From the NCBI RefSeq assembly GCF_021272185.1, contig NZ_JAJSEC010000005.1:186001-250000 (forward strand): 64,000 nucleotides of DNA, in the 5' to 3' direction. Shown piece after piece: positions 1 to 64,000 of this stretch (the first letter of the stretch is position 1; every line of letters begins with the position of its first letter). The notes under the pieces are model-generated. The model saw only the letters and a program-made list of their open reading frames with translations. It did no database searches and was not told the DNA's origin. Source of the stretch: Roseivivax sp. GX 12232. Its GTDB lineage: Bacteria > Pseudomonadota > Alphaproteobacteria > Rhodobacterales > Rhodobacteraceae. The position numbers and the translations under genes were made by a program.

Positions 1-47
1 AGGGCGGTCAGCGCGGCGATATCGTCTTCGTTGAGCTCGGGCGTCAT
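1..47 (-). CDS. Partial 5' end of an unidentified gene, last in the TRAP operon
   Basis: Only 15 full codons are inside the window, starting MTPELNEDDIAALTA. The ATG lies one base after the dctM stop codon, so the gene is almost certainly co-transcribed with, and translationally coupled to, the TRAP permease gene. Fifteen residues are too few to name a family. From context it may be a catabolic enzyme acting on the TRAP substrate, but this is a guess. Confidence 0.5.
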   Translation of the reverse strand, partial: MTPELNEDDIAALTA

Positions 48-48
48 G

Positions 49-1335
49 TCACCCGAATATCAGGTTCGGCAGCCAAAGCGCCACCTCGGGAATGAAGGTG
101 GTGATCAAAAGCGTCGGCAGCCAGGCGAAGCCGATCATGATGAAGGTGGGCTTCAGCATCTCGGTCACCGGCGTGTCGGTCACCTTGGCGCCGAGGTACA
201 GCAGCGGCGCGGTCGGCGGGGTGATATTGGCCATGCCGAGGTTCACGCCCAGGACGGCGGCGAAATGCACCGGGTCCATGCCCACCGACTGCACGATCGG
301 CAGAAGCAGCGGCGCCGAAAGCAGGAGCCCCGAGATGTCGTCCATCAGCATGCCGATCAGGATCATCACCAGGTTCACCATCAGCAGGATCACCACCGGA
401 TTCTCGGAGATCGAGTAGATCAGGTCCTCGGCCATGCCGGGGATGTCCTCGAAGACCAGGAAGCGGCTGACGATGACCACCATGAAGACCATGAGCATCA
501 CAACCCCGATGGTGATGCCGGCGTAGCGCAGGGTCGGCAGGAAGTTCTCCACGGTGATGCCGCGGTAGATGAAGAAGCCCACCGGGATGGCGTAGACCAC
601 CGCGACGCCGGCGGCCTCGGTCGGGGTCATGATGCCGCCGTAGATACCCCCGAGGATGATCGCCGGCATCAGGAGCGCGGGCAGCGCGTAGCCGCCGCGC
701 CGGGCCAGCTCGCGCGGGAGGTTGTCGGGCCGGGGCGGCAGCTTCAGCTCGGCCTTGCGCATCAGAACCGCGTTCACGAGGCACAGAAGCGCGATCAGGA
801 TCAGCCCCGGCACCACGGTCGAGAGGAAGCAGCGCAGCACCGACTGCTGGGCAACCCAGGCATAGAGGATCTGCGACGACGACGGCGGGATCAGCAGCCC
901 CAGAGGGCAGGCGCTGACGATGATCGCCGCGGCGGGACCGCGGGGGTAATTGGCCTCTTTCAGATGCGGCATCATGATCGAGCCGATGCAGGTCAGCGTC
1001 GCCGCCGCCGAGCCCGAGATCGAGCCGAAGATGCCCGAGGCGATGACCGCCGCTCCGCTCAGCCCGCCGCGCAGCCGACCGATCAGAAGCTCGGCGATGG
1101 CGACAAGCGGCGCGGCGATGCGGCCGCGCTCCATGATCGCGCCGGCCAGGATGAAAAGCGGGATCGCCAGCAGCACGACGGAGTTCATCTTCCAGTGCCC
1201 GGTGGGCAGGAAGCCGGTCACGTCGTGCCCGCCGAAGACGCCGATGAAGACCAGCACCCCGCCGAAGGCCATGGGCACGCTGACCCCGATCACGAGGAGC
1301 GCGCAGATGATGAAGAGCGAGCCGAGAATGATCAT
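49..1335 (-). CDS. dctM: TRAP transporter large permease, DctM family
   Basis: About 428 residues, rich in hydrophobic helices, matching the usual length of the DctM/SiaM transport subunit that uses an ion gradient to import carboxylate-type solutes. The start MIILGSLFIICALLVIG is chosen because its ATG overlaps the dctQ stop by 4 bases (ATGA); the reading frame is open further upstream, but that would run back through dctQ. Typical DctM features are visible, including glycine/proline-rich segments such as SACPLGLLIPPS and GMANITPPTAP. It works with the DctQ small permease and the DctP binding protein upstream. The substrate cannot be read from this subunit. Confidence 0.93.
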   Translation of the reverse strand: MIILGSLFIICALLVIGVSVPMAFGGVLVFIGVFGGHDVTGFLPTGHWKMNSVVLLAIPLFILAGAIMERGRIAAPLVAIAELLIGRLRGGLSGAAVIASGIFGSISGSAAATLTCIGSIMMPHLKEANYPRGPAAAIIVSACPLGLLIPPSSSQILYAWVAQQSVLRCFLSTVVPGLILIALLCLVNAVLMRKAELKLPPRPDNLPRELARRGGYALPALLMPAIILGGIYGGIMTPTEAAGVAVVYAIPVGFFIYRGITVENFLPTLRYAGITIGVVMLMVFMVVIVSRFLVFEDIPGMAEDLIYSISENPVVILLMVNLVMILIGMLMDDISGLLLSAPLLLPIVQSVGMDPVHFAAVLGVNLGMANITPPTAPLLYLGAKVTDTPVTEMLKPTFIMIGFAWLPTLLITTFIPEVALWLPNLIFG

Positions 1336-1913
1336 CGCGCGGCCTCCTCGGCCTGGGCTTGCACCGGGTCGTCGCCGACCTCGGGGGAAAAGGCCTGAAG
1401 CGGCAGGCGCAGCATGATCCAGAGCCGGAGCGCGCTGTAGAAGGCCATGAGCGAGAAGCCCGCGAAGATCGCCGCGCGGGGCACCAGGAAGGGAATGCGC
1501 AGGGCGATGGTGGTCTGCCAGCGCGGGTAGTCGCCGACCTCCTCGATCATCATCAGCACCGCCCAGTAGACCAGCGCCAGAAGCACCACGAGCTCGATCG
1601 CGGTGATCGTCACCGCCCGGATGCGGCGCTTTCGCGGGTCGCTCAGCGCGAAGTTCAGCAGGTCGGCGTTGACGTGCTTGTCCTCCCAGGTGCCGAGGCC
1701 CGCGGCCAGGAAGTAGAGCCAGAAGCAGACGATCAGCAGCCATTCCTCGTAGGCGAAGAGATCCGCCTCGAAGCCGTAGCGGAACAGCACGACGAAGAAG
1801 AACGTCAGCGCCATGATCAGGCAGCCAAGACAGACGTAGATCGTCTGGAGCCGGAGCAGCCCGCGCACCAGCCGCGCGAGCCCGGGGGAGAGGTGGTCCG
1901 CTGGATCGGCCAT
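1332..1913 (-). CDS. dctQ: TRAP transporter small permease, DctQ family
   Basis: 193 residues with about four predicted membrane helices, the size and topology expected for the DctQ component. A conserved-looking EEWLLIVCFWLYFLAAGLG segment, with charged residues at a helix start, is typical of the family. It overlaps dctM by ATGA and lies downstream of dctP, separated from it by a strong hairpin (1948-1974). It would form the membrane complex with DctM and receive ligand-loaded DctP. Confidence 0.92.
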   Translation of the reverse strand: MADPADHLSPGLARLVRGLLRLQTIYVCLGCLIMALTFFFVVLFRYGFEADLFAYEEWLLIVCFWLYFLAAGLGTWEDKHVNADLLNFALSDPRKRRIRAVTITAIELVVLLALVYWAVLMMIEEVGDYPRWQTTIALRIPFLVPRAAIFAGFSLMAFYSALRLWIMLRLPLQAFSPEVGDDPVQAQAEEAAR

Positions 1914-1947
1914 CGGCGCCTCCTTCCTGGTCGGTTGGGAACGAAAA

Positions 1948-1974
1948 GGGCCGCGCGATGACGCCGCGCGGCCC
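1948..1974 (-). terminator. Intrinsic-terminator-like hairpin between dctP and dctQM
   Basis: GGGCCGCGCG (1948-1957) and CGCGCGGCCC (1965-1974) form a perfect 10-bp stem with a 7-nt loop. Read on the minus strand, the stem is followed at once by TTTT (complement of 1944-1947). It sits inside the operon, 13 nt after the dctP stop, so it probably acts as a partial terminator or 3' RNA stabiliser that sets periplasmic DctP in excess over the permeases. The stem is directly visible; the role is inferred. Confidence 0.7.
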
Positions 1975-1987
1975 CGGGATCAGCGGC

Positions 1988-2986
1988 TCAGTTGGTCGCC
2001 GGCATCAGCTGGTCCATGACCTCCTGGCCGACGATCTCGGCGATGCCCGGCCAGACCTCGGCGCGGACGGTCTCGGCGATGGCGCCGCGCTCGGCGTCGC
2101 TCAGCTCGACCACCTCGTAGCCGGTCTCCTCGAGCTTGGAGAGGTAGCTGGCCTCGTTCTCCTTGGCGAAGGCGAAATACTTCTCCGCGGCGTTGTCGAA
2201 GGCGGTCTGCACCACCTCGCGCTGCGCGTCGTTCATCTCTTCCCAGGTCTCGGCCGAGGCGTAGTAGGTGGTGTTCTCGACCACGGCGCCATAGGGCACG
2301 AAGACCGAGCCCACGTCCGAGGTTGCGAAGGCGGTATAGGCCAGCTGCGCGGTGCAGCAGATCGCGCCGTCCACGGTGCCCGACTGCATGGCCGCGAAGA
2401 CCTCGCCCCAGTTCATCGTGGTGGCGTTGAAGCCCATGGTCTCGACGGTGCTCTTGATCACCTGGCTCGACCAGACGCGGATGTTCATGCCCTTGTCGCC
2501 GAGGCTCGCGGCGTTCTCGGGCACCTCTTCGGCGACGACGCCGATGAAGCCCTCTGGCGCATTGGCCAGGAGCTTCAGCCCGAGCATGTCGAGCCGCTCG
2601 GCGAAGATCTGGTTAAAGGCGCTGTCGGAGTTCAGGTAGGTCGCTTCCATCTCGTCGAAGGAGGAGACCAGGTAGGGCAGCGAGTTGATCTCGAGCACCG
2701 GGTCGCGCTGCGCGTAGATCACCGAATGCACCAGGTCGACGTTCCCGCGCGAGGCGTCCTCGAAAAGCTCCTCGCCCGAGCCGAGCTGGCCCGAAGGGAA
2801 GAGCGTGACCGAGAGGCCCACATCGGCGCCCTCGATCTCCTCGACGACCTCTTCGAGGATCTGGTTGCCGAAGTGCTCGGCCGGCACCACGCCGGCAAGC
2901 TTCAGGCGCATGTCGTCGGCCGATGCGGCCCCGGCGCCCATCGCGAGCAGCGCGGCGCTGGCGGCGAATGTCTTGCGAAGTTCCAT
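1988..2986 (-). CDS. dctP: TRAP transporter substrate-binding protein, DctP family
   Basis: 332 residues. The start MELRKTFAASAALLAMG is preceded by AGGAG and begins a clear Sec signal peptide ending near ASA|DD; the longer open frame upstream lies inside the racemase gene and is not used. The mature protein shows DctP/TAXI-like landmarks: a NIRVWSS segment carrying the arginine that usually binds the substrate carboxylate, and MQSGTVDGAI. It is the periplasmic receptor of the DctPQM symporter. Being cotranscribed with an alanine-racemase-like enzyme under a nearby Lrp regulator suggests an amino acid or related carboxylate as ligand (inference). Confidence 0.93.
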   Translation of the reverse strand: MELRKTFAASAALLAMGAGAASADDMRLKLAGVVPAEHFGNQILEEVVEEIEGADVGLSVTLFPSGQLGSGEELFEDASRGNVDLVHSVIYAQRDPVLEINSLPYLVSSFDEMEATYLNSDSAFNQIFAERLDMLGLKLLANAPEGFIGVVAEEVPENAASLGDKGMNIRVWSSQVIKSTVETMGFNATTMNWGEVFAAMQSGTVDGAICCTAQLAYTAFATSDVGSVFVPYGAVVENTTYYASAETWEEMNDAQREVVQTAFDNAAEKYFAFAKENEASYLSKLEETGYEVVELSDAERGAIAETVRAEVWPGIAEIVGQEVMDQLMPATN

Positions 2987-3021
2987 CTCAGTCTCCTGTT
3001 GGCAGTGAAGGGAGCGCCCGT

Positions 3022-4176
3022 TCAGCGGGTTCTGTTCTTGGCGGCGGCCTGCGGCGGGCCGCCCGAATACTGGCGCCGGTTCGACCGGCCCCAGTCGCAA
3101 TAGAGGTCGGCCATGATCGTGCCGCTGGCCTCCTCGACCATGGCGCGCGTCACGCGGGCGGCCCCGTCGGCGCCGAAAAGCGTGACGGTATCGCCCGGCG
3201 CGGCCTCGGGGATGTCGGTCACATCCACGGTCAGCGCGTTCATGGAAATCTTGCCGATCAGCGGCGCGAGCCGGCCGCGGACGGCGACCTGCGCGCTGTT
3301 GGCCATGCTGCGGCGGATGCCGTTGGCATAGCCGATGGACAGGTTGGCGATGCGGCTCTCGCGGCCCAGCACATGGGCGCGGTCGTAGCCGATGCTGGCG
3401 CCCTCGGGCAGGGTGTTGACGCTGGTGATCCGGGCGCAGAGCCGCATGACGTCGGTAAACTCGGCGCGCGCACCGACGATGCCCCAGAGGATCGCCCCGG
3501 CGCGCAGCATGTCGTATTCGATGCCCGCCTCGGCCAGGAGCCCCAGCGAGGAAGCCGCATGCACGGTGACCGCGTCGCGGGACAGCCCGCCCTCGGCGAG
3601 GCACCAGGCCACGTCGGCCTCGAAACGGGCGCGGCTCGCGGCCAGGTCCTCGGGGTCATGGGCCGGAAAATGCGTGGTCAGCCCGGCGATGCGCAGCCCC
3701 GGCATGGCGAGGATCTCGCGCGCGGCGGCGCGGCCGCCCTCGGCGGCGAGCTCGATGCCGTCGCGGCCCATGCCGCCGGCGTTGAGCGGCAGATGCACGG
3801 GCACCGGTGCGTCGGGGTCGGAGAGCGCCCGGGCGGCCTCGGCGCTGGTGGCCAGTTCCTCGACACCGAGCCCCGCGACATCGCGCGCCTCCGCAAGGCT
3901 CGCCCCGCGCAGCCGCATGATCCGCCCGGTGAAACCCGCCCGGCGCAGCGCCAGCGCGTCCTGGTTGCTGGTGATCCCGGCCCAGCTCACGCCGCCCTCG
4001 GCCAGCACCGGGGCCACCCGGTCGATGCCGTGGCCGTAGGCGTCGGATTTCACCACCGCGCAATAATCGCAGCCCGCGGGCAGCCGCGCCTTGATCGCCG
4101 CGAGGTTGGCGGCCAGCGCGTCGAGGTCGATCTCGACCCAGGCGTCGGGCAGGGATATGGCGCCGTCGCTCCGCAT
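3022..4176 (-). CDS. Alanine racemase family PLP enzyme
   Basis: 384 residues, the normal length for a fold-type III alanine racemase. The PLP lysine motif is clear near the N-terminus (AVVKSDAYGHG). The C-terminal domain shows GYDRAHVLG, LSIGYANGIRR (family: IGYADG.PR) and SMNALTVDVTD (family: SMDMLMVD). The replacement of D by N in YANG and in SMN departs from housekeeping Alr, so it may be a broad-specificity or catabolic racemase. It is 35 nt upstream of dctP on the same strand, which points to import and racemisation of an amino-acid-like substrate. It is divergent from the Lrp/AsnC regulator, its probable controller. Confidence 0.85.
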   Translation of the reverse strand: MRSDGAISLPDAWVEIDLDALAANLAAIKARLPAGCDYCAVVKSDAYGHGIDRVAPVLAEGGVSWAGITSNQDALALRRAGFTGRIMRLRGASLAEARDVAGLGVEELATSAEAARALSDPDAPVPVHLPLNAGGMGRDGIELAAEGGRAAAREILAMPGLRIAGLTTHFPAHDPEDLAASRARFEADVAWCLAEGGLSRDAVTVHAASSLGLLAEAGIEYDMLRAGAILWGIVGARAEFTDVMRLCARITSVNTLPEGASIGYDRAHVLGRESRIANLSIGYANGIRRSMANSAQVAVRGRLAPLIGKISMNALTVDVTDIPEAAPGDTVTLFGADGAARVTRAMVEEASGTIMADLYCDWGRSNRRQYSGGPPQAAAKNRTR

Positions 4177-4368
4177 GATCAGCCGCGCGTGGCCCCGTGT
4201 CCAAAGGACTGTCCTGCGGCGCGGAAATCATCGGCGGGTCGGGGCGCGACGGCCCCTGCGAATGGCGGCATTGCCATGGTCCTATCCGGGTTGAATGCGT
4301 GCTTTCCCAATCCCCGCCGGCGACAGCGGGTCCTTAAAGCCTAAGAAGGGCGCGCTGTGCACTGACAT

Positions 4369-4378
4369 TGCAAAAATG
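4369..4378. repeat. Left copy of a 10-bp inverted repeat flanking the Lrp gene
   Basis: TGCAAAAATG lies in the 258-bp divergent spacer between the racemase operon and the Lrp/AsnC gene. Its exact inverted copy, CATTTTTGCA, is at 4987-4996, beyond the 3' end of the same gene. A-tract-containing sites are plausible Lrp-type operators, but binding is inferred. The rest of the spacer shows no gene. Confidence 0.4.
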
Positions 4379-4434
4379 ACTCGCGCGGTGTGAAATACGG
4401 CGGAATTCGTGACATTGATTGGAGCATTTCGTTC

Positions 4435-4860
4435 ATGAGACTTGTCGACGAAACCGACCGAGAATTGATCTCGGTGCTGCGCCGCGACGGGCGCGCGCCG
4501 GTCTCGAAGATCGCCGAAATCCTCGACGTCTCGCGCGCCACCGTGCAGCGCCGGCTCGACAGCCTGGTCGAGGACGGCGTGGTCCTCGGCTTCACCGTGC
4601 GCGCCCGCGAGGCGGTCGACGCCGAGGGCGTCTCGGCGATGATGGCGCTCGAGGTGCGCGATCAGAACGCCTCGGCGGTGATCCGGCGGCTGCGCGGCAT
4701 CCCCGAGCTGCGCACGCTTTATTCGACCAACGGCAAATGGGACCTGATCGCCATGATCGAGGCGCAGGACCTGTCGGATTTCGACCGCGTTCTGGGCGAG
4801 GTCCGCGAGGTCACCGGCATCGCCAACAGCGAGACCAACATTCTTCTGAGCGCCGTCTGA
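4435..4860 (+). CDS. Lrp/AsnC family transcriptional regulator
   Basis: 141 residues from ATG 4435 (MRLVDETDRELISVLRRDGR). The opening is the classic Lrp N-terminus with a helix-turn-helix at roughly residues 20-50 (VSKIAEILDVSRATVQRRL), followed by a RAM/AsnC ligand-binding domain ending LYSTNGKWDLIAMIEAQDL. Earlier in-frame starts are non-ATG and give an unlikely N-terminus. It is divergent from racemase-dctPQM and probably senses an amino acid to control that operon. A 10-bp inverted repeat lies on both sides of the gene. Confidence 0.92.
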   Translation: MRLVDETDRELISVLRRDGRAPVSKIAEILDVSRATVQRRLDSLVEDGVVLGFTVRAREAVDAEGVSAMMALEVRDQNASAVIRRLRGIPELRTLYSTNGKWDLIAMIEAQDLSDFDRVLGEVREVTGIANSETNILLSAV

Positions 4861-4986
4861 GCCGCCCGGCTCAGGACCACACAACCCAAGATTGATCATT
4901 GCGCGCCCTGCCGCGCAAAACTTCGCCCCGGATACGGAAACAATCCGCCCGGGCGGGCGTGACTATTCCGCGATAACCCGGGTTCG

Positions 4987-4996
4987 CATTTTTGCA
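4987..4996. repeat. Right copy of the inverted repeat flanking the Lrp gene
   Basis: CATTTTTGCA, the exact reverse complement of 4369-4378, is in the spacer upstream of the small secreted-protein gene at 5065. It may be a second operator that brings that gene under the same regulator. This is inferred from sequence identity only. Confidence 0.35.
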
Positions 4997-5064
4997 CTTT
5001 ATGAATGATTGACAGAATGGCCGGCGCCGATGCAACTTCCCCGGCATTTCCTCGGGAGTTTTTC

Positions 5065-5355
5065 GTGCGAGTGTTTTCCGGTCCTTATTTTTTGACCTAT
5101 GCCTTTCTCGGTCTGGCGGCCAGCGCGCTGGCCGCCGAGACCACCCGCGAGTGCCGCGGCGAAGGCGACGCCCGCATCTGCGCCACGATCACCACTCATG
5201 AGGACAATTCCATGGTGGTGAAAACCTCGGATTCCGAGGGAAATACCTATGAAATCCGCAGCTGGAGCGACGCCAAGGGCACCCATAGCGTCGACAGCCG
5301 GGGCAACCGCTGCACCATCACCCGCAGCGGCGCGATCATCGGATGCGGCCAATGA
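5065..5355 (+). CDS. Small secreted Cys-containing protein of unknown function
   Basis: 96 residues from GTG 5065 (VRVFSGPYFLTYAFLGLAAS), which begins a signal peptide with cleavage predicted near ALA|AE. The mature part is about 70 residues with four cysteines (CRGEG, RICATI, RCTI, GCGQ) spaced to form two disulfides, and is rich in Ser/Thr/Gly. A longer frame opens at 5005 but puts a charged extension before the signal sequence. No family is recognised. Periplasmic or surface location is inferred from the signal peptide. Confidence 0.6.
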   Translation: MRVFSGPYFLTYAFLGLAASALAAETTRECRGEGDARICATITTHEDNSMVVKTSDSEGNTYEIRSWSDAKGTHSVDSRGNRCTITRSGAIIGCGQ

Positions 5356-5585
5356 CAGCCCCTGCGCGCGTGGTGACGGGCCCGGGCCTGTCGAGGCCCC
5401 GCGCGAGACATTCGGCAATTCCGATCCATTGCTTATTCCGCCTTTATTGCGCCGCAATTCGCTGTGTCTTTCCAAACACGCTTATTCTCATTTCCCCGGC
5501 ATTTTCCCAAGGCCGGGCGAAATCACTTGGCGGATGGCCCCGCTTTCCCTCTTTCTAACCAATCAATCACAAGTTGAGGTATTCC

Positions 5586-5921
5586 ATGTCCCTGACAGTC
5601 GATCAGCAGATCCTTATCGAACAGCGCGTGAGCAATGACGCGCGCTCCCCGGTTGTCGCCTACCTGCTCTGGTTCTTCCTGGGCGGGCTTGGCGGGCACC
5701 GCTTCTACCTGGGCCGGACCGGCTCGGCGGTGGTGCTCCTGGTGCTGATGCTCGGTGGCATCGCGACCTCGGCCTTCCTGATCGGGCTGCCGCTCTTGGC
5801 GATCGCGGGCTGCTGGCTGTTGGTCGACGCCTTCCTGATCCCCGGCATGATCCGCGCCGACACCGAGGCGCTGCGCAGCCGGCTGACCAAGGCGGGGATC
5901 ACCGGCGGGCCGGGGCAGTAA
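5586..5921 (+). CDS. TM2 domain-containing membrane protein
   Basis: 111 residues from ATG 5586, preceded by TTGAGG. The core LLWFFLGGLGGHRFYLGR is the diagnostic TM2 signature (two helices around a G-G-x-H-R-F-Y turn), and a third hydrophobic stretch follows (LIGLPLLAIAGCWLLVDAF). TM2 proteins are small inner-membrane proteins of poorly known function. The gene is followed by a GYF-domain protein and a zinc-ribbon membrane protein in the same direction, forming a compact three-gene membrane cluster. Confidence 0.88.
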   Translation: MSLTVDQQILIEQRVSNDARSPVVAYLLWFFLGGLGGHRFYLGRTGSAVVLLVLMLGGIATSAFLIGLPLLAIAGCWLLVDAFLIPGMIRADTEALRSRLTKAGITGGPGQ

Positions 5922-5922
5922 G

Positions 5923-5940
5923 GCCCCGCCCAAGCGGGGC
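5923..5940 (+). terminator. Short GC hairpin between the TM2 and GYF genes
   Basis: GCCCCG and CGGGGC pair across a 6-nt loop directly after the TM2 stop codon. There is no T-tract, so it is probably an RNA 3'-end stabiliser or weak attenuator rather than a full terminator. Confidence 0.35.
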
Positions 5941-5962
5941 GCAACATCCAAGGGAGGCAAGG

Positions 5963-6598
5963 ATGGCAGAGACTGGCACACCCCCGCGGCAGGCCCTGGC
6001 CCCCGTGCCGCCCCGGGTCGAGCCCGCGCTGACCGGGAAACCGCCGCATCCGCTCGATGCACAGTGGTTCATGAATTCCGAGGGCGAGACCTACGGCCCC
6101 TACAGTGGCCACGCCCTGCGTCAGTTCGCCGGGGAGGGGCGACTGACGCCCGAGACCGAGGTGATCCGCGACGGCGCCGGGACCTGGACAACCGCAGCCG
6201 AGGATACCGCGCTGCGGCGGCTCTTTCCCGACCTGCCGGCGCTCAGGCCGCAGGGCGCGGTGGCGGGCACCTCGGGCTCGGCGGGCGATCACGGGACGGT
6301 GGTGCAGATCACCAATACCGTCTCCGCCCCGCGCCCGGCGGCGGCGATCCTCGAGCCCGGGGCGAACAAGTCGCCGGGGCTCGCGCTGCTCCTGTCGCTG
6401 GTGATCGTCGGGCTCGGGCAGATCTACAACGGCGAGACGGCCAAGGGCATCATGATGTTCCTGGGCTGCCTGCTGCTCTGGGCGCTGCTCCTGGGCTGGG
6501 TGATCCACATCTGGGCCATGGTCGACGCCTATTCGCGGGCCAAGACGCTCCGGTCGCAATACGAGCTTTGGCACCTCGCGCAGGTGGCGGCCCGATGA
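5963..6598 (+). CDS. GYF_2-domain membrane protein with TM2-like C-terminus
   Basis: 211 residues; ATG 5963 follows GGGAGGCAAGG. After a Pro-rich cytoplasmic N-terminus, residues about 34-80 match the bacterial GYF_2 domain (QWFMNSEGETYGPYSGHALR), a fold that binds Pro-rich peptides in other proteins. The C-terminal third has two hydrophobic helices with a TM2-like turn (IVGLGQIYNGETAKGIMMF). Its stop overlaps the start of the next gene. Domain identity is good; function is unknown. The neighbouring TM2 protein may be a partner. Confidence 0.8.
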   Translation: MAETGTPPRQALAPVPPRVEPALTGKPPHPLDAQWFMNSEGETYGPYSGHALRQFAGEGRLTPETEVIRDGAGTWTTAAEDTALRRLFPDLPALRPQGAVAGTSGSAGDHGTVVQITNTVSAPRPAAAILEPGANKSPGLALLLSLVIVGLGQIYNGETAKGIMMFLGCLLLWALLLGWVIHIWAMVDAYSRAKTLRSQYELWHLAQVAAR

Positions 6599-7068
6599 TG
6601 CGCTCCTGGACCCTCTCGCGCCCCTGCGCGCAATGCCGGCCCAGCGCCGCGGCGCGCCGGGCGACCTGCCCCGCCTGCGGACGGCGCCATGCCATGGGCC
6701 CCACGACGCTGGAGCTGCCCCGCCTGCCGGTCTGGATTGACCGGCCGCTCGCGGGCTGGCTGCGCGGCCGCGACCTGCCCGAGATCGCGCTACACCTGGC
6801 CTGCGTGCCCCTGCTGCTGCCCCTGCCGCTGGCCGCACTGGCGCTTGGCGGCCTGCATCTGGCGCGGCGCGGCACCCGCGGCGACCAGCGCGAATGGCTG
6901 GTCATCATGGCGACGGCGGCGCTGAACCTGGGGCTGAGCCTCTATCTGCTGCACCTCCTGGGCGGGGCCTTGGCCGAGACCGCGCTGGAGGGGCTGCAGG
7001 ATCTTTGGCGGATGGTCCTGCCCCTGGGCGGCGAGGCCCCCGGCCCCGCGCCCTCGGTCGAGGTCTGA
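6595..7068 (+). CDS. Zinc-ribbon membrane protein of unknown function
   Basis: 157 residues from ATG 6595, which overlaps the GYF gene stop (ATGA), so translation is coupled. The N-terminus has two CxxC knuckles (CAQC and CPAC, 15 residues apart) that look like a zinc ribbon. Two hydrophobic regions follow (LACVPLLLPLPLAALALGG and a segment around LNLGLSLYLLHLLGG). The open frame extends far upstream but only as a shadow of the GYF gene. No named family was recognised. Confidence 0.65.
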   Translation: MMRSWTLSRPCAQCRPSAAARRATCPACGRRHAMGPTTLELPRLPVWIDRPLAGWLRGRDLPEIALHLACVPLLLPLPLAALALGGLHLARRGTRGDQREWLVIMATAALNLGLSLYLLHLLGGALAETALEGLQDLWRMVLPLGGEAPGPAPSVEV

Positions 7069-7088
7069 GGCCCGGCCCGTCACGCAAA

Positions 7089-7120
7089 ACGGCGGCCCCG
7101 GGCATCCCCGAGACCGCCGT
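7089..7120 (-). terminator. Intrinsic terminator of the DJ-1-like gene
   Basis: On the minus strand, ACGGCGG pairs with CCGCCGT. The inner bases also pair (CTCGGG with CCCGGG, one G-U wobble) around a GATG loop, giving a stem of about 14 bp followed by TTTT. It lies 37 nt after the stop of the gene at 7157-7840 and between two convergent genes. Confidence 0.75.
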
Positions 7121-7156
7121 GTCCACGTCACGCCGCACAAGCGGCGGCGCGTCGCC

Positions 7157-7840
7157 TTACTTCAGCAGCGCCAGCACCTTCTCGGCCGCGCCCTCCGAGG
7201 AGGCCGGGTTCTGCCCGGTCACCAGCCGGCCATCGGCGACGGCATGGGGCTGCCAGTCCTCGACGCCCTCGAAATCGGCGCCCAGCTCGCGCAGGCGGCT
7301 TTCCAGCAGGAAGGGCATCGCCTCGGCCAGGCCCACGCCGCGCTCTTCGCTGTCGGTGAAGGCCGAGACCTTGCGCCCCTTCACGATCGGCGCGCCGCTG
7401 GCGTCCACCGCCTTGGAGAAGGCCGCCGGGCCGTGGCAAACCGAGGCCACCACCTTGCCCTGGTCCCAGGCCGAACCGATCACCTTGGCGACCAGGTCGC
7501 TTTCGGCCAGGTCGTACATCGCGCCATGGCCGCCGGGGATATAAAGCGCGTCATACTCGGCGATGTCCTGATCCTCGAGCTTGCCGGGCGCCTCGAGCCG
7601 CGCGGTCGCCGTGGCATCCTCGCGGAAGCGCGTCACCGAGGCCGGGGCGTCCTCGCCCGTGGCGTCGGAATTGGGGTCGATCGGCACCGATTTGCCGCCC
7701 AGCGTGACCAGCGTCACCTCGTGGCCGGCGTCGAGGAAGGCGTAATAGGGCGTCGCCAGTTCCTCGTACCAGACGCCGGTCGATTTGCCGGTCTCGCCGA
7801 GGACATCCGATGCGGTCGAAAGAATGAGAATACGTGCCAT
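7157..7840 (-). CDS. DJ-1/PfpI superfamily protein (Hsp31-like, type 1 GATase-like)
   Basis: 227 residues, full length for the Hsp31/YDR533C-like branch. The nucleophile elbow is clear (VVASVCHGPAAFSKA, with Cys followed by His), as is ALYIPGGHGAMYDLAE upstream. This family includes glyoxalase III, chaperone and deglycase activities and protects against reactive carbonyl or electrophile stress. The gene is divergent from a LysR regulator (8096), which probably controls it. A strong terminator follows. Confidence 0.9.
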   Translation of the reverse strand: MARILILSTASDVLGETGKSTGVWYEELATPYYAFLDAGHEVTLVTLGGKSVPIDPNSDATGEDAPASVTRFREDATATARLEAPGKLEDQDIAEYDALYIPGGHGAMYDLAESDLVAKVIGSAWDQGKVVASVCHGPAAFSKAVDASGAPIVKGRKVSAFTDSEERGVGLAEAMPFLLESRLRELGADFEGVEDWQPHAVADGRLVTGQNPASSEGAAEKVLALLK

Positions 7841-8088
7841 GTTGCTGTCTCCTAGCGGTCAAAATCCTTGGTCGGGGTCGGGCGCGGCCCGGGAAAGGCG
7901 CGGCACCGAGAGCCCGGTCAGGGCGTCCAACACCGCAGGTGGGGCGCTTGTTCCTGATCCTGTCTGGCGCGGCATCGCGGCCTCCTGTCCCATGTCGGGC
8001 GGCGCTGTTTGCGCCCCGTCGAGGGCAGAGATAGGCGTCGCGCGCCCATATGAGAAATTGATGCAGACAAGGTCAGAAATCGATAGTC

Positions 8089-8105
8089 CGGGCATATGAT
8101 GCCCG
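8089..8105. promoter_or_regulatory. Inverted repeat spanning the LysR start codon
   Basis: CGGGCAT (8089-8095) and ATGCCCG (8099-8105) form a perfect inverted repeat separated by ATG at 8096-8098. It covers the two candidate start codons of the LysR gene, so it could be an autoregulatory site or an mRNA hairpin that limits initiation. The repeat is seen; the role is inferred. Confidence 0.35.
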
Positions 8106-9004
8106 ACCTCGCCCTGCTGCGCGTCTTCCATGCGGTCATGGAAGAGCGCAATGTCACCGCCGCCGCCGAACGGCTCGGCCAGTCGCAAAGCACCGTGAGC
8201 GCCGCGCTCTCGCGGCTGCGCGAGGCCTTGGGAGACGAGCTGTTCCTGCGCGCCCGCTACGGCGTGGAGCCAACCGAGAAGGCGCTGGAGATCGCGCCCG
8301 ACATCGCCGCGGGGCTCGAACGGCTGGAACAGGCCTTCCGCGCTGCCGAGCCTTTCGATCCCGGCCGCACCACCCGGCGCTTCCGGCTGCTGCTGGGCCC
8401 CTACGTGGAGATCGTGCTCTTGCCCGAGCTGGCCGCCGCCTTCGCCGAACGCGCCCCGCGCGCGGCGCTGGAGATCGCGCCGCTGGGCCCCGACCTCGAC
8501 CCGCGCAGCCTCGCCGGGCGGGCCTTTGACCTGGCGCTCGGCAGGTTCCACAGTGCGCCCGAGGAGCTGGTGGTTTCGGAGCTTTTCGAGGACGGGTTCC
8601 GCTGCCTTGTCGCGCCCGAGGCGCTGCCGGAGGGCGCGCCGCTCGACCGGGAGAGCTACGAGCGGCTGCCGCATGTGGTGGTCGCCCCGCCGGGCAAATG
8701 GCGCACCGGGCTGCACAAGCGGATGGAGGGCACGGGGCTGCGCCGCAACACCGCGCTGGTGGTCTCGCATTTCCTGTCGGCCCCGCCGGCGGTGGCGCGG
8801 CTGGGCGGGATCGCGACGGTGCCGCGCCGGGTGGCGGCGATGACCGCCGGGCCCTTCGGGCTGCGCGACCTGCCGGTGCCCGTGGACCTCGGGCAGTTCC
8901 CGAGCCAGGTCGCCTGGCACCCGCGCCTGCGCCGCGACCCCGGCCACGCCTGGCTGCGCGGGCTGGTGGGCGAGATCGTGGCGGGGTTCAATGGGACGGG
9001 GTGA
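8096..9004 (+). CDS. LysR family transcriptional regulator
   Basis: 302 residues. The N-terminus is a standard LysR winged helix-turn-helix (LALLRVFHAVMEERNVTAAA, then QSQSTVSAALSRLREALGDE) with a long linker helix and a periplasmic-binding-protein-like effector domain. The wording of the N-terminus is closest to the NodD/SyrM-like group. Two adjacent ATG codons (8096, 8099) are possible starts. It is divergent from the DJ-1-like gene, its most likely target. Confidence 0.92.
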   Translation: MMPDLALLRVFHAVMEERNVTAAAERLGQSQSTVSAALSRLREALGDELFLRARYGVEPTEKALEIAPDIAAGLERLEQAFRAAEPFDPGRTTRRFRLLLGPYVEIVLLPELAAAFAERAPRAALEIAPLGPDLDPRSLAGRAFDLALGRFHSAPEELVVSELFEDGFRCLVAPEALPEGAPLDRESYERLPHVVVAPPGKWRTGLHKRMEGTGLRRNTALVVSHFLSAPPAVARLGGIATVPRRVAAMTAGPFGLRDLPVPVDLGQFPSQVAWHPRLRRDPGHAWLRGLVGEIVAGFNGTG

Positions 9005-9214
9005 GGGCCCGGGGCTACGGGTGGATCAGGCAGGCGGCGGATGCGCGGGGTCGAGCGGTGCCGCGCTGCCATCCGTAGAAACAGGAGCGGCGTCCGGGCC
9101 GCGTCGCCTCGACGGAGCGGCGCGCGGCCTTTATGAGCACCGACAGCGCGCCGCGAGGCCCTCAAGGCCCACGGCGCGGAGCGCTCCTTGCCCCCGCGCC
9201 GCCTGCCCTTCCAC

Positions 9215-9700
9215 CTACCGCGCCGAGGCGTCCGCCTGCAGGCTCTGCGCATAAGCCTCGAGCTGCGTCGCCACGGTGCCCCAGCCGCCGTGGAAGCCCA
9301 TCTCCTCGTGCTGGGCCCGCGCCGCCTCGGAGCGGTGGCGGGCCGTCGCGGTGTAGGAGGTGCCGCCCTCGGGGTGATCCTCGAACTCGATGATCGCCGT
9401 CATAAAAGGGTCGACGGCGGGCTTCCAGCCCTCGGAATAGGCGTCGGTGAAGACCAGCTTCCGGCCCTCGATCACCTCGAGCACCACGCCGAGGTTGCGC
9501 ATCTCCGCGCCCTCGACCCAGAAGGTCGTGTTGAACCGCCCGCCGGGGCGCAGGTCGATCTCGCAGTCGGTGACCTCATGCGGCTTCGGCACGAAGAACT
9601 GCTTGATATGCGCGGGCGTGGTCCAGCACTCCCACAGAAGCGCCCGGGGCGCGTCGAGCCGGCGGGTGAAGGTCAGGTCGGTCGCAGGGTCGAGGATCAT
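9215..9700 (-). CDS. SRPBCC (AHSA1-type) domain protein
   Basis: 161 residues. The sequence shows the AHSA1/CalC pattern: TFTRRLDAPRALLWECWTTP at the start, LRPGGRFNTTF and a long C-terminal helix beginning MGFHGGWGTVATQLEAY. Members bind hydrophobic ligands in a helix-grip pocket. Its ATG overlaps the stop of the ArsR gene by 4 bases. ArsR-SRPBCC pairs like this are common in alphaproteobacteria, but the ligand and the physiological role are generally unknown. Confidence 0.9.
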   Translation of the reverse strand: MILDPATDLTFTRRLDAPRALLWECWTTPAHIKQFFVPKPHEVTDCEIDLRPGGRFNTTFWVEGAEMRNLGVVLEVIEGRKLVFTDAYSEGWKPAVDPFMTAIIEFEDHPEGGTSYTATARHRSEAARAQHEEMGFHGGWGTVATQLEAYAQSLQADASAR

Positions 9701-10038
9701 CTCTCGCGCTCCTTTTTCAGGGAAGTGACGTAATCGTCGAAACGGTCGAGCCGCCCGGTCCAGAGCGCCCGCTGTTCGGCGAGCCAGTCCTGCACCGGGG
9801 TGAAGGCATCGGGCGCCAGCGCGCAGACCCGCACGCGGCCCTCCTTGGCCGTGGTGATGAGCCCCGCCGCCTCGAGCTTCCTGAGGTGCCCCATGAAGGA
9901 GGGCAGCGCCATGTCGTGCGGGGCGGCCAGCTCGCTGACGCTGGCTCGCCCGCGCGCGAGGCGGGTCAGGATCGCCCGCCGGGTCGGGTCGCCCAGCGCC
10001 GCGAAGTGCAGATCGAGTCGGGGGTCATACTTAGCCAT
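9697..10038 (-). CDS. ArsR family winged-helix repressor
   Basis: 113 residues from ATG 10038 (MAKYDPRLDLHFAALGDPTR). The HTH is typical ArsR/SmtB (LGDPTRRAILTRLARGRAS, then HDMALPSFMGHLRKLEAAGL). No Cys metal-binding motif is present, which suits the SRPBCC-paired subgroup rather than a metal sensor. A slightly longer start exists at 10095 but adds an unrelated extension. It is translationally coupled to the SRPBCC gene and probably autoregulates the pair. Confidence 0.9.
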   Translation of the reverse strand: MAKYDPRLDLHFAALGDPTRRAILTRLARGRASVSELAAPHDMALPSFMGHLRKLEAAGLITTAKEGRVRVCALAPDAFTPVQDWLAEQRALWTGRLDRFDDYVTSLKKERER

Positions 10039-10157
10039 GTGACTAACAAAGCACGGCACCCCGGCGCGCGGCAAGGAAAACTTAGGATGTTGCATAAGTT
10101 TTGACCGCGCGCGGGCGCGCGACGGGCCTTGCGCCGCGCCCCCGGCCTGCCCCCGGC

Positions 10158-12194
10158 CTAGAGCACCTTGCAGAGCCGCAGCGCGTCGTAGATCGCCGCA
10201 TGGGTGTTGCGCGCCGCCACCGCGTCGCCGATGCGGAAGAGCTGGTAGGCGCCATCAGGATTGCGCGTGACCCTCTGCGGCGCACCCGCGATGAGCGCCT
10301 CGTAGTCGACCTCACCGAGGTTGCTGGAGCCCTCCAGAAGCTCGAAATAGACCTCGTCGAGCGGCCGCGTGCCGTGGTTCACCACCACCTGATCGACGTG
10401 GCGGGTCCGGCGCGCGCCGCCGTAGTCGCTGCCGAGCGTCGCGGTCAGCGCGTTGCCTTCGCGGCTCACGCCGGTCAGCACCCATGTCGGGGTGAAGGTC
10501 ACCTCGCGCTCCTGCAGCGCGCGCAGGGCGGGGGTCAGCGACATGGCCATGACCTCGGATGAGATCGTCCGGTCGCGGGTCACGATCTCCACCTCGGCGC
10601 CCGTGGCGGCGATCTTCTCGGCAGCCTGCAGCCCCGCGTAATCGCCCGCGTCGTCGTAGATCAGCACCCGCGCGCCCGGCGCCACGTCGCCCGAGAGGAT
10701 GTCCCAGGCCGAGACCACCAACCCGTTGCCCTCGGCCAGCACCTCGGTGTGCGGCAGCCCTCCAGTGGCGACCACCACCACGTCGGGGGCTTCGGCCGCG
10801 ACACTCTCGGCATCGGCGAAGCTGTTGAACCGGAAGGTGACCCCCATCCGCGTGCATTCGGCGAACCGCCACTGGATGAGCTGCATCATCTCGGCCCGGC
10901 GCGGGCTCTGGGCGGTCAGCCGCACCTGCCCGCCGGGGTCGTTGGCCGCCTCGTGCAGGATCACCTCGTGGCCGCGTTCCGCCGCGACCCGCGCGGCCTC
11001 GAGCCCCGCCGGCCCCGCGCCGATCACCACCACGCGGCGGCGCGTCTCGGCCTTCGGCACGGCATGCGGCTGTTCCAGCTCGCGCCCCGTGGCGGGGTTG
11101 TGCAGGCAAAGCGCCATGCCGCCCTGGTAGATCCGGTCGAGGCAGTAGTTCGCGCCGACGCAGGGGCGGATGCGCTCTTCCTCGCCGCGCAGGATCTTGG
11201 CGACGATATGCGGGTCGGCCATATGCGCGCGGGTCATGCCGACCATGTCGAGCTTGCCGCTGGCAATGGCGTGACGGGCGGTCGCCACGTCCTGGATCTT
11301 GGCGGCGTGGAAGGTCGGGAACTTGGTCGCGGCGCGGATCTCTCCGGCGAAGTCGAGATGCGGGTTCGCGCGCATCCCCTGCACCGGGATCACGTCGGTC
11401 AGCCCGGCGTCAGTGTCGATATGGCCGCGAATCACGTTGAGGAAATCCACCAGCCCGCTGTCCTTCAGCCGGTGCGAAATCTCTAGCCCCTCGTTCCGGC
11501 TGATGCCGCCGGGCAGGTCCTCGTCGGCGACATAGCGGATGCCGACCAGGAAGTCCGGCCCCACCCGCGCGCGGACCGCGCGCAGCACCTCCATGGAGAA
11601 GCGCATGCGGTTCTCGAGACCGCCGCCGTAGGGGCCGTCCAAAGTGTTGGTGACCGGCGACCAGAACTGGTCGAGCAGATGGCCATAGGCCTGGATCTCG
11701 ATCCCGTCGAGGCCCGCGGCCTTCATGCGTTCGGCGGCATCGGCGTAATCCTCTGTGATCCGCGCGATGTCCCAGGGCTCGGCCTTCTTCGGGAAGGCCT
11801 TGTGCGCCACCTCGCGCTCGTGGCTCGAAGAGACCACCGGCAGCCAGTCGGCCTTGTCCCAGCGGGTGCGGCGACCAAGATGGGTGAGCTGGATCATCAC
11901 CGCGCAGTCGTGTTCGTGGCATTCGTCGGCGAGCTTCTTCATCCAGCCGACCACCTCGTCCTTCCAGGCGAGGATGTTGTTGAAGACCGGCGGGCTGTCC
12001 CGCGCCACCGAGGCCGAGCCCGCGGTCATGGTCAGCGCCACCCCGGCCCGCGCGCGCTCGACGTGATAGGCGCGGTAGCGGTCCTTCGGCATGCCGTCTT
12101 CGGGGTAGGCCGGCTCGTGGCTGGTGATCATCAGCCGGTTCTTCAGGCGCAGGTGCTTGAGGTCATAGGGCTGAAGCAGGGGATCGTTCGACAT
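10158..12194 (-). CDS. Old Yellow Enzyme-type FMN/FAD/[4Fe-4S] demethylase or dehydrogenase
   Basis: 678 residues from ATG 12194 after GGGAGG. It has the two-part architecture of the 2,4-dienoyl-CoA reductase/trimethylamine dehydrogenase group. An N-terminal OYE TIM barrel (about 1-370) ends in the iron-sulfur cysteines (RPCVGANYCLDRIYQGG and CLHNP). A Rossmann domain follows (VVVIGAGPAGLEAARVAAE) and then a second nucleotide-binding half. The overall sequence resembles dimethylglycine or N-methylproline (stachydrine pathway) demethylases, so oxidative N-demethylation is the best guess. It is divergent from a TetR-type regulator. Confidence 0.85.
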   Translation of the reverse strand: MSNDPLLQPYDLKHLRLKNRLMITSHEPAYPEDGMPKDRYRAYHVERARAGVALTMTAGSASVARDSPPVFNNILAWKDEVVGWMKKLADECHEHDCAVMIQLTHLGRRTRWDKADWLPVVSSSHEREVAHKAFPKKAEPWDIARITEDYADAAERMKAAGLDGIEIQAYGHLLDQFWSPVTNTLDGPYGGGLENRMRFSMEVLRAVRARVGPDFLVGIRYVADEDLPGGISRNEGLEISHRLKDSGLVDFLNVIRGHIDTDAGLTDVIPVQGMRANPHLDFAGEIRAATKFPTFHAAKIQDVATARHAIASGKLDMVGMTRAHMADPHIVAKILRGEEERIRPCVGANYCLDRIYQGGMALCLHNPATGRELEQPHAVPKAETRRRVVVIGAGPAGLEAARVAAERGHEVILHEAANDPGGQVRLTAQSPRRAEMMQLIQWRFAECTRMGVTFRFNSFADAESVAAEAPDVVVVATGGLPHTEVLAEGNGLVVSAWDILSGDVAPGARVLIYDDAGDYAGLQAAEKIAATGAEVEIVTRDRTISSEVMAMSLTPALRALQEREVTFTPTWVLTGVSREGNALTATLGSDYGGARRTRHVDQVVVNHGTRPLDEVYFELLEGSSNLGEVDYEALIAGAPQRVTRNPDGAYQLFRIGDAVAARNTHAAIYDALRLCKVL

Positions 12195-12313
12195 CGGCGG
12201 CCTCCCGGGGCGGATGGGGTGATCCTTCCGCACAATGTTCACTTGTGTCAATATTTAGATCATCGCTGTCTATTTTTCTTGTGACCCCGCGCCCCGCGGC
12301 CTATCCTGGGCCC

Positions 12314-12970
12314 ATGGCAGACAGGTCGACCATCCCGCCCGAGAAGGCCTCGGGCTGGCGCGGCTCGCGCGCGCTCTGGCTCGAGGCGGCCAAGCTGGCG
12401 CTGATCGAGGGCGGGCTCGCGGCGGTGAAGATCCAGCCGCTCGCGGCACGGCTCGAGCTGTCGCGCACCAGTTTCTACTGGTTCTTCAAGGACCGCCGGG
12501 CGCTGCTCGACGCGCTGCTCGAGGATTGGGACGCCAAGAACACCGGCGCCTTCCGCGCGGCCTGCGCGGGCTACGCCGAGACCATCGCCGAGGCGGTGCT
12601 GAACCTGATCGTGGTCTTCCACGACGAGGCGCTCTTCGAGCCGCGCCTCGACTTCGCGGTGCGCGGCTGGGCGCATCAGTCCGACGCGGTCACCGCGCGG
12701 GTGAACGCCGCCGACGAGGCCCGGCTCGCCGCGATCCGCGAGATGTTCGAACGCTTCAGCTTTGCGCCCGAGGACGCCGACGTCAGGGCGCGCACGGTCT
12801 ACCTCGTGCAGATCGGCTACATCGCCATGCAGGTCGAGGAAGACCGCGCCCTGCGCATGGGCCGCGTGCCGGCCTACGTGCGGACCTACTGCGGGGTGGA
12901 CGCGACCCCAGGCGAGCTGGCCCGCTTCCACGCGCGACTGGGCTATGTGGCGGAGGAAGATGTGGCGTGA
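12314..12970 (+). CDS. TetR/AcrR family transcriptional regulator
   Basis: 218 residues from ATG 12314. The N-terminal TetR helix-turn-helix is present (WLEAAKLALIEGGLAAVKIQ, then LELSRTSFYWFFKDRRALLD); the YWFFKDR form is common in the TetR_N group of Rhodobacteraceae. The C-terminal ligand domain is of normal size. It is divergent from the OYE-type demethylase with about 120 bp between the starts, so it most likely represses that gene. Confidence 0.92.
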   Translation: MADRSTIPPEKASGWRGSRALWLEAAKLALIEGGLAAVKIQPLAARLELSRTSFYWFFKDRRALLDALLEDWDAKNTGAFRAACAGYAETIAEAVLNLIVVFHDEALFEPRLDFAVRGWAHQSDAVTARVNAADEARLAAIREMFERFSFAPEDADVRARTVYLVQIGYIAMQVEEDRALRMGRVPAYVRTYCGVDATPGELARFHARLGYVAEEDVA

Positions 12971-13028
12971 AGGGGGTGGCCCGCTCACCCGTCCACCCCA
13001 AATAACGCGCCCCGCCTAGGCCCCGCGC

Positions 13029-14798
13029 CTACCGCCCCTGCCCCACCGCATGCGGGCCGACCGTCGGCTCGGAGAGCGCGCAGACGCCGGGCGCGCGCAG
13101 CGCCTCCCAGGCCTCGCCCTGCGACAGGAAGACCCGCCCGGTCAGCTCCTCGCAGAACCGGCTCCGGCGCAGGCGGTCCATGACCGGACCTTTCACCTCG
13201 CTCAGGTGCAGGCGCAGACCCGCCTCGCGCAGCCGGGTGTTGATGGTCTCCAGGCTCTCAAGCGCCGAGAGGTCGACCTCGTTCACCGCCGAGAAGACCA
13301 GCACCAGGTCGGTCAGCTCCGGGCGCTCGGCGACCAGCGCGGCGACGCGGTCCTCGAGGAAGCGGGCGTTCGGGAAATAGAGGCTCTCGTCGACCCGCAG
13401 GCTCAGGAGATGCGGCTGGGTCTCGACCCGGTGCCGCTTCACGTTGCGGAAATGCGCCGTGCCGGGCACCCGGCCCACCACCGCCATATGCGGGCGCGAG
13501 GTCTTGTAGAGATGCACCAGCACCGAGGCCGCGACCCCGGCGCTGACCCCGGCCTCGACACCGACCAAGAGCGTTAGCCCCATGGTCACCACCACCGCGA
13601 GGAAATCCGCGCCACTGAAGCGCCAGGCGCGGCGCAGGATCGACAGATCGACCAGGTTCAGAACCGCCACGATGATCGTCGCGGCCAGCGTGGCCTTGGG
13701 CAGGTGATGGATCAGCGGCGTGAGATAAAGCGCCGCCAGCGCCAGCCCGAGCGCGGTGAAGGCCCCGGCGGCGGGCGTCCGCGCCCCGGCGTCGTGGTTG
13801 ACCACCGAGCGCGAGAAGCCGCCGGTGACCGGGAAGCCGCCGCTGAAGCCCGCGCCGATATTGGCCGCGCCGAGGCCGATCAGCTCCTGGTCGGGATCGA
13901 CGCGCTGGCGGCGGGAGGCGGCCAGCGTCTGGGCGACCGAGATCGATTCCACGAAGCCGATGACCGAGATCAGGAAGGCCGGACCGATGAGCTGGGCCAG
14001 GAGCTCGGGCGAGAGGCCGGGCGTGCTGAACGGCGGCAGGCTGCCGGGCACCGCGCCGACCACGGCGACGCCCCGGGCGGAGAGGTCGAAGGCCCAGACC
14101 ACCCCGGTCGTGCCCGCGATCACCAGGACCGGCGCGGCCTTGGCCGCGATGTCGGCGAGCCGCGGCCCCGCGCCCAGCGCACGCAGCGCCGGCGTCAAGC
14201 CCCTGCGCATCCAGAAAAGCGCGCCAAGCGCCGCACCCCCGATGGTCAGCGTCGGCAGGTTTACCTGCCCGGCCTCGGCGGCGAGCGCCGCCAGGATCTC
14301 GGCCAGGGTGTGGCCGCCGCCCTCGATCCCGAGGATGTGGCGCAGCTGGCTGGCGGCGATCAGAAGGCCCGAGGCGGTGATGAACCCCGCGATCACCGGA
14401 TGCGAGATGAAGTTTGCCAGGAACCCCAGCCGCAACAGCCCCAGTGCCACCAGGATCAGCCCCGAAAGGAAGGCCAGCGTCAGCGCGGCGGTCGCATAAT
14501 CGGCGGTGCCCGCCTCGGCGACCTTGCCGACGGCGGCGGCGGTCATCAGCGAGACCACGGCGACCGGCCCGACCGCCAGGCTGCGGCTGCTGCCGAAGAT
14601 GGCGTAAAGCAGGATCGGCACGATCGAGGCATAAAGCCCCGCCTCGGGCGGCAACCCGGCGAGCAGCGCATAGGCCAGCGACTGCGGCACCAGCATGATC
14701 GTCACGATCAGCGCCGCCAGGAGGTCGGCGCCCAACGTCTCGCGGCTGTAGCCGCGGCCCCAGTCGAGGACCGGCAGGTAGCGGGCCAGCGGGCGCAT
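13029..14798 (-). CDS. SulP family anion permease with STAS domain
   Basis: 589 residues, full SulP length. The membrane part (about 1-420) opens with the SulP signature region (ADLLAALIVTIMLVPQSLAY, then ALLAGLPPEAGLY). The C-terminal STAS domain covers about 440-560 and carries a VFSAVNEVDLSALESLETI segment. It is the last gene of the sulfide-response operon. Its likely job is exchange of sulfate or another sulfur oxyanion produced by persulfide oxidation (inference from context). Confidence 0.92.
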   Translation of the reverse strand: MRPLARYLPVLDWGRGYSRETLGADLLAALIVTIMLVPQSLAYALLAGLPPEAGLYASIVPILLYAIFGSSRSLAVGPVAVVSLMTAAAVGKVAEAGTADYATAALTLAFLSGLILVALGLLRLGFLANFISHPVIAGFITASGLLIAASQLRHILGIEGGGHTLAEILAALAAEAGQVNLPTLTIGGAALGALFWMRRGLTPALRALGAGPRLADIAAKAAPVLVIAGTTGVVWAFDLSARGVAVVGAVPGSLPPFSTPGLSPELLAQLIGPAFLISVIGFVESISVAQTLAASRRQRVDPDQELIGLGAANIGAGFSGGFPVTGGFSRSVVNHDAGARTPAAGAFTALGLALAALYLTPLIHHLPKATLAATIIVAVLNLVDLSILRRAWRFSGADFLAVVVTMGLTLLVGVEAGVSAGVAASVLVHLYKTSRPHMAVVGRVPGTAHFRNVKRHRVETQPHLLSLRVDESLYFPNARFLEDRVAALVAERPELTDLVLVFSAVNEVDLSALESLETINTRLREAGLRLHLSEVKGPVMDRLRRSRFCEELTGRVFLSQGEAWEALRAPGVCALSEPTVGPHAVGQGR

Positions 14799-14801
14799 CG
14801 G

Positions 14802-15191
14802 TCAGTCGAGCGGCAGGCCGTCGCGGCGCCAGGCCGCCAGGCCGCCCTCGATCACCCGCGCCTCGTAGCCCATGCGGATGAGCGTATGCGCGGCGAGCCA
14901 GGCCCGCGTGCCCGAGGCGCAGAGGACGTGCACCGGCCCTGCCCCACGCTGGCGGGTGAGCGCGGAGAGCGCCGCGGGGCTCTCGGGGTCGGCGCGCACC
15001 TCGAGAAGACCGCGCGGCACATGCAGCGCCGTGGCGATGCGCCCGTCCGCGGTCAGCTCTCCCGGTTCGCGCACGTCGAGGATCACTTCGCCCGCCTCAG
15101 CGGCGGCCTGGGCCTCGGTCGGGGTGCTGGCTGATGCCAGAGCGCGGGCCGAGGCCAGCATGTCCTTGATGCCGATGGGCATGTCTCTCAC
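14802..15191 (-). CDS. Rhodanese-like sulfurtransferase
   Basis: 129 residues, a single rhodanese domain with the catalytic cysteine loop VLCASGTRAWLAAH, preceded by VILDVREPGELTADGRI. It moves sulfane sulfur between persulfide carriers. It lies 3 nt upstream of the SulP gene and 1 nt downstream of the MBL persulfide-dioxygenase-like gene, so all three are one transcription unit. This matches the gene order of bigR/sqrR-controlled clusters. Confidence 0.92.
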   Translation of the reverse strand: MRDMPIGIKDMLASARALASASTPTEAQAAAEAGEVILDVREPGELTADGRIATALHVPRGLLEVRADPESPAALSALTRQRGAGPVHVLCASGTRAWLAAHTLIRMGYEARVIEGGLAAWRRDGLPLD

Positions 15192-15192
15192 C

Positions 15193-16113
15193 TCAGAAGA
15201 AGTTCAGCGGAATTTTCAGGTAGGAGCGCCCGTCATCCTCGGGCGCGGGCAGCCGCCCGCCGCGCAGGTTGATCTGCAGGGCGGCGAGCATCCGGTCGGG
15301 CAGCGGCAACGTGGCGTCGCGGGCGGCGCGCAGGTCGAGGAAGGTCTGCCGCTCGGTGCCCGCCTTCACATGCGGGTTCCGCGCGCGGTGCTCGGCGACC
15401 GTGGCCTCCCAGGCCGGGGTGTCGCGGCTGGCGCTGCCGTAGTCATGGCCGACAAACAGCCGCGTCTCGCCGGGCAGCGCCAGGATGTCCTGGATCGAGG
15501 CCCAGAGATCCTCGGTCGTGCCGCCGGGGAAATCCGCCCGCGACGTGCCCACGTCGACATGCATCAGCGTGTCGTGCACGAAGCCCGCGTCGCCGCAGAT
15601 ATAGCTGATCGAACCCAGCGTGTGGCCGGGCGAAAGCATCACCCGCATCTCCAGATTGCCCAGCGCGAAGGTCTCGCCGTCGGCGAAGAGCCGGTCGAAG
15701 TCGCGGTCGGGGTCGAAGGCCTCGGGCGTGTTGTAGAACCCGCGCCAGAGCGCCGCGATCTCGCGCACCTTGGCGCCGATGGCCGTGGGCGCGCCGGTGC
15801 GCGCGCGCAGCCGGGCCGAGGCCATGAGGTGATCCGCATGGGGATGCGTGTCGAGCACCCAGGCCACCTCGAGCCCCTCTCCGGCGACGATCTCCAGCAC
15901 CTGCTCGAGGCTCTCCTCGGAGGTCGCCGCATGGGCCGGATCGTAGTTCAGCACCACGTCGATCAGCGCCGCCTGCCGGGTCTCGGGATCGGCGCAGATA
16001 TACTGGATGGAGCCGGTGTCGGGGTCGTAGATCCCCCAGACATCCGGGCTGCCCGCCCCGGTGGAGGGCGAGTGCCTGACGATGCGGGTGTCCTGCGAAT
16101 AGTCGCGTGGCAT
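15193..16113 (-). CDS. MBL-fold persulfide dioxygenase-like protein (ETHE1/Blh type)
   Basis: 306 residues. The metal motif is DTHPHADHLMASA, followed by SPGHTLGSISYICGD and a distal FVGHDYG histidine, the arrangement of ETHE1-type mononuclear iron enzymes that oxidise glutathione persulfide to sulfite. The longer N-terminus and C-terminus match the Blh protein of bigR operons. The neighbouring rhodanese, YeeE genes and SqrR-like sensor support sulfide/persulfide detoxification. Which persulfide is used cannot be told. Confidence 0.9.
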   Translation of the reverse strand: MPRDYSQDTRIVRHSPSTGAGSPDVWGIYDPDTGSIQYICADPETRQAALIDVVLNYDPAHAATSEESLEQVLEIVAGEGLEVAWVLDTHPHADHLMASARLRARTGAPTAIGAKVREIAALWRGFYNTPEAFDPDRDFDRLFADGETFALGNLEMRVMLSPGHTLGSISYICGDAGFVHDTLMHVDVGTSRADFPGGTTEDLWASIQDILALPGETRLFVGHDYGSASRDTPAWEATVAEHRARNPHVKAGTERQTFLDLRAARDATLPLPDRMLAALQINLRGGRLPAPEDDGRSYLKIPLNFF

Positions 16114-16116
16114 GGC

Positions 16117-16548
16117 TTACGCTCCTTTGGTCTGAAGAAAGCTGGGCCCCGGGCGCCGGCCGAGCCAGAGCCCGGCGAGCATGGCGGGCAGGAAGACTAG
16201 CGTGCCCGGCGCGAGCAGCGGCAGCGCCGTCCAGGCGGGCCCCGGGCAGAAGCCGCCGATCCCCCAGCCGAGCCCGAAAAGCGCCGATCCGGTCAGAAGG
16301 CGGGCATCGATCCGCGAGGTCGCGGGCAGTTCGAACCGGGGGTTGTAAAGCGGCGCGGGCCGGCGCCAGACCACCCGGTAGCCCAGGAAGCTGACCAGCA
16401 TGGCGCCGCCCATGACGAAGGCGAGGCTCGGGTCCCAGCTCCCGAAGAAATCGAGGAAGTTCAGCACCTTGGCGGGGTTGGACATGCCCGAGACCACCAG
16501 CCCGACACCGAAGATCTGCCCGGCGATATATCCGATCAGGATGCGCAT
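16117..16548 (-). CDS. YeeE/YedE family sulfur-compound membrane protein, half B
   Basis: 143 residues with about four helices and the family signature GLGWGIGGFCPGPAWTAL, containing the buried cysteine that is functional in YeeE-type thiosulfate importers. It pairs with the 152-residue half directly upstream; the two together correspond to one full YeeE/YedE transporter (often called DUF6691 + DUF395). Probable role: moving thiosulfate or a related sulfur compound across the inner membrane. Confidence 0.88.
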   Translation of the reverse strand: MRILIGYIAGQIFGVGLVVSGMSNPAKVLNFLDFFGSWDPSLAFVMGGAMLVSFLGYRVVWRRPAPLYNPRFELPATSRIDARLLTGSALFGLGWGIGGFCPGPAWTALPLLAPGTLVFLPAMLAGLWLGRRPGPSFLQTKGA

Positions 16549-16558
16549 CGGTCCCTCC

Positions 16559-17017
16559 TTACAGCAGGTGGCGCAGCACGAAGACGGTCAGCGCGGCGCT
16601 GCCCATGAAGCTCGCGACCGCCGCCAGCGAGCGCGGCGAGAGCCGGGCCAGCCCGCAGACCCCGTGCCCGGAGGTGCAGCCCGAGCCGAGCGCGGTGCCG
16701 AGCCCTACGAGAAGCCCCGCCGCCAACATGGCCCAGAGGTTCTCGGGCACATCCTGCGGGATAGCCGCGCCGGTCAGGAGCTGCACCAGGAGCGGCGCCA
16801 TCACCAGCCCGCCGATGAAGGCCAGCCGCCAGGACCACTCGGCCCCCGCCCCCTTGCCGAGGCCCGGCAGAACCCGCGCGAGCCCGCCGCTGGTGATGCC
16901 CGAGATGCCGGCGATCCGGCCCAGGGTGCCCATCAGAATGACGGCACTGAGCCCGATCAGCATGCCCCCGAAGAGCGAGGCCCATGGCGTGAAGGCCGTT
17001 GCGGTTCCCAGCTCCAT
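16559..17017 (-). CDS. YeeE/YedE family sulfur-compound membrane protein, half A
   Basis: 152 residues, hydrophobic, with the YeeE signature GLGTALGSGCTSGHGVCGLA carrying the conserved cysteines. First gene of the operon, 93 bp from the divergent SqrR-like gene. Its ATG at 17017 is preceded by AAGGAGAATG. It probably forms a heteromeric channel with the product of the next gene. Confidence 0.9.
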   Translation of the reverse strand: MELGTATAFTPWASLFGGMLIGLSAVILMGTLGRIAGISGITSGGLARVLPGLGKGAGAEWSWRLAFIGGLVMAPLLVQLLTGAAIPQDVPENLWAMLAAGLLVGLGTALGSGCTSGHGVCGLARLSPRSLAAVASFMGSAALTVFVLRHLL

Positions 17018-17073
17018 CGCCCATTCTCCTTGATCCGATGCGGTCGACTTGCCCTTATGTAAGCGATGACTAA

Positions 17074-17089
17074 ATTATAACAAGCTAAT
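17074..17089. promoter_or_regulatory. Probable SqrR/BigR operator
   Basis: ATTA (17074-17077) and TAAT (17086-17089) form an inverted repeat with an 8-nt spacer inside an AT-rich island of the 93-bp divergent spacer. Published SqrR sites have the form ATTC-N8-GAAT (from memory), so the geometry agrees. The site overlaps the likely promoters of both the regulator and the sulfide operon. Binding is inferred. Confidence 0.55.
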
Positions 17090-17110
17090 AATGCAATCCT
17101 GGTGAGCCCG

Positions 17111-17416
17111 ATGAGTTTCACGGACCTGCACGACAAAGCCGACCAGGTCGCCGAGCGGCTGAACCTCATGGCCAACGCCAAGCGGCTGTTGATCCTGTGC
17201 CGCCTGGCCGAGGGCGAGGCCTCGGTCGGCGAGTTGCAGCAGCACGTCGACCTCAGCCAGTCGGCGCTGAGCCAGCATCTCGCCAAGCTGCGCGCCGCCG
17301 AGATCGTCGCCACCCGCCGCGAATCGCAGACCATCTACTACCGCCTCGCCGACCCCGAGACCGAACAGATGATGGCCGCCCTCTACGAGGTCTTCTGCGG
17401 GCCCGCGAAGCGGTAA
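17111..17416 (+). CDS. SqrR/BigR-like persulfide-sensing ArsR repressor
   Basis: 101 residues from ATG 17111 (a GTG nine bases earlier is also possible). ArsR winged helix: LMANAKRLLILCRLAEGE, then DLSQSALSQHLAKLRAAEI. There are exactly two cysteines, Cys30 in the first and Cys96 in EVFCGPAKR, a spacing of 66 residues. The sulfide sensors SqrR (Cys41/Cys107) and BigR (Cys42/Cys108) have the same spacing and form a tetrasulfide link when exposed to persulfides. It is divergent from the YeeE-YeeE-MBL-rhodanese-SulP operon, its evident target. Confidence 0.92.
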   Translation: MSFTDLHDKADQVAERLNLMANAKRLLILCRLAEGEASVGELQQHVDLSQSALSQHLAKLRAAEIVATRRESQTIYYRLADPETEQMMAALYEVFCGPAKR

Positions 17417-17481
17417 GGGTGCGACCTAAAGGGCCCGGGGCCCGCCGTCCTCTCCGTCCCGAAGACCCAGCAAAGCCCCCC

Positions 17482-19323
17482 TCACGCCACCCCGCGGTCC
17501 GCGTAGAGCGACTCGATCTCGGCGCCGTAGCGGTCGGTGATCTTGCCGCGGCGGACCTTCATCGTGGCGGTCACCTCGCCGTCGTCGTGGTCGAGCTCCT
17601 TGGGCAGAAGCCAGACGCGCTTGACCTGTTCGACCCGGGCGAGCAGCGCGTTCTGCCGCGCGACCTCGGCGTCGATCAGCCCTGCGACGCGCGGGTTCTC
17701 GGCGAGCGAGCGGAAGGTCGTATAGGCGATGCCCTGCCCCTCGGCCCAGAGCCGCGTGGTGTCGGCGTCGAGCTGCACCAGCGCGGTCACATAGGGCCGC
17801 CGGTCGGCGATCACGATGCATTCCTTGATGTAGGGCGAGGCCTTCATGGTGTTCTCGATCAGCGAGGGCGCGAGGTTCTTGCCCGCCGCGTTGATCATGA
17901 TGTCCTTCTTGCGGTCGACGATGGAGATCGAGCCGTCGGGCGCCTCCTCGGCGATGTCGCCGGTGTGCAGCCAGCCCCCGGCCAGGGTCTCGGCGCTGGC
18001 CTCGGGGTTGGCGTAATAGCCTTTGAAGACGATGCCGCCGCGGATCAGCAGCTCGCCATCCTCGGCGATGCGATGGCTGACGCCCTCGGGGAAGAAGCCG
18101 CAGCGGCCCGCGCTTTCGCCCCAGTCGGGCTGGATCGAGGCCGCGCCCGAGGTCTCGGACATGCCCCAGGCCTCGCGGAGGTTGATGCCGATGCCGCGCA
18201 GGAAGACCAGGAGATCCGCCGAGATCGGCGCCGCCGCGGTGATCGCGAAGGTGCAGCGGCCAAGCCCGAGGTAGCTGCGGATGTGACGGTAGACCAGCGC
18301 GTCCCAGAACCCATCCGCCAGACGCTGGCCAAAACTCCGCCGGCTGCGCGGCGTGCCCGCGCGGGCGGGGATCCGCGCCAGTGCCTTGAGCGTCAGCGCC
18401 CGGCGCAGCGGCGCGGCGGTCTGGGCCTGCACCATGACCCCGGCCTGCATCTTCTCCCAGATGCGGGGCACGCCGAAGAAGATCTGCGGGGCCGCATCGC
18501 GCAGATCGGCGGTGATGGTGCGCAGGCTCTCGCCGAAGTTCATCACGTGCTGGCCCGAGAGCGCGTTGGTCACCGTGACGTTCTGCTCGGCGATATGGCA
18601 AAGCGGCAGGTAGCTCAGGATGTTGGTGCCGGGCGGGTAGTCCCCGAAGAAGCCGGTCGCCAGGCAGGCGCTGGCGTGCAGGTTGGCGTGGCTGATCTCG
18701 GCGGCCTTGGGCGGACCGGTGGAGCCCGAGGTGAAGACCATCATGGCGGTGTCCTCGGGCCGCAGCGCGGCAAGCCGCGCGTCGATCTCGGGCCCCTGCG
18801 CGGCAAGCGCCGCCTGCCCTTGCGCCAGCAACTCGTCGAAGGAGAGCGCGCCCAGGTAGCTTTCCGCCTGCAGCCCCCGGGGGTCGAAGACGATCAGCCG
18901 GCGCAGCTTCGGCAGCCGCGCGCCCAGCTCGGCGATCTTGTCGAACTGCTCCTGGTCCTCGATGAAGAGGACCTCGGTGTCCGAGGCGTTTACCAGGTGG
19001 TCGATCTCGGCGGCGGGGCTGGTGGGATACATGCCCACGGTCACCCCGCCGGCCGCCTGGATGCCGAACTGGGCCAGGACCCATTCGCGGCGGTTCTCCG
19101 ACAGGATGCCGAGATGCGTGCCCGGCGCCACGCCCAGCGCGATCAGCCCCGCGGCCAGGGCGCGGGTGGTGGCCTGCAGCTCCGCCCAGGTGAGCTCCTG
19201 CCAGATGCCGTGGCGCTTCTGGCGCATGGCGACGCCCGCGGGGTCGCTGGCGGCATGTTCGGCGATCAGCGCGACCTGGGTGCGGAAGCCCTTGGCGGCG
19301 AAGGTGCGGGGATCATAGGCCAT
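17482..19323 (-). CDS. AMP-binding long-chain acyl-CoA synthetase-like ligase
   Basis: 613 residues. The adenylate-forming signature is MMVFTSGSTGPPKAAEISHA, followed by AWGMSETSGAASI and GWLHTGDIAEEAPDGS, then DRKKDIMINAAGKNLAP. The length and the VPRIWEKMQAGV segment match the FadD15/long-chain ligase group. It is 7 nt downstream of livF, the end of a liv-type operon. This arrangement is common in Rhodobacteraceae and suggests that the imported substrate is a carboxylic acid activated to a CoA thioester rather than an amino acid. Confidence 0.92.
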   Translation of the reverse strand: MAYDPRTFAAKGFRTQVALIAEHAASDPAGVAMRQKRHGIWQELTWAELQATTRALAAGLIALGVAPGTHLGILSENRREWVLAQFGIQAAGGVTVGMYPTSPAAEIDHLVNASDTEVLFIEDQEQFDKIAELGARLPKLRRLIVFDPRGLQAESYLGALSFDELLAQGQAALAAQGPEIDARLAALRPEDTAMMVFTSGSTGPPKAAEISHANLHASACLATGFFGDYPPGTNILSYLPLCHIAEQNVTVTNALSGQHVMNFGESLRTITADLRDAAPQIFFGVPRIWEKMQAGVMVQAQTAAPLRRALTLKALARIPARAGTPRSRRSFGQRLADGFWDALVYRHIRSYLGLGRCTFAITAAAPISADLLVFLRGIGINLREAWGMSETSGAASIQPDWGESAGRCGFFPEGVSHRIAEDGELLIRGGIVFKGYYANPEASAETLAGGWLHTGDIAEEAPDGSISIVDRKKDIMINAAGKNLAPSLIENTMKASPYIKECIVIADRRPYVTALVQLDADTTRLWAEGQGIAYTTFRSLAENPRVAGLIDAEVARQNALLARVEQVKRVWLLPKELDHDDGEVTATMKVRRGKITDRYGAEIESLYADRGVA

Positions 19324-19330
19324 GGCGCCC

Positions 19331-20125
19331 TCAGCTCAGCCAGCGCTTGCGGCGCTTGTAGTGTTTCACGTCGCGAAAGCTGTCGCGGGCGCTGCCCTCG
19401 GTCGCGACACCGAGGTAGAAGCTGCGGATGTCCTTGTCGTCGCGCAGCTTGGAGACCGGGCCCTCCATGACGATCTGGCCGCTTTCCATGATGTAGCCGT
19501 AGTCCGCGACCGAGAAGGCAACCCCGGCGTTCTGCTCGACCAGCAGGATCGAGACGCCGTCCTCGGCATTGAGCCGGCGCACCGTGTCGAAGATCTCGGC
19601 GACGATCTTCGGCGCGAGGCCCAGCGAGGGTTCGTCCATCAGGATCATCGAGGGCCGCGCGATCATCGCCCGCCCGAAGGCCAGCATCTGCTGCTCGCCG
19701 CCCGAGAGATAACCCGCGATCTGGCCGCGCCGCTCCTTCAGGCGGGGAAAGAAGGCATAGACCTTGTCGTAATCGGGCCGGAGGTCGCGCCCGCGCAGGG
19801 CGTAGGCGGCGGCGACCAGATTGTCCTCCACCGTCATCTCGGTGAAGATCCGCCGCCCCTCGCGGACGTGGAAGAGCCCGCGCTGCACCAGCCGGTCGGG
19901 CGCGATGCGGAAGACGTCCTCGCCGCGAAAGGTGATCCGCCCTTCGCCGACATGGCCGTTCTCCAGGCCCAGAAGGTTCGAGGCCGCCTTCAGCGTCGTC
20001 GACTTGCCCGCGCCATTGGTACCGAGAAGGGTCACGATCCGGCCCTCGGGCACCTCCAGCGACAGGCCCCGAAGGGCCTGCACGGTGTGGTGATAGGTGA
20101 CCTCGATGTTCTCGATGCTCAGCAT
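19331..20125 (-). CDS. livF: Branched-chain amino acid-type ABC transporter ATPase, LivF
   Basis: 264 residues. Walker A is GTNGAGKSTTLKAA, the ABC signature LSGGEQQMLAFGRAM, Walker B SMILMDEPSLGLAP. LivF-type rather than LivG because of its VQALRGLSLEVPEGRIVTLL start and short helical insertion. A C-terminal extension of about 30 residues (SFYLGVATEGSARDSFRDVK onward) is rich in basic residues and is a feature of liv clusters with an AMP ligase. It pairs with the second ATPase at 23450-24211. Confidence 0.93.
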   Translation of the reverse strand: MLSIENIEVTYHHTVQALRGLSLEVPEGRIVTLLGTNGAGKSTTLKAASNLLGLENGHVGEGRITFRGEDVFRIAPDRLVQRGLFHVREGRRIFTEMTVEDNLVAAAYALRGRDLRPDYDKVYAFFPRLKERRGQIAGYLSGGEQQMLAFGRAMIARPSMILMDEPSLGLAPKIVAEIFDTVRRLNAEDGVSILLVEQNAGVAFSVADYGYIMESGQIVMEGPVSKLRDDKDIRSFYLGVATEGSARDSFRDVKHYKRRKRWLS

Positions 20126-20141
20126 GGCGCGGGGCCGGGGC

Positions 20142-21350
20142 TCAGACCGTGAACCAGTCCGAGCTGGGCGTGAAGAGCCCGCTTTCGGCGCCGTAGGTAT
20201 AGACCCGCCCGGTGCCGATCTTGTTGCCCTCGAGGCTGATCGGCCCGCCGAAATAGCCGCCCATGTCCCAGTCGCGGATCGCGGCGAGGCTTTCGGCGGC
20301 GTTGTCGGCGGTGAGCGGCAGGTCCTTTTCGGCGGTGTCGCGCAGCGCCCTCACGACGATCTCGATGGCGCACATGGTCTGGATCGTCCAGGTCGGCATG
20401 TAGGTCTCGAGCGGGGTGCCCGCGAACATCTCCTTGGACATCTCGGCGAAGGTCTCGTAGCGCGGCGCGCCCTCGCGGTCGTAGAAATAGCGGTAGGGCA
20501 TGACGCCCTGGTAGCCCTCGAGGAAAGGCCCGGCCTCGGCGGTCACGCGGTCGGCGATGATCTTCTCCATGCCCCAGAAGGTGCCCATGAACTTGGTCGG
20601 CAGGCCGAACTGCCGCGCGCCGCCGATGAGCTGCGGCCAGACGCCGGTGACATAGCCCTGCAGCAGGCAGTATTCGGCGCCCGACTGCGCGAGCTTGGTC
20701 ACATGGGTCGGGATGTCGGCGCCCTGCGCCTTGGTGCTTTCCTCCAGCACCACTTTCAGGCCCAGCTCCTCGGCTCGGGCCTTGCCATGGGCGATCGGGT
20801 CGCGGCCGAACTCGGTGTTGGAATAGATGAAGGCGACGCTCGAGCCGCCCTCGTTGGCGATGTTCTGCAACAGGATGTCGAACTGGTCCTCGTAGGAGGG
20901 CCCGGCGAGGAACTGGTAGGGGTTGGTCTCGGGGTTGGCGAGCTCCGAGGCGAAGGAGGTCGAGCCCATGAGCCGCGCCTGGTCGCCGCGCAGCTCGGGC
21001 GCCACCAGCTTCATGAAGCCGGTGCTGTCGCCGAAATAGGCCACCAGCGCCTCGCCCTCGGTCGCCAGCGCGCGCTGGTAGTTGGCCAGGGCGTTCTGCG
21101 GCACGTAGCCGGAATCCTCGGTCAGGAAGCGGATCGGCACGCCGCCGATGCCGCCCTCCTCGTTGATCAGCCGCTGCGCCATGGCAAAGGCGGGGGCCAC
21201 CAGCTGCCCGGCGGTGGCGAAGGGGCCGGTCAGCGGCAGCGAGGCGCCGAAGACATATTCGGCGGGCTGCGCCTTCAGGAGGCTCGGCGCCCCGATCACC
21301 GCCGAGGCGGCGGCGGAGCGCTTGAGGAAGCTGCGGCGGTTCATGGTCAT
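20142..21350 (-). CDS. livK: Periplasmic substrate-binding protein of the Liv-type importer
   Basis: 402 residues. The N-terminus is a Tat signal (NRRSFLKRSAAASAVIG), so the protein is exported folded. The mature part is a type I periplasmic-binding fold of the Leu/Ile/Val family (VFGASLPLTGPFATAGQLVA at the start). It sits between livM and livF in the operon. The ligand is likely an organic or fatty/aromatic acid, given the downstream CoA ligase. Confidence 0.92.
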   Translation of the reverse strand: MTMNRRSFLKRSAAASAVIGAPSLLKAQPAEYVFGASLPLTGPFATAGQLVAPAFAMAQRLINEEGGIGGVPIRFLTEDSGYVPQNALANYQRALATEGEALVAYFGDSTGFMKLVAPELRGDQARLMGSTSFASELANPETNPYQFLAGPSYEDQFDILLQNIANEGGSSVAFIYSNTEFGRDPIAHGKARAEELGLKVVLEESTKAQGADIPTHVTKLAQSGAEYCLLQGYVTGVWPQLIGGARQFGLPTKFMGTFWGMEKIIADRVTAEAGPFLEGYQGVMPYRYFYDREGAPRYETFAEMSKEMFAGTPLETYMPTWTIQTMCAIEIVVRALRDTAEKDLPLTADNAAESLAAIRDWDMGGYFGGPISLEGNKIGTGRVYTYGAESGLFTPSSDWFTV

Positions 21351-21375
21351 GGTGTCTCCTCCCTGAGACGGTGGG

Positions 21376-22449
21376 TTATCCGCGGGCGAAGGGCCAGCGA
21401 TTGAGCGACCGCAGCCATCGGTCCACGATCTGGGCGATGCCGAGCGGTTCGAACATGAGGAAGAGGATGATCAGCGCACCGAAGACGATCTCCTGCACCG
21501 GGGCACGCAGGGCTGCGACATCGGCGCTGCCGCCGGCAATGGCCCCGAAGCTGTATTTCAGCAACTCCGGCACCATGACGATGATCACCACTCCGAAGAC
21601 CGGCCCCATGGTGCGGCCCATGCCGCCCACGATCAGCGCCGCGACCAGCTGGAGCGACAGCGCCAGTTCGAACTGTTCGGGCAGGATGCGGGCGTAGAAA
21701 TAGGCGAAGAGCGCCCCGGCGAGCCCGCAGCAGGCGGCCGAGACGGCGAAGCTCAGGAGCTTGTAGCGCAGAAGCGAGATGCCCAGCACCTCGGCGGAAT
21801 AATCGCGTTCGCGGATCGCGATGAAGGCCCGCCCGACGCGGGTGCGGAAGAGGTTCTGCACCAGGAGGATCGTGGCGAAGCCGAGGCCCGCGATCAGCGC
21901 GAACATCTCGCGCTGGCTGTCGAGCCGCCAGCCGAGGATGTTGGCCTCGGGCGTGTTAATCCCGTTGAAGCCGCCGGTGAAAGGCGCCATGGCATCAAGC
22001 TCGATCAGGAAGATCACGATGAAATTCGCGCTGAGCGTCGCCACCGCGAGGTAGAGCCCCTTCACCCGGAGCGAGGGCAGCCCGACCACGAGCCCCACCA
22101 GCGCCGCGACCGCCACCGCCAGAGGGATCGCCAGAAGCGGCATCACCCCCTCTGGCAGGCCCCAGGCCGCGAAGAGCCGATGCAAGAGCGGCACCGCATA
22201 GGCGCCGATGGCGATGAAGGCCGCATGGCCCAGCGACAGAAGCCCGGTGTAACCGATCACCACGTTGAGCCCGATCACCGCGATCAGCATGATGCCCATC
22301 TGCGCCGCGACCAGGATGATGTAGTCATTGGCCACGAAAGGCAGCGCGGCGGCGAGCGCCGCCGCCCCGAAGACGAAGCCCCGCCGGTAGGGGTTGTCGA
22401 GGATGCGCTCGTCGGCGGCGTAGCTGGCCTTGAGGTTGCCGTTGATCAT
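21376..22449 (-). CDS. livM: ABC permease, LivM type
   Basis: 357 residues from ATG 22449 (MINGNLKASYAADERILDNP), which overlaps the livH stop by ATGA. The family signature is clear (NVVIGYTGLLSLGHAAFIAI, later GRAFIAIRERDYSAEVLGI). A longer open frame to 23268 is a shadow of livH. Eight to ten helices; forms the membrane channel with LivH. Confidence 0.94.
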   Translation of the reverse strand: MINGNLKASYAADERILDNPYRRGFVFGAAALAAALPFVANDYIILVAAQMGIMLIAVIGLNVVIGYTGLLSLGHAAFIAIGAYAVPLLHRLFAAWGLPEGVMPLLAIPLAVAVAALVGLVVGLPSLRVKGLYLAVATLSANFIVIFLIELDAMAPFTGGFNGINTPEANILGWRLDSQREMFALIAGLGFATILLVQNLFRTRVGRAFIAIRERDYSAEVLGISLLRYKLLSFAVSAACCGLAGALFAYFYARILPEQFELALSLQLVAALIVGGMGRTMGPVFGVVIIVMVPELLKYSFGAIAGGSADVAALRAPVQEIVFGALIILFLMFEPLGIAQIVDRWLRSLNRWPFARG

Positions 22450-23450
22450 ATCCGCTCGACCTCTTTCTGGCCGAGCAGCCCGTGCGGGCGGATCAGGATC
22501 ACCACCAGGACCGCGATATAGGGCACCACCTCGGCCCATTCGCCGCCGAGCTGCCATTGCGCCATGGCCTCGAGCACGCCGACCGCCAGGGCCGCGATGA
22601 AGACCCCGACGTAGCTGTCGAGCCCGCCCATGAGCACGATCGCCAGGACCGAGAAACCGAAAAGCCCGAGCGAGGGCGAGACCCCGTTGCGCGTCGCCAG
22701 GATCGCCCCCGCGATGGCGCCGGTGGTCGCCGCCAGCACCCAGGCATGGCCGAAGACCGCGGGCACCGAGATGCCCATGGAATAGGCCGTCTGCTGGTCC
22801 TCGGCGGTGGCCCGGATCGCCACCCCGCCGCGCGAATAGCGCACCCAGAGCACGATGCCCGAGAACAGGATCACCGCGATGGCCGCGTTCACCAGGTCCG
22901 CGCCGAAGAGGAAGACCATGCTGCCGAAAAGCTCGAAGCGGATCGGCGCATTGGGCGCGATATGCGGCACGAAGGCGGCATCGGCGGTCCAGATCAGCCC
23001 CTTGGCGCCCGAGAGCACCGAGACGAGCCCCACGGTGATCATGATCATCGCGAAGGCCGACTGCCCGATCATCGGCCGCATCAGCGCCCGTTCGATCACC
23101 CGGCCCAGCACCGCGCAGGCCAGGATCGAGCCGAGGATGCCCAGGACGATGCGCGGCAGGTTCGACAGCCAGTCGAGCACCGTCGCCCGGGGCGAGAACA
23201 TCTCGGCCTCGGCCCGCGCCGCGAGAAGCCAGGAGGGCTCCCATTTGGCGAGCCAGCCGGGCGCCCATTCGAGCCCCGGCAGGAGCACCGCGAAGGTGTA
23301 GTAGAAATAGGCCCCGAACATGATCAGGTAGCCATGGGCGAAGTTCACCACCCGGGTCGCCTTGTAGACGCTGACGATCCCCACCGCGATCAGCGAATAG
23401 ATCGTGCCGGCCAGAAGCCCGTTCAGCGCGAACTGGATGAACTGCCCCAT
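22446..23450 (-). CDS. livH: ABC permease, LivH type
   Basis: 334 residues. It starts FIQFALNGLLAGTIYSLIAV, typical of LivH, and carries RATAEDQQTAYSMGI in the cytoplasmic coupling loop. Overlaps livG by one base and livM by four, showing tight translational coupling in the livGHMKF-ligase operon. Confidence 0.94.
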   Translation of the reverse strand: MGQFIQFALNGLLAGTIYSLIAVGIVSVYKATRVVNFAHGYLIMFGAYFYYTFAVLLPGLEWAPGWLAKWEPSWLLAARAEAEMFSPRATVLDWLSNLPRIVLGILGSILACAVLGRVIERALMRPMIGQSAFAMIMITVGLVSVLSGAKGLIWTADAAFVPHIAPNAPIRFELFGSMVFLFGADLVNAAIAVILFSGIVLWVRYSRGGVAIRATAEDQQTAYSMGISVPAVFGHAWVLAATTGAIAGAILATRNGVSPSLGLFGFSVLAIVLMGGLDSYVGVFIAALAVGVLEAMAQWQLGGEWAEVVPYIAVLVVILIRPHGLLGQKEVERI

Positions 23451-24211
23451 CAGACCGCCTGCCCCAGGTAGGCCTCGATCACCGCGGGGGTGGCCGAGAC
23501 CTCCGCCGGGCTGCCCTCGGCGATCTGGTGGCCGAAGTTCAGCACCACGATCCGCGCGCAGATATCCATGACCATATGCATGTCGTGCTCCACCAGGAGG
23601 ATGGTGGTGCCGAACTCCTGCTGCACATCGAGGATGAAGCGCGCCATGTCGCCGGTCTCCTCGCGGTTCATGCCGGCGACCGGCTCGTCGAGCAGCAGCA
23701 CCTTCGGCCGCATCGCCAGCGCCCGCGCCAATTCCACGCGTTTCTGCAGGCCATAGGGCAGCATGGTGATCGGCAATTTGCGGATATGGTCGATCTCGAG
23801 GAAATCGATGACCCGTTCCTCGATTTCGGCGCGAAAGGCCAGTTCCTCGCGTTGGGCGGTGCCGAAATAGCCCAGCGCCGACCAGATCCCCGATCTGAGC
23901 CGGGTGTGGCCGCCGAGCTTGATGTTGTCGAGCACGGTCATCCCGCGAAAGAGCGCGATGTTCTGGAAGGTCCGCGCGATCCCGAGCGCCGCCCGCCGGT
24001 CCGGCGGCGCCTTGGTGATGTCCTCGCCGTCAAGCAGGACCTGCCCCCGGGAGGGCGCGTAGAACCCCGATATCGCATTGAAAAGAGAGGTCTTTCCCGC
24101 CCCGTTCGGCCCGATCACCCCGGTGATCTCGCCCGCGCGCGCGGTGAAGCCGACGCCCTGCAGCGCCTTGATGCCCCCGAAGGACAGATGCAGATCACGA
24201 ACCTCGAGCAA
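23450..24211 (-). CDS. livG: Branched-chain amino acid-type ABC transporter ATPase, LivG
   Basis: 253 residues. Walker A GPNGAGKTSLFNAISGFY, signature region QKRVELARALAMRPKVLLLD, Walker B ending LLLDEPVAGMN, and the LivG hallmark GIARTFQNIALFRGMTVLDN. First gene of the operon; its upstream spacer (24212-24514) carries an unusual G-rich block. Confidence 0.94.
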   Translation of the reverse strand: MLEVRDLHLSFGGIKALQGVGFTARAGEITGVIGPNGAGKTSLFNAISGFYAPSRGQVLLDGEDITKAPPDRRAALGIARTFQNIALFRGMTVLDNIKLGGHTRLRSGIWSALGYFGTAQREELAFRAEIEERVIDFLEIDHIRKLPITMLPYGLQKRVELARALAMRPKVLLLDEPVAGMNREETGDMARFILDVQQEFGTTILLVEHDMHMVMDICARIVVLNFGHQIAEGSPAEVSATPAVIEAYLGQAV

Positions 24212-24514
24212 TGCCCGGGCACCTCCCCGTGACGGCGCTTGTTCTGGTTCTGCGCGCCGCTTCGGGGAAGTGTAGTGAGGCCATTATCCTGCGTCCAGCG
24301 CGGGGTTATTGGAGATGCGGGTTTATGGGGTGGTGTGGGGTTTGGGAATGGGTGGAAGCGGGAATTGCGGGGAGAATTGGGTGCGAGTGAGGGGGATTGT
24401 TTGCGGGTGGAATGGGGGACAGGCGGAAATCCAACTCTGAGAGTTTGTCAGACTATGTTTCACAGCGCGCATTGCAGCCGTCTTGCGCCTCCACAGGGGC
24501 GACTAGACCAACTT
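24212..24514. other. Non-coding upstream region of the liv operon
   Basis: About 300 bases with unusually T- and G-rich composition compared with neighbours. It should hold the livG promoter, but no convincing -35/-10 pair stands out. A run of five G-tracts at 24319-24352 is described separately. No coding pattern is seen on either strand. Confidence 0.6.
24319..24352 (+). repeat. Putative G-quadruplex motif
   Basis: Five G-tracts (3, 4, 4, 3 and 3 G) separated by loops of 3 to 6 nt lie on the plus strand about 110 bp upstream of the livG start. The sequence satisfies the usual intramolecular G4 rule. A regulatory effect on liv transcription is possible but not shown. Confidence 0.5.
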
Positions 24515-24733
24515 TCAATTCAGGCTCGCCAACTTCAAAAGCTTGGAAATTGCATTCCGGTCCCCTCCCAGAAAATCTGGCTCCGCCAGATAGTCGTGCA
24601 GGTCGCTACCGCAGATCCCGCTCCACGCCAACCTGACCTTCACCTCGCCCAAGGCGGGCTCTGGGCCTGAAATATCATCGACACGACATCCTCCACGCCA
24701 AGCCAACGCGCGCCCTTCAGTTCTTGCCTCCAC
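24515..24733 (-). pseudogene. 5' remnant of a zinc alcohol/butanediol dehydrogenase gene
   Basis: The minus-strand reading frame from GTG 24733 encodes RALAWRGGCRVDDISGPEPA and then GEVKVRLAWSGICGSDLHDY. This is the unmistakable N-terminus of zinc-dependent medium-chain dehydrogenases of the 2,3-butanediol dehydrogenase type, including the first zinc cysteine (GICGSD). Similarity stops after about 55 residues (near AEPDF) and the frame ends at 24515; the remaining 290 or so residues are missing. It lies downstream of the FMO gene in the same direction, so it was probably the last gene of an AcoR-controlled operon before a deletion. Confidence 0.75.
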
Positions 24734-24808
24734 TGTCAGAAAAAGACGCGCCCGGCGGGAGGAGATGCCGGGCGCGCGGCGCGGACCTGACGGCGCGCCG
24801 TCAGGGCA

Positions 24809-26608
24809 TCACGACAGGTGATGCACCTCCTGAAGCCCGTAGACGGGGGTCTCGATGCCCTCCATCCGGGCCTTCAGCTGTAGCGCGAGATACAGCGAGT
24901 AGTGCCGCGACTGGTGCAGGTTGCCGCCGTGGAACCAGAGGTTCTCCTGCTGGGTCGGCTTCCACATGTTGCGCTGCTCGCCCTCCCAGGGGCCGGGATC
25001 CTTGGTGGTGTCCGAGCCCAGGCCCCAGACCTTGCCGATCTTGTCGGCGACCTCCTGGCTGATGAGATCGGCGGCCCAGCCGTTCATGCTGCCATAGCCC
25101 GTGGCCATCACCACGAGGTCGGCCTCGAGATGCGTCCCGTCGTCCAGCACCAGGCCGGTCTCATCAAAGCGCTCGACCTGCCCTTTCACCAGCTTCACCT
25201 CGCCGTCGATGATCAGCTGGCTGGCGCCCACGTCGATGTAATAGCCCGAGCCCCGGCGCAGATACTTCATGAACAGGCCCGAGCCGTCATCGCCCCAGTC
25301 GAGCTCGAAGCCGGCCTTCTCCAGCCCGGCGTAGAAGGCGGCGTCGCGCTCTTTCATCTGGTCGTAGAGCGGGATCTGGAACTCGTGCATGATCCGGTAG
25401 GGCAGCGAGGCGAAGACCATGTCGGCCTTCTCGGTGGTCATGCCGCTGGCCACGGCCTCCTCGGAGTAAAGCGCGCCGAGGCCGATCTCCATGAGCGTGT
25501 CCGAGCGCACGATATGGGTCGAGCTGCGCTGCACCATGGTGACGTCGGCATCGGCCTCCCAGAGCGCGGCGCAGATGTCATGCGCCGAGTTGTTGGAGCC
25601 GACGACCACCACCTTCTTGCCGGTCCAGGCGTCGGGCCCCTCGTGCTGCGAGGAGTGCTGGATCGTGCCCTGGAAGCTCTCCATCCCCGGGAAGGACGGC
25701 ATGTTGGCCTTGCCGGACATGCCGGTCGCGAAGACCAGCTGGGTCGGGCGCAGCGTCACCTCCTCGCCGTCGCGGTCGACCTTGACCTCCCAGCTGCCGC
25801 TGGCTTCGTCATAGGCCGCGCTCTGCACCTCGGATCGGGTCCAGTAGTTGAGCTCCATGACCTTGGTGTACATCTCGAGCCAGTCGCCCAGCTTGTCCTT
25901 GGGCGTGAAGACCGGCCAGTTGTCGGGGAACTTGATATAGGGCAGGTGATCGTACCAGATCGGATCGTGCAGGCAGAGCGACTTGTACCGCGAGCGCCAC
26001 TGGTCGCCGGGGCGGTCATGCTTGTCGAGCACGATGGTCGGCACGCCGAGCTGGCGCAGCCGCGCGCCAAGCGCAATGCCGCCCTGGCCGCCGCCGATGA
26101 TCACCGTGTAGGGCTGTTCGCTGTAGCCAAGCTCGGCCGCCTCCGCCTCGCGGTGTTCCGTCCAGGACCTGCGGTTCTTCGAGGCGCCGTGTTCGGCGCC
26201 CATCGGGCGGCGTTTGCCCCGGTTTTCCTCGAAGCCCTTCAGCTCCTGCAGCGCGCTCAACAGCGTCCAGATCCGGCCGTCCTTCAGCCGGATCAGCCCC
26301 CAGCCTCGCCCGACGGCGGTCTCGAAGGTGATCCAGGCGGTGATCACGCCGTCCTCCTCGGCGGGAAGCTCGCCCTCCTGGATGGCAAAGCCGCGCGGCC
26401 TGGTGTGCTTGAGCTGCGACGCCAGCATGTCCTGCACGCCGGCAGGCCCCTCCACGGTCTTCAGGTTCCATGTCACGGCGATCAGGTCGCGCCAGTAGCT
26501 GTCGGTGGCGAAGAGCGCGCTGGCAGCCTGCGCGTCGCCCGCCTCCAGAGCGGCGTTCAGGCTGTCGAGCATGTCCTGCACCTCGGCGGTCACGGTCGAG
26601 TCGAGCAT
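24809..26608 (-). CDS. Flavin-dependent monooxygenase/NAD(P)-FAD oxidoreductase with SnoaL-like N-terminus
   Basis: 599 residues. Residues about 5-130 resemble a SnoaL/NTF2-like domain (ALFATDSYWRDLIAVTWNLK). The FAD site is VIIGGGQGGIALGARLRQLG, near residue 170, followed by the NADPH site VVVVGSNNSAHDICAALWE. Between them is an FMO/Baeyer-Villiger-type fingerprint, FQGTIQHSSQHEG (family: FxGxxxHxxx). The C-terminal ATG motif is VVMATGYGSMNGW. It probably hydroxylates or oxygenates a small organic substrate. It is transcribed away from the AcoR-like regulator on the same strand, 140 bp downstream. Confidence 0.87.
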   Translation of the reverse strand: MLDSTVTAEVQDMLDSLNAALEAGDAQAASALFATDSYWRDLIAVTWNLKTVEGPAGVQDMLASQLKHTRPRGFAIQEGELPAEEDGVITAWITFETAVGRGWGLIRLKDGRIWTLLSALQELKGFEENRGKRRPMGAEHGASKNRRSWTEHREAEAAELGYSEQPYTVIIGGGQGGIALGARLRQLGVPTIVLDKHDRPGDQWRSRYKSLCLHDPIWYDHLPYIKFPDNWPVFTPKDKLGDWLEMYTKVMELNYWTRSEVQSAAYDEASGSWEVKVDRDGEEVTLRPTQLVFATGMSGKANMPSFPGMESFQGTIQHSSQHEGPDAWTGKKVVVVGSNNSAHDICAALWEADADVTMVQRSSTHIVRSDTLMEIGLGALYSEEAVASGMTTEKADMVFASLPYRIMHEFQIPLYDQMKERDAAFYAGLEKAGFELDWGDDGSGLFMKYLRRGSGYYIDVGASQLIIDGEVKLVKGQVERFDETGLVLDDGTHLEADLVVMATGYGSMNGWAADLISQEVADKIGKVWGLGSDTTKDPGPWEGEQRNMWKPTQQENLWFHGGNLHQSRHYSLYLALQLKARMEGIETPVYGLQEVHHLS

Positions 26609-26721
26609 TGCATATCCTCCTCATAGGCAATGTGATGAGGAGAGTGTGGCGAGCCCGGACGCCCTCGGGCCACGGGAATCCGGTCATTTCGGCGGTCTCG
26701 GAAGGTGCGGCATCGCAGCAT

Positions 26722-26735
26722 GTTGCAAACGCAAC
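26722..26735. promoter_or_regulatory. Inverted repeat upstream of the monooxygenase gene
   Basis: GTTGC (26722-26726) and GCAAC (26731-26735) form a perfect inverted repeat with a 4-nt spacer, and another GCAAC follows at 26741-26745. It lies 114 bp upstream of the FMO start and just after the regulator stop codon, a normal distance for an enhancer site of an AcoR-type activator. No convincing -24/-12 sigma-54 promoter was found between it and the gene. Confidence 0.45.
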
Positions 26736-26748
26736 GCCGCGCAACGCC

Positions 26749-28491
26749 TCAGTTCGGCGCGCGCAACCCTTCCCTGCGGATCCGGCGCAGAACCGTCGAG
26801 CGGTTCACCCCCAGCCGCCGCGCGGCCCGGGCCATGTTCCAGTTGCAGGCGTCGAGCACCGCCTCGAGGCTCAGCTCCTCGACGCAGGGCCGCGGCGGCT
26901 CCGGCAGATCCGGCAGGTCGATCACATCGCCTTCGGCCAGGGCACAGGCGACGTCGAGCGCATGGCCCAGCTCGCGCAGGTTGCCGGGCCAGTCGCGGGC
27001 CATCAGCTCGGCGCGCGCCGAGGGTGTCAGCCGCATCTCGCCGCCTGAGCGGCGGCGCAAGAGCCGCTCGATCAGCCAGCCGAGGTCTTGCCGCTCGCGC
27101 AGGGGCGGCAGCTCCATGACCGCCCCGGCCAGCCGGTGGTAGAGCTCGGCAGGCAGGGTCTCATGCGACAAGAGCGCGGTCGGCGCGAGGCCGCTGGTGG
27201 CGACCGGGCGCAGCTCGGGATGCGCGTCGAGAAGGCCCGGCAGCGCGCGGGCGGCCGGCTCGGAGAGGTCCTCGATGCGCCGCAGGAGAAGCGTGGCCGG
27301 ACCGGACCGACCGGCCAGCGCCGAGGCCATCTCCGCGGGCCCCGTAGCGGCACAATCCAGCGTGATGAACCCGCCCCGGCGCGAGGCCATGTGAAGCGCG
27401 CGGGCCAGCTTGGTCTTGCCGCTGCCGCTCTCGCCGCAGATCACCAGCGGGACGGGGGTCCGGGCCAGCCGCTCCGCCTGCGACAGCACGCGGGTCATCG
27501 CCGGGTCGTGTCCGGCAAGCCCGGAGAGCACGCCGCCGCGCCGCGGGGCGCCAGAGGCCGCGATGCGCGGGCGGCGCGGGGCCTGCGGCGCGATCGCATG
27601 GCCGAAGACCGCGCCGCCATCGCCAAGGGCCACGACGCGCTCCTCGGTCGGGCGGTCGCGCATCAGGTCGGGCAGGTCGTCGACGCCGATCCCCAGCAGG
27701 GCGTCGATGCGCTCGCCGATCAGGCTGCCCCCGCGCGCGAGCATCCGCGTTGCCGCATGGGTCGCGCCGATCACCCGGCCCGAGCCGTCGAGCGCAACCG
27801 CGCCCTCGGGGTCGACGTCGAGGAATTCCGGGCTCGAGGAGAACCGCAGCACCCATTCGCGGCGGCTCGCGGCCATCAGGTTGGCCATCTCCACCCGCCG
27901 TGCCGAGGCTGTCACCAGCGACATGGCGAGGTTCTGGCTGCTCTTCGGCGAGGGCGAGCGCAGCAGAGAGATGTCGAGCACCGCGGCGAGCTGGCCGAGG
28001 CTGTCGTAGATCGGCGCGGAGGTGCAGGAGAGCGCGGTGTGGGCGTTGCCAAAATGGTCATCCTGGTGGACCGTGACCGGCTCGCCCGTCACGATGCAGG
28101 CCCCCACGCCGCACGTCCCGGCCAGGTCCTCCGACCAGTTCGACCCGAGATAGAGCCCCGCCCCGCGCAACTCGTCGGTGAAGAGGTCGTCGCCGAAGAA
28201 GTCGACGCAGACGCCTTTTGCGTCGGTCAGAAGCAGCACGTAGTTCTGCCCCGCGACCTGCCTGAACAGGTTTTGCAGGCTGGCACGGGCGGCGCCGATC
28301 ATCCAGTCGGCCTGCTCGCGATGGCTGCGGAACTCGGCCTCGGTGACGATATGCGCAGGCTCGCTGCGCGCGGGGTCCATGCCGTAGAGCTCGACGCAGC
28401 GCCGCCAGGACGCATCGACATAACTGTCGCGCCCGGTGGCCCGGCCGTCCAGCACCTGGGCGATTTCCTCCACGTGACCTTGTTCGACCAT
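26749..28491 (-). CDS. AcoR-like activator with GAF sensor, degenerate AAA+ domain and Fis HTH
   Basis: 580 residues from ATG 28491, preceded by AAGGAT; a start at 28521 would add 10 residues. The N-terminal region (about 60-300) is GAF-like, as in AcoR (YLGSNWSEDLAGTCGVGACI). The central region keeps Walker A (ICGESGSGKTKLARALH), but the expected GAFTGA loop is absent and the Walker B acidic pair is replaced (ATLLLRRIEDLS instead of GTLFLDEIGDL). The C-terminus is a Fis-type HTH (NMARAARRLGVNRSTVLRRI). It is probably a regulator of the adjacent FMO operon that may not hydrolyse ATP or contact sigma-54 normally. Confidence 0.85.
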   Translation of the reverse strand: MVEQGHVEEIAQVLDGRATGRDSYVDASWRRCVELYGMDPARSEPAHIVTEAEFRSHREQADWMIGAARASLQNLFRQVAGQNYVLLLTDAKGVCVDFFGDDLFTDELRGAGLYLGSNWSEDLAGTCGVGACIVTGEPVTVHQDDHFGNAHTALSCTSAPIYDSLGQLAAVLDISLLRSPSPKSSQNLAMSLVTASARRVEMANLMAASRREWVLRFSSSPEFLDVDPEGAVALDGSGRVIGATHAATRMLARGGSLIGERIDALLGIGVDDLPDLMRDRPTEERVVALGDGGAVFGHAIAPQAPRRPRIAASGAPRRGGVLSGLAGHDPAMTRVLSQAERLARTPVPLVICGESGSGKTKLARALHMASRRGGFITLDCAATGPAEMASALAGRSGPATLLLRRIEDLSEPAARALPGLLDAHPELRPVATSGLAPTALLSHETLPAELYHRLAGAVMELPPLRERQDLGWLIERLLRRRSGGEMRLTPSARAELMARDWPGNLRELGHALDVACALAEGDVIDLPDLPEPPRPCVEELSLEAVLDACNWNMARAARRLGVNRSTVLRRIRREGLRAPN

Positions 28492-28861
28492 CGGATCCTT
28501 CTCCCGATGCCGACCATACATTCAAACCCTGCTATCCCGACGAGGGACTTTGGTCTGAGGCGCCGGTCGGGGCGCATTGCTGCCGAAATGCGCGTTGTCC
28601 TTGTGGTTCGGACCGCTTGCGCGGCAAGGCCGGCCCCGTCTTCTAGGGGGGCACGCCTCCGATGCCGCTGGCCTGGCCCCCTTGCCGTTGCGGCGCTCGA
28701 GAAGGGGCGCCAGCGACGGCGGAACAATGATCGTCGCAACCGCTCTGTTCGGATGTCCTACTTTGCACCCGACGCGGATCTGGGAGACCGTGCCGCCAAC
28801 AGAGGCATCACTTCTCCACCCCCACGCGAACCTCATCTCGGTTAGATTTTGGCCCCGTCCC
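28492..28861. other. Non-coding spacer
   Basis: About 370 bases upstream of the AcoR-like gene and downstream of the DUF1428 gene. Candidate reading frames here have no recognisable protein features and no good ribosome-binding sites. It presumably contains the regulator promoter. Nothing else is seen. Confidence 0.5.
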
Positions 28862-29215
28862 TCACGCCTCGTGCACGACCTCGAACCCGCCCATGATCAG
28901 GCGCTTGCCGTCGAAGGGCATCGGGGTCGCATCGGGAGCCATGCGCGGGTCCTGCATTGCGGCCTCCCAGCCCGCATCGCGTGCGGCCTTGTCCGGCCAG
29001 GTGATCCAGGAGAGGACAACCGTCTCGCCCGGTTCGGCCTTCACGGCCATCGGCATGGAGGTCAGCTTGCCATCAGGGATGTCATCACCCCAGCAATCGA
29101 CAACCGAGGTCGCGCCGAACTCCTTGAAGACTGCGGCCATCGCGCGGGAGACGGCGAGGAACTCCTCTTTCTTGCCGTCCGGCACGGCGCAGAGCATCCC
29201 ATCGGCATAGCTCAT
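28862..29215 (-). CDS. DUF1428 family protein (YbaA-like)
   Basis: 117 residues starting MSYADGMLCAVPDGKKEEFL after AGGGAGAAG. The sequence shows the DUF1428 pattern: CWGDDIPDGKLTSMPMAVKA, then VLSWITWPDKAARDAG and a C-terminal RLIMGGFEVV. The fold is a dimeric ferredoxin-like barrel; the function is unknown. It stands alone between spacers. The more upstream TTG start gives an Arg-rich extension that looks non-coding. Confidence 0.88.
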   Translation of the reverse strand: MSYADGMLCAVPDGKKEEFLAVSRAMAAVFKEFGATSVVDCWGDDIPDGKLTSMPMAVKAEPGETVVLSWITWPDKAARDAGWEAAMQDPRMAPDATPMPFDGKRLIMGGFEVVHEA

Positions 29216-29527
29216 TTTTCTTCTCCCTGGGTTTTTCGCGACCCTACCACGTCGGCCGGGCCGTGTCCGCTGAGTCTGGCATCGCGGACCTTTGGCTCTC
29301 GGCGCGGGCTGCACCAAGCTGCGGATGGCCGGTCGGGAGAAGCCGCGCGGCGGAATTGGTCATCCTTGCGAAGGTCCAATGAAGGCCGAGCGCGTCGTCC
29401 TGTCCTGCCATGGACGCCGCACCTTCTTCCGCTCCGTCGCAGAACTGCTTCGCCCCCCTTTCCGGTCGCTCCCGAACGTCCGCCAGCTCCCGTTTCCCAG
29501 GTCCGCCACACCCGCTAAGCATGCAGG
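29216..29527. other. Non-coding spacer
   Basis: About 310 bases without a convincing gene on either strand. It precedes the truncated acetyltransferase reading frame, and may include its old promoter. Confidence 0.45.
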
Positions 29528-29698
29528 ATGACAGAGACTCTCCCTCTACATATCCGCGCGGCGGAGCCCGCGGACGCCGCGGCCATCACCGCGATGGGCA
29601 ACCTGCCGAACGTGCGTCGAGGCACCTTGCAGATGCCCTACGCATCCCGCGACAGCGCCCGTAGGCACACCCTCACCCCCGCGGCAGCGCAACGATGA
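29528..29698 (+). pseudogene. Truncated GNAT acetyltransferase (N-terminal stump)
   Basis: The frame from ATG 29528 reads LHIRAAEPADAAAITAMGNL and PNVRRGTLQMPYASRD. This is the characteristic N-terminus of a GNAT N-acetyltransferase (family: IRPATPADAEALAALFNxPGVxRGTLQLPY). After about 45 codons the similarity ends near 29663, and the frame runs antisense into the 3' end of the fecE-type gene. The acetyl-CoA motif is missing. The break marks a recombination boundary next to the iron-transport cluster. Confidence 0.7.
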
Positions 29699-30476
29699 TC
29701 GGCCGCGCGTGCCCCTCGGGGTGCAGCACGCGGCAATCGACCCCGAACACCCGCGAGATCGTCGCCTCGGTCAGCACCTCGGGCACCGACCCCTGGGCCG
29801 CGACGGCGCCCTCTTCGAAGAGCACCACGTGATCGGCATAGCGCGCGGCGAAGTTCAGGTCGTGCAGCACCACCACGACGTTGCGCCCCTGCTCGCGGTT
29901 CATCCGCCGGATCAGCTCGAGCACGTCCAGCGCATGGGCGATGTCCAGGTGGTTGGTGGGTTCGTCCAGCAGGATCGTCGGCGCCTCCTGCGCCAGCACC
30001 ATGGCGATCCAGGCCCGCTGCGCCTGCCCACCCGAGAGCGCACCGATGGCGCTGGCGGCATGGCTGGTCATGCCGGTCGCCTCCAGCGCCTCGGCGCAGG
30101 CGCGGTCGTCCGCCGCCGTGGCCCCGGACAGCGGCCGACGGTGGGCATAGCGGCCCAGCATCACCAGGTCGCGCACCGACATCTCTTCGGGCGCATCGGG
30201 GGATTGGGCCAGCATGGCGACGGTGCGGGCCAGGGTCTTGGCCGTCCAGTCCTTGAGGTCATGGCCCGAAAGCAGGATGCGCCCCCCGGTCATCGGCAGC
30301 AGCCGCCGCATGGAGCGCAGCGCGGTCGACTTGCCGCTGCCATTGGGCCCGCAGAGGGCGATGACGCAGCCCGCCGGCAGGGTCAGGTCGAGGTCCTCGA
30401 AGACCAGCGAGCGCCCGTAGCCGGCGGAGGCACGCGAGAGTTCGAAAAGCGGCGCGGGATCAGGCAACAACGGCAC
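29673..30476 (-). CDS. Iron-siderophore ABC transporter ATPase, FecE/FepC type (system 1)
   Basis: 267 residues from GTG 30476, which overlaps the end of the upstream permease gene; ATG starts further upstream lie inside that gene. Walker A GPNGSGKSTALRSMRRLL, signature LSGGQAQRAWIAMVLAQEAP, Walker B TILLDEPTNHLDIAHALDVL. The NHLDIAHALDVLELI wording is typical of FepC/FhuC ATPases. Downstream it runs to the boundary with the truncated GNAT gene. Confidence 0.92.
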   Translation of the reverse strand: MPLLPDPAPLFELSRASAGYGRSLVFEDLDLTLPAGCVIALCGPNGSGKSTALRSMRRLLPMTGGRILLSGHDLKDWTAKTLARTVAMLAQSPDAPEEMSVRDLVMLGRYAHRRPLSGATAADDRACAEALEATGMTSHAASAIGALSGGQAQRAWIAMVLAQEAPTILLDEPTNHLDIAHALDVLELIRRMNREQGRNVVVVLHDLNFAARYADHVVLFEEGAVAAQGSVPEVLTEATISRVFGVDCRVLHPEGHARPIIVALPRG

Positions 30477-31500
30477 TCCGTCTGACAAGCAGGAACAGGA
30501 AAAGCGGCGCGCCGAGCAGCGCCGTGATGGCGCCCGCCGGCAGCTCCAAAGGTGGGGCGATGACCCGTGCGAGGATGTCTGCCCCAAGCACCAGCGCGCC
30601 GCCGATCAGCGCCACCGTCGGCAGGAACGCGGCGGAGCCCTCCGCCACCAAGCGGCGCGCGGCATGGGGCGCGATCAGCCCGACGAAGCCCACCGCCCCG
30701 ACAAAGGCCACCGCCGCGGCGGTCAGCAGCACCGAAAGGAGAAGAAGGAGAACCTGGCTCACCCCCAGCGACAGCCCGGTGGCCCGCGCGCTGTCGGGAT
30801 CGAGCCGAAGCTGCGCCAGAGGACGGACGGCCAGCACCAGCAAGGGCAGCGCGCAAAGCAGGACGGTGGAAAGCACGGCAACATCGCTCCAATGCGCGGA
30901 ACCGACCGACCCGGCGAGCCAGGTCATCGCCTGCCCCGCGCGATAGATCGGCCCGATGATCATCAACAGGGTCACAGCCGCCTTGGCCAAGGCGGCCATG
31001 GCCACGCCGTAGAGGATCAGCGTGAGCGGCCCGCGGCGCGGATCGGCCAGCGCCAGCGCGGCGGTGACCGCGGCAAAGCCCGCGGCGCCGATCACCGCGG
31101 CGAGCGGCTGCCAGTGGATCGAGACGGTCAGGTTGTTGTTGCTGTCCGAGAACAGCCAGAGAAAGCTCACCACCCCGATCGCGGCGCCATCGGTGATCCC
31201 CAGCACCGAGGGCGCTGCCAGGGGATTGCGCACGACCCGCTGCAGAATGGCACCGGCCAGCGCCAAGGCGGTGCCGCCCAGAACGGCCAGCGCGACGCGC
31301 GGCAGCCGCAGGGTCCAGAGGATCACCCCGTCGGCGCCGCTGCCCTGGCCCAGGGCCGCGGCGAGGACACGCCCGGGCGGCATGAAGCTCGACCCCAGGC
31401 CGGCGCCCAGCACCACGAGCGACAAGAGCCCGAGCACCAGCGCGACCAGCACCGGAAGGCGCAGGACGCGGCGGCGGGGGAGATCGGAGACCATCGTCAC
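30460..31500 (-). CDS. FecCD-family siderophore permease (system 1, second subunit)
   Basis: 346 residues with about ten helices. Family signatures: GGTALALAGAILQRVVRNPL (family: GxxLaxsGaxxQxxxRNPLA) and FVGAVGFVGLIAPHAARRLV. Overlaps the partner permease by 4 bases. Together the two form the BtuC-like channel for ferric-siderophore uptake. Confidence 0.93.
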   Translation of the reverse strand: MTMVSDLPRRRVLRLPVLVALVLGLLSLVVLGAGLGSSFMPPGRVLAAALGQGSGADGVILWTLRLPRVALAVLGGTALALAGAILQRVVRNPLAAPSVLGITDGAAIGVVSFLWLFSDSNNNLTVSIHWQPLAAVIGAAGFAAVTAALALADPRRGPLTLILYGVAMAALAKAAVTLLMIIGPIYRAGQAMTWLAGSVGSAHWSDVAVLSTVLLCALPLLVLAVRPLAQLRLDPDSARATGLSLGVSQVLLLLLSVLLTAAAVAFVGAVGFVGLIAPHAARRLVAEGSAAFLPTVALIGGALVLGADILARVIAPPLELPAGAITALLGAPLFLFLLVRRSAVVA

Positions 31501-32507
31501 GGCGCTGCCCCCGTGCCCCGGCGCAGCACCGCGATCAGCACCGGCACGCCTGCCAGCGCCAAGACCGTGCCGATGGGCGCCTCGCCCGGCGCGACGATCA
31601 GCCGGGCCAGGATATCGGCCAGCACCGCCAGCGTCGCCCCGATCAACATGGTCAGCACGGCCAGCGCGGCATGGGTGCTGCGCCCCGCGAGCCGCCGCGC
31701 GATATGGGGCGCCACCAACCCGAGGAAGATCACCGGACCGGCCAGCGCCACCACCGTCCCGGCCAGCAGCCCGGCCAGTCCCAGCGCCAGCACCCGGGTC
31801 CGCAGCACCTCGACGCCCAGCGCCGCCGCGCTGTCGTCATCGGCGCGCAGGGCATCGAGCGCCGAGGCGAGCCACAGCGCGCCACCAAGCCCCGCCACAA
31901 GCATCGGCGCGCCCAGCCAGAGCAACCCGATGTCGCGGTCCGCGAAGCCGCCCGAGAGCCAGAACAGCAGGCTTTCCATCGCCGCTTCGTCCGTCAGCAG
32001 CAGCACCTGCGTCACCGCAGAGGTCATGGCCGCCAGCGTGACGCCTGCCAGCAGCACCGAGACGGGATTCATGCCCGTGCCGCCCAGGCTCGACAGGCCG
32101 AAGACCAGCACCATGGCGAGCATCGCGCCGGCAAAGGCCGCCAGGGCCATGCCGCCCGGCGCGGCGACGCCGAAGAGCACCAACGCCGAGACCACCGCGA
32201 GCGCCGCCCCGGCGTTGATGCCGAGCAGCCCCGGCTCGGCCAGCGGGTTGCGCGTGGCCGCCTGCATCAGCAGCCCCGAGAGCCCCAGCAGCCCGCCGCA
32301 ACAGGCGCCGATCAGCGTGCGCGGCACCCGCAGGGTCGAGACGATCAGCGCATCGGTGTCGCCCGCGCCGCGCAAGCCGCTCCAGACCGTGCCGGGCCCG
32401 TAGAGCCTGAGGCCCAGGTGCAGGCTCGCCACCATGGCCGCCACCAGCGCCACGGCCAGCACCGGCGCCAGGCGCGACGCGCTTGCATCAGCTCGGCTGG
32501 AGATCAT
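31497..32507 (-). CDS. FecCD-family siderophore permease (system 1, first subunit)
   Basis: 336 residues. Signatures: GGLLGLSGLLMQAATRNPLA and ALAGPVIFLGLVAPHIARRL. First gene of a minus-strand operon divergent from its binding protein gene (32748). An inverted repeat 31 bp upstream (32538-32549) is a candidate iron-responsive operator. Confidence 0.93.
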   Translation of the reverse strand: MISSRADASASRLAPVLAVALVAAMVASLHLGLRLYGPGTVWSGLRGAGDTDALIVSTLRVPRTLIGACCGGLLGLSGLLMQAATRNPLAEPGLLGINAGAALAVVSALVLFGVAAPGGMALAAFAGAMLAMVLVFGLSSLGGTGMNPVSVLLAGVTLAAMTSAVTQVLLLTDEAAMESLLFWLSGGFADRDIGLLWLGAPMLVAGLGGALWLASALDALRADDDSAAALGVEVLRTRVLALGLAGLLAGTVVALAGPVIFLGLVAPHIARRLAGRSTHAALAVLTMLIGATLAVLADILARLIVAPGEAPIGTVLALAGVPVLIAVLRRGTGAAP

Positions 32508-32537
32508 TCCGCGATTGCATCCGTTAATCAGAGTGTT

Positions 32538-32549
32538 TTAGTAAGCTAA
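32538..32549. promoter_or_regulatory. Candidate iron-responsive operator in the divergent fec promoter
   Basis: TTAG and CTAA form an inverted repeat around TAAG in a short AT-rich island of the 240-bp spacer between fecCD-type (minus) and fecB-type (plus) genes. Fur/Irr/RirA-class regulators are expected for such genes, but the match to any named box is weak. Confidence 0.35.
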
Positions 32550-32604
32550 TATCAGCCAGCCAGCCCACGGCAAGCCGCAACAGAACGAAAAGAAAGGCGC
32601 TGGC

Positions 32605-32721
32605 GTGATCCGACGACCATTTCTCGCATGTCTACCGCTCCTCTGCCCTCTCGCCCTGGCGGCCGTCGAGGCCGGTCACGCCATGGGTCAGACCGAGGTT
32701 CCGGACACGCCCGTAGACTGA
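32605..32721 (+). pseudogene. 38-codon secreted-peptide frame, possible stump of an outer-membrane receptor gene
   Basis: From GTG 32605, preceded by GAAAGG, the frame encodes a good Sec signal (RRPFLACLPLLCPLALAAVE) followed by GHAMGQTEVPDTPVD and a stop. A signal peptide followed by a short acidic/Thr-Pro tail resembles the beginning of a TonB-dependent receptor, whose gene is otherwise missing from both iron clusters. It could equally be a leader peptide or chance. Low confidence. Confidence 0.3.
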
Positions 32722-32747
32722 CACGACACCACAGGAAGGACATCCGC

Positions 32748-33653
32748 ATGAAACCTGAACGCCCTCTGCTGGCCGCCGCATTGGCCGGCCTCCTCGCCGC
32801 CACGCCGGGCTTTGCCCGGGAGGTCACCGACTCCATGGGCACGATCGAGGTCCCCGACGACCCGCAACGCGTCGTCGTGCTGACCAACGAGGGCACCGAA
32901 GCCCTGCTTGCCCTGGGCGTCACGCCCGTCGGCGCCGCCAACAGCTGGAACGGCGACCCCTGGTGGGACCACATCGAGGAGCAGATGGGCGCGGCCGAGC
33001 CGGTCGGCATGGAAAGCGCCGTGAACCTCGAGCTTGTCGCCGCGCTGCAGCCCGACCTGATCCTCGGCAACAAGCAGCGGCACGAGGAAATCTATCCGCA
33101 GCTCACCGCCGTCGCGCCCACGGTCCTGTCCGAACGCCTGCGCGGCGACTGGAAGGTCAACTTCCGCCTCTACGCCGAGGCGCTGGGTCTGACCGGCGAC
33201 GCGGAAGAGGTGATCGCCGACTACGATGCCAGGGTCGACGGTCTGAGCGGGTCCCTCGGCGCGGCGCTCGACGAGGAGGTCTCGGTCATCCGCTTCCTCG
33301 CCGGCCAGATCCGCATTTACCAGCTCGACAGCTTCTCGGGCGTGGTGCTGCAGGACCTGGGCTTCGACCGGCCGGAAAACCAGAACGTCGAGGACTTTGC
33401 GATCCGAACCGGCAAGGAGAGCATCCCCGACATGGACGGCGACCGCATCTTCTACTTCACCTATGAGTCCGGCAACGGCGAAGGCGCGGCGATGCGCGCG
33501 GAGGTTCTGGAGGACCCCCTCTGGCAATCCCTCTCCGCCGTGCAGGCGGGCCGCGTGCACGAGGTGAACGACGGCACCTGGAACACCGCCGGCGGCGTGC
33601 TGGCCGCCCAGGAGATGCTGGACGACATCGCGGAGATCTACGGCGTCGAGTGA
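32748..33653 (+). CDS. Periplasmic ferric-siderophore binding protein, FecB type (system 1)
   Basis: 301 residues from ATG 32748 after AGGAAGGA. The signal peptide is PLLAAALAGLLAATPGFA. The mature protein follows the helical-backbone FecB/FhuD pattern (VTDSMGTIEVPDDPQRVVVL, then LGVTPVGAANSWNGDPWWDH and LQPDLILGNKQRHEE). It delivers a ferric siderophore to the divergent FecCD/E-type importer. A perfect palindromic terminator follows the gene. Confidence 0.92.
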   Translation: MKPERPLLAAALAGLLAATPGFAREVTDSMGTIEVPDDPQRVVVLTNEGTEALLALGVTPVGAANSWNGDPWWDHIEEQMGAAEPVGMESAVNLELVAALQPDLILGNKQRHEEIYPQLTAVAPTVLSERLRGDWKVNFRLYAEALGLTGDAEEVIADYDARVDGLSGSLGAALDEEVSVIRFLAGQIRIYQLDSFSGVVLQDLGFDRPENQNVEDFAIRTGKESIPDMDGDRIFYFTYESGNGEGAAMRAEVLEDPLWQSLSAVQAGRVHEVNDGTWNTAGGVLAAQEMLDDIAEIYGVE

Positions 33654-33678
33654 ACGCCGCTACCGGGGACAGGGACGG

Positions 33679-33704
33679 AAGGGGCGGCCCCGGGGCCGCC
33701 CCTT
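33679..33704 (+). terminator. Palindromic terminator after the fecB-type gene
   Basis: A perfect 26-bp palindrome (AAGGGGCGGCCCC and its complement, centre at 33691/33692), 25 nt after the stop codon and followed by TTGTCGTTTC. It is able to stop transcription from either side. Confidence 0.7.
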
Positions 33705-33788
33705 GTCGTTTCAAGGCTTTGGGGTGTCCCGTCGTCTATTCGGGTCCACCGCCGTGAGCTGCAAAACGTGCTGCGCGCAGGATCTGTC

Positions 33789-34730
33789 TCATGAGTGTTC
33801 TGAGGTGCCGGCGGTCAGGATTTCCCCGTGCCAGATGGTTTTGGGGTCAAGCGGTTCGGCGGCCTTCAGATCATCGCAGGCCCCGTAGGCCCGCACCTCG
33901 CCGGGCGTGCATCGGACCTGGACCACGTGGTTCGCGGCCCGCACTCTGTAGATCCGCGCCGCGCCCTCTTCGCCGATCCAGTCCACCTCGATCGGACCGC
34001 GGGCCATGGGCGCCAGCCGCTTAAGCGCCGTGACTTCGGCGACCTGTTCGGGCGGCGTCAGATGGGCCGCCCCGCGGTAGCACGGCAGGTAAGGCCGCCC
34101 CTCCGCTTCCGCGGCGAGGAGCGCCGGACCATCGCGCGGCGCGAGGCGGCCGTATTTGCGCATCCCCGGCATGGTCAGGACGCCCGCCGACAAGCGGCAT
34201 CCCCCGAGGTGCGTGCATTCCCAGACATCGAACCCGCCGCGCCGCCGGGCCTCGGCGGCCAGGGCCTTGTAGACCGCAAAGCCCCATTTCGCGCAGCAGC
34301 GGTCGTGCTTGCCATGCGTGCAGCAGAGGACAAGCGGCGCCTCGGCCTGCGACGGCGCGAAGGCCGCCAGCGCCTCGCGCCCCCGCGGAACCGCCGCGAG
34401 GAACGGCACGAGCGCCTCCGGGGCCAGGTCGAAGGCCAGGGCCTCGGGCATCAGGTAGACGCGGATCTGCGCGCCGGTCTCGGACTTCCGGTCGATCAGG
34501 TTGACGCGCCAGCCCGCCTCGAAGACGCGCTCGATGGCGGCGGCGATCTCGCCCTGCATCCCGTCGGCGATGCGCAGAGAATGGCGCCAGCGCGCCTTCG
34601 GCCAGCGGATCAGGATGTTCCGCGCCTGGTGGGCGCCCCAGCCGGCAAGGGGTTCCCCCGAGGCAAAGCTGTGCTCGGTGCAGAAGCGCGCCTCCTCGGG
34701 GTGCATCAGGCGCCGGTCGTCAAAGCTCAT
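33789..34730 (-). CDS. Sucrase/ferredoxin-like (thioredoxin-like [2Fe-2S]) protein, probable ferric-siderophore reductase
   Basis: 313 residues. The cysteine set is CCTHGKHDRCC (Cys136, 137, 145, 146) and WECTHLGGCRLSAG (Cys172, 178), the Suc_Fer-like ferredoxin pattern; the usual HLGGHR histidine is Cys here. The family has a thioredoxin-like ferredoxin fold. It closes the second siderophore operon, coupled by ATGA to a 50-codon ORF, so cytoplasmic reduction of imported Fe(III)-siderophore is the likely role (inference). The unusual extra cysteine could change cluster ligation. Confidence 0.82.
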   Translation of the reverse strand: MSFDDRRLMHPEEARFCTEHSFASGEPLAGWGAHQARNILIRWPKARWRHSLRIADGMQGEIAAAIERVFEAGWRVNLIDRKSETGAQIRVYLMPEALAFDLAPEALVPFLAAVPRGREALAAFAPSQAEAPLVLCCTHGKHDRCCAKWGFAVYKALAAEARRRGGFDVWECTHLGGCRLSAGVLTMPGMRKYGRLAPRDGPALLAAEAEGRPYLPCYRGAAHLTPPEQVAEVTALKRLAPMARGPIEVDWIGEEGAARIYRVRAANHVVQVRCTPGEVRAYGACDDLKAAEPLDPKTIWHGEILTAGTSEHS

Positions 34731-34879
34731 CGACCCACCCTTCCATGTGCGGGGACAGGCGCCCCGGCGGCGGTCAGACCGGCGCGGACCGTCGCGAGGC
34801 CGCCCGGCAGGACACCAAAGAGGAGAGCGTCACAGAGGGCTGCGACGACCGGGATCGTCGTGGCGTTCGGCACTGACAT
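34727..34879 (-). CDS. Small 50-residue ORF coupled to the ferredoxin-like gene
   Basis: ATG 34879 lies a few bases after the fecB-type stop. The frame encodes about 50 residues with a hydrophobic middle (VVAALCDALLFGVLPGGL), and its stop overlaps the start of the Suc_Fer-like gene as ATGA. That exact overlap, as seen throughout the operon, suggests it is translated. A possible small membrane protein or translational coupler. No family is recognised. Confidence 0.45.
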   Translation of the reverse strand: MSVPNATTIPVVAALCDALLFGVLPGGLATVRAGLTAAGAPVPAHGRVGR

Positions 34880-34885
34880 CCTTGC

Positions 34886-35848
34886 TCACCGCTCCTCGAA
34901 GGGCTCAAACTCGCGGCCGCCGAGGATCGACAGGATCGCATAGGCCGTCTGACCGAGCGCGGTATAGGAGGTTGCGCTGGCTTCCGCCCGGGAGAGGTGG
35001 AACATCTGGCCGGTCCGGCAGGCGTGCAGCGCGTCGCACCAGCTCGGCAGCACGGCCTCGGCATAGGTCGTGAGATCCGCCGGCGTGTCTCCGGCGGTCG
35101 AGCGATAGGTGGTCAGGATGAAATCGCCGTCGAAATCCTGGATGCGCTCGGCGCTGATGTCGATGCGCTCGCCCTCGGGGATCGCCTCGATCGCCGCCGG
35201 ACGCTGGAAGCCGGCGTCGACCAGCACCTTGCCGATGTTGCCGTAGGGGTTGAAGGCGAAGAACCCTCCGTCGCGCACATGAAGGGTCGAAACGGTGATG
35301 GTTTCGGTGTCGATCACATAGCGAATGCGCGCGATCTGGTCGTCGTATCGCCGCTCGAGACGCGCCATCCGGTCCTCCGTCCCGGTCAGATCCGCCAGCA
35401 TGGCGTAGAGGTCGAAATCCGACCGCTTCGTATAATCCAGCAGCACCGTCGGCGCGATCTGGCGCAGCCGCGCCACGTCCGCGCGTTGCCACTGCGTGGT
35501 CAGGATGAGATCGGGCTCGAGCGCCGCGATGCGTTCGATATCGGCCGGCAGATTGCCGACCCATTGAATGTCGGAGGTGTCGAAATCGACGCCGTTGACC
35601 GTGGCGCTGGCACGGATGAAGGCATTCTCTTCCGAGGTGCCGCGCCCGTGGCTGCCGACGGGCATCGCGCCAAGCTCGATCAGCGGCACGGTCAGCACCG
35701 AGTCGTGCAGGCTGACGATCCGCTTGGGCTCGGTCGGGATCGTGACCTCGGTGCCGGTGTCGTCGGTGACGGTCCGCACCTCCTGGGCAAGCGTGGCGCC
35801 GCCAAGGGCGACCGCGGCGACAAAGGCGAGGCTGGGGAAAATCTTCAT
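34886..35848 (-). CDS. Periplasmic ferric-siderophore binding protein, FecB type (system 2)
   Basis: 320 residues from ATG 35848 after AGGAGACATGCC. Signal peptide FPSLAFVAAVALGGATLAQE. The binding-protein landmarks are VTIPTEPKRIVSLHDSVLTV and IAALEPDLILTTQWQRADVA. Located inside the operon between the permeases and the ferredoxin-like gene, unlike system 1 where the binding protein gene is divergent. It is only distantly similar to the system 1 protein, so the two systems probably take different siderophores. Confidence 0.92.
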   Translation of the reverse strand: MKIFPSLAFVAAVALGGATLAQEVRTVTDDTGTEVTIPTEPKRIVSLHDSVLTVPLIELGAMPVGSHGRGTSEENAFIRASATVNGVDFDTSDIQWVGNLPADIERIAALEPDLILTTQWQRADVARLRQIAPTVLLDYTKRSDFDLYAMLADLTGTEDRMARLERRYDDQIARIRYVIDTETITVSTLHVRDGGFFAFNPYGNIGKVLVDAGFQRPAAIEAIPEGERIDISAERIQDFDGDFILTTYRSTAGDTPADLTTYAEAVLPSWCDALHACRTGQMFHLSRAEASATSYTALGQTAYAILSILGGREFEPFEER

Positions 35849-35984
35849 GGCATGTCTCCTCTTGCGTTCTCGGGACCCGCTGTTCACAGCGCGCCCGCGG
35901 ACAGCGGTTGCGCTGGCGGAACATCGGCGTTCCCCCTGAAATGATGGGTGGTTGGCTGGCTTGACGGCGTGCCGCGGCACGACG

Positions 35985-37034
35985 TCAGAGCTGGCTTTGT
36001 GCCTGGCGTCTCAAGATCAACCAGACGAAGATCGGCACGCCGATCACGGCGGTCAGCAGGCCGGCCGGAATCTGCACCGGCGCAAAGAGCGACCGCCCGG
36101 CGAAATCGGCCAGGCCGACCATCAGCGCCCCGATCGCGGCCGAAAGCGCAAGATGCAGGCCGCAGCCCGTTCGCGCGAGGCGCCGCGGCATATGCGGCGC
36201 GACAAGACCCACGAAGCCCAGCGGGCCGACCGCCGCCACGGCAACCGCCGCGAGCGCGACGGAGAGGGCGATCAGCACCATGCGGTCCCGCCGCACGGCG
36301 ACGCCAAGACCGGTCGCGAGCTCTGGCCCGAACCGCAGCGCCGCCATGGGGCGTGCCGCCCAGACCAGGACCGGCAAGAGCCCGACAAGGCACCAGCCGA
36401 GGAACCGGACCTCCCCCCAGCCGGCGGCATGCACGGAGCCCGCGAGCCAGCCCAGCGCCGCCAGTGCGCGCTCGATATCGCCGTAGGTCAGCAAGGCGTT
36501 GGTCGCCGCGGACAGAAAGGCCGCCACCCCGATCCCGGTCAGGATGAAGCGCATCGTCGCGCCGCCGCTGCGGCGCATCGCGATCCACTGGATCAGCGCG
36601 GCGACCGAGAGCGCCCCTCCGAAGGCCAAGAGCGGGCGCCAGGCGAGGCCCACCGCGGGAAAGAGCACCATCGTGGCCACGACCGCCAGGCTGGCGCCCT
36701 GGCTCACCCCGACCAGCGAGGGATCCGCCAGCGGGTTGCGCGTGACGGTCTGCAGAATGGCCCCCGAGAGGGCGAAGAGAGCCCCGGTCGCGAGCGCCGC
36801 GAGGGTCCGGGGAAAGCGGAACTCCCAGACCACCGTGCGGGCCGTCTCGGACGGCGGCTGCCCGGCGAGCGTCGACAGCACGCCGGGCAGGCCGATCGGG
36901 TAGCTGCCGCTCATGAGGCTCACCGCCAGCACGGTCAGACAGCCGATCAGAAGCGCCGCGAGGATCATGAGCCCGCGCAGCGGCAGCCGGAAGGTGACCG
37001 GCCCGTCGAGCCTTTGCCAGACCACCTCGGTCAC
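35985..37034 (-). CDS. FecCD-family siderophore permease (system 2, second subunit)
   Basis: 349 residues. Signatures: GALFALSGAILQTVTRNPLA and AVGPLGFVGLVAPHMPRRLA. Its ATG overlaps the stop of the first permease by 4 bases. The 136-bp gap to the binding-protein gene holds a 14-bp perfect palindrome (CGTGCCGCGGCACG) that may be an RNA hairpin tuning expression. Confidence 0.93.
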   Translation of the reverse strand: MTEVVWQRLDGPVTFRLPLRGLMILAALLIGCLTVLAVSLMSGSYPIGLPGVLSTLAGQPPSETARTVVWEFRFPRTLAALATGALFALSGAILQTVTRNPLADPSLVGVSQGASLAVVATMVLFPAVGLAWRPLLAFGGALSVAALIQWIAMRRSGGATMRFILTGIGVAAFLSAATNALLTYGDIERALAALGWLAGSVHAAGWGEVRFLGWCLVGLLPVLVWAARPMAALRFGPELATGLGVAVRRDRMVLIALSVALAAVAVAAVGPLGFVGLVAPHMPRRLARTGCGLHLALSAAIGALMVGLADFAGRSLFAPVQIPAGLLTAVIGVPIFVWLILRRQAQSQL

Positions 37035-38038
37035 AGGCGCATCCTCACCAGCCAGATGAAGACCGGCGCACCGAGCAGGGCCGTCACGATGCCGGTCGAG
37101 ACCTCGACCGGCGCCAGCGCCATCCGCGCCGCGATATCCGCGACCAGGAGAAAGGTCGCGCCGAACAGCGCCGAAAACGGCACGATCACCCGGTAGTCAT
37201 GCCCCAGGGTGACCCGCACGACATGCGGCACGATGAGGCCGACAAAGCCCATCGGCCCGGCAATCGCCACCGCCGAGGCCGTCAGGGCCACGACCGCAAA
37301 AAGCACCAGGGCCTTGAGGCGCACGACACTCACCCCAAGCCCTGTCGCGGTCGCGTCTCCCATCGCCAGCGCGGTGATCTGGCGGGCCACGGCAAGGCTG
37401 ACGCCCAGCCCGGCCAGGAGCCATGGCAGGGTCCAGAACATGACATCCTTCGAGCGGCCCGCGAGGGTTCCGGTCAACCAGACCCGCAGGTTCTCGAAAC
37501 TGTCCTCGTCGATCAGATTGGCCATGGCGACCAGGGCGGCGAGAAAGGCCGAGACCGCGGCCCCCGACAGGACCAGCGTCAGCGGGCTCGCGCCGCCGGG
37601 GGCCGAGGAGGCAATCGCCCAGACCGCCAAGGTCGCCGCCAGCGCCCCGCCCGCGGCGATCGGCGGTAGCCAGATCGTCCCGGCAAGGCCGAAGACGCCA
37701 ATCGCCATGACCACGGCGAAGCTCGCCCCGGCCAGCAGTCCCAGCAGCCCCGGCTCGGCCAGCGGGTTCTGCGTCACGCCCTGCATCAGGGCGCCCGCCA
37801 CCGCCAGCGCGGCCCCGACCAGCACCGCGAAGACCGCGCGCGGCAACCTCAAGTCGCGAACGACCATGTGGTCGAAGTCGGTGGGGTCCGGCGCGAGCAG
37901 GGCCTGCAGGACGGTCTCCAGCGGGATCGTCTTGGCGCCCAGGGCGATGTGCCAGCCGAAGGCCAGCGTCAGCGCGGCGAGGGCCAGCGCGACGCCCAGC
38001 GCCCGGGAGGGCGCGCCATATGTCCCGGTCGCCGTCAT
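37031..38038 (-). CDS. FecCD-family siderophore permease (system 2, first subunit)
   Basis: 335 residues from ATG 38038, overlapping the ATPase gene by 4 bases; the long open frame upstream is a shadow of that gene. Signatures: GAALAVAGALMQGVTQNPLA and AIAGPMGFVGLIVPHVVRVT. About ten helices. Confidence 0.93.
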   Translation of the reverse strand: MTATGTYGAPSRALGVALALAALTLAFGWHIALGAKTIPLETVLQALLAPDPTDFDHMVVRDLRLPRAVFAVLVGAALAVAGALMQGVTQNPLAEPGLLGLLAGASFAVVMAIGVFGLAGTIWLPPIAAGGALAATLAVWAIASSAPGGASPLTLVLSGAAVSAFLAALVAMANLIDEDSFENLRVWLTGTLAGRSKDVMFWTLPWLLAGLGVSLAVARQITALAMGDATATGLGVSVVRLKALVLFAVVALTASAVAIAGPMGFVGLIVPHVVRVTLGHDYRVIVPFSALFGATFLLVADIAARMALAPVEVSTGIVTALLGAPVFIWLVRMRL

Positions 38039-38898
38039 TCCGCGGCCAGAGCCCGGTCGGTCGCGAGGCGCGGCACGCAGATGGGCCGGCCGGTCTCCGG
38101 GTCGGTCAGGATATTGGCGTCGAGGTCGAAGACCCGGGCGAGATTGCCGGAGGTGAAGACCTCGCGCACCGGACCGTCGGCGACGACCACGCCATCCCGC
38201 ATCATCACGAGGTGATCGGCGAAGGTCGCCGCCACGTTCAGCTCGTGCATGACCACGACCAGCGTGCGGCCGCTTCGATGTGCGATGTCGCGCAGGAGCT
38301 GCATGAGGTCGAACTGGACCTTGAGATCGAGAAAGGTGGTCGGCTCGTCGAGCAGCAGGATCTCGGTCTCCTGGGCCAGCACCATGGCGATCCAGCACCG
38401 CTGGCGCTGCCCCCCGGAGAGCTCGTCCACGCGCTGCGCGGCGAATTCGGTGACGCCCGCCGAGGCCATGGCCGCCTCGACCGCCCGGGCATCGTCGCGC
38501 GACCACTGCCGCACGAGGGAATGATGCGGAAATCGCCCCTGCGCCACCAATTCGCGCACGGTCAGCCCTTCCGGTGCGACCGGCCCCTGCGGCAACAGCG
38601 CCAGCCGCTGCGCGACCCGGCGCGTCGGGATGTCCCGAAGGGGTGTGCCGTCGAGCAAAACGCTGCCTTCCCGCGGCTGGAGAAGCCGCGACAGCAGCTT
38701 CAGCAGGGTGGACTTTCCGCAGCCGTTCGGACCGACGAGGATGGTGACGGCCCCCTCCCGCGCCCGGAAATCGACCCCTTTCACGACATCGCCCCGCCCG
38801 TAGCCGCCCCGGATCCCCTGGGCGCTCAGGCGCGCCGGGCCCTGCGACAGCGCGACGGCTTTATCCGGCTCCGGAGGTGGGCCCTGGTCCTGCGACAT
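38035..38898 (-). CDS. Iron-siderophore ABC transporter ATPase, FecE/FepC type (system 2)
   Basis: 287 residues from ATG 38898, with CGGAG 5 to 9 nt before; a TTG at 38913 is the alternative. Walker A GPNGCGKSTLLKLLSRLL, signature LSGGQRQRCWIAMVLAQETE, Walker B ILLLDEPTTFLDLKVQFDLM. The DEPTTFLD wording is typical of enterobactin/siderophore ATPases. First gene of the operon; its promoter lies in 38899-39493. Confidence 0.92.
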   Translation of the reverse strand: MSQDQGPPPEPDKAVALSQGPARLSAQGIRGGYGRGDVVKGVDFRAREGAVTILVGPNGCGKSTLLKLLSRLLQPREGSVLLDGTPLRDIPTRRVAQRLALLPQGPVAPEGLTVRELVAQGRFPHHSLVRQWSRDDARAVEAAMASAGVTEFAAQRVDELSGGQRQRCWIAMVLAQETEILLLDEPTTFLDLKVQFDLMQLLRDIAHRSGRTLVVVMHELNVAATFADHLVMMRDGVVVADGPVREVFTSGNLARVFDLDANILTDPETGRPICVPRLATDRALAAE

Positions 38899-39493
38899 GC
38901 GGTCTCCGATCAAGGGTCCTGGCCCGAGGCTTGCAGGTGCAAACTCGACCCCGGGGATTCCCTATTGATTTACTCGGATATCGCAAGGAAGCGACCGCGA
39001 AGCAAGTGCTGCGGTCCCGCCTTCGCTGTCGCCGCGGCTTGCCGGAGGCGTGTTTCGGGACGCGCACGCACCCAGGCTCTCCTTCCGAGTGCGGCGCATT
39101 ATTTGAATGATCGGAGGAGGTTCTGCCGGAGAGGCAGCGCCACCCGGTCTTATGGATTATGACACCCGCCTGGTCTTGCCCTCGTCCCTGGTCCGGGATT
39201 CATTCAACAATCCGGACAAGCGGTCTCACCCCGGAACCTGAACCGGATCAGGTGAGGCCCTCCGGTAGGCTGGCGGTTCGCGACGGTGCCTCGAACTGGA
39301 GGAATAAACGGGGCTCAGGTCAGCTGGCACGGCGTGAAATCCCCCGCTGAAACCGCGCCGCAAGGCCGGCTCTCTCCAAATGCGCGGTGATCGAGACCGA
39401 CGCCGCCATCCTTTTGCCCGAGTTTCGCCCAAACCGGGTCATCCCTCGCGACGGTATTGGGGACCGGTCAAGATTCTGCCCCACCAGCATCGG
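38899..39493. other. Long divergent intergenic region
   Basis: About 595 bases between the siderophore operon (minus) and the glycosidase-like gene (plus). An AT-rich spot (ATTATTTGAATGAT, about 39099-39112) is a candidate iron box. ACCTGA-ACCGGA-TCAGGT, near 39236-39253, is a short hairpin. No gene was recognised on either strand. Confidence 0.5.
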
Positions 39494-41236
39494 ATGTCTA
39501 ATATGACCGCGCTTCCCTTGCCGGCTTCCTTGGACGGCCATGCCGCAACCGGCGCGCATTTCGGCGCCAATATTCTTGCTCCCCGCGCCGCGATGACGGG
39601 CCCGGGCTCTTATGCGGAGGCCATCGAAGAGCTCGGCGTCAGCGCTCTGCGCTATCCGGGCGGCTCCCTGACCGAGGCCTATTTCGACATCGGCGACCCC
39701 GACGCGACCCTCGTCACCGACAACGAGACCGGCGAGGAGATCGACTTCATGCCGATCTCTGACCTGATGGGCTACGCCGCGGCGACCGGACAGCCGGTCA
39801 CCCTGGTCATCCCGACCCGCACCGCGCTGTCCGAGACCGAACTCGACGAGCTCGGCAATCGCCTGCCGGAGATCGACGAGGCGGAACTGCGCGATTTCGT
39901 GCGCGATACCGTGACCGGGGAATACGGGGATGCCACCATCGCCGCCTTCGAGATCGGCAACGAATACTGGGGGGCCGGGCGGATGAACTCGGCCGAATAC
40001 GGCCGCCTGGCCGCCGAGATGACCGAGATCATCGACGACGAGCTCGCGCGCATCGCGGAGGAGACCGGAACGCCGGTCGACACCGACATCATCGTGCAGA
40101 TGGGGCAGAACTACGATCACGCCGATCTCGAGGACGACTATGCCGGGCTTTCCAACGAGGAGATCCTCGCCGACCTCAACGAGACCTACGGGCTCGAGCT
40201 GACGGCCGAGGAGGCCGTCTCGAGCAGCGGCCGGATCAACTGGCAGCTCGTCAACAACGAGATCGTCATCCAGGGGTTCGAGGATGCCGGCGCGCTGGAA
40301 GAGGTCGATGGGGTCACGGCCCACGTCTTCTCCAAGGCCCCGGAGATCGAGAACTCGCGCTACAACGACATCACCCAGATCGAGAACACCTGGCACGAGG
40401 TCGACCCCGACCTCGAAATCCACGTCACCGAGTGGAACCAGAAATCCACGACCGAGGCGCTCGATCGCACCGAGGACTACGGGCTCTACCAGGCGCACGA
40501 GATGCTCAACATGCTCGAGGTCTTCCTCGACACCGGCGTTGATGCCGCCCATGTCTGGCCTCTCATTCAGAACACCCGCAATGCCCTTTCGGGCGAGACC
40601 GAACACGACGACCCGACCGCACCGGGAGAGATGTTCGCGATGATGTCGGAAAGCCTTCCCGGCAAGACCGCCATCGATTTCCTACCCGACGACAGGGAGA
40701 CCGAATATCGCCTGGACGGGATCGACGTGCACGGCTTCACCGATGCCGAGGACATCGTCTTCTACATCGCCTCCACCAGCCGTGTCGAAACCCAGACCAC
40801 CAAGATCGATATCTCCGGGCTGGTCGTCGACCAACAAGCCGTCAGCGCGCGCCAGCTCGGCGTCGCCGAAGGGGACGCTCCGGGGGACACCGACTCCCAA
40901 GCCCGCCTGGAACTCCTGCCGGAGGAAGAGGTGCTCGAAGATGGCGTGATCACCGCAACGCTGGCGCCAGGCGAGATCCTTGAGATCACCCTCTCCGGCG
41001 TCGAGCCCACCGAAGACTTCGCGCCGGTCATGGCCGCCGCCGGCGCTTCGGAAGACCCCTCGCTCTTTGAGGAACTGATGATTGACGATCCCGCCCCTGC
41101 CGAAGTGGTCGAGACAGACCACGGGAGTTCTGAGGGTGGCGATGGCGGCGGCGATGGCGGCGAGGACGGGGCCGATATGGACATCTTCCTCGGCCTCCTT
41201 CCGCTCCTGGTTCTCGGTGGCATCGTGGGGTTCTGA
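39494..41236 (+). CDS. GH-A-clan-like glycoside hydrolase with C-terminal Gly-Asp linker and hydrophobic tail
   Basis: About 580 residues from ATG 39494 (ATG 39503 is also possible). No N-terminal signal peptide. Residues 150-320 carry two motifs spaced as in clan GH-A TIM barrels: EIGNEYWG with candidate acid/base Glu157 and HVTEWNQK with candidate nucleophile Glu313. The C-terminus is a beta-type domain, then a Gly/Asp/Glu linker (EGGDGGGDGGEDG) and a hydrophobic end (IFLGLLPLLVLGGIVGF). The linker and anchor resemble, in reverse order, the N-terminus of the RTX protein at 56468-57508. Leaderless export by a type I system is plausible. The protein is very acidic. Substrate unknown. Confidence 0.7.
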   Translation: MSNMTALPLPASLDGHAATGAHFGANILAPRAAMTGPGSYAEAIEELGVSALRYPGGSLTEAYFDIGDPDATLVTDNETGEEIDFMPISDLMGYAAATGQPVTLVIPTRTALSETELDELGNRLPEIDEAELRDFVRDTVTGEYGDATIAAFEIGNEYWGAGRMNSAEYGRLAAEMTEIIDDELARIAEETGTPVDTDIIVQMGQNYDHADLEDDYAGLSNEEILADLNETYGLELTAEEAVSSSGRINWQLVNNEIVIQGFEDAGALEEVDGVTAHVFSKAPEIENSRYNDITQIENTWHEVDPDLEIHVTEWNQKSTTEALDRTEDYGLYQAHEMLNMLEVFLDTGVDAAHVWPLIQNTRNALSGETEHDDPTAPGEMFAMMSESLPGKTAIDFLPDDRETEYRLDGIDVHGFTDAEDIVFYIASTSRVETQTTKIDISGLVVDQQAVSARQLGVAEGDAPGDTDSQARLELLPEEEVLEDGVITATLAPGEILEITLSGVEPTEDFAPVMAAAGASEDPSLFEELMIDDPAPAEVVETDHGSSEGGDGGGDGGEDGADMDIFLGLLPLLVLGGIVGF

Positions 41237-41333
41237 GACGCCTCTCTTGGGCCAAGGCACTCAGATTTGATGCTGGTTGGATCTGCCCCAAGCGTCTCGA
41301 CGGGCCGACCATGAGGAATCTGGGGCGAGGCCC

Positions 41334-41359
41334 GTGCGGCGGCCTCGACGCCGCCGCAC
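41334..41359 (-). terminator. GC hairpin downstream of the 41369 gene
   Basis: GTGCGGCGGC and GCCGCCGCAC form a perfect 10-bp stem with a 6-nt loop, 9 nt beyond the minus-strand stop codon. No T-tract follows, so it is either a weak terminator or an mRNA 3' stabiliser. Confidence 0.5.
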
Positions 41360-41368
41360 GAATGCGCC

Positions 41369-41797
41369 CTACATGAGGCTCACCAGCAGGCGCTCTGCGC
41401 GCAGCAAGTCGCGCGCCTCTTGGCGCAGCTCGATCAGGGCCTCGAGCCGCTCGAAAAGCGCCGCCAGCGCGTGACCGTGGTCGGTGAGGATAGGAATCTC
41501 GCGGACGGTGCCGACATCGCCGAAGTCCGGGTCGAAATAGCCGTCGAAATAGGTCTCGGTGTCGATCGTCTCTTCGACGAGAGCACTCTGCAGGCGCCGC
41601 CGCAGCTCGGCCAGACTGCCATCGAGGTCTGATCGCAGGAGGTCTCCCGTCTCAAGACCGGAGATGCAGCGACGAACAGCGTGAGCGTCGCTGGCCCTGC
41701 TGCCAACATAGGTGGCCTGAAGGCCCTCGGAGAGGGCCCGGGCGTCGCCACAGGCCGCCACAAGGAGGTCCTCGAGGGATGTGTTGATCTGGTTCAT
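41369..41797 (-). CDS. Hypothetical protein in the accessory region
   Basis: 142 residues from ATG 41797 (MNQINTSLEDLLVAACGDAR), preceded by AAAGGA. The protein is soluble, largely helical, with a possible coiled-coil end (LAALFERLEALIELRQEARD). A central acidic aromatic patch (TETYFDGYFDPDFGDVG) is notable. No family is recognised. Its lower GC and the nearby recombinases suggest it is mobile cargo. Confidence 0.6.
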   Translation of the reverse strand: MNQINTSLEDLLVAACGDARALSEGLQATYVGSRASDAHAVRRCISGLETGDLLRSDLDGSLAELRRRLQSALVEETIDTETYFDGYFDPDFGDVGTVREIPILTDHGHALAALFERLEALIELRQEARDLLRAERLLVSLM

Positions 41798-41930
41798 GAT
41801 CGGTCCTTTCCTGGACAAGATCGACGCCATGCCGAACTTTCAGGACCGCGATGAAGCGACCCGTCGATCATTCCTGAGGCCGGTCCAGTGCCCCAGTAGG
41901 GCGCAACCGGCCTTGCCGGGCGGTCGCGCC

Positions 41931-42314
41931 CTACCCCCTTATCCTTGGGTCTTTTTTGCGCGCGCCTGACGCCGAGCTCGCATAGCTCTGCAGAACACCC
42001 CGCATCCGCATCATCATCTGCAGACGTTCATGCATCGATGTCGGGCGCACCGGCTCGAAATCGTAGACATCGCACCCAGGGTACGCAGCGACCGGCACGC
42101 CCAACCGCCCCAGCAAGACGCCCGCGCGCGTTCGGAGCGACCGCCGCCTGTCCCGGTCATTGTCGACACCAAGAAGGTCGATGAATGCGACTTGGTAACC
42201 GGGGCCATAGTGGGCTTGACCGATCAGCCGCAAATGCGGGAGATCCGGGTTCTCTTCGCGCAGCAACAGCTCGACACAGCCGAGCCAGTAGCCGTGATCT
42301 TCGATCCCATCCAT
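41931..42314 (-). CDS. Hypothetical protein in the accessory region
   Basis: 127 residues from ATG 42314 with AAGGAA upstream; a longer frame from 42512 looks non-coding. The protein begins MDGIEDHGYWLGCVELLLRE and later has GYQVAFIDLLGVDNDRDRRR, predicted as a small alpha/beta protein with a basic C-terminus. No family is recognised. Same strand as the 41369 gene, 133 bp upstream of it. Confidence 0.55.
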   Translation of the reverse strand: MDGIEDHGYWLGCVELLLREENPDLPHLRLIGQAHYGPGYQVAFIDLLGVDNDRDRRRSLRTRAGVLLGRLGVPVAAYPGCDVYDFEPVRPTSMHERLQMMMRMRGVLQSYASSASGARKKDPRIRG

Positions 42315-42743
42315 GGCATTTCCTTCGCCAGCCTCTTGATAGGCAGGATGTTGGCCGGCAGAGGCCGCGACGAAACAGAAAACCCGTGCATTCGGAAATC
42401 GGACCTCGAGCTGCCTGTGTTGATGAGATCCTCTCCCGTGAGTGGCTCCAAGTCGAACCGGGAGGATCGTTGCACGTAATGGCGGGTGTCCCGGTGCTCG
42501 AGACGCTCTCATGGCTGGGCACGAGCAGCCGTCAAGACGAGATCAATGACCTGCAGCGGCAACCGCCCTCAAGGTCCAGCAGATGATGGCGATCCTATTC
42601 GGCGAGAACGACGATGAGGACGCCCAATAGGGCACCGCCGGCAAGAGCGGCATCAGCCAAGCTGAAGCCCCATCGCCCTTGGAGAATAGGCGGAGCCACG
42701 ATGTCGCGATATCATAGCCCAGAGACCATTCAGGCAGACCGCC
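42315..42743. other. Spacer with short coding remnant
   Basis: About 430 bases. Positions 42583-42630 on the plus strand read MMAILFGENDDEDAQ and a stop, and look like the C-terminus of a lost gene. The rest has no recognisable gene. Confidence 0.35.
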
Positions 42744-42989
42744 ATGACAGGCTCCAGAAAACCTAACCCTGCCCGCATCGCCGCAGCCTCACAGGCGAAG
42801 ATCGATCCAGCAGAGCTACCGGATGGCGAAGATACGGTCAGGGTAAACGAGTTCACCAGGTTGATGGGTGAGCCCGGCGAAAAGGAGGAGGCCTTCTTCG
42901 CGCGGCGCCGCCAGCTCGGGCTCGGCGTAGGTCTCGATGCGAACGGCGAACTCGTCTGGGCCTCTGATGAGGGCGAGGACGAGGATTAG
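42744..42989 (+). CDS. Small hypothetical protein
   Basis: 81 residues from ATG 42744. It is highly charged: a basic N-terminus (SRKPNPARIAAASQAKID) and an acidic C-terminus (ELVWASDEGEDED). A predicted soluble helix-rich protein with no recognised family. It is convergent with the recombinase operon and may be cargo. No strong ribosome-binding site is obvious. Confidence 0.45.
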   Translation: MTGSRKPNPARIAAASQAKIDPAELPDGEDTVRVNEFTRLMGEPGEKEEAFFARRRQLGLGVGLDANGELVWASDEGEDED

Positions 42990-43006
42990 CGGGGTCCGTC
43001 GGCTAC

Positions 43007-44386
43007 TCACAGGCCGAATTTTGCGGCGATATCGTTGAGTTCCTGCCCGGCTGCGGCGAGCGCCGCCTGCTTTGCCCTGTCGCCGGTGTATTTCTTGCGT
43101 GCCTGTCGCGACGTGTGATCGTTGAGCAGCATCCCGGCCAGGGTCGCCTCTTCACTGATCGCAAAGACCACGTCGTAGACGATGGAGCGGCAGATGTGAG
43201 CCCCTGTCCCGAACTCGGACGACCAGACCTGCGAGACATAGTTCGCAGAGACGAACGAGCCATCGGGGTGTTGGAAGAGCGGCCATTCCTGCTCTTCCGC
43301 CGCGGCGCGCAGGGCATCGAGGTATCTCGGGTCATCATCCTGCAGCAGCCTTGCATCGACGAAATGCTGGACGTCGGGATGCACCGAGCCCGGGTAGGTC
43401 TCGCGCCCGAGTCGGTGGCGTGTCTTGCGCAGTTTGTAGTCGCGCAGGCGGTAGCGACCCTCGGTCCAGACCAGATCCCTGCCGAACCGCAGATCGTGCC
43501 ATTCCCGCCGGAGCGGTGTAAGCGGCGGCACCGCGATGGCGAGGGCCCGGTTGCGCTGGATGAGGCGCTGCGCGGGGTTGGGGTACCGCGCAACCGCGTC
43601 CAGGATCGCCTGAGCCCGAGGATGAATGGTCGTGATGTCGATCGCGGCAAGCGCGGCAAATTTCCGAGATGTCTCTTCGGCTTCCCGCTCCCGCAGTTTC
43701 CGGAGCAACCGGCCCATCTCTTTGGAAAGGCGCTTCGGATAGGCACGGGAGAAGCGGAGGAAATCCCGGAGATCGCTCATCGTCGCAACGACGGTCGCCA
43801 AGCTGAGGGGTGACCCTCTGTTGGAGATCCGTGTCGTCTCGTAGGTGTAGAAGTCTCTCAGCGACGGGATGTCGAAGTCGAGGGCTGACCCTGCCTGCTG
43901 GAGGAACCACCCGTACTGGCAGATCTTGCGTGTCATGCGTTCGTAGATATCCGGCGCCAGCTTGATCTCGCCGTCGTCGATCCGATCTCGGATGTGGGCC
44001 AGATGATGGCGCCAGTCGTCCGGGAGATCCTCGAGGTGGAGCGAGATCGACCGGGTGTACTTGCGGCGGGTCTCTCGAGGGACACCCCTGAAATCCTCGC
44101 AGGCGGAGAGCGCGTTCTGCGCCTTCCTCAGGACGTCCAGCGGGGCAGCGTCTGGCCCGTCGGTGTTCTCCATCGCGGTGATCGCGAGCGCGAGAGATGC
44201 CGCGCCCTCGTTTAAGCGCGCCCAGACCTGGCAGTCGCTTTGCCCGAGGTTCGTGCAACCATGTTCGGTCATGAACTCGATCAGGCTGTCGAGCGCCTGC
44301 AACTCTGCCAGCGGCATGGCGAGCAGGACAGGAGAGGTCGCATGCGGTTGCCATTGTGGCTTCGCGAGGATCACGTGGCGGGTCAT
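43007..44386 (-). CDS. Tyrosine recombinase (second of a coupled pair)
   Basis: 459 residues from ATG 44386, overlapping the upstream recombinase gene by ATGA. The C-terminal catalytic domain is complete: first Arg in TPLRREWHDLRFGRDL, Lys in YKLRKTRHRL, His397-x-x-Arg400 in AHICRSIVYD, His424 in NDHTSRQARKKY, nucleophile Tyr433. The N-terminal 240 residues are a helical core-binding domain. As the smaller member of a pair it may act with the 611-residue recombinase in a heteromeric complex. Confidence 0.85.
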   Translation of the reverse strand: MTRHVILAKPQWQPHATSPVLLAMPLAELQALDSLIEFMTEHGCTNLGQSDCQVWARLNEGAASLALAITAMENTDGPDAAPLDVLRKAQNALSACEDFRGVPRETRRKYTRSISLHLEDLPDDWRHHLAHIRDRIDDGEIKLAPDIYERMTRKICQYGWFLQQAGSALDFDIPSLRDFYTYETTRISNRGSPLSLATVVATMSDLRDFLRFSRAYPKRLSKEMGRLLRKLREREAEETSRKFAALAAIDITTIHPRAQAILDAVARYPNPAQRLIQRNRALAIAVPPLTPLRREWHDLRFGRDLVWTEGRYRLRDYKLRKTRHRLGRETYPGSVHPDVQHFVDARLLQDDDPRYLDALRAAAEEQEWPLFQHPDGSFVSANYVSQVWSSEFGTGAHICRSIVYDVVFAISEEATLAGMLLNDHTSRQARKKYTGDRAKQAALAAAGQELNDIAAKFGL

Positions 44387-46218
44387 AGTCCGGACATGGC
44401 CTCCGCGAGGAGGTCCTGCACCTCCTCGAGCTTCTGACGCTTGTCGATCCACCCATAATAGGTGTCGAGCACTCCGACCGAACAGCCAAGGTAGGCGGCG
44501 GCCCTGCCCCGGTTGCTCCAGGACCGCGCGAGCAGCAGGGTTGCGAAACCGTGGCGGAAGTTGTGCGGGAACATCGGCAGGCCGATCTCCGCGCTGCTCC
44601 GGATCATCCAATTATAGAACGTGGCTCCGCCGAGTGGACGCGCCGATTTCTCTGCGACGAACAGATGCGTGGCTCTTGCGAATTTTTCCTTTTCACAGAA
44701 CTCCGGGTTGGCGTAGTCGAAAAGAGGTCGAGCAGTTGTCAGATACCAGTCGAGCACCTCGTAGCCGCAATACTTGTCGTCCCGGACGTGGATCGGTGGC
44801 ATTTCAACATACCCGCCTTTCATGTCTTTCCGTGCGAGCCGCAGCTCGAATAGCTTCTTGCCGCCCGATGTCTTGCGGAAGAAATTCTGTTGGGCGCCCT
44901 CGCATTGCGCGGCCAGAGCACTGCCTTTGCGCAGGCCGGCGCCGCGGATCTCAAGAGTAGAAAAGGCGGCACAGGTCGCGAGGCGGCGCGCGGTGCGGAG
45001 TTTCTCCTTCGGAATTGGTTTGTCTGTCGCGAGGATGTCCTGAGCCCGTTCCTGGTAGAGCACATGCTGGCGCAGGAAAGTGCGCACATCGCTGGGATTG
45101 TGGATCAGGCGCTCGCAGAATTCCTGGTTTTTCGGCGACATCTTTTCCCCAGCAGCATGGCCCTCCTTCAGAGCCGGGTTCTTTTTCAGAGACCGGCGCC
45201 ATCCCTTCATCTTGAAACCGTTCGCCTCGCCGATCTGCGCGACAATGCGCACGTAATCAGCCGCGGTCCGGAGGCTGAACCCTGCGTCTGTCTCCGCCCG
45301 GTCGATCAGGGATCGAATGGCCTCGATCCGGTTCTTTTTCTTGAAAAGCGGGCTGAGGCTATCCAGGGACGCCAGATCCACCTGCCCGCTCTCCTTTGCG
45401 GCCCGGGCAAGGGTCACAAAGGCGGCGTGGTAGGTCTGGGCTGTCTGCTCGTTGAAATTCTCGGTGCAGCTCTCGGAAACATCATCATAGGTGCTGTGAT
45501 CGAAGCGCGCGACCTTGACCATTTCCGCGATCTTCCTGCGGATCTCCTTGGGAACGACACTGCGGGACGGCGGCAGGAGATAGGCCGTATCGTAATCACT
45601 CGGCAGATGACCCGCGATCTGCGGAAAGCGCTTGAGCCGATCAAGCGCCTTGAGTGCGGTCATGGAGCTGCCGCGCTCGTGGACCGGCAGGGCCTCCAAG
45701 AAAGCCGGAACCTGATCCGGTGTCAGATCGAGCGGGTCGAGTTCGGCCGTCCGCGCCCGATCGGAAAGGGATCGGATCGCGCCGAAGGTCCCGGGATGCA
45801 CCGGCCCGTGATCTTTCGACAGGCTTTCAAGCAGCGAAAGGAATGGGGTCCAGGCATCAACCCGCGCCCGCACGGCCTTCTGGGCCTCGACCAGGCCCAG
45901 CGTGGTCCGGATCCGGCGGTGAACCACCTCTCGCCACTTGGCATAGGCTGTCCTGCTCGACCAGAAAGCCCGCGCAGCGCCAGGCAGGGGCTGGGCACCA
46001 AGAATTTTCGGGTGCGGAAAATTCGCCTCGAACCACGTCACGAGATCCACGCCGGCGCCATCGAGGGCCGACAGGGGCGCAGAGAAGTATTCGCCCAGGC
46101 GCGCGACGCGTGTGCGCTCTGTGCCTTCCGGGGTTTCGTCGAAGACGGTCTGCATCGTGTTGGGCGATGGCACTGCCGCGGCCATCGCGGCTTTAGAGGC
46201 GGTGGAGAAAACTCCCAT
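44383..46218 (-). CDS. Large tyrosine recombinase (first of a coupled pair)
   Basis: 611 residues from ATG 46218 after AAGGAA; the frame is open further upstream but non-coding. The catalytic set is visible: Arg in EIRGAGLRKGSALAAQ, His552-x-x-Arg555-His556 in FPHNFRHGFATLLL, nucleophile Tyr587 or Tyr588 in DTYYGWID. The usual LGH histidine is Cys579 (LGCSVGVLDTYYG). The long N-terminal 350 residues are helical, larger than in XerC/D, as in TnpB-type transposition recombinases. Coupled to the second recombinase. Confidence 0.85.
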   Translation of the reverse strand: MGVFSTASKAAMAAAVPSPNTMQTVFDETPEGTERTRVARLGEYFSAPLSALDGAGVDLVTWFEANFPHPKILGAQPLPGAARAFWSSRTAYAKWREVVHRRIRTTLGLVEAQKAVRARVDAWTPFLSLLESLSKDHGPVHPGTFGAIRSLSDRARTAELDPLDLTPDQVPAFLEALPVHERGSSMTALKALDRLKRFPQIAGHLPSDYDTAYLLPPSRSVVPKEIRRKIAEMVKVARFDHSTYDDVSESCTENFNEQTAQTYHAAFVTLARAAKESGQVDLASLDSLSPLFKKKNRIEAIRSLIDRAETDAGFSLRTAADYVRIVAQIGEANGFKMKGWRRSLKKNPALKEGHAAGEKMSPKNQEFCERLIHNPSDVRTFLRQHVLYQERAQDILATDKPIPKEKLRTARRLATCAAFSTLEIRGAGLRKGSALAAQCEGAQQNFFRKTSGGKKLFELRLARKDMKGGYVEMPPIHVRDDKYCGYEVLDWYLTTARPLFDYANPEFCEKEKFARATHLFVAEKSARPLGGATFYNWMIRSSAEIGLPMFPHNFRHGFATLLLARSWSNRGRAAAYLGCSVGVLDTYYGWIDKRQKLEEVQDLLAEAMSGL

Positions 46219-46277
46219 TCGATGTTCCTTGCTGTCTGGAGAGGTGCCGCCCTCGCGGTCGGCCGTGATCATTGGTG

Positions 46278-46394
46278 TCAGTCGGCGTCGGGTTCGGAGC
46301 CCGGGCCGCGCCAAGGCAGGATGCGAACCGACAGGGCAGTCATGGCCGAAGGGATCATCGGGTGCGGCGGCGGCGTCGAAGTCGTGGCGACCAT
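46278..46394 (-). CDS. Possible 38-residue small ORF between recombination genes
   Basis: ATG 46394 has AAAGGA at good distance. The frame encodes MVATTSTPPPHPMIPSAMTA and ends SEPDAD. It lies in the 279-bp gap between the excisionase-like and recombinase genes. It could be a leader peptide or chance; no similarity is recognised. Confidence 0.25.
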   Translation of the reverse strand: MVATTSTPPPHPMIPSAMTALSVRILPWRGPGSEPDAD

Positions 46395-46497
46395 TGGAAA
46401 TCCTTTCGTCCGGCTTGTTAGGGAGATTGGTCGCGTCGCGTGCATCCGAAGGGAAAATGTGCACTCGAGGCGAAATTTATGACGACTTAGCGGTGCC

Positions 46498-47292
46498 TTA
46501 TGCTCCCGAGAGTTTCGCCTCGGGCGGGTTCCTGTGCAGGCCATCGCCTCTCTGTGCATCGGAGGCGGATCGTGTGCAGGAACGCGGCGGACGCGACCCG
46601 CCGGCAGCCTGCGCCGCTGCACTGGCAAAGAGGCCGCCGCGGTTGTCTGTCTTAGGGACAGTTGGCTGATCAGCTGCCGGTTGCGCCCGCTGTGATGTCG
46701 CGCTTGTGGAGGCGACATTTTCGCCGCGGCCCGAAAGCCAGTGGGCCACATCTGATACGATGAAGCGCGTGCGCCCTTCTGTGATTACGCGCGCCGGCAG
46801 GTTGGTCGGATCGGCAAGCAGGACGTCGATCCGGGATTGCGGGACATCGAAGTGTCGCGCCAAGCGTGAGGCGGGCATGGCATGTCCCGCAACCGGTTTG
46901 AGAGGCGCGAAGCCGTTCTTCGGGCTCGCGAACATCTGCGCGACCTGACCCTTTAGCAGAAGATGCCTATGGGGGCCAAAGGCATAGAGTGGCGGGAAAC
47001 CGTTGTTGTGGGTTCGCAGTCGGCTCAGCAGCCTCTCCGCTGAGGTGCCGAGCCAGCCTGCCACCGTGGTGACCCTCACCAGGCCAGCGCCCAGGATCGC
47101 GTCGTCCGCATTACTTTGAGGCGACAGGCCCAGGAGGTGCTTGTAGACCCGCAGGATCGGGTATTTGGGCCCGAGAGGCTCGATACCGAAGCGGGCGAGG
47201 AAGGGGCCCACTTCGTTGCGCGATAGGGTCGACCAGTCGTGCAGGTCCTTGAGGGTGGCGGCATGGAATCTGGTGAAAGGCAACACGGGCAT
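46498..47292 (-). CDS. Tandem winged-HTH (excisionase-like) DNA-binding protein
   Basis: 264 residues from ATG 47292; GTG 47286 is better spaced from AGGAG and may be the real start. Two modules share an excisionase/MerR-type pattern of an HTH followed by a basic strand and a short helix. Module 2 reads TTVAGWLGTSAERLLSRLRT and HLLLKGQVAQMF; module 3 reads MPASRLARHFDVPQSRIDVL and TRFIVSDVAHWLSG. An N-terminal segment (RFHAATLKDLHDWSTLSRNE) may be a third copy. The C-terminus is low-complexity and basic. Position upstream of two tyrosine recombinases suggests a directionality or accessory factor. No named family was recognised. Confidence 0.6.
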   Translation of the reverse strand: MPVLPFTRFHAATLKDLHDWSTLSRNEVGPFLARFGIEPLGPKYPILRVYKHLLGLSPQSNADDAILGAGLVRVTTVAGWLGTSAERLLSRLRTHNNGFPPLYAFGPHRHLLLKGQVAQMFASPKNGFAPLKPVAGHAMPASRLARHFDVPQSRIDVLLADPTNLPARVITEGRTRFIVSDVAHWLSGRGENVASTSATSQRAQPAADQPTVPKTDNRGGLFASAAAQAAGGSRPPRSCTRSASDAQRGDGLHRNPPEAKLSGA

Positions 47293-47900
47293 CTCCTGTT
47301 TCCCAGGACATGGTTTCCGCGCGGACGAGACGGAAATGACATCTCTCGACCCAGGTTTGCCGACAACACGAACCTCGGCTCACTTGGTGCCCCTCCGGTC
47401 CTCCTCAGGGTGGGCATTGTGCGCCATGACGGCCGAAAATCGCGAAGCCTTCGATTGCTGAGAGGGCGGTGATCTTGATGGTATCGATGCTGGTCCCGGC
47501 CTCCAGGATCCGGTGAGCTGCGGACCCTCACCGGTCGCGAGCGTGGCGCTCCGCGCCGAAGGCAACGACGGCGTGTCCTGGAGAAGCGTTCGTCATCCGG
47601 CCGACCGCTGTATTGGGGGTATGGCCGGACGTCACCACCACCCCGGTTCCAGGTGCGCGCTAAATGCACCACTGTGACGGGACCCACGTGGACCGGATCT
47701 GGAATCACGGCACCTGCGACCTCTTCAATATCTTCTGGCATCCAGGTGTGCTGTCCCGCACTGGCCGGCCGGATGTCGGACTTTTCCGCTTGCCCGACGA
47801 TGACAGGCCGGAGAACCACCGGGATAGTGCTTGGCCGGCGCGTTCTTTTGCCGACTAATCGGAATTGGGCCAAACATCCGGTTCATACCGGAGGCCAGAC
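47293..47900. other. Intergenic region upstream of the recombination module
   Basis: About 610 bases. Open frames on both strands here (for example minus 47293-47873) have no convincing protein features. It should contain the promoter of the module and possibly a recombination site, but no repeat pair could be established by eye. Confidence 0.4.
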
Positions 47901-48403
47901 GTGAGCTCTCTCCATCTTCCCAAGCAGGCTGACACGGAACCCGTGTGTCATAAGATAGACGCAGCGGCGCGCCGGCGTGTGAGCGGCCGAAGCCTGCGGG
48001 CTTTCCTGGCCATCTGCGATCGTTACGGCATCCGCACGTGAGACCGCGTGGCTCTTCTCGGCGAGCCATCGAACGCGAGCTATTACGCATGGCTGAAAAA
48101 GGCCCGTGCAAACGCGCCCTTGTCGCTGTCGCTCGACACTCTGACCCGCATCTCGGGCATTCTCGGCATTCACAAGCGGCTGGGAATTCTTTCCCGGTCG
48201 TTGCCGAGTCGATGACATGGCTCAAAGGGACGCATTGCGGCGAGATCTTCGGCGGGCAGGCCGCGATCGAACTGATGGTCGAGGGCGGCCTCGACGGCAT
48301 CCTCAATGTGCGGCGCTACCTCGACACCTGGCCCTCCGGACGGCCTGGCGGCCCCGGCGAGGGGAAAACCGACGGAGGCATCGGCCATAAGTCACGGCTC
48401 TGA
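47901..48403 (+). pseudogene. Decayed Xre/MbcA/ParS-type (DUF2384) antitoxin gene
   Basis: From GTG 47901 the frame encodes RRRVSGRSLRAFLAICDRYG, an in-frame TGA at about 48039, then DRVALLGEPSNASYYAWLKK and LSLDTLTRISGILGIHKRLG. The reading then shifts frame (near 48180-48210) to WLKGTHCGEIFGGQAAIELM and GLDGILNVRRYLDTW. Put together this is a full DUF2384 antitoxin: Xre-like HTH followed by the FGG-x-x-A-L-E-x-M / V-R-x-Y-L-D-A domain. One stop and one frameshift inactivate it. The usual RES-domain toxin gene was not found downstream. Confidence 0.75.
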
Positions 48404-48687
48404 TGGCCGCTCAACGCTTCAGAGCCCCCTACCGATATCCCGCCTCGCCGTCGGCATGGAGACGGGGTCCGCGAGCTTCGATCCGCTCGGGCGCCTCTTC
48501 GACCGGCACATTGGGAGCGGCGTTCGGATCCGCAATCCGTTCGGCCGGATTGAAGGCCCACTCGCAGGCGCGCAAGGCCGTGCAACGCCGCCGACCGCGA
48601 GCGGGTCAGGACAGGTCGAAGTGAGCTTTTGGGCTCGCGGATATGCGGATTAAGGCAGGGCTTGACCGGGCGGAAATCGCACTGTTA
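48404..48687. other. Spacer after the antitoxin pseudogene
   Basis: About 280 bases where a partner toxin would be expected. All three plus-strand frames were read; none shows a RES, HipA or other toxin pattern. It is probably decayed DNA plus the lacI promoter. Confidence 0.4.
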
Positions 48688-48715
48688 TGACATCGATGTC
48701 ATGACACCGATGTCA
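48688..48715. promoter_or_regulatory. Two tandem LacI-family operators
   Basis: TGACATCGATGTCA (48688-48701) is a perfect 14-bp palindrome with the central CG of LacI-family operators. TGACACCGATGTCA (48702-48715), directly next to it, differs by one base. They lie just before the lacI-type gene and its ABC operon, so autoregulation is likely. Confidence 0.75.
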
Positions 48716-48753
48716 TGAGTCGCTCTGACCGAGCGCTCCGAGGGAGGAAGGCT

Positions 48754-49788
48754 GTGGCTACGATCTACGATGTCGCGAAAAAGGCCGGGGTCTCACCCAA
48801 GACGGTATCCCGCGTGATCAATGGCGATGCGCCGGTTGGCCCCAAGACCCGCGAGGCGGTCGAGGCAGCCATCCGCGAGCTCGAATACCGCCCCTCGCGA
48901 GCCGCACGGACGATGCGTTCGAGCCGGTCGGGGCTGATTGGCCTGATCACCGGCGCGATCTCGCGCGGCGACGGAGCCTCCGGCCCGTCCGGCCTGCCAG
49001 ACCTTTTCATCGTCCAGGCGATCCAGCGCGTGGTTGCCGAGGCCGGATTGACCTTGATGATCGCCGACACCGGAGACGAGGAGAACCGGGCGGGGGCGTT
49101 GATCGAGACCTTCGCGCAGCATCGGGTCGAGGGTCTCATTTATGTGGCCGACCACCACCAGCGGATTGAAACACTCGATGCGAGCGGCATGCCGCTGGTG
49201 CTCGCCAACTGTTTTGATGATGCCGGAACACCCGCGGTGCTTCCCGACGACCGGGCCGGCCAGAGGGCGCTGGTCGAGCGCGTGATCGCCTCAGGTCATC
49301 GCCGGATTGCCTATCTCACACTGACGGAGGGCATGATCGCCACGGAACTCCGCAGCCAGGGCTATCGCGAGGCACTTGAGGCCGCCGGAATTCCCTATGA
49401 CCCGGCGCTGGTGTCCGAGGGCTTCGCCGACCACGGAAAGGGGCCCCGGCCCTTCATTGCCTCGGCACTCGACCGGCTGCTGTCACTGGACGATCGGCCC
49501 ACGGTGATCTGCTGTGGCAACGATGAATTGGCGCTCCGGCTTTATGGAGAGCTGCGCGACCGCGGCATCCGCGTGCCGCAAGAAATCTCCGTCGCGGGCT
49601 ACGACGATTATCGCGTCATTTCCGAGACATTGTACCCGCCGCTCACCACGGCAGACCTGAACTATCACGGCATCGGCGAAGCCGCTGCGCGCCGTCTGCT
49701 GTCGCTGATTGCAGGGGAGCCCGCTTCGGCTGACGTCGAGCGGATCGGCGGCCCGGTCTGCTGGCGGCAATCCGTCACCCAAAACTGA
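48754..49788 (+). CDS. LacI family transcriptional regulator of the sugar operon
   Basis: 344 residues from GTG 48754 (ATIYDVAKKAGVSPKTVSRV), preceded by the strong GAGGGAGGAAGG. An ATG at 48715 is in frame but falls at the edge of the second operator, so it is less likely. HTH plus hinge (AAIRELEYRPSRAARTMRSS) and a periplasmic-binding-type effector domain (GNDELALRLYGELRDRGI) are normal. It is cotranscribed with the downstream ABC genes and should repress them until a beta-fructoside-type sugar is present. Confidence 0.92.
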   Translation: MATIYDVAKKAGVSPKTVSRVINGDAPVGPKTREAVEAAIRELEYRPSRAARTMRSSRSGLIGLITGAISRGDGASGPSGLPDLFIVQAIQRVVAEAGLTLMIADTGDEENRAGALIETFAQHRVEGLIYVADHHQRIETLDASGMPLVLANCFDDAGTPAVLPDDRAGQRALVERVIASGHRRIAYLTLTEGMIATELRSQGYREALEAAGIPYDPALVSEGFADHGKGPRPFIASALDRLLSLDDRPTVICCGNDELALRLYGELRDRGIRVPQEISVAGYDDYRVISETLYPPLTTADLNYHGIGEAAARRLLSLIAGEPASADVERIGGPVCWRQSVTQN

Positions 49789-49813
49789 CATCCAAAAGGG
49801 AGGAGACCCGAAG

Positions 49814-51073
49814 ATGACCAGAACGAACCTGATGGCAGGCACGATCCTTGCAAGCGCCCTCGCCTCCGGCGCGGCGGCGCAGACCGAGCTGAGCATGTGG
49901 TACCACGGCGCCGGCAATGAGGTCGAAAGCGAGATCATGGATCGTATCGTCAGCGACTTCAACCAGAGCCAGGACGACTGGGACGTGAAGCTGCAATCCT
50001 TTCCACAGGGCAGCTACAACGACAGCGTGATCGCCGCGGCTCTGGCGGGCAATCTGCCGGACATCCTCGACGTGGACGGCCCCGTGATGGCGAACTGGGC
50101 CTGGTCGGGCTACCTGCAGCCGCTGCCGATCGACGAAAGCGCCATTGAGGGCTTCCTGCCCGGCACGAAGGGCGAGTGGAACGGCGAACTCTATTCCATC
50201 GGCCTCTGGGATGCCGCCGTCGCGATGGTGACACGCGAGAGCTACCTCGAGAAATTCGATATCCGCGTGCCAACGCTCGACAAGCCCTGGACGCTGGAGG
50301 AGTTCGACGCCGCACTGATGAAGATCAAGGAAAGCGGCGAGTTCGCCTATCCCCTCGACCTCGGCATGGCCTGGACCGGCGAGTGGTATCCCTATGCCTT
50401 CAGCCCGTTCCTGCAAAGCTTCGGCGGCGACATCGTCGACCGCGAGACCTACGACACTGCCGAGCGCGCGCTCAACGGCGATGCGGCCGTTGAATTCGGC
50501 GAATGGTGGCAATCGCTGTTCGAACGCGAGCTCGTGCCCGGCACCAGCCAGGACCCCGCCGATCGCGACAACGGCTTCGTCGAGGGCAAATACGCGATCA
50601 GCTGGAACGGCAATTGGGCCGCGCTGAACATCCTCAACGAATACGGTGATGACACGCTGTTCCTGCCCGCGCCCGACTTCGGCAACGGCCCGGTGATCGG
50701 CGCGGCCAGCTGGCAGTTCGGGGTTTCGGCAACCTCGGAGCATCCCGAGGGTGCCGCGGCCTTCATCGAGTTTGCGCTGCAGGACGAGTATCTTGCCGCC
50801 TTCTCGAATGGCATCGGGCTGATCCCGCCGACCGAGAGCGCTGCCGAGATGACCGAGAACTACCAGGAGGGCGGCCCGATGGCGGTCTTCTACGAACTCT
50901 CGGAGCAGCAAGCGCAGCTGCGGCCGGTGACGCCGGGCTACGTGGTCGCCGCCAAGGTTTTCGAGAAGGCTCTGGCCGATATCGCCAATGGCGCCGACGT
51001 GATCGACACCCTCGACGCGGCGGTGGACGAGATCGACGCCGACATCGAGCGCAACCAGGGCTACGGCCACTGA
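49814..51073 (+). CDS. Extracellular sugar-binding protein of an ABC importer
   Basis: 419 residues from ATG 49814 after GGAGACCCGAAG. Signal peptide NLMAGTILASALASGAAAQT. Family 1 solute-binding protein (MalE-like): LSMWYHGAGNEVESEIMDRI, then FPQGSYNDSVIAAALAGNLP and NGFVEGKYAISWNGNW. First transport gene of the operon. The ligand is probably a fructose-containing oligosaccharide, given the GH68/32-like enzyme. Confidence 0.92.
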   Translation: MTRTNLMAGTILASALASGAAAQTELSMWYHGAGNEVESEIMDRIVSDFNQSQDDWDVKLQSFPQGSYNDSVIAAALAGNLPDILDVDGPVMANWAWSGYLQPLPIDESAIEGFLPGTKGEWNGELYSIGLWDAAVAMVTRESYLEKFDIRVPTLDKPWTLEEFDAALMKIKESGEFAYPLDLGMAWTGEWYPYAFSPFLQSFGGDIVDRETYDTAERALNGDAAVEFGEWWQSLFERELVPGTSQDPADRDNGFVEGKYAISWNGNWAALNILNEYGDDTLFLPAPDFGNGPVIGAASWQFGVSATSEHPEGAAAFIEFALQDEYLAAFSNGIGLIPPTESAAEMTENYQEGGPMAVFYELSEQQAQLRPVTPGYVVAAKVFEKALADIANGADVIDTLDAAVDEIDADIERNQGYGH

Positions 51074-51129
51074 TCCTCTCTCCGGCCCCTCTCCTCGTGA
51101 GGGGGCCGGACCAAGCTGCGAGGTGATCC

Positions 51130-52206
51130 ATGTCCCGCTCCAGACTGACGCAATCGAACCGGGCCGGATGGGCGATGGCGCTGCCGGGCTTCGGGCTGAT
51201 CGCCGTCTTCATCATCCTGCCGTTCTTCTTTGCCTTCGCGCTCAGCTTCACCAACCAACGGCTGATCTCGCCCAATCCGACCGAGTGGGTGGGCTTCGAC
51301 AACTACCGCCAACTCATGGGTCTCGGCGTCCTCACACTCGAACCCGAGCGCGACGAGGCGGGCGCTGTGATCCGCGACGAGGACGGCGCGATCGAATACC
51401 CGAGGCTGCGCAACTTCACCCGCGGCAATCCAGACTATGCCCATCTCGACGGCATGCGCGAATGGATGGGCTGGCCGTGGGGCGAGAACCGCGTGGTGGT
51501 GCTGGCGCGCGACGTCGTCTTCATGAAGGCGGTGGTCAACACGGTCACCTTCGTCGCGGTTGTGGCGCCGGTTCAAGCGGGGCTGGCGCTGGTATTGGCG
51601 CTGCTGATCAATCAGCGGCTCCGAGGCATCAACGTCTTCCGCACGATCTACTTCATGCCGGTCGTGGTCTCGATCGTCGTGGTCTCCCTGCTTTGGCGGT
51701 TCATCTATGATGGCAATGACGGGCTTCTGAACAACCTGCTCGAGACCCTCACCTTCGGCGCCTTCCAGCCGGTCGATTGGCTTGGAAATCCCGGAACGGC
51801 CCTTCCGTCAATCATGGCGATGTCAATCTGGCAGGCCGTCGGCTTTCACATGGTGATATGGCTCGCCGGGCTCCAGACAATCAGCCCGACGCTCTACGAG
51901 GCGGCCGATATCGAAGGCGCCTCGCGCTGGCAGACCTTTCGCTACGTGACCTGGCCCGGGCTCAGGAACACCGCCGTGCTGGTCCTGATCGTGATCACCA
52001 TGCAGGCCTTCGCACTGTTCGCCCAAATCGACGTGATGACCGGCGGCGGGCCGCTCGACAGCACGCAGACCATCGTCTTCCAGGCCGTGGAACGCGGCTA
52101 CGGCAAGCAGGACATCTCGGGCGGCTCGACAATCTCGGTGCTCCTGTTCCTGCTCGTTCTCACCATCTCGCTGATCCAGCGATACCTGACGCGGGAGCGG
52201 GACTAA
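51130..52206 (+). CDS. Sugar ABC permease, MalF/UgpA type
   Basis: 358 residues, longer than typical because of a hydrophilic loop of about 60 residues after the first helix (NYRQLMGLGVLTLEPERDEA onward). The EAA loop is LYEAADIEGASRWQTFRYVT. Its stop overlaps the next gene start as TAATG. Forms the channel with the downstream MalG-type permease. Confidence 0.92.
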   Translation: MSRSRLTQSNRAGWAMALPGFGLIAVFIILPFFFAFALSFTNQRLISPNPTEWVGFDNYRQLMGLGVLTLEPERDEAGAVIRDEDGAIEYPRLRNFTRGNPDYAHLDGMREWMGWPWGENRVVVLARDVVFMKAVVNTVTFVAVVAPVQAGLALVLALLINQRLRGINVFRTIYFMPVVVSIVVVSLLWRFIYDGNDGLLNNLLETLTFGAFQPVDWLGNPGTALPSIMAMSIWQAVGFHMVIWLAGLQTISPTLYEAADIEGASRWQTFRYVTWPGLRNTAVLVLIVITMQAFALFAQIDVMTGGGPLDSTQTIVFQAVERGYGKQDISGGSTISVLLFLLVLTISLIQRYLTRERD

Positions 52207-53084
52207 TGGCCCAGATAGATCCATCCAATCGCGGCCTGCGCCTGGCCGCCCGCTACGCGGTGCTGGTGCTGATCGCCGTGATCTTCATCTTCCCGCTGGT
52301 CTTCATGGTGGTGAGCTCGCTCAAGCCGGACCAGCAGCTCCTGTCCGACACCGGCAGCCTGCGGGCCTTCCTGCCGGTGGGCGACATCAGCCTCGACAAC
52401 TACGCCGCCGCCTTCCAGCGCGCGCCGGTGGGGCTGTTCATCTTCAACTCCGTGCTGGTGACGGGTGTGACCGTGCTGCTGTCGCTTCTGGTCTGCTCGC
52501 TCGCGGCCTTCGCCTTCGTCTTCCTCGAATGGCGCGGCTCGGGGCTCCTGCTTTCGATCATCCTCGCCACGCTGATCGTGCCGTTCGAAACCATCGCCAT
52601 CCCGCTGCTTCTGATCGTCAACCAGCTGCCCTGGATCGGGTTTGACGGGATCAGCACTGGCTGGCTCAACAGCTACAGGGTGCAGATCCTGCCCTTCGTA
52701 TCGGACGGTCTGACGATCTTCCTCTTCGTGCAATATTTCCGCGACCTGCCGCGCGAGCTCATTGAGGCGTCCCGGGTCGAGGGCGCGAGTTGGTGGATGA
52801 TTTACCGGCGCATCGTCATGCCGCTCTCGGGGCCTGTGCTGGCGACCGCGGCAATCCTGAAATTCCTGGTGATGTACAACCAGTACCTCTGGCCGCTGAT
52901 GGTGGTTCAGGACGAAGGATACCGACCGGTCATGGTGGGTCTCCAGTACTTCTTCCAGCTCAACCGCGCCTGGGGCGAGATCATGGCCTACCTGTCGCTG
53001 ATCACCCTGCCGGTGCTCGCCTTCTACTTCGTACTACAACGCGCCTTCATTTCCTCGATCGCCTCGACCGGCGTGAAGGGCTGA
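52206..53084 (+). CDS. Sugar ABC permease, MalG/UgpE type
   Basis: 292 residues from ATG 52206 (overlap of one base with the preceding stop). EAA loop: LIEASRVEGASWWMIYRRIV. Six helices predicted. The upstream open frame to 51777 is a shadow of the partner permease. Confidence 0.93.
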   Translation: MAQIDPSNRGLRLAARYAVLVLIAVIFIFPLVFMVVSSLKPDQQLLSDTGSLRAFLPVGDISLDNYAAAFQRAPVGLFIFNSVLVTGVTVLLSLLVCSLAAFAFVFLEWRGSGLLLSIILATLIVPFETIAIPLLLIVNQLPWIGFDGISTGWLNSYRVQILPFVSDGLTIFLFVQYFRDLPRELIEASRVEGASWWMIYRRIVMPLSGPVLATAAILKFLVMYNQYLWPLMVVQDEGYRPVMVGLQYFFQLNRAWGEIMAYLSLITLPVLAFYFVLQRAFISSIASTGVKG

Positions 53085-53109
53085 CACCACCAATTCGCAA
53101 GGACACCGC

Positions 53110-54096
53110 ATGACCCTCGCACTCGAAAACCAATGGATCTGGGACAGCTGGTACACCCACGACGGACAGCGCTGGCACGGGTATTTCCTCAAGGCGAACA
53201 AATCCCTTGGCGACCCCGAGCTGCGGCACTTCAACGTCAGCCAGGGCCATGCGATTTCCAATGACCTGGTGAACTGGGAGCATCTTGGCACTTGCCTCGC
53301 GCCCTCCGAAGGCCCTGCCTTCGACGACACCACGACCTGGACAGGATCGGTGGTTCAGGGGCCCGACGGGCTTTGGCATCTGTTCTACACCGGCGGCGGC
53401 TCGGCGGAAAAGGGTCTCTACCAACGCATCGGTCATGCCACGTCGACGGACATGCACAGCTGGGAACGGGTCGGCACCGGCCTCTGCCTCGACATGGAAG
53501 GACCGAACGCCGCGCATTATGAGCGCGAACACGCGGTCGGCCATTGGCACGACCGGGCAATGCGCGATCCCTTCGTGATGAAGGACCCGGAGTGCGATGG
53601 CTGGCTGATGTATTTCACCGCTCGCGCTCCGGGCATCGCGGAGGCCAATGCCGGTGGCGCCATCGGCTTTGCCACGTCGCCTGACCTCTATGAGTGGACG
53701 CTGCAGCCGCCGGTTTTCGTCGGAGGCTATGGCCAGCTCGAAGTGCCGCAAGTCTTTGAAATCGAGGGGCGCTGGTACTGCCTGTTCTGCACCGCGGCCG
53801 AGCATTGGTCCGAGGAGCGCCGGGCCAATTCCGGCACCGCGCCGGTCACGGGCAACCACTATCTCATGGGCGATAGCCCGCGCGGTCCATGGCGTGTGGC
53901 CCCGGGTTTCCTCGACGGCGCCCTGCCCTGCTACCGCTACGCGGCCCAGGTGCTGATGAGGGATACCGGGCCAGTGCTGATGGGCTTCCGAGACGGCGAC
54001 AAGAAGACTTTCGGTGGCTACGTGATGGACCCGGTTCCGCTGAAAACCGACGCCGAGGGACTGCTGCATATCGAGGCTTCCGAGGGGGAGGACTGA
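53110..54096 (+). CDS. Cytoplasmic GH68/GH32-like (clan GH-J) beta-fructosidase
   Basis: 328 residues, no signal peptide, so intracellular. Clan GH-J landmarks: NQWIWDSWYTHDG with candidate nucleophile Asp12 (GH68 form WDSW), WTGS at 77-80, AMRDPFVM with the Arg152-Asp153-Pro154 motif, and QLEVPQVFEIEG with candidate acid/base Glu211. It is shorter than typical levansucrases or invertases (no beta-sandwich module). Within a LacI-ABC operon it most likely hydrolyses an imported fructoside. Exact substrate unknown. Confidence 0.8.
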   Translation: MTLALENQWIWDSWYTHDGQRWHGYFLKANKSLGDPELRHFNVSQGHAISNDLVNWEHLGTCLAPSEGPAFDDTTTWTGSVVQGPDGLWHLFYTGGGSAEKGLYQRIGHATSTDMHSWERVGTGLCLDMEGPNAAHYEREHAVGHWHDRAMRDPFVMKDPECDGWLMYFTARAPGIAEANAGGAIGFATSPDLYEWTLQPPVFVGGYGQLEVPQVFEIEGRWYCLFCTAAEHWSEERRANSGTAPVTGNHYLMGDSPRGPWRVAPGFLDGALPCYRYAAQVLMRDTGPVLMGFRDGDKKTFGGYVMDPVPLKTDAEGLLHIEASEGED

Positions 54097-54097
54097 C

Positions 54098-55174
54098 ATG
54101 GCGACCGTGAAACTGAAGGATATCCGAAAGCGCTATGGCGCGACGGAAGTGATCAAGGGCATCGACCTTGAGATCGAAGATGGCGAGTTCGTCGTCTTCG
54201 TCGGCCCCTCCGGCTGCGGCAAGTCCACCTTGCTTCGGATGATCGCGGGACTGGAGACGATCTCCGATGGCGCGCTCGAAATCGGCGGGCGTGTGGTGAA
54301 CGAAGTGCAGCCGAAGGAACGCGGCATCGCCATGGTGTTCCAGAGCTACGCGATCTTCCCGCATATGACCGTGCGCGAGAACATCGGTTTCGGCTTGACC
54401 GTTGCCAGAGCCCAGAAGGCCGAAAAGGAGGCCGCCGTTCAGGAAGCGGCACGTATCCTGCAGATGGAACATCTGCTTGATCGTCGGCCCAGCCAGCTGT
54501 CCGGCGGCCAGCGCCAGCGCGTCGCCATCGGCCGGGCGATCACCAGGAAACCGGAGGTTTTCCTGTTCGACGAACCGCTCTCAAACCTCGACGCGGCCCT
54601 CCGGATGGACATGCGGATGGAGATTGGCCGGCTGCACAAGGAGCTGAAGACAACGATGGTCTACGTGACCCACGACCAGGTCGAAGCGATGACGCTGGCC
54701 GACAAGATCGTCGTGCTCAAGGACGGTGAGGTGCAACAGGTCGGCGCGCCGATGGATCTGTACCACAACCCCGCCAATCTCTTTGTCGCGAAGTTTCTCG
54801 GCGCACCTTCGATGAACCTGATCGAGGTCGAGGTGGCCGAGGCGCGCGCAGGCACCGCGGTTGTGACCAACCCCGCACTCGACCCGATCGAGCTGCCGTG
54901 TCAGGTCGACGGGCTGAGGGCGGGCGAAAAACTCACGCTCGGATTGCGGCCCCAGTACCTGTCCCCGTCTCTCGATCCCTCCGAGGGCAAGCTGCATGGC
55001 AAGGTGACCTTGACCGAGAGGCTCGGCTCGGAGACCGTCGTCGATCTGGAGCTCACCGATGGCAGCTCGCTCATCGCCGCGCTCTCCGAAGACGCGATGT
55101 TCGAGCGCGGACGCGAAGTGAGTTTGACCTTCCGCCCCGAGCAGACACATCTGTTTCGACCCGGCGCCGACTGA
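54098..55174 (+). CDS. Sugar ABC transporter ATPase, UgpC/MsmK type
   Basis: 358 residues, ATG one base after the glycosidase stop. Walker A GPSGCGKSTLLRMIAGLE, signature LSGGQRQRVAIGRAITRKPE, Walker B EVFLFDEPLSNLDAALRMDM, and a C-terminal TOBE-type domain (LTLGLRPQYLSPSLDPSEGK) as in MalK/UgpC. Energises the two permeases of this operon. Confidence 0.94.
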   Translation: MATVKLKDIRKRYGATEVIKGIDLEIEDGEFVVFVGPSGCGKSTLLRMIAGLETISDGALEIGGRVVNEVQPKERGIAMVFQSYAIFPHMTVRENIGFGLTVARAQKAEKEAAVQEAARILQMEHLLDRRPSQLSGGQRQRVAIGRAITRKPEVFLFDEPLSNLDAALRMDMRMEIGRLHKELKTTMVYVTHDQVEAMTLADKIVVLKDGEVQQVGAPMDLYHNPANLFVAKFLGAPSMNLIEVEVAEARAGTAVVTNPALDPIELPCQVDGLRAGEKLTLGLRPQYLSPSLDPSEGKLHGKVTLTERLGSETVVDLELTDGSSLIAALSEDAMFERGREVSLTFRPEQTHLFRPGAD

Positions 55175-55988
55175 GGGCTCGTTGACAACAGGACGTCCCT
55201 GAAGCGACCACCTGATTGCGGCGTGATCATCGCTGCGGCAACTGTGGTGTGACCGGCAACGAATTCAGTTGGGGGTTGGCGGCGATCAAGGTCTTAGAGG
55301 GCGGGATGCGGAGCATTGCTCCGGCTGCGAAGCAATAGCGAGTAAGGGCGGGGAGCAGTCATTCGCTGCAGAAACCACAGATGACTGCTTCGGGCCGCAA
55401 GCGAACTTTTGTGGGAGGTCGAGCGAACTTCAGGGTGAACGCCTTCTGCGCCTCCGTAGATTTCGATGCCTGCATGCGTTTCCGGCCCTCTCCCAGCCAC
55501 GAAAGATTATCCGAAAACTCCAGCTTCAAACGCTCCAGTTTTCACGGGGCAGACCACTTACAGGAAAACCTCAGTTTCGAACGGACCAGATCGTGGGGTG
55601 TAGGTCATCTGGAACTGCGACGGCCAAGTTGTGCGCCAATCCGGCTCTCAGGGCGAACAACCTATAGTAGATGATCTTTGAAAGTTTCACTTTAAATACG
55701 CCAGAATGCAATTTATAGTTGATTTGCACCCAGGGACGGTGGCTCTAAGCGCGCAGCCAAACTTAGTGGCGCGATGTGCCACCGTCCCAATGCAGCCGGA
55801 ATGCCCAGGACCGCGCAACAACGCAGCCCATTTCCAACTTCGTACGCGACAAAAAAAATGCCCCGCTGCCGAGAGGGTACAAGGCAGCGGGGACTTTTGG
55901 GGGCGTGAGTCAACATCTTGCTGTCACTTCACAATAGTCGCAGTTTTTGCCTTTATTGCAAGAACTTATTGACCAGGCCTCGCGACTT
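55175..55988. other. Long non-coding accessory region
   Basis: About 810 bases with lower GC than the operon before it. Short open frames are present on both strands without signal peptides, motifs or good start sites. A CATTCGCTGC/ATGACTGCTTCGGGCC stretch near 55361-55395 looks like intergenic sequence dispersed in roseobacters (from memory). The right end holds a strong minus-strand terminator (55861-55892). Confidence 0.5.
55861..55892 (-). terminator. Strong intrinsic terminator for the Pro-rich/RTX genes
   Basis: CCCCGCTGCC and GGCAGCGGGG form a perfect 10-bp stem with a 12-nt loop. On the minus strand this is followed, two bases later, by eight T residues (complement of 55851-55858). 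It is placed about 100 nt after the stop at 55989. Confidence 0.85.
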
Positions 55989-56450
55989 TTAGTCGAGCCC
56001 CCATAGGCATAGGCAAAACCGATTGAGCGACTTCTGCGCTCGAGCTGACACGCTCTCACTGAGGCTGATGAAGTGCTCGTCTCCCTGTGTGACGCACTTC
56101 GCGACAATCGGCCTCTGAGGGTGCAGCTTATGGCAAAACTTCTTCCCCTCTTTGTAAAACCGGTGCTCCACGTTGTGGGTGAACTTGACCACCATCCCTT
56201 GGGGTGTCGGCTCACAGACCACTGTGTGCTCCACGCGCGGCACCTCGGGGACCTTTGGCTTCGGCGGGGTCTTCGGAGGATTCTCCGGGGGGTTCTCAGG
56301 CGGGTTTTCCGGAGGATTTCCGGGGGGCTCGCTCGGCGGATCAAAGCTCGGACGATCATAGGTTGGCTCTGGAGGCGGTGTTGGCAATGCATGTGCCGCC
56401 CCGGTCGCGAACATCGCCGCAATCGCCATCAGTGCAATTAGCTTGTTCAT
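55989..56450 (-). CDS. Secreted proline-rich repeat protein of unknown function
   Basis: 153 residues from ATG 56450 (MNKLIALMAIAAMFATGAAH), a clear signal peptide. The mature N-terminus is proline-rich with a PPENPPE-type pentad repeat (about residues 45-70) of near-identical codons. A C-terminal domain of about 80 residues has four cysteines (VVCEP, KFCHKL, AKCVT, FCLCL region). An outer-wall or surface linker plus a small disulfide domain is likely. It lies 17 bp downstream of the RTX gene and shares its terminator. Confidence 0.65.
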   Translation of the reverse strand: MNKLIALMAIAAMFATGAAHALPTPPPEPTYDRPSFDPPSEPPGNPPENPPENPPENPPKTPPKPKVPEVPRVEHTVVCEPTPQGMVVKFTHNVEHRFYKEGKKFCHKLHPQRPIVAKCVTQGDEHFISLSESVSARAQKSLNRFCLCLWGLD

Positions 56451-56467
56451 TTGTGTGCCCTCTGTCC

Positions 56468-57508
56468 TCAAACGAAGCGATCCGTGCCGAAAGCGGCAAC
56501 CTGGTCAGCGGATACGGCGTGTCCGGTCGCGCGAAGAATTGCGACCGGGTCTGTTCCAACCAGGACCGTCGTATCGCCGGTGACCGGATCCAGCTCGGTT
56601 GTGATGTCACCGTCGAGCCCAGCATCGATGTCATAGGTGATGAACAGCAGGTCGTCGGCGCCGAAGTCTTCGACGACAGGCGGCGCGCTCGGGTCAACCC
56701 AGGTCCCTGTATAAAAGAGGTCCGCCCCTTCTCCGCCTGTAGCGGAGTCGCCGGTGCCCATGATCAGGTTGTCCGGCCCATCTCCACCATCCAGCACATC
56801 TGGATCTGTGAGGTCCTCTTCCCGGAACCGGTCGTCGTTCTGGCCATCGGTGTAGCCATAAAGCGTGTCGTTCTCGGCGCCGCCGTTCATGGTGTCCGAC
56901 CCGGTGTTGCCGCGGAGGAAATCTCCGTCGTCACCGCCGACCATGCTGTCGTCGCCCTCACCACCGAACAGAAAATCGATGCCCGCGCCACCGTCCATAG
57001 TGTCGTCGCCGGTACCGCCAACTATCTCGTCGTTGCCGTCTCCCCCATCGAGAGAGTCGTCTCCCTCGTCTCCGAAGAGTTGGTCGAAGCCGTTCCCACC
57101 GGTGATCGTGTCGTTGCCCGCCTCGCCGGCCAGCAAGTCATCCTGGTCTCCACCGGAGATGAGGTCGTCGCCCTCTGCTCCATAAATCGAGTCAAATCCC
57201 GGGCCACCTTGCGCGGTATCGTTGCCTTCGCCGGCATCGATAACATCATCTCCCTCGCCGCCGTCGATGCTGTCGTCACCGGCTTCCCCAACCAAAGTGT
57301 CGTCGTCTGATGTGCCATCGAGTGTATCGTCGCCATCAGTGCCGCGAAGAACATCGTCGAGTGGACCGCCGCCGACATCACCGCCACCGTCGCCACCGCC
57401 GTCGTCTCCATGGGAGCTGTCGGCATCGTCGTCGTCACTGCCGCCGTCGCCGCCACCCATCACCGCAAAGCCCGCAAAGCCTGCCAACAACAATAGTAAG
57501 AATTCCAT
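56468..57508 (-). CDS. RTX (hemolysin-type calcium-binding repeat) protein
   Basis: 346 residues from ATG 57508. N-terminal hydrophobic stretch (MEFLLLLLAGFAGFAVMGGG), then an Asp/Gly linker. Then about ten nonapeptide repeats of the GGxGxDxUx type (GEAGDDSIDGGEGDDVIDAG and others), which bind calcium in a parallel beta-roll. A C-terminal domain without repeats (VVEDFGADDLLFITYDIDAG) is typical of the type I secretion end in roseobacter RTX proteins. No catalytic domain is seen. Probably surface-attached or secreted. Confidence 0.85.
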   Translation of the reverse strand: MEFLLLLLAGFAGFAVMGGGDGGSDDDDADSSHGDDGGGDGGGDVGGGPLDDVLRGTDGDDTLDGTSDDDTLVGEAGDDSIDGGEGDDVIDAGEGNDTAQGGPGFDSIYGAEGDDLISGGDQDDLLAGEAGNDTITGGNGFDQLFGDEGDDSLDGGDGNDEIVGGTGDDTMDGGAGIDFLFGGEGDDSMVGGDDGDFLRGNTGSDTMNGGAENDTLYGYTDGQNDDRFREEDLTDPDVLDGGDGPDNLIMGTGDSATGGEGADLFYTGTWVDPSAPPVVEDFGADDLLFITYDIDAGLDGDITTELDPVTGDTTVLVGTDPVAILRATGHAVSADQVAAFGTDRFV

Positions 57509-57947
57509 TTCTACCCCCCGGATCACGGAAAGAATCATGCCGGAAGGGTGACACGAAAAATGCCTAAGCCCGCCACATTTCTGCCAAAGTCACCATTTTC
57601 GGATCAAAGCCTCCCCAGACCTGCGACTGTTTCCCGATCGCAGATTTTTTGGGACAGAGCATGCCTTGGTAGTACGGTTGCGCTACCGACCCTGCGCACA
57701 AAAAGACCAGGGTACGCAGGCAGCGGACTGTGCAAATACGATGCGAGCGGTGTGTAACGAGGTGCAGGAACGGCCCATGGCCACCGTTCGCGCCAGGTCC
57801 GAGACATTTCCGCCCCCTGCCCGAAACAGGCGTTCTCTTGCCAACCTTGGTGACCTCGGGGCGCTGGAAGAAAAGCGGAGAGCCGCCGTTCACCGTATCT
57901 GGGATGAACGATCCCTCTTGCCGGCAGGGACCGACCAGCTCGGCGTC
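57509..57947. other. Intergenic region upstream of the RTX gene
   Basis: About 440 bases. It should carry the RTX promoter on the minus strand and the 3' flank of the integrase gene. No gene was recognised; open frames lack protein-like features. Confidence 0.45.
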
Positions 57948-58580
57948 TCAGAGCTCCACCGATTCAGAGATAGCGAGCGCATCTTCGAGATCGATACCGA
58001 GGTAGCGCACAGTGCTATCCATCTTCGTATGGCCGAGCAGGAGCTGCACGGCGCGGAGGTTTCCAGTCTTGCGATATATCTGCGCCACCTTGGTTCGCCT
58101 CATGGAGTGAGTGCCATAGGCGCTTGGCTCGAGACCGATCGAAGTCACCCAGTCCTGCACGAGGCGGGCATATTGCCGTGTCGAGATATGTTGGCGTTCG
58201 TGAATGCGCCCGGGCCAGAGGTGCTCAGACCCGATCATCAGCGGAGCCTCGAGCCAAGCCGCGACCGCTTTTCGAGTCCTCTCGGTGATTTCGAAGCTGA
58301 CCGGCCTCCGGGTTTTGCTCTGGACGATAGAGGCGCGGCGCTTGACCTGTCCGGCCGCATAGACGTCGGCGACCTTCAGCTTCACCAGGTCGCATCCGCG
58401 CAACTTGCTGTCGATGGCGAGATTGAAGAGCGCCAGCTCGCGAGTCTGCTGCGCGATCTCGAGGCGCACCCGGATCGCCCATACATGTTGCGGTTCGAGC
58501 GCACGCTTCTGGCCGACGATGCGGCCCTTGTTCCAAGCGGGACGGCAAGCGCGGATGGCTGGCAGGTTTGCGGTCTGCAT
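57948..58580 (-). CDS. Minimal tyrosine recombinase/integrase
   Basis: 210 residues from ATG 58580 (MQTANLPAIRACRPAWNKGR). All catalytic residues are present: Arg61 (SKLRGCDLVKL), Lys89, His158-x-x-Arg161 (GTHSMRRTKVAQIYR), His184 (LLGHTKMDST) and Tyr193. No arm-binding or full core-binding N-terminal domain, so it is close to the smallest functional size. Such short integrases are frequent in Rhodobacterales genomes. The longer frame from 58730 is unlikely. It marks the second accessory zone. Confidence 0.85.
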   Translation of the reverse strand: MQTANLPAIRACRPAWNKGRIVGQKRALEPQHVWAIRVRLEIAQQTRELALFNLAIDSKLRGCDLVKLKVADVYAAGQVKRRASIVQSKTRRPVSFEITERTRKAVAAWLEAPLMIGSEHLWPGRIHERQHISTRQYARLVQDWVTSIGLEPSAYGTHSMRRTKVAQIYRKTGNLRAVQLLLGHTKMDSTVRYLGIDLEDALAISESVEL

Positions 58581-58749
58581 GGTGGTTCCTCCGATCCACC
58601 ACGCCCGCCACATCTTCGGCACCTTGCCGACGGCCGAGCATAGCAAACCTGCTGTGCCGCCCGAAGATTCCGCAACTGGAGCGTCCCGCGCTGCCGCAAG
58701 ACCGTTTCGACCCCATACCCACCGTCGCACGGTCTGGTAGAGTGGTCGA

Positions 58750-59238
58750 ATGACCGGGACCCAAAACTATCGCTTCCGCAGAGCTAATGTGGATGATCTC
58801 GCCTTGATCAGAGCGTGGCAGTTGAAATCGCATGTTCGGGAATGGTGGGACGCAAATGAGCCGTATGCAGAAGCGGATTTAGCTGATCCTCGGGTGGCTC
58901 GCTGGATCGTTTCATTCGGCATGCGGCCCTTCGCGTTCATGCAAGACTACACGGTCCACGGTTGGGGCGATCATCATTTTGACCATCATCCCAAAGGGAC
59001 GCGGGGTATTGATCAGTTTATCGGTGAGCCTGACATGGTCGGCATTGGGCACGGATCGGCTTTTATCGGGACAAGAATGCAGGCGCTCTTCGATGAGGGG
59101 GCACCTATCATTGCGACCGATCCGCATCCGGACAATGCGAGAGCAGTAGCAGTATACAAGAAGCTGGGTTTCTCGCCGTCAGGACCGCTTCAGGAGACGG
59201 ACTGGGGCTTGATATTACCAATGACTGCGAGGCGGTAG
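58750..59238 (+). CDS. GNAT acetyltransferase related to AAC(6')-I aminoglycoside acetyltransferases
   Basis: 162 residues from ATG 58750. It resembles AAC(6')-Ib-type enzymes: an early HVREWWDANEPYAEADLADP (acceptor side), then RGIDQFIGEPDMVGIGHGSA, the acetyl-CoA loop, and ATDPHPDNARAVAVYKKLGF. Lower GC than its surroundings and next to an integrase, as expected for an acquired gene. Whether it acetylates aminoglycosides cannot be told from sequence alone. Confidence 0.75.
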   Translation: MTGTQNYRFRRANVDDLALIRAWQLKSHVREWWDANEPYAEADLADPRVARWIVSFGMRPFAFMQDYTVHGWGDHHFDHHPKGTRGIDQFIGEPDMVGIGHGSAFIGTRMQALFDEGAPIIATDPHPDNARAVAVYKKLGFSPSGPLQETDWGLILPMTARR

Positions 59239-59570
59239 GCAAAGCAGCCCAAACGACGGCTTTGTCCCGCAGTGCGGACGTTCGGCGCCAGATCATGCTG
59301 TTTGACGCAATCGAGGGCCGGTTTGGGGAAGGAGCGGCGCAGCGACTGGTCGACCTTCGAATGGCAGGTGAGGGCCGGAAACCGCCATGATCAACTCCAG
59401 CCCGGCATCTGAAATTCTTTATCCATTCAACGGCCGCTGCCGCCCGCCGTGCGCCCAATTGCGCCAAACCACGAGCGACTGACAGCTGTGGAGCATTGGG
59501 TATGTCTTTTTGGCGTGGAGCATCACTGGGTTGAGCCCAGTCCTCACGACCTTTTTCCGGGTCTCTGTTC
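59239..59570. other. Spacer with short reading-frame remnant
   Basis: About 330 bases. A plus-strand frame at 59295-59390 encodes LFDAIEGRFGEGAAQRLVDL and ends GEGRKPP; it looks protein-like but is only about 31 codons, probably the tail of a lost gene. Nothing else is recognised. Confidence 0.35.
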
Positions 59571-60224
59571 TCACTCGCGCACGATCCGATAGTTGAAATC
59601 CGCGCTTCCCACCACGCCCCACATCCGCAGCCAGAAAGGCATCAATCCCTCGAGCCCGCGAGCGGCCGAGAGAGGGCCCATATCGATCGGCGCTGTCCAA
59701 CCCAGCTCCGCGAGGAACTCGCGGGTCTCGGCCTTCGCGGCATCTATGTCACCACACAGGAAAGCATCGCTGTCACCGGGCACGCGGCCGGGATCGACCA
59801 TGACCTCGTGGTTCATCGTGTTCAGCGCCTTGACCACCCGCGCCTCTGGTAGGTGCGCCTGGAGCGCCTCGCCCGCCGATGTGGTGTTCGACAATTCAGG
59901 CACGAGGATCGGCGGCATACCCTTCGAGAAGTCGAGCGGGTTGGTCACGTCGATCACCGTCTTACCGGCAACCGCGGCATTGCCGAGCGCTTCAGCAAGG
60001 GCCACGATCTGCGCGCCGTTCACCGCAACGATCACCCGTTCTGCCCAGGCGGCGACTTCGGCGAACGTGCCTTGCCCCGCCCGCTCGCCGCGCGCTTTCA
60101 CCCATTCGGTGGCCTTCTCATTGTCCGCCGTGCGGGCGCCCATGCGAACCTCGTGGCCCAGTGTGTGCAGCCGGGATGCCAGGGTGTGTCCGACCATGCC
60201 GGTGCCAAGAACCGCGTATTTCAT
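59571..60224 (-). CDS. NADP-binding F420-dependent oxidoreductase-like protein
   Basis: 217 residues from ATG 60224 (MKYAVLGTGMVGHTLASRLH), with the GxGxxG Rossmann start of the F420_oxidored (NADPH:F420 reductase/ProC-like) family and VIDVTNPLDFSKGMPPILVP. The family name does not mean F420 is used; in proteobacteria members usually act with NADP on unknown substrates. It lies 56 bp downstream of the SDR gene on the same strand and is probably cotranscribed. Confidence 0.87.
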   Translation of the reverse strand: MKYAVLGTGMVGHTLASRLHTLGHEVRMGARTADNEKATEWVKARGERAGQGTFAEVAAWAERVIVAVNGAQIVALAEALGNAAVAGKTVIDVTNPLDFSKGMPPILVPELSNTTSAGEALQAHLPEARVVKALNTMNHEVMVDPGRVPGDSDAFLCGDIDAAKAETREFLAELGWTAPIDMGPLSAARGLEGLMPFWLRMWGVVGSADFNYRIVRE

Positions 60225-60280
60225 CTGTATTCTCCTCTTTGTCGGAGGACTGGCCGGAGAGGCCGACCAGCCCGTTTCGA

Positions 60281-61165
60281 TCAAGCCGCGGTCGGCGTCT
60301 GGCGCGGCAGAGACAGCATGCCCTCGATACCGAGGTTGCCGTAGATCCCCTCGGTCACCTGCCGAAGGTGGTCATTGTAGCCCTTCAGCGGCTCGGCCAT
60401 GCCGATCCGGTCTACCTCGGTGCGGAAGGGGCGCGTCGCATGCGGGGCGCCGACCACGGCAACCACTGCATCGGCCACGAGCTGCGGGTTCTGCTGCGGA
60501 TTTTCGGCCAGGAAGCCCTCGAAGCCCGCCAGCGAAGCCTCTGGCGCGCCCGCCATCTCGCCGTAGCTTCCATCGCGGTCGCGACTGGTGGGCTGCATGA
60601 GGTTGGCCATGAAGCCGGTCGGGAAGCCGCCGGGCTCGACCAGGGCCACCTCCACGCCGAAGGCAGACAGCTCGGCCCGATAGTTCTCAGACAGTGCCTC
60701 AAGCGCCCACTTCGTCGCGTTGTAGGGCCCGTAGAAGGGCAGCGCGACGCGGCCCAAGAGGCTCGAGACGTTGAGGATCAGACCCTCGCCGCGACCCCGC
60801 ATCTCCGGCACCACGGCGCGGATCATGCGCTGAACGCCGAAGAGGTTGATCTCGAAGAGGCGGCGGAAATCCTCGGCCGAGAAATTCTCCTGAAGCCCGT
60901 GGGCACCGACACCGGCATTGTTGATGAGGGCGTCGATCTGACCCAGGTGCGCGCGCGCCGCTGCCACGCCGACCTCGACTGAGGCCTCGTCGGTGACGTC
61001 GATCTCGACGATCTCGGCGCCAAGGGCCCGCAGTGCCTCGGTCGAGTCAGCGTTCCGGCCCTCGATGTCGCGCAGCGAGCCGACGACCCGGTGACCCGCC
61101 TTCAGCAGGTCCGCAACGATGAGTTTGCCAAAGCCGCTGCCGGCGCCCGTGATGAGAATGTTCAT
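60281..61165 (-). CDS. Short-chain dehydrogenase/reductase
   Basis: 294 residues. Classical SDR motifs: TGAGSGFG at the N-terminus, NNAGVGAHG, catalytic Ser in LNVSSLLGRV, and YGPYNATKWALEAL (Tyr-x-x-x-Lys). The C-terminal extension is rich in Ala/Gly. NAD(P)-dependent reduction or oxidation of an alcohol/carbonyl is expected; substrate unknown. It is divergent from a LysR regulator, its probable controller. Confidence 0.92.
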   Translation of the reverse strand: MNILITGAGSGFGKLIVADLLKAGHRVVGSLRDIEGRNADSTEALRALGAEIVEIDVTDEASVEVGVAAARAHLGQIDALINNAGVGAHGLQENFSAEDFRRLFEINLFGVQRMIRAVVPEMRGRGEGLILNVSSLLGRVALPFYGPYNATKWALEALSENYRAELSAFGVEVALVEPGGFPTGFMANLMQPTSRDRDGSYGEMAGAPEASLAGFEGFLAENPQQNPQLVADAVVAVVGAPHATRPFRTEVDRIGMAEPLKGYNDHLRQVTEGIYGNLGIEGMLSLPRQTPTAA

Positions 61166-61254
61166 GTTCGTCTCCTTGCCTCGCGCGTCCTCGCGCTGTG
61201 TTCGAAGAGATACGAGCCCTTCCGAACTCAGAACAGACGGACTATCTTGAACTC

Positions 61255-62166
61255 ATGGTTCCAGATTTTAGAACGATAGGCCTCCCTGCTCTCGTGAGCT
61301 TTCGCACCGTCGCGCGTCTTGGCGGGATTAGCGCCGCGGCGGCGCAGCTCGGTATGGCGAAGTCGGGTGTCAGCCGGCATGTCTCCCAGCTCGAAGATCA
61401 TCTTGGCGTGCGGCTTCTGGAGCGCGGCGCGCGCTCCGTCCGCCTGACCCCGGTTGGCAGACGGCTGGACGATCGCATCCGCTCGATCCTCGCGGAGATC
61501 GAGCTGCTGGGAGATATCGTGCAGGAGGAACGCGCGGGCGTGACCGGGCAGGTCACCATCGCCGCCACGCCGGAGTTCGGCGCATTGGTTGCGGCGTATC
61601 TCTTTCCCGAATTGCGCCGCCGCCACCCGGACCTCAGCCTGGTGATGCGCGCCGATTATGCCTTCGAGGACATGCAGGACCCGGGCACGGACCTCGCCAT
61701 CCGCGTCGGCAGCGTGCATGACGACCGGCTGATCGCCAAGCCGATGGGCGGGTTCCGCCGCTGGCTCGTCGCCACGCCGGAGCTTGCCGAGGCGGCGTCC
61801 CTCGAGGCTCCCGCGGACCTCGCGCAGCAGCCTTGCCTCACCTTCCGGGGCGACCGGCCCGGGGCAACCTGGCGCTTCGTCGCCGAGGATCAGGAGGCTG
61901 CCGTGGATGTCAGCGGCCCCATCGCAGTGCGCAACTTCGGTGTTCTGCTGGAACTGGCTCGCGCAGGCCAGGGCTTTGCCTTCCTGCCCGCCTTCATGCT
62001 GCGTGATGCGCTGGCCTGCGGCGCGCTGGTCCGCTGCCTGCCGGAATGGACCTCGCCGGAGGCGCCTGTCTTTCTTACCTTTCGTCCGGGCACCCGCAAC
62101 ATTGCCCGGGTGGCTGCCGTGCTGGAAGTCGCCGAGGAGATTCTGCCGGACCTCTCCAGAGAGTGA
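61255..62166 (+). CDS. LysR family transcriptional regulator
   Basis: 303 residues from ATG 61255 (MVPDFRTIGLPALVSFRTVA). HTH: LGGISAAAAQLGMAKSGVSR, then HVSQLEDHLGVRLLERGARS. The effector domain is of the CrgA/AaeR-like type. A start at 61198 is possible but adds 19 residues without family features. Divergent from the SDR operon with about 90 bp between, so it probably controls SDR and the F420-like gene. Confidence 0.92.
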   Translation: MVPDFRTIGLPALVSFRTVARLGGISAAAAQLGMAKSGVSRHVSQLEDHLGVRLLERGARSVRLTPVGRRLDDRIRSILAEIELLGDIVQEERAGVTGQVTIAATPEFGALVAAYLFPELRRRHPDLSLVMRADYAFEDMQDPGTDLAIRVGSVHDDRLIAKPMGGFRRWLVATPELAEAASLEAPADLAQQPCLTFRGDRPGATWRFVAEDQEAAVDVSGPIAVRNFGVLLELARAGQGFAFLPAFMLRDALACGALVRCLPEWTSPEAPVFLTFRPGTRNIARVAAVLEVAEEILPDLSRE

Positions 62167-62445
62167 GAGGATCACGAGGCAGAACGGTCCCCTCCCATCA
62201 CGGCGCTCGGGTTACCCTTGGCGACCCCGGCAAACACTCGAGTTTCGACAGACGACATTCCGGCAGATTCGCTGCGCGCGCCGGTAGGAAACCGGGGGGG
62301 TCCTTGATCGCACTCCGCAAGTAATCACGACCGGAGCCGCGCCACCATTGACCACCGTCCTTTGCCCGAGTAATTAAATCGGGAAATAGGTCTCGCCAGG
62401 TTCCCCCAGCCATGACCCAGGTACATCTGACGAGGGGGAACTGTC

Positions 62446-62907
62446 ATGTCGCATCTGCATTTCGGAGACCGCGGCGCATTGGTGTCGAGCCTGGGCTACT
62501 CGGATGCGGAACTGGACGCGCTGCGGATCGCGCGGCACTTCTTTCACGCCTTTTGCGAGCCAGGGAAACAAGGCTGGATCGGAGCCTTCGGGTATGCATT
62601 GCGAGCCCGGGGGCCGGATCAGGGGCCGCAATTTGCGCTGGCCACGCTCAATGCCATTCAAGCCGTCCGCCAGATCCGGCATTCGTCCTTCCGCTTCAAT
62701 TGCCCGACCTGCAAGGACTGCGCCCGATACCTCTCGGGCAATGAACGCAGCTACATGAGCGCCCTGCGGGCCGCCGTCCGGCGCGACGAGCAAGCCCTGG
62801 CCGGGCAACTCTGGTTGCTCTGCGAAAGCAACGATCCCACGAAAGCGACAGAGGCCTTCCTCACCCTCGGCAGCTTCATGCCCGCGCTGGCAGAGGCGCC
62901 GTTGTGA
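62446..62907 (+). CDS. Hypothetical protein with CxxCxxC motif
   Basis: 153 residues from ATG 62446 (GAGGGGGAACTGTC upstream). Helical, soluble, with a metal-binding-like NCPTCKDCARYLSGNERSYM near the middle and a preceding SLGYSDAELDALRIARHFFH. The cluster or metal is unknown. It precedes the imelysin gene by about 200 bp in the same direction, so an iron- or heme-related role is possible. No family is named. Confidence 0.65.
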   Translation: MSHLHFGDRGALVSSLGYSDAELDALRIARHFFHAFCEPGKQGWIGAFGYALRARGPDQGPQFALATLNAIQAVRQIRHSSFRFNCPTCKDCARYLSGNERSYMSALRAAVRRDEQALAGQLWLLCESNDPTKATEAFLTLGSFMPALAEAPL

Positions 62908-63113
62908 GCCGGGGTCGGCGTGGCTGGCCCCTGCCCGGTCGCGGGACTTGGCACCGCAGGGACCGGCGGCCCCGTCCAGGCCAGCGACAACGGGCGTCAC
63001 CAGCGGGCGAACTGCCCTTCGCTGATCCATCCAACGACCTTACTCAGCCAATTTCGAACAATCCGCCGAACCCCAAGACCGGCTGCAAAGACACCAACAG
63101 GAAGGGACGACAC

Positions 63114-64000
63114 ATGCACCTGAGACCCATCACAGCCGTCGGGCTGATTGCCATGGCCGCCTCGCCCGCGCTGGCACAGAGCAAGACCGAGGTTCTCGAC
63201 ACCTATGCAAACATCGCACAGGCCGGCTACGAGGACAGCCTGATCAAGGCGCAGGCCCTGCAGAAGGCCGTCGACGCACTGGTCGAAACCCCTTCCGCCG
63301 AGGCACTGCAGGCGGCCAGGCAAGCCTGGCTCGAAGCCCGCGTGCCCTACCAGCAGACCGAGATCTATCGTTTCGGCAATGCGATCGTCGATGACTGGGA
63401 AGGCAAGGTGAACGCCTGGCCGCTCGACGAGGGGCTGATCGACTACGTCGATGCCTCCTACGGCGGGCCGACGGATGCCAACCAGTTGGCAGCCTTGAAC
63501 GTCGTCGCAAATCCGAGCTTCAGCCTGGGTGGCAGTGAGGTGGACGCCTCCGAGATCACTCCGGACCTCCTTGAAGGCCAGCTGCACGAGGCCGGCGCGG
63601 TCGAGGCAAATGTGGCCACCGGCTATCACGCCGTGGAATTCCTGCTCTGGGGCCAGGACCTGAACGGGACCGACTACGGTTCCGGCAACCGTCCCTGGAC
63701 CGACTATTCCGCCGGGGAGGACTGCACCAACGGCAACTGCGACCGGCGCGGCGACTACCTGCAGGCGGCGACCGATCTCCTGGTCAGCGACCTTGAGTGG
63801 ATGTCCGGGCAATGGGCAGAAGGTGGCGCGGCGCGAGCCGCGGTGCTGGAGGACGAAGACGCCGGGATCAACGCGATCCTGACCGGCATGGGCTCGCTGT
63901 CTTACGGGGAACAGGCGGGCGAGCGCATGAAGCTCGGCGTCATGCTGAACGACCCCGAGGAGGAGCACGACTGTTTCTCCGACAACACCCACAACAGCCA
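63114..64000 (+). CDS. Imelysin family (M75) iron-regulated periplasmic protein, partial
   Basis: Starts at ATG 63114 (MHLRPITAVGLIAMAASPAL, AGGAAGGGACGA upstream) with a signal peptide ending near ALA|QS, and runs off the window after about 295 codons. The imelysin motif GYHAVEFLLWGQD (GxHxxE) is present, with WPLDEGLIDYVD earlier. Members bind metal and sit in iron-uptake regulons of gammaproteobacteria and alphaproteobacteria. Typical length is about 400 residues, so the C-terminal quarter is missing. Confidence 0.9.
   Translation, partial: MHLRPITAVGLIAMAASPALAQSKTEVLDTYANIAQAGYEDSLIKAQALQKAVDALVETPSAEALQAARQAWLEARVPYQQTEIYRFGNAIVDDWEGKVNAWPLDEGLIDYVDASYGGPTDANQLAALNVVANPSFSLGGSEVDASEITPDLLEGQLHEAGAVEANVATGYHAVEFLLWGQDLNGTDYGSGNRPWTDYSAGEDCTNGNCDRRGDYLQAATDLLVSDLEWMSGQWAEGGAARAAVLEDEDAGINAILTGMGSLSYGEQAGERMKLGVMLNDPEEEHDCFSDNTHNS

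Follow-up and report, generated by a model that had tools for sequence, protein, structure and literature searches.

The 64,000-nucleotide stretch analysed here (the window), from a bacterium belonging to the marine Roseobacter group, carries three intact, open genes on the minus strand, an HTH gene followed by two recombinase genes named YR1 and YR2, and a number of smaller features lie around them:

46498-47292, minus strand: HTH gene (P0003), an intact ORF encoding 264 aa, with a possible alternative GTG start 6 nt further in.
44383-46464, minus strand: ORF of YR1 (P0002), intact, with a long N-terminal part; the likely start at 46218 gives a protein of 611 aa (44383-46218).
43007-44386, minus strand: YR2 (P0001), intact, 459 aa, a divergent tyrosine recombinase.
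47332-47337, minus strand: T-rich stretch ATTTCC, the point from which relatives in other settings become similar; the supposed left end or crossover region.
47290-47312, minus strand: inverted repeat with 9-bp arms, one mismatch and a 5-nt loop, over the ribosome site and the start of the HTH gene.
41931-42512, minus strand: orf193, an accessory ORF encoding 127 aa from its likely start; in the related islands, its homologue and the right boundary are 0.14-0.26 kb apart.
42744-42989, plus strand: orf81, a small accessory ORF whose homologue adjoins the L022 module (phmmer, 3.6e-11).
41369-41830, minus strand: orf153, an accessory ORF whose homologues adjoin the L115 and L028 modules (phmmer, 2.3e-13 and 5.7e-8).

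Several relatives have about 360 bp between HTH and YR1 that the window copy lacks. The sequence ATGA is common to the YR1 stop and the YR2 start, and the initial annotation had read this overlap as joining two different tyrosine recombinases with their catalytic residues kept, which the alignments, and for YR2 also the structural model, confirmed. In the alignment of 21 YR1 sequences, R430, K467, H552, R555, H556 and Y588 were invariant, and the usual third catalytic His, judged by eye, was kept in one row and replaced with C, D or N in the other 20. The YR1 profile matched the structures of XerA and XerD (8.1e-9 and 3.3e-8), and only Xer-type models matched YR1 in NCBIfam; apart from the replaced third His, YR1 has the R-K-HxxR-Y set and the fold of a tyrosine recombinase. 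In YR2, R293, K321 and R400 were invariant, and H397 and Y433 nearly so, among 38 sequences; the first His, again by eye, was Thr in 4 of 21 aligned rows. No Pfam recombinase family matched the window YR2 protein (Phage_int_SAM_1 was matched in 2 of 21 relatives), and a YR2 profile search of the PDB returned no recombinase among its matches. The AlphaFold model of YR2 (pLDDT 83) matched Cre with a probability of 1.00 (E 1.7e-4; TM 0.53 by target length), and catalytic set and fold together mark YR2 as a tyrosine recombinase that sequence profiles alone had missed. Profile comparison of YR1 with YR2 (hhalign, 87.7% probability, 3.4e-6) suggests that the two are distant paralogues.

The gene upstream on the same strand had been described as encoding repeated winged-HTH modules. 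Its AlphaFold model contains three tandem HTH-wing units of the BldC/RdfS/Xis winged type (residues 12-54, 71-122 and 139-189) and a disordered tail; repetition was thus borne out, with three units in the window, but the number does not hold throughout the family, the shortest relatives having two. The pLDDT was 88-97 over residues 11-190, and of the five models, two scored poorly (63-64). The family profile matched BldC (3.1e-7), Pukovnik Xis (0.005) and AlpA (0.06); HTH_17 was matched in 12 of 22 relatives, and the window protein itself matched no Pfam family, HTH_17 included. A whole-chain Foldseek search gave no match at E <= 0.001, and searches with single units gave weak matches to BldC, RdfS and Xis (E 1.8-3.3). 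The structure search, proposed earlier as a way of exposing an unrelated family, gave Xis-like matches only unit by unit, at these weak E-values; profiles and model agree on an excisionase-type protein with a fold related to Xis, AlpA and BldC. RdfS of Mesorhizobium ICEs, phage Xis and BldC are winged-HTH proteins that line up head to tail on DNA (PMC11963761). The fold of their single unit is like that of the units of the array, whereas they are single-unit proteins and the array joins three units (two in the shortest relatives) in one chain. Family, position and predicted fold suggest that the array may act as a directionality factor.

The trio is a conserved module of two catalytic recombinases and a tandem excisionase-like winged-HTH protein. 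A genome-neighbourhood search, recommended in the initial annotation, recovered the order HTH-YR1-YR2 at 38 of the 49 named loci, and 8 of the 11 misses were cut by a contig end. In an earlier set of 23 loci, which overlaps the 49, YR2 relatives and HTH relatives were each present in 22. Distance correlations over 34 loci were 0.987 (YR1-YR2), 0.945 (YR1-HTH) and 0.951 (YR2-HTH), with none of 999 permutations as high; therefore, the three genes co-vary. Among the matches listed, 43 in 37 genomes, the window's included, reached 190 bits. A count of 256 carriers among 390 genomes was rejected, since many of its matches were short, covered the catalytic region and scored 25-60 bits. A tblastn search of 72,556 plasmids, including pAQU1, found YR1 in eight records and YR2 in five, all from Rhodobacterales. 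Large contigs of genome assemblies carry many of the trio copies, and most database copies of the trio proteins met here are labelled hypothetical protein.

Trio copies in different settings have mostly just the trio in common, the shared DNA running mostly from 20-45 bp before the HTH gene to the YR2 stop. In some pairs, 55-200 bp upstream of the HTH gene are shared as well, so the left end cannot be set to an exact base; for the window copy, blastn similarity to relatives begins at 47315-47336. A T-rich stretch precedes the HTH gene in 30 of 49 loci (mean 3.9 and maximum 10 in 500 shuffles, with related copies among the loci not independent of each other), and inverted repeats occur at the start of the HTH gene in 22 of 49 (mean 4.8 and maximum 10 in 100 shuffles). 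TTTYCCGT was rejected as a fixed left-end word (only 3 of 49 loci), as was insertion into transcription terminators as a rule: a strong hairpin precedes the T-rich stretch in a few loci, and the mean z-score over 37 loci was -0.36. Terminal inverted repeats looked plausible by eye and were also rejected, 467, 289 and 312 of 500 shuffles being as high in three elements with uncertain ends. When the left-end motif was sought a second time as a right end, the stretches searched gave only chance-like matches.

A metal-resistance island of 36 kb extends from the trio's left boundary to one common right point in Pseudooceanicola pacificus, P. marinus, Allosediminivita pacifica and Roseivivax sediminis (four species, three genera; 95.2-99.9% identity). 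Mesobacterium pallidum, of a fourth genus, has a cargo-less form of 5.9 kb that shares this right end (89% over 526 bp), and the trio stands exactly at the left boundary of both forms. The original proposal that an alphaproteobacterium has here a mobility system of transposon-like or genomic-island type was right in this respect, because the trio is a conserved module and marks the left end of an island common to several genera. We consider it probable that the trio serves as the recombination core of an integrative element that forms islands in Rhodobacterales. Against this reading stand the searches for an empty site, which found none, the end repeats no better than shuffles, the left-end motif with no second copy in the stretches searched, a left boundary that varies between pairs, the weak Foldseek matches of the HTH model, the small number of loci with G4 (a fourth gene, below) and the replaced third His of YR1. 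The boundary position, together with the many copies on large contigs, argues against a resolvase or maintenance module (for plasmid dimer resolution or an inversion switch) that islands and plasmids carry as a passenger and not as their engine. To our knowledge, an excisionase-like partner is not typical of resolvases. A resolvase role is in keeping with the eight plasmid records carrying YR1 relatives and with the Cre-like fold of the YR2 model, and also with the searches for an empty site, which found none in the flanks of 60 relatives, in plasmids or at the 618-aa gene in three Roseivivax genomes; on balance we regard it as very improbable.

A fourth gene, G4, is recombinase-like and non-catalytic, with no catalytic domain matched. 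In close relatives with both on one contig, G4 lies 0.08-27.6 kb upstream of the trio, at 75 bp in some genomes and 3.4, 16, 21.5 or 27.6 kb in others, with order and strand constant; in the window genome the distance is 27.6 kb, which places G4 beyond the window. Its relation to YR1 rests on direct phmmer and profile comparison, the profile match being confined to YR1 columns 7-320 (hhalign, 98.3%, 1.6e-14). G4 probably belongs to the trio's system; as it was present within the fetched flanks of 6 of the 49 named loci (7 counting a fragment), it may be dispensable or located elsewhere. The remoteness of G4, the missing 360 bp or so and a right end that could not be placed raise the possibility that the window copy, though its trio looks intact, is a relic that has lost its mobility. 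This is conceivable but doubtful, as the three genes are open and the catalytic residues are kept, and divergent relatives keep these residues too.

Considering all the above results, we propose a plausible model for the trio as a recombination core. YR1 and YR2 would form a heteromeric tyrosine recombinase acting on unlike core sites at the two ends of an element that itself would move. The HTH protein would bind and bend the left-end DNA next to its own promoter, and may thereby bias the reaction towards one direction and regulate the operon to which it belongs. The cargo would stretch from the YR2 stop to a small gene of the orf193 family at the right end; orf193 itself had no meaningful Pfam, NCBIfam or PHROG match. 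G4, resembling the N-terminal part of a recombinase, may be a non-catalytic architectural partner supplied from nearby. A bolder and distinctly unlikely version is a separate class of recombinase islands, in which an obligatory fused excisionase array is a ruler-like clamp beside a two-enzyme recombinase and the G4-trio stretch is an intrinsic docking site that collects foreign DNA, like cassettes beside an integron integrase. The docking site is retained only as a speculation, since the inserts separating G4 from the trio showed no copy of the T-rich site on their G4 side.

Multi-recombinase elements (SE, GInt, RIT and Tn554) are poorly understood. The trio would be a counterpart to them within a group that is among the commonest marine bacteria, and the fold of its auxiliary protein, in contrast to Srap, TnpC or GinD, hints at a function. 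Through the trio, carriers of metal-resistance islands can also be named that escape standard domain annotation: YR2 and the window HTH protein lack a Pfam family match, and most of the copies met here are labelled hypothetical protein.

Literature searches turned up no description of the trio, in line with the initial annotation's view that a set with an Xis array as third member matches no familiar element: it is not a RIT, and by gene order it is not an SE. Like the trio, the gamma-mobile-trio (GMT; GmtX, GmtY and GmtZ) consists of linked genes at islands, three in number and one of them a recombinase. In Tn554, compared by description, TnpC follows the recombinases and is not known to be a winged-HTH array. 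Its tnpABC set resembles the trio in pairing two recombinases with an auxiliary protein (in part from PMC3414803). RITs comprise three recombinases (ritA, ritB and ritC), are frequent in alpha- and betaproteobacteria and, like the trio, have adjacent recombinase genes with short overlaps (PMC3414803). They differ from the trio, which has two catalytic recombinases and an HTH array; three adjacent recombinase genes do not occur here, G4 lying outside any such group.

An alternative, which we judge unlikely, derives the trio from the SE or GInt elements as a strongly diverged branch with reshuffled gene order. SEs are strand-biased circularizing integrative elements that leave no empty site and have the order intA-tfp-intB-srap, reported only from Gammaproteobacteria (PMC9345347, PMC10214605). 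Once G4 is counted, the same kinds of parts are present: two catalytic recombinases, one of them large, a small auxiliary protein and a recombinase-like protein without a catalytic motif (tfp in SE, G4 here), with overlapping genes near one end and a T-rich border, as in the target of SE-6945 (PMC9345347). GInts (ginABCD; PMC5385486) likewise have recombination genes at the 5' end, with cargo of variable size behind, and three recombinase-type proteins if G4 is included; Bardaji et al. reported gin homologues in Alphaproteobacteria (PMC5385486). On the other hand, the order G4-HTH-YR1-YR2 is neither intA-tfp-intB-srap, as viewed on pAQU1 with gene names assigned from the SE paper, nor ginABCD with GinD last, since the HTH gene precedes YR1 and YR2; GInts were compared by description only. 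The small partner is an Xis-like array and not Srap or GinD as described, GinD being a helix-loop-helix protein of low identity to TnpC (PMC5385486). The imperfect inverted repeats of SE ends have no counterpart better than shuffles in the three elements with uncertain ends. Comparison of our four profiles with the four SE proteins of pAQU1 by hhalign gave a probability of at most 1.7%, a weak test in which SE proteins also miss each other, and the plasmid search, pAQU1 included, returned only Rhodobacterales records for YR1 and YR2. Idola et al. found neither tfp-srap nor ginC-ginD blocks in Alphaproteobacteria. In composition, therefore, this Rhodobacterales trio recalls the SE and GInt elements of other Proteobacteria, and it differs from them in its gene order and in its small partner.

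The trio in the window, a 264-aa HTH protein and two tyrosine recombinases (YR1, 611 aa; YR2, 459 aa), is a real, conserved and so far unnamed recombination module, with its genes arranged as follows:

46498-47292, minus strand: HTH gene
44383-46218, minus strand: YR1
43007-44386, minus strand: YR2

The initial annotation had described two different recombinases overlapping by ATGA, and the coordinates confirmed that this overlap joins YR1 and YR2. YR1 was identifiable as a tyrosine recombinase. YR2 was not recognized as such in the Pfam search; R293, K321 and R400 were kept, H397 and Y433 were nearly invariant in the alignment of relatives, and the predicted YR2 model matched Cre. The two profiles aligned with each other (hhalign, 87.7%, 3.4e-6), and the two proteins are distant paralogues.

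The upstream, same-strand gene had been taken to encode repeated excisionase-like winged-HTH modules, which was borne out by a predicted model of three winged-HTH units followed by a disordered tail and by family profile matches to BldC (3.1e-7), Pukovnik Xis (0.005) and AlpA (0.06). HTH_17 was matched by 12 of 22 relatives and AlpA by 3; the window protein matched neither. Foldseek found no whole-chain match for the model, and BldC, RdfS and Pukovnik Xis were among the matches of single units (E 1.8-3.3). Several relatives carried an extra ORF of 170-330 aa between HTH and YR1, resembling the N-terminal part of YR1; its site in the window is 46230-46390, where about 360 bp of the ORF are absent. 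Between the trio and a lacI-type gene, 48038-48403 holds what we take to be a decayed Xre/MbcA/ParS-type antitoxin gene.

The genome-neighbourhood search, a scan of GTDB species genomes, recovered the trio as a recurring unit at 49 named loci (near-duplicates such as L117/L118, L095/L097 and L089/L091 included), with the same-strand order HTH-YR1-YR2 kept in 38. A contig end interrupted eight of the 11 order misses (L100, L101, L109, L113, L114, L128, L131, L135) and was insufficient alone as the cause in L098, L099 and L116. All loci were titled Rhodobacteraceae-type organisms except L108, a MAG labelled Alteromonadaceae (48/49). YR1 was 71-73% identical to the window copy in eleven loci from many genera (L087-L097), and pairwise distances of HTH, YR1 and YR2 correlated at 0.945-0.987 across 34 loci. 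YR1 matches of at least 190 bits occurred in 37 of 390 genomes sampled from the order, including the window's, and YR2 matches in 4 of 398 sampled from the phylum, each from the window's family. Among 72,556 plasmid records, YR1 matched 8 and YR2 5, Rhodobacterales by name throughout. A second recombinase match in the window's genome (G000:C33:2711-3220, 60 bits, 559-aa frame) looked unrelated.

In dissimilar settings, the DNA common to trio copies was mostly the trio alone, running from about 20-45 bp upstream of the HTH start to near the YR2 stop; in some pairs it extended 55-200 bp further left or 1.3-1.6 kb further right. A T-rich stretch lay directly upstream of the HTH gene in 30/49 loci (shuffle mean 3.9, maximum 10 of 500), followed by a ribosome-site inverted repeat in 22/49 (mean 4.8, maximum 10 of 100). 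By eye, a similar 20-bp stretch opened the right flanks, which may reflect a target preference.

A 36-kb island (approximate length) began with the trio and had one common end point in four genomes of three genera (L097, L095, L089, L091). It was 99.9% identical between Allosediminivita and Pseudooceanicola, and was therefore recently transferred. One copy lacked 4.55 kb, and two contained a further 0.95 kb close to the right end. The island's genes, inspected by eye, look like cytochrome genes and genes for handling copper and other metals. In Mesobacterium pallidum, a form of only 5.9 kb spanned this trio and the shared right end, and a homologue of window orf193 lay 0.14-0.26 kb inside this shared right boundary; other orf193 homologues adjoined trios elsewhere. 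In the window, a 618-aa gene (39380-41236, plus strand) adjoins the supposed right end, and its relatives (48-51% identity) in three Roseivivax genomes lie in different settings. On Thioclava plasmid p5 (L024), the trio and G4, a further gene, had paired SAVED and nucleotidyltransferase genes on one side and an SNF2-type gene on the other, and anti-phage cargo is therefore possible.

G4 (about 765 aa) matched only the N-terminal half of YR1 (98.3%, 1.6e-14) and thus resembles a recombinase without a catalytic domain, like Tfp of the strand-biased circularizing integrative elements (SE) and GinC of the ginABCD elements (GInt). A DNA search matched 8 of 9 close-relative genomes. The window genome's copy, which lies outside the window, is:

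G000:C34:260916-263180, trio's strand: open, non-catalytic recombinase-like G4 gene, 49% identity

Where both lay on one contig in these relatives, G4 was always upstream on the trio's strand, at distances computed from gene coordinates of 75 bp (L087, L094, L097; also L095, whose G4 is a fragment), about 90 bp (L098), 3.4 kb (L089), 16.1 kb (L096), 21.5 kb (L093) and, in the window genome, 27.6 kb. It adjoined or lay close to the trio in more distant loci (L022, L036, L038, L039, L040, L107), and was downstream in L024 and L033. Only 6 of the 49 flank sets held G4 (7 counting a fragment); it is therefore not universal or often far away.

In the likeliest mechanism, YR1 and YR2 work together as one mixed recombinase, with the HTH array setting direction and its own regulation. 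The mixed recombinase would unite unlike core sites, left with right; the array, produced beside the left end, would clamp and bend left-end DNA, setting direction, and would also regulate its own operon; cargo would be carried from YR2 to the right-end gene. We infer the mixed action, direction, self-regulation and G4 use as steps. According to passages of PMC11963761, such work is done in RdfS, Xis and BldC by single units aligned head to tail, whereas the trio's HTH protein has its units fused in one chain.

No account of an HTH-YR1-YR2 module was found in the open-access literature searched, and the passages checked of a Sulfitobacter mobile-element paper (PMC13386836) did not contain it. 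RIT (recombinase in trio) elements, as passages of PMC3414803 describe them, have three recombinases, where the module has two plus an HTH array. The SE account (PMC9345347, PMC10214605) and the GInt account (PMC5385486) disagree over the occurrence of GInts in Alphaproteobacteria. A profile comparison, weak by its own controls, detected no homology to one SE. As far as those accounts describe them, the trio element is like SE and GInt in its kinds of parts, but unlike them in gene order and in its small partner.
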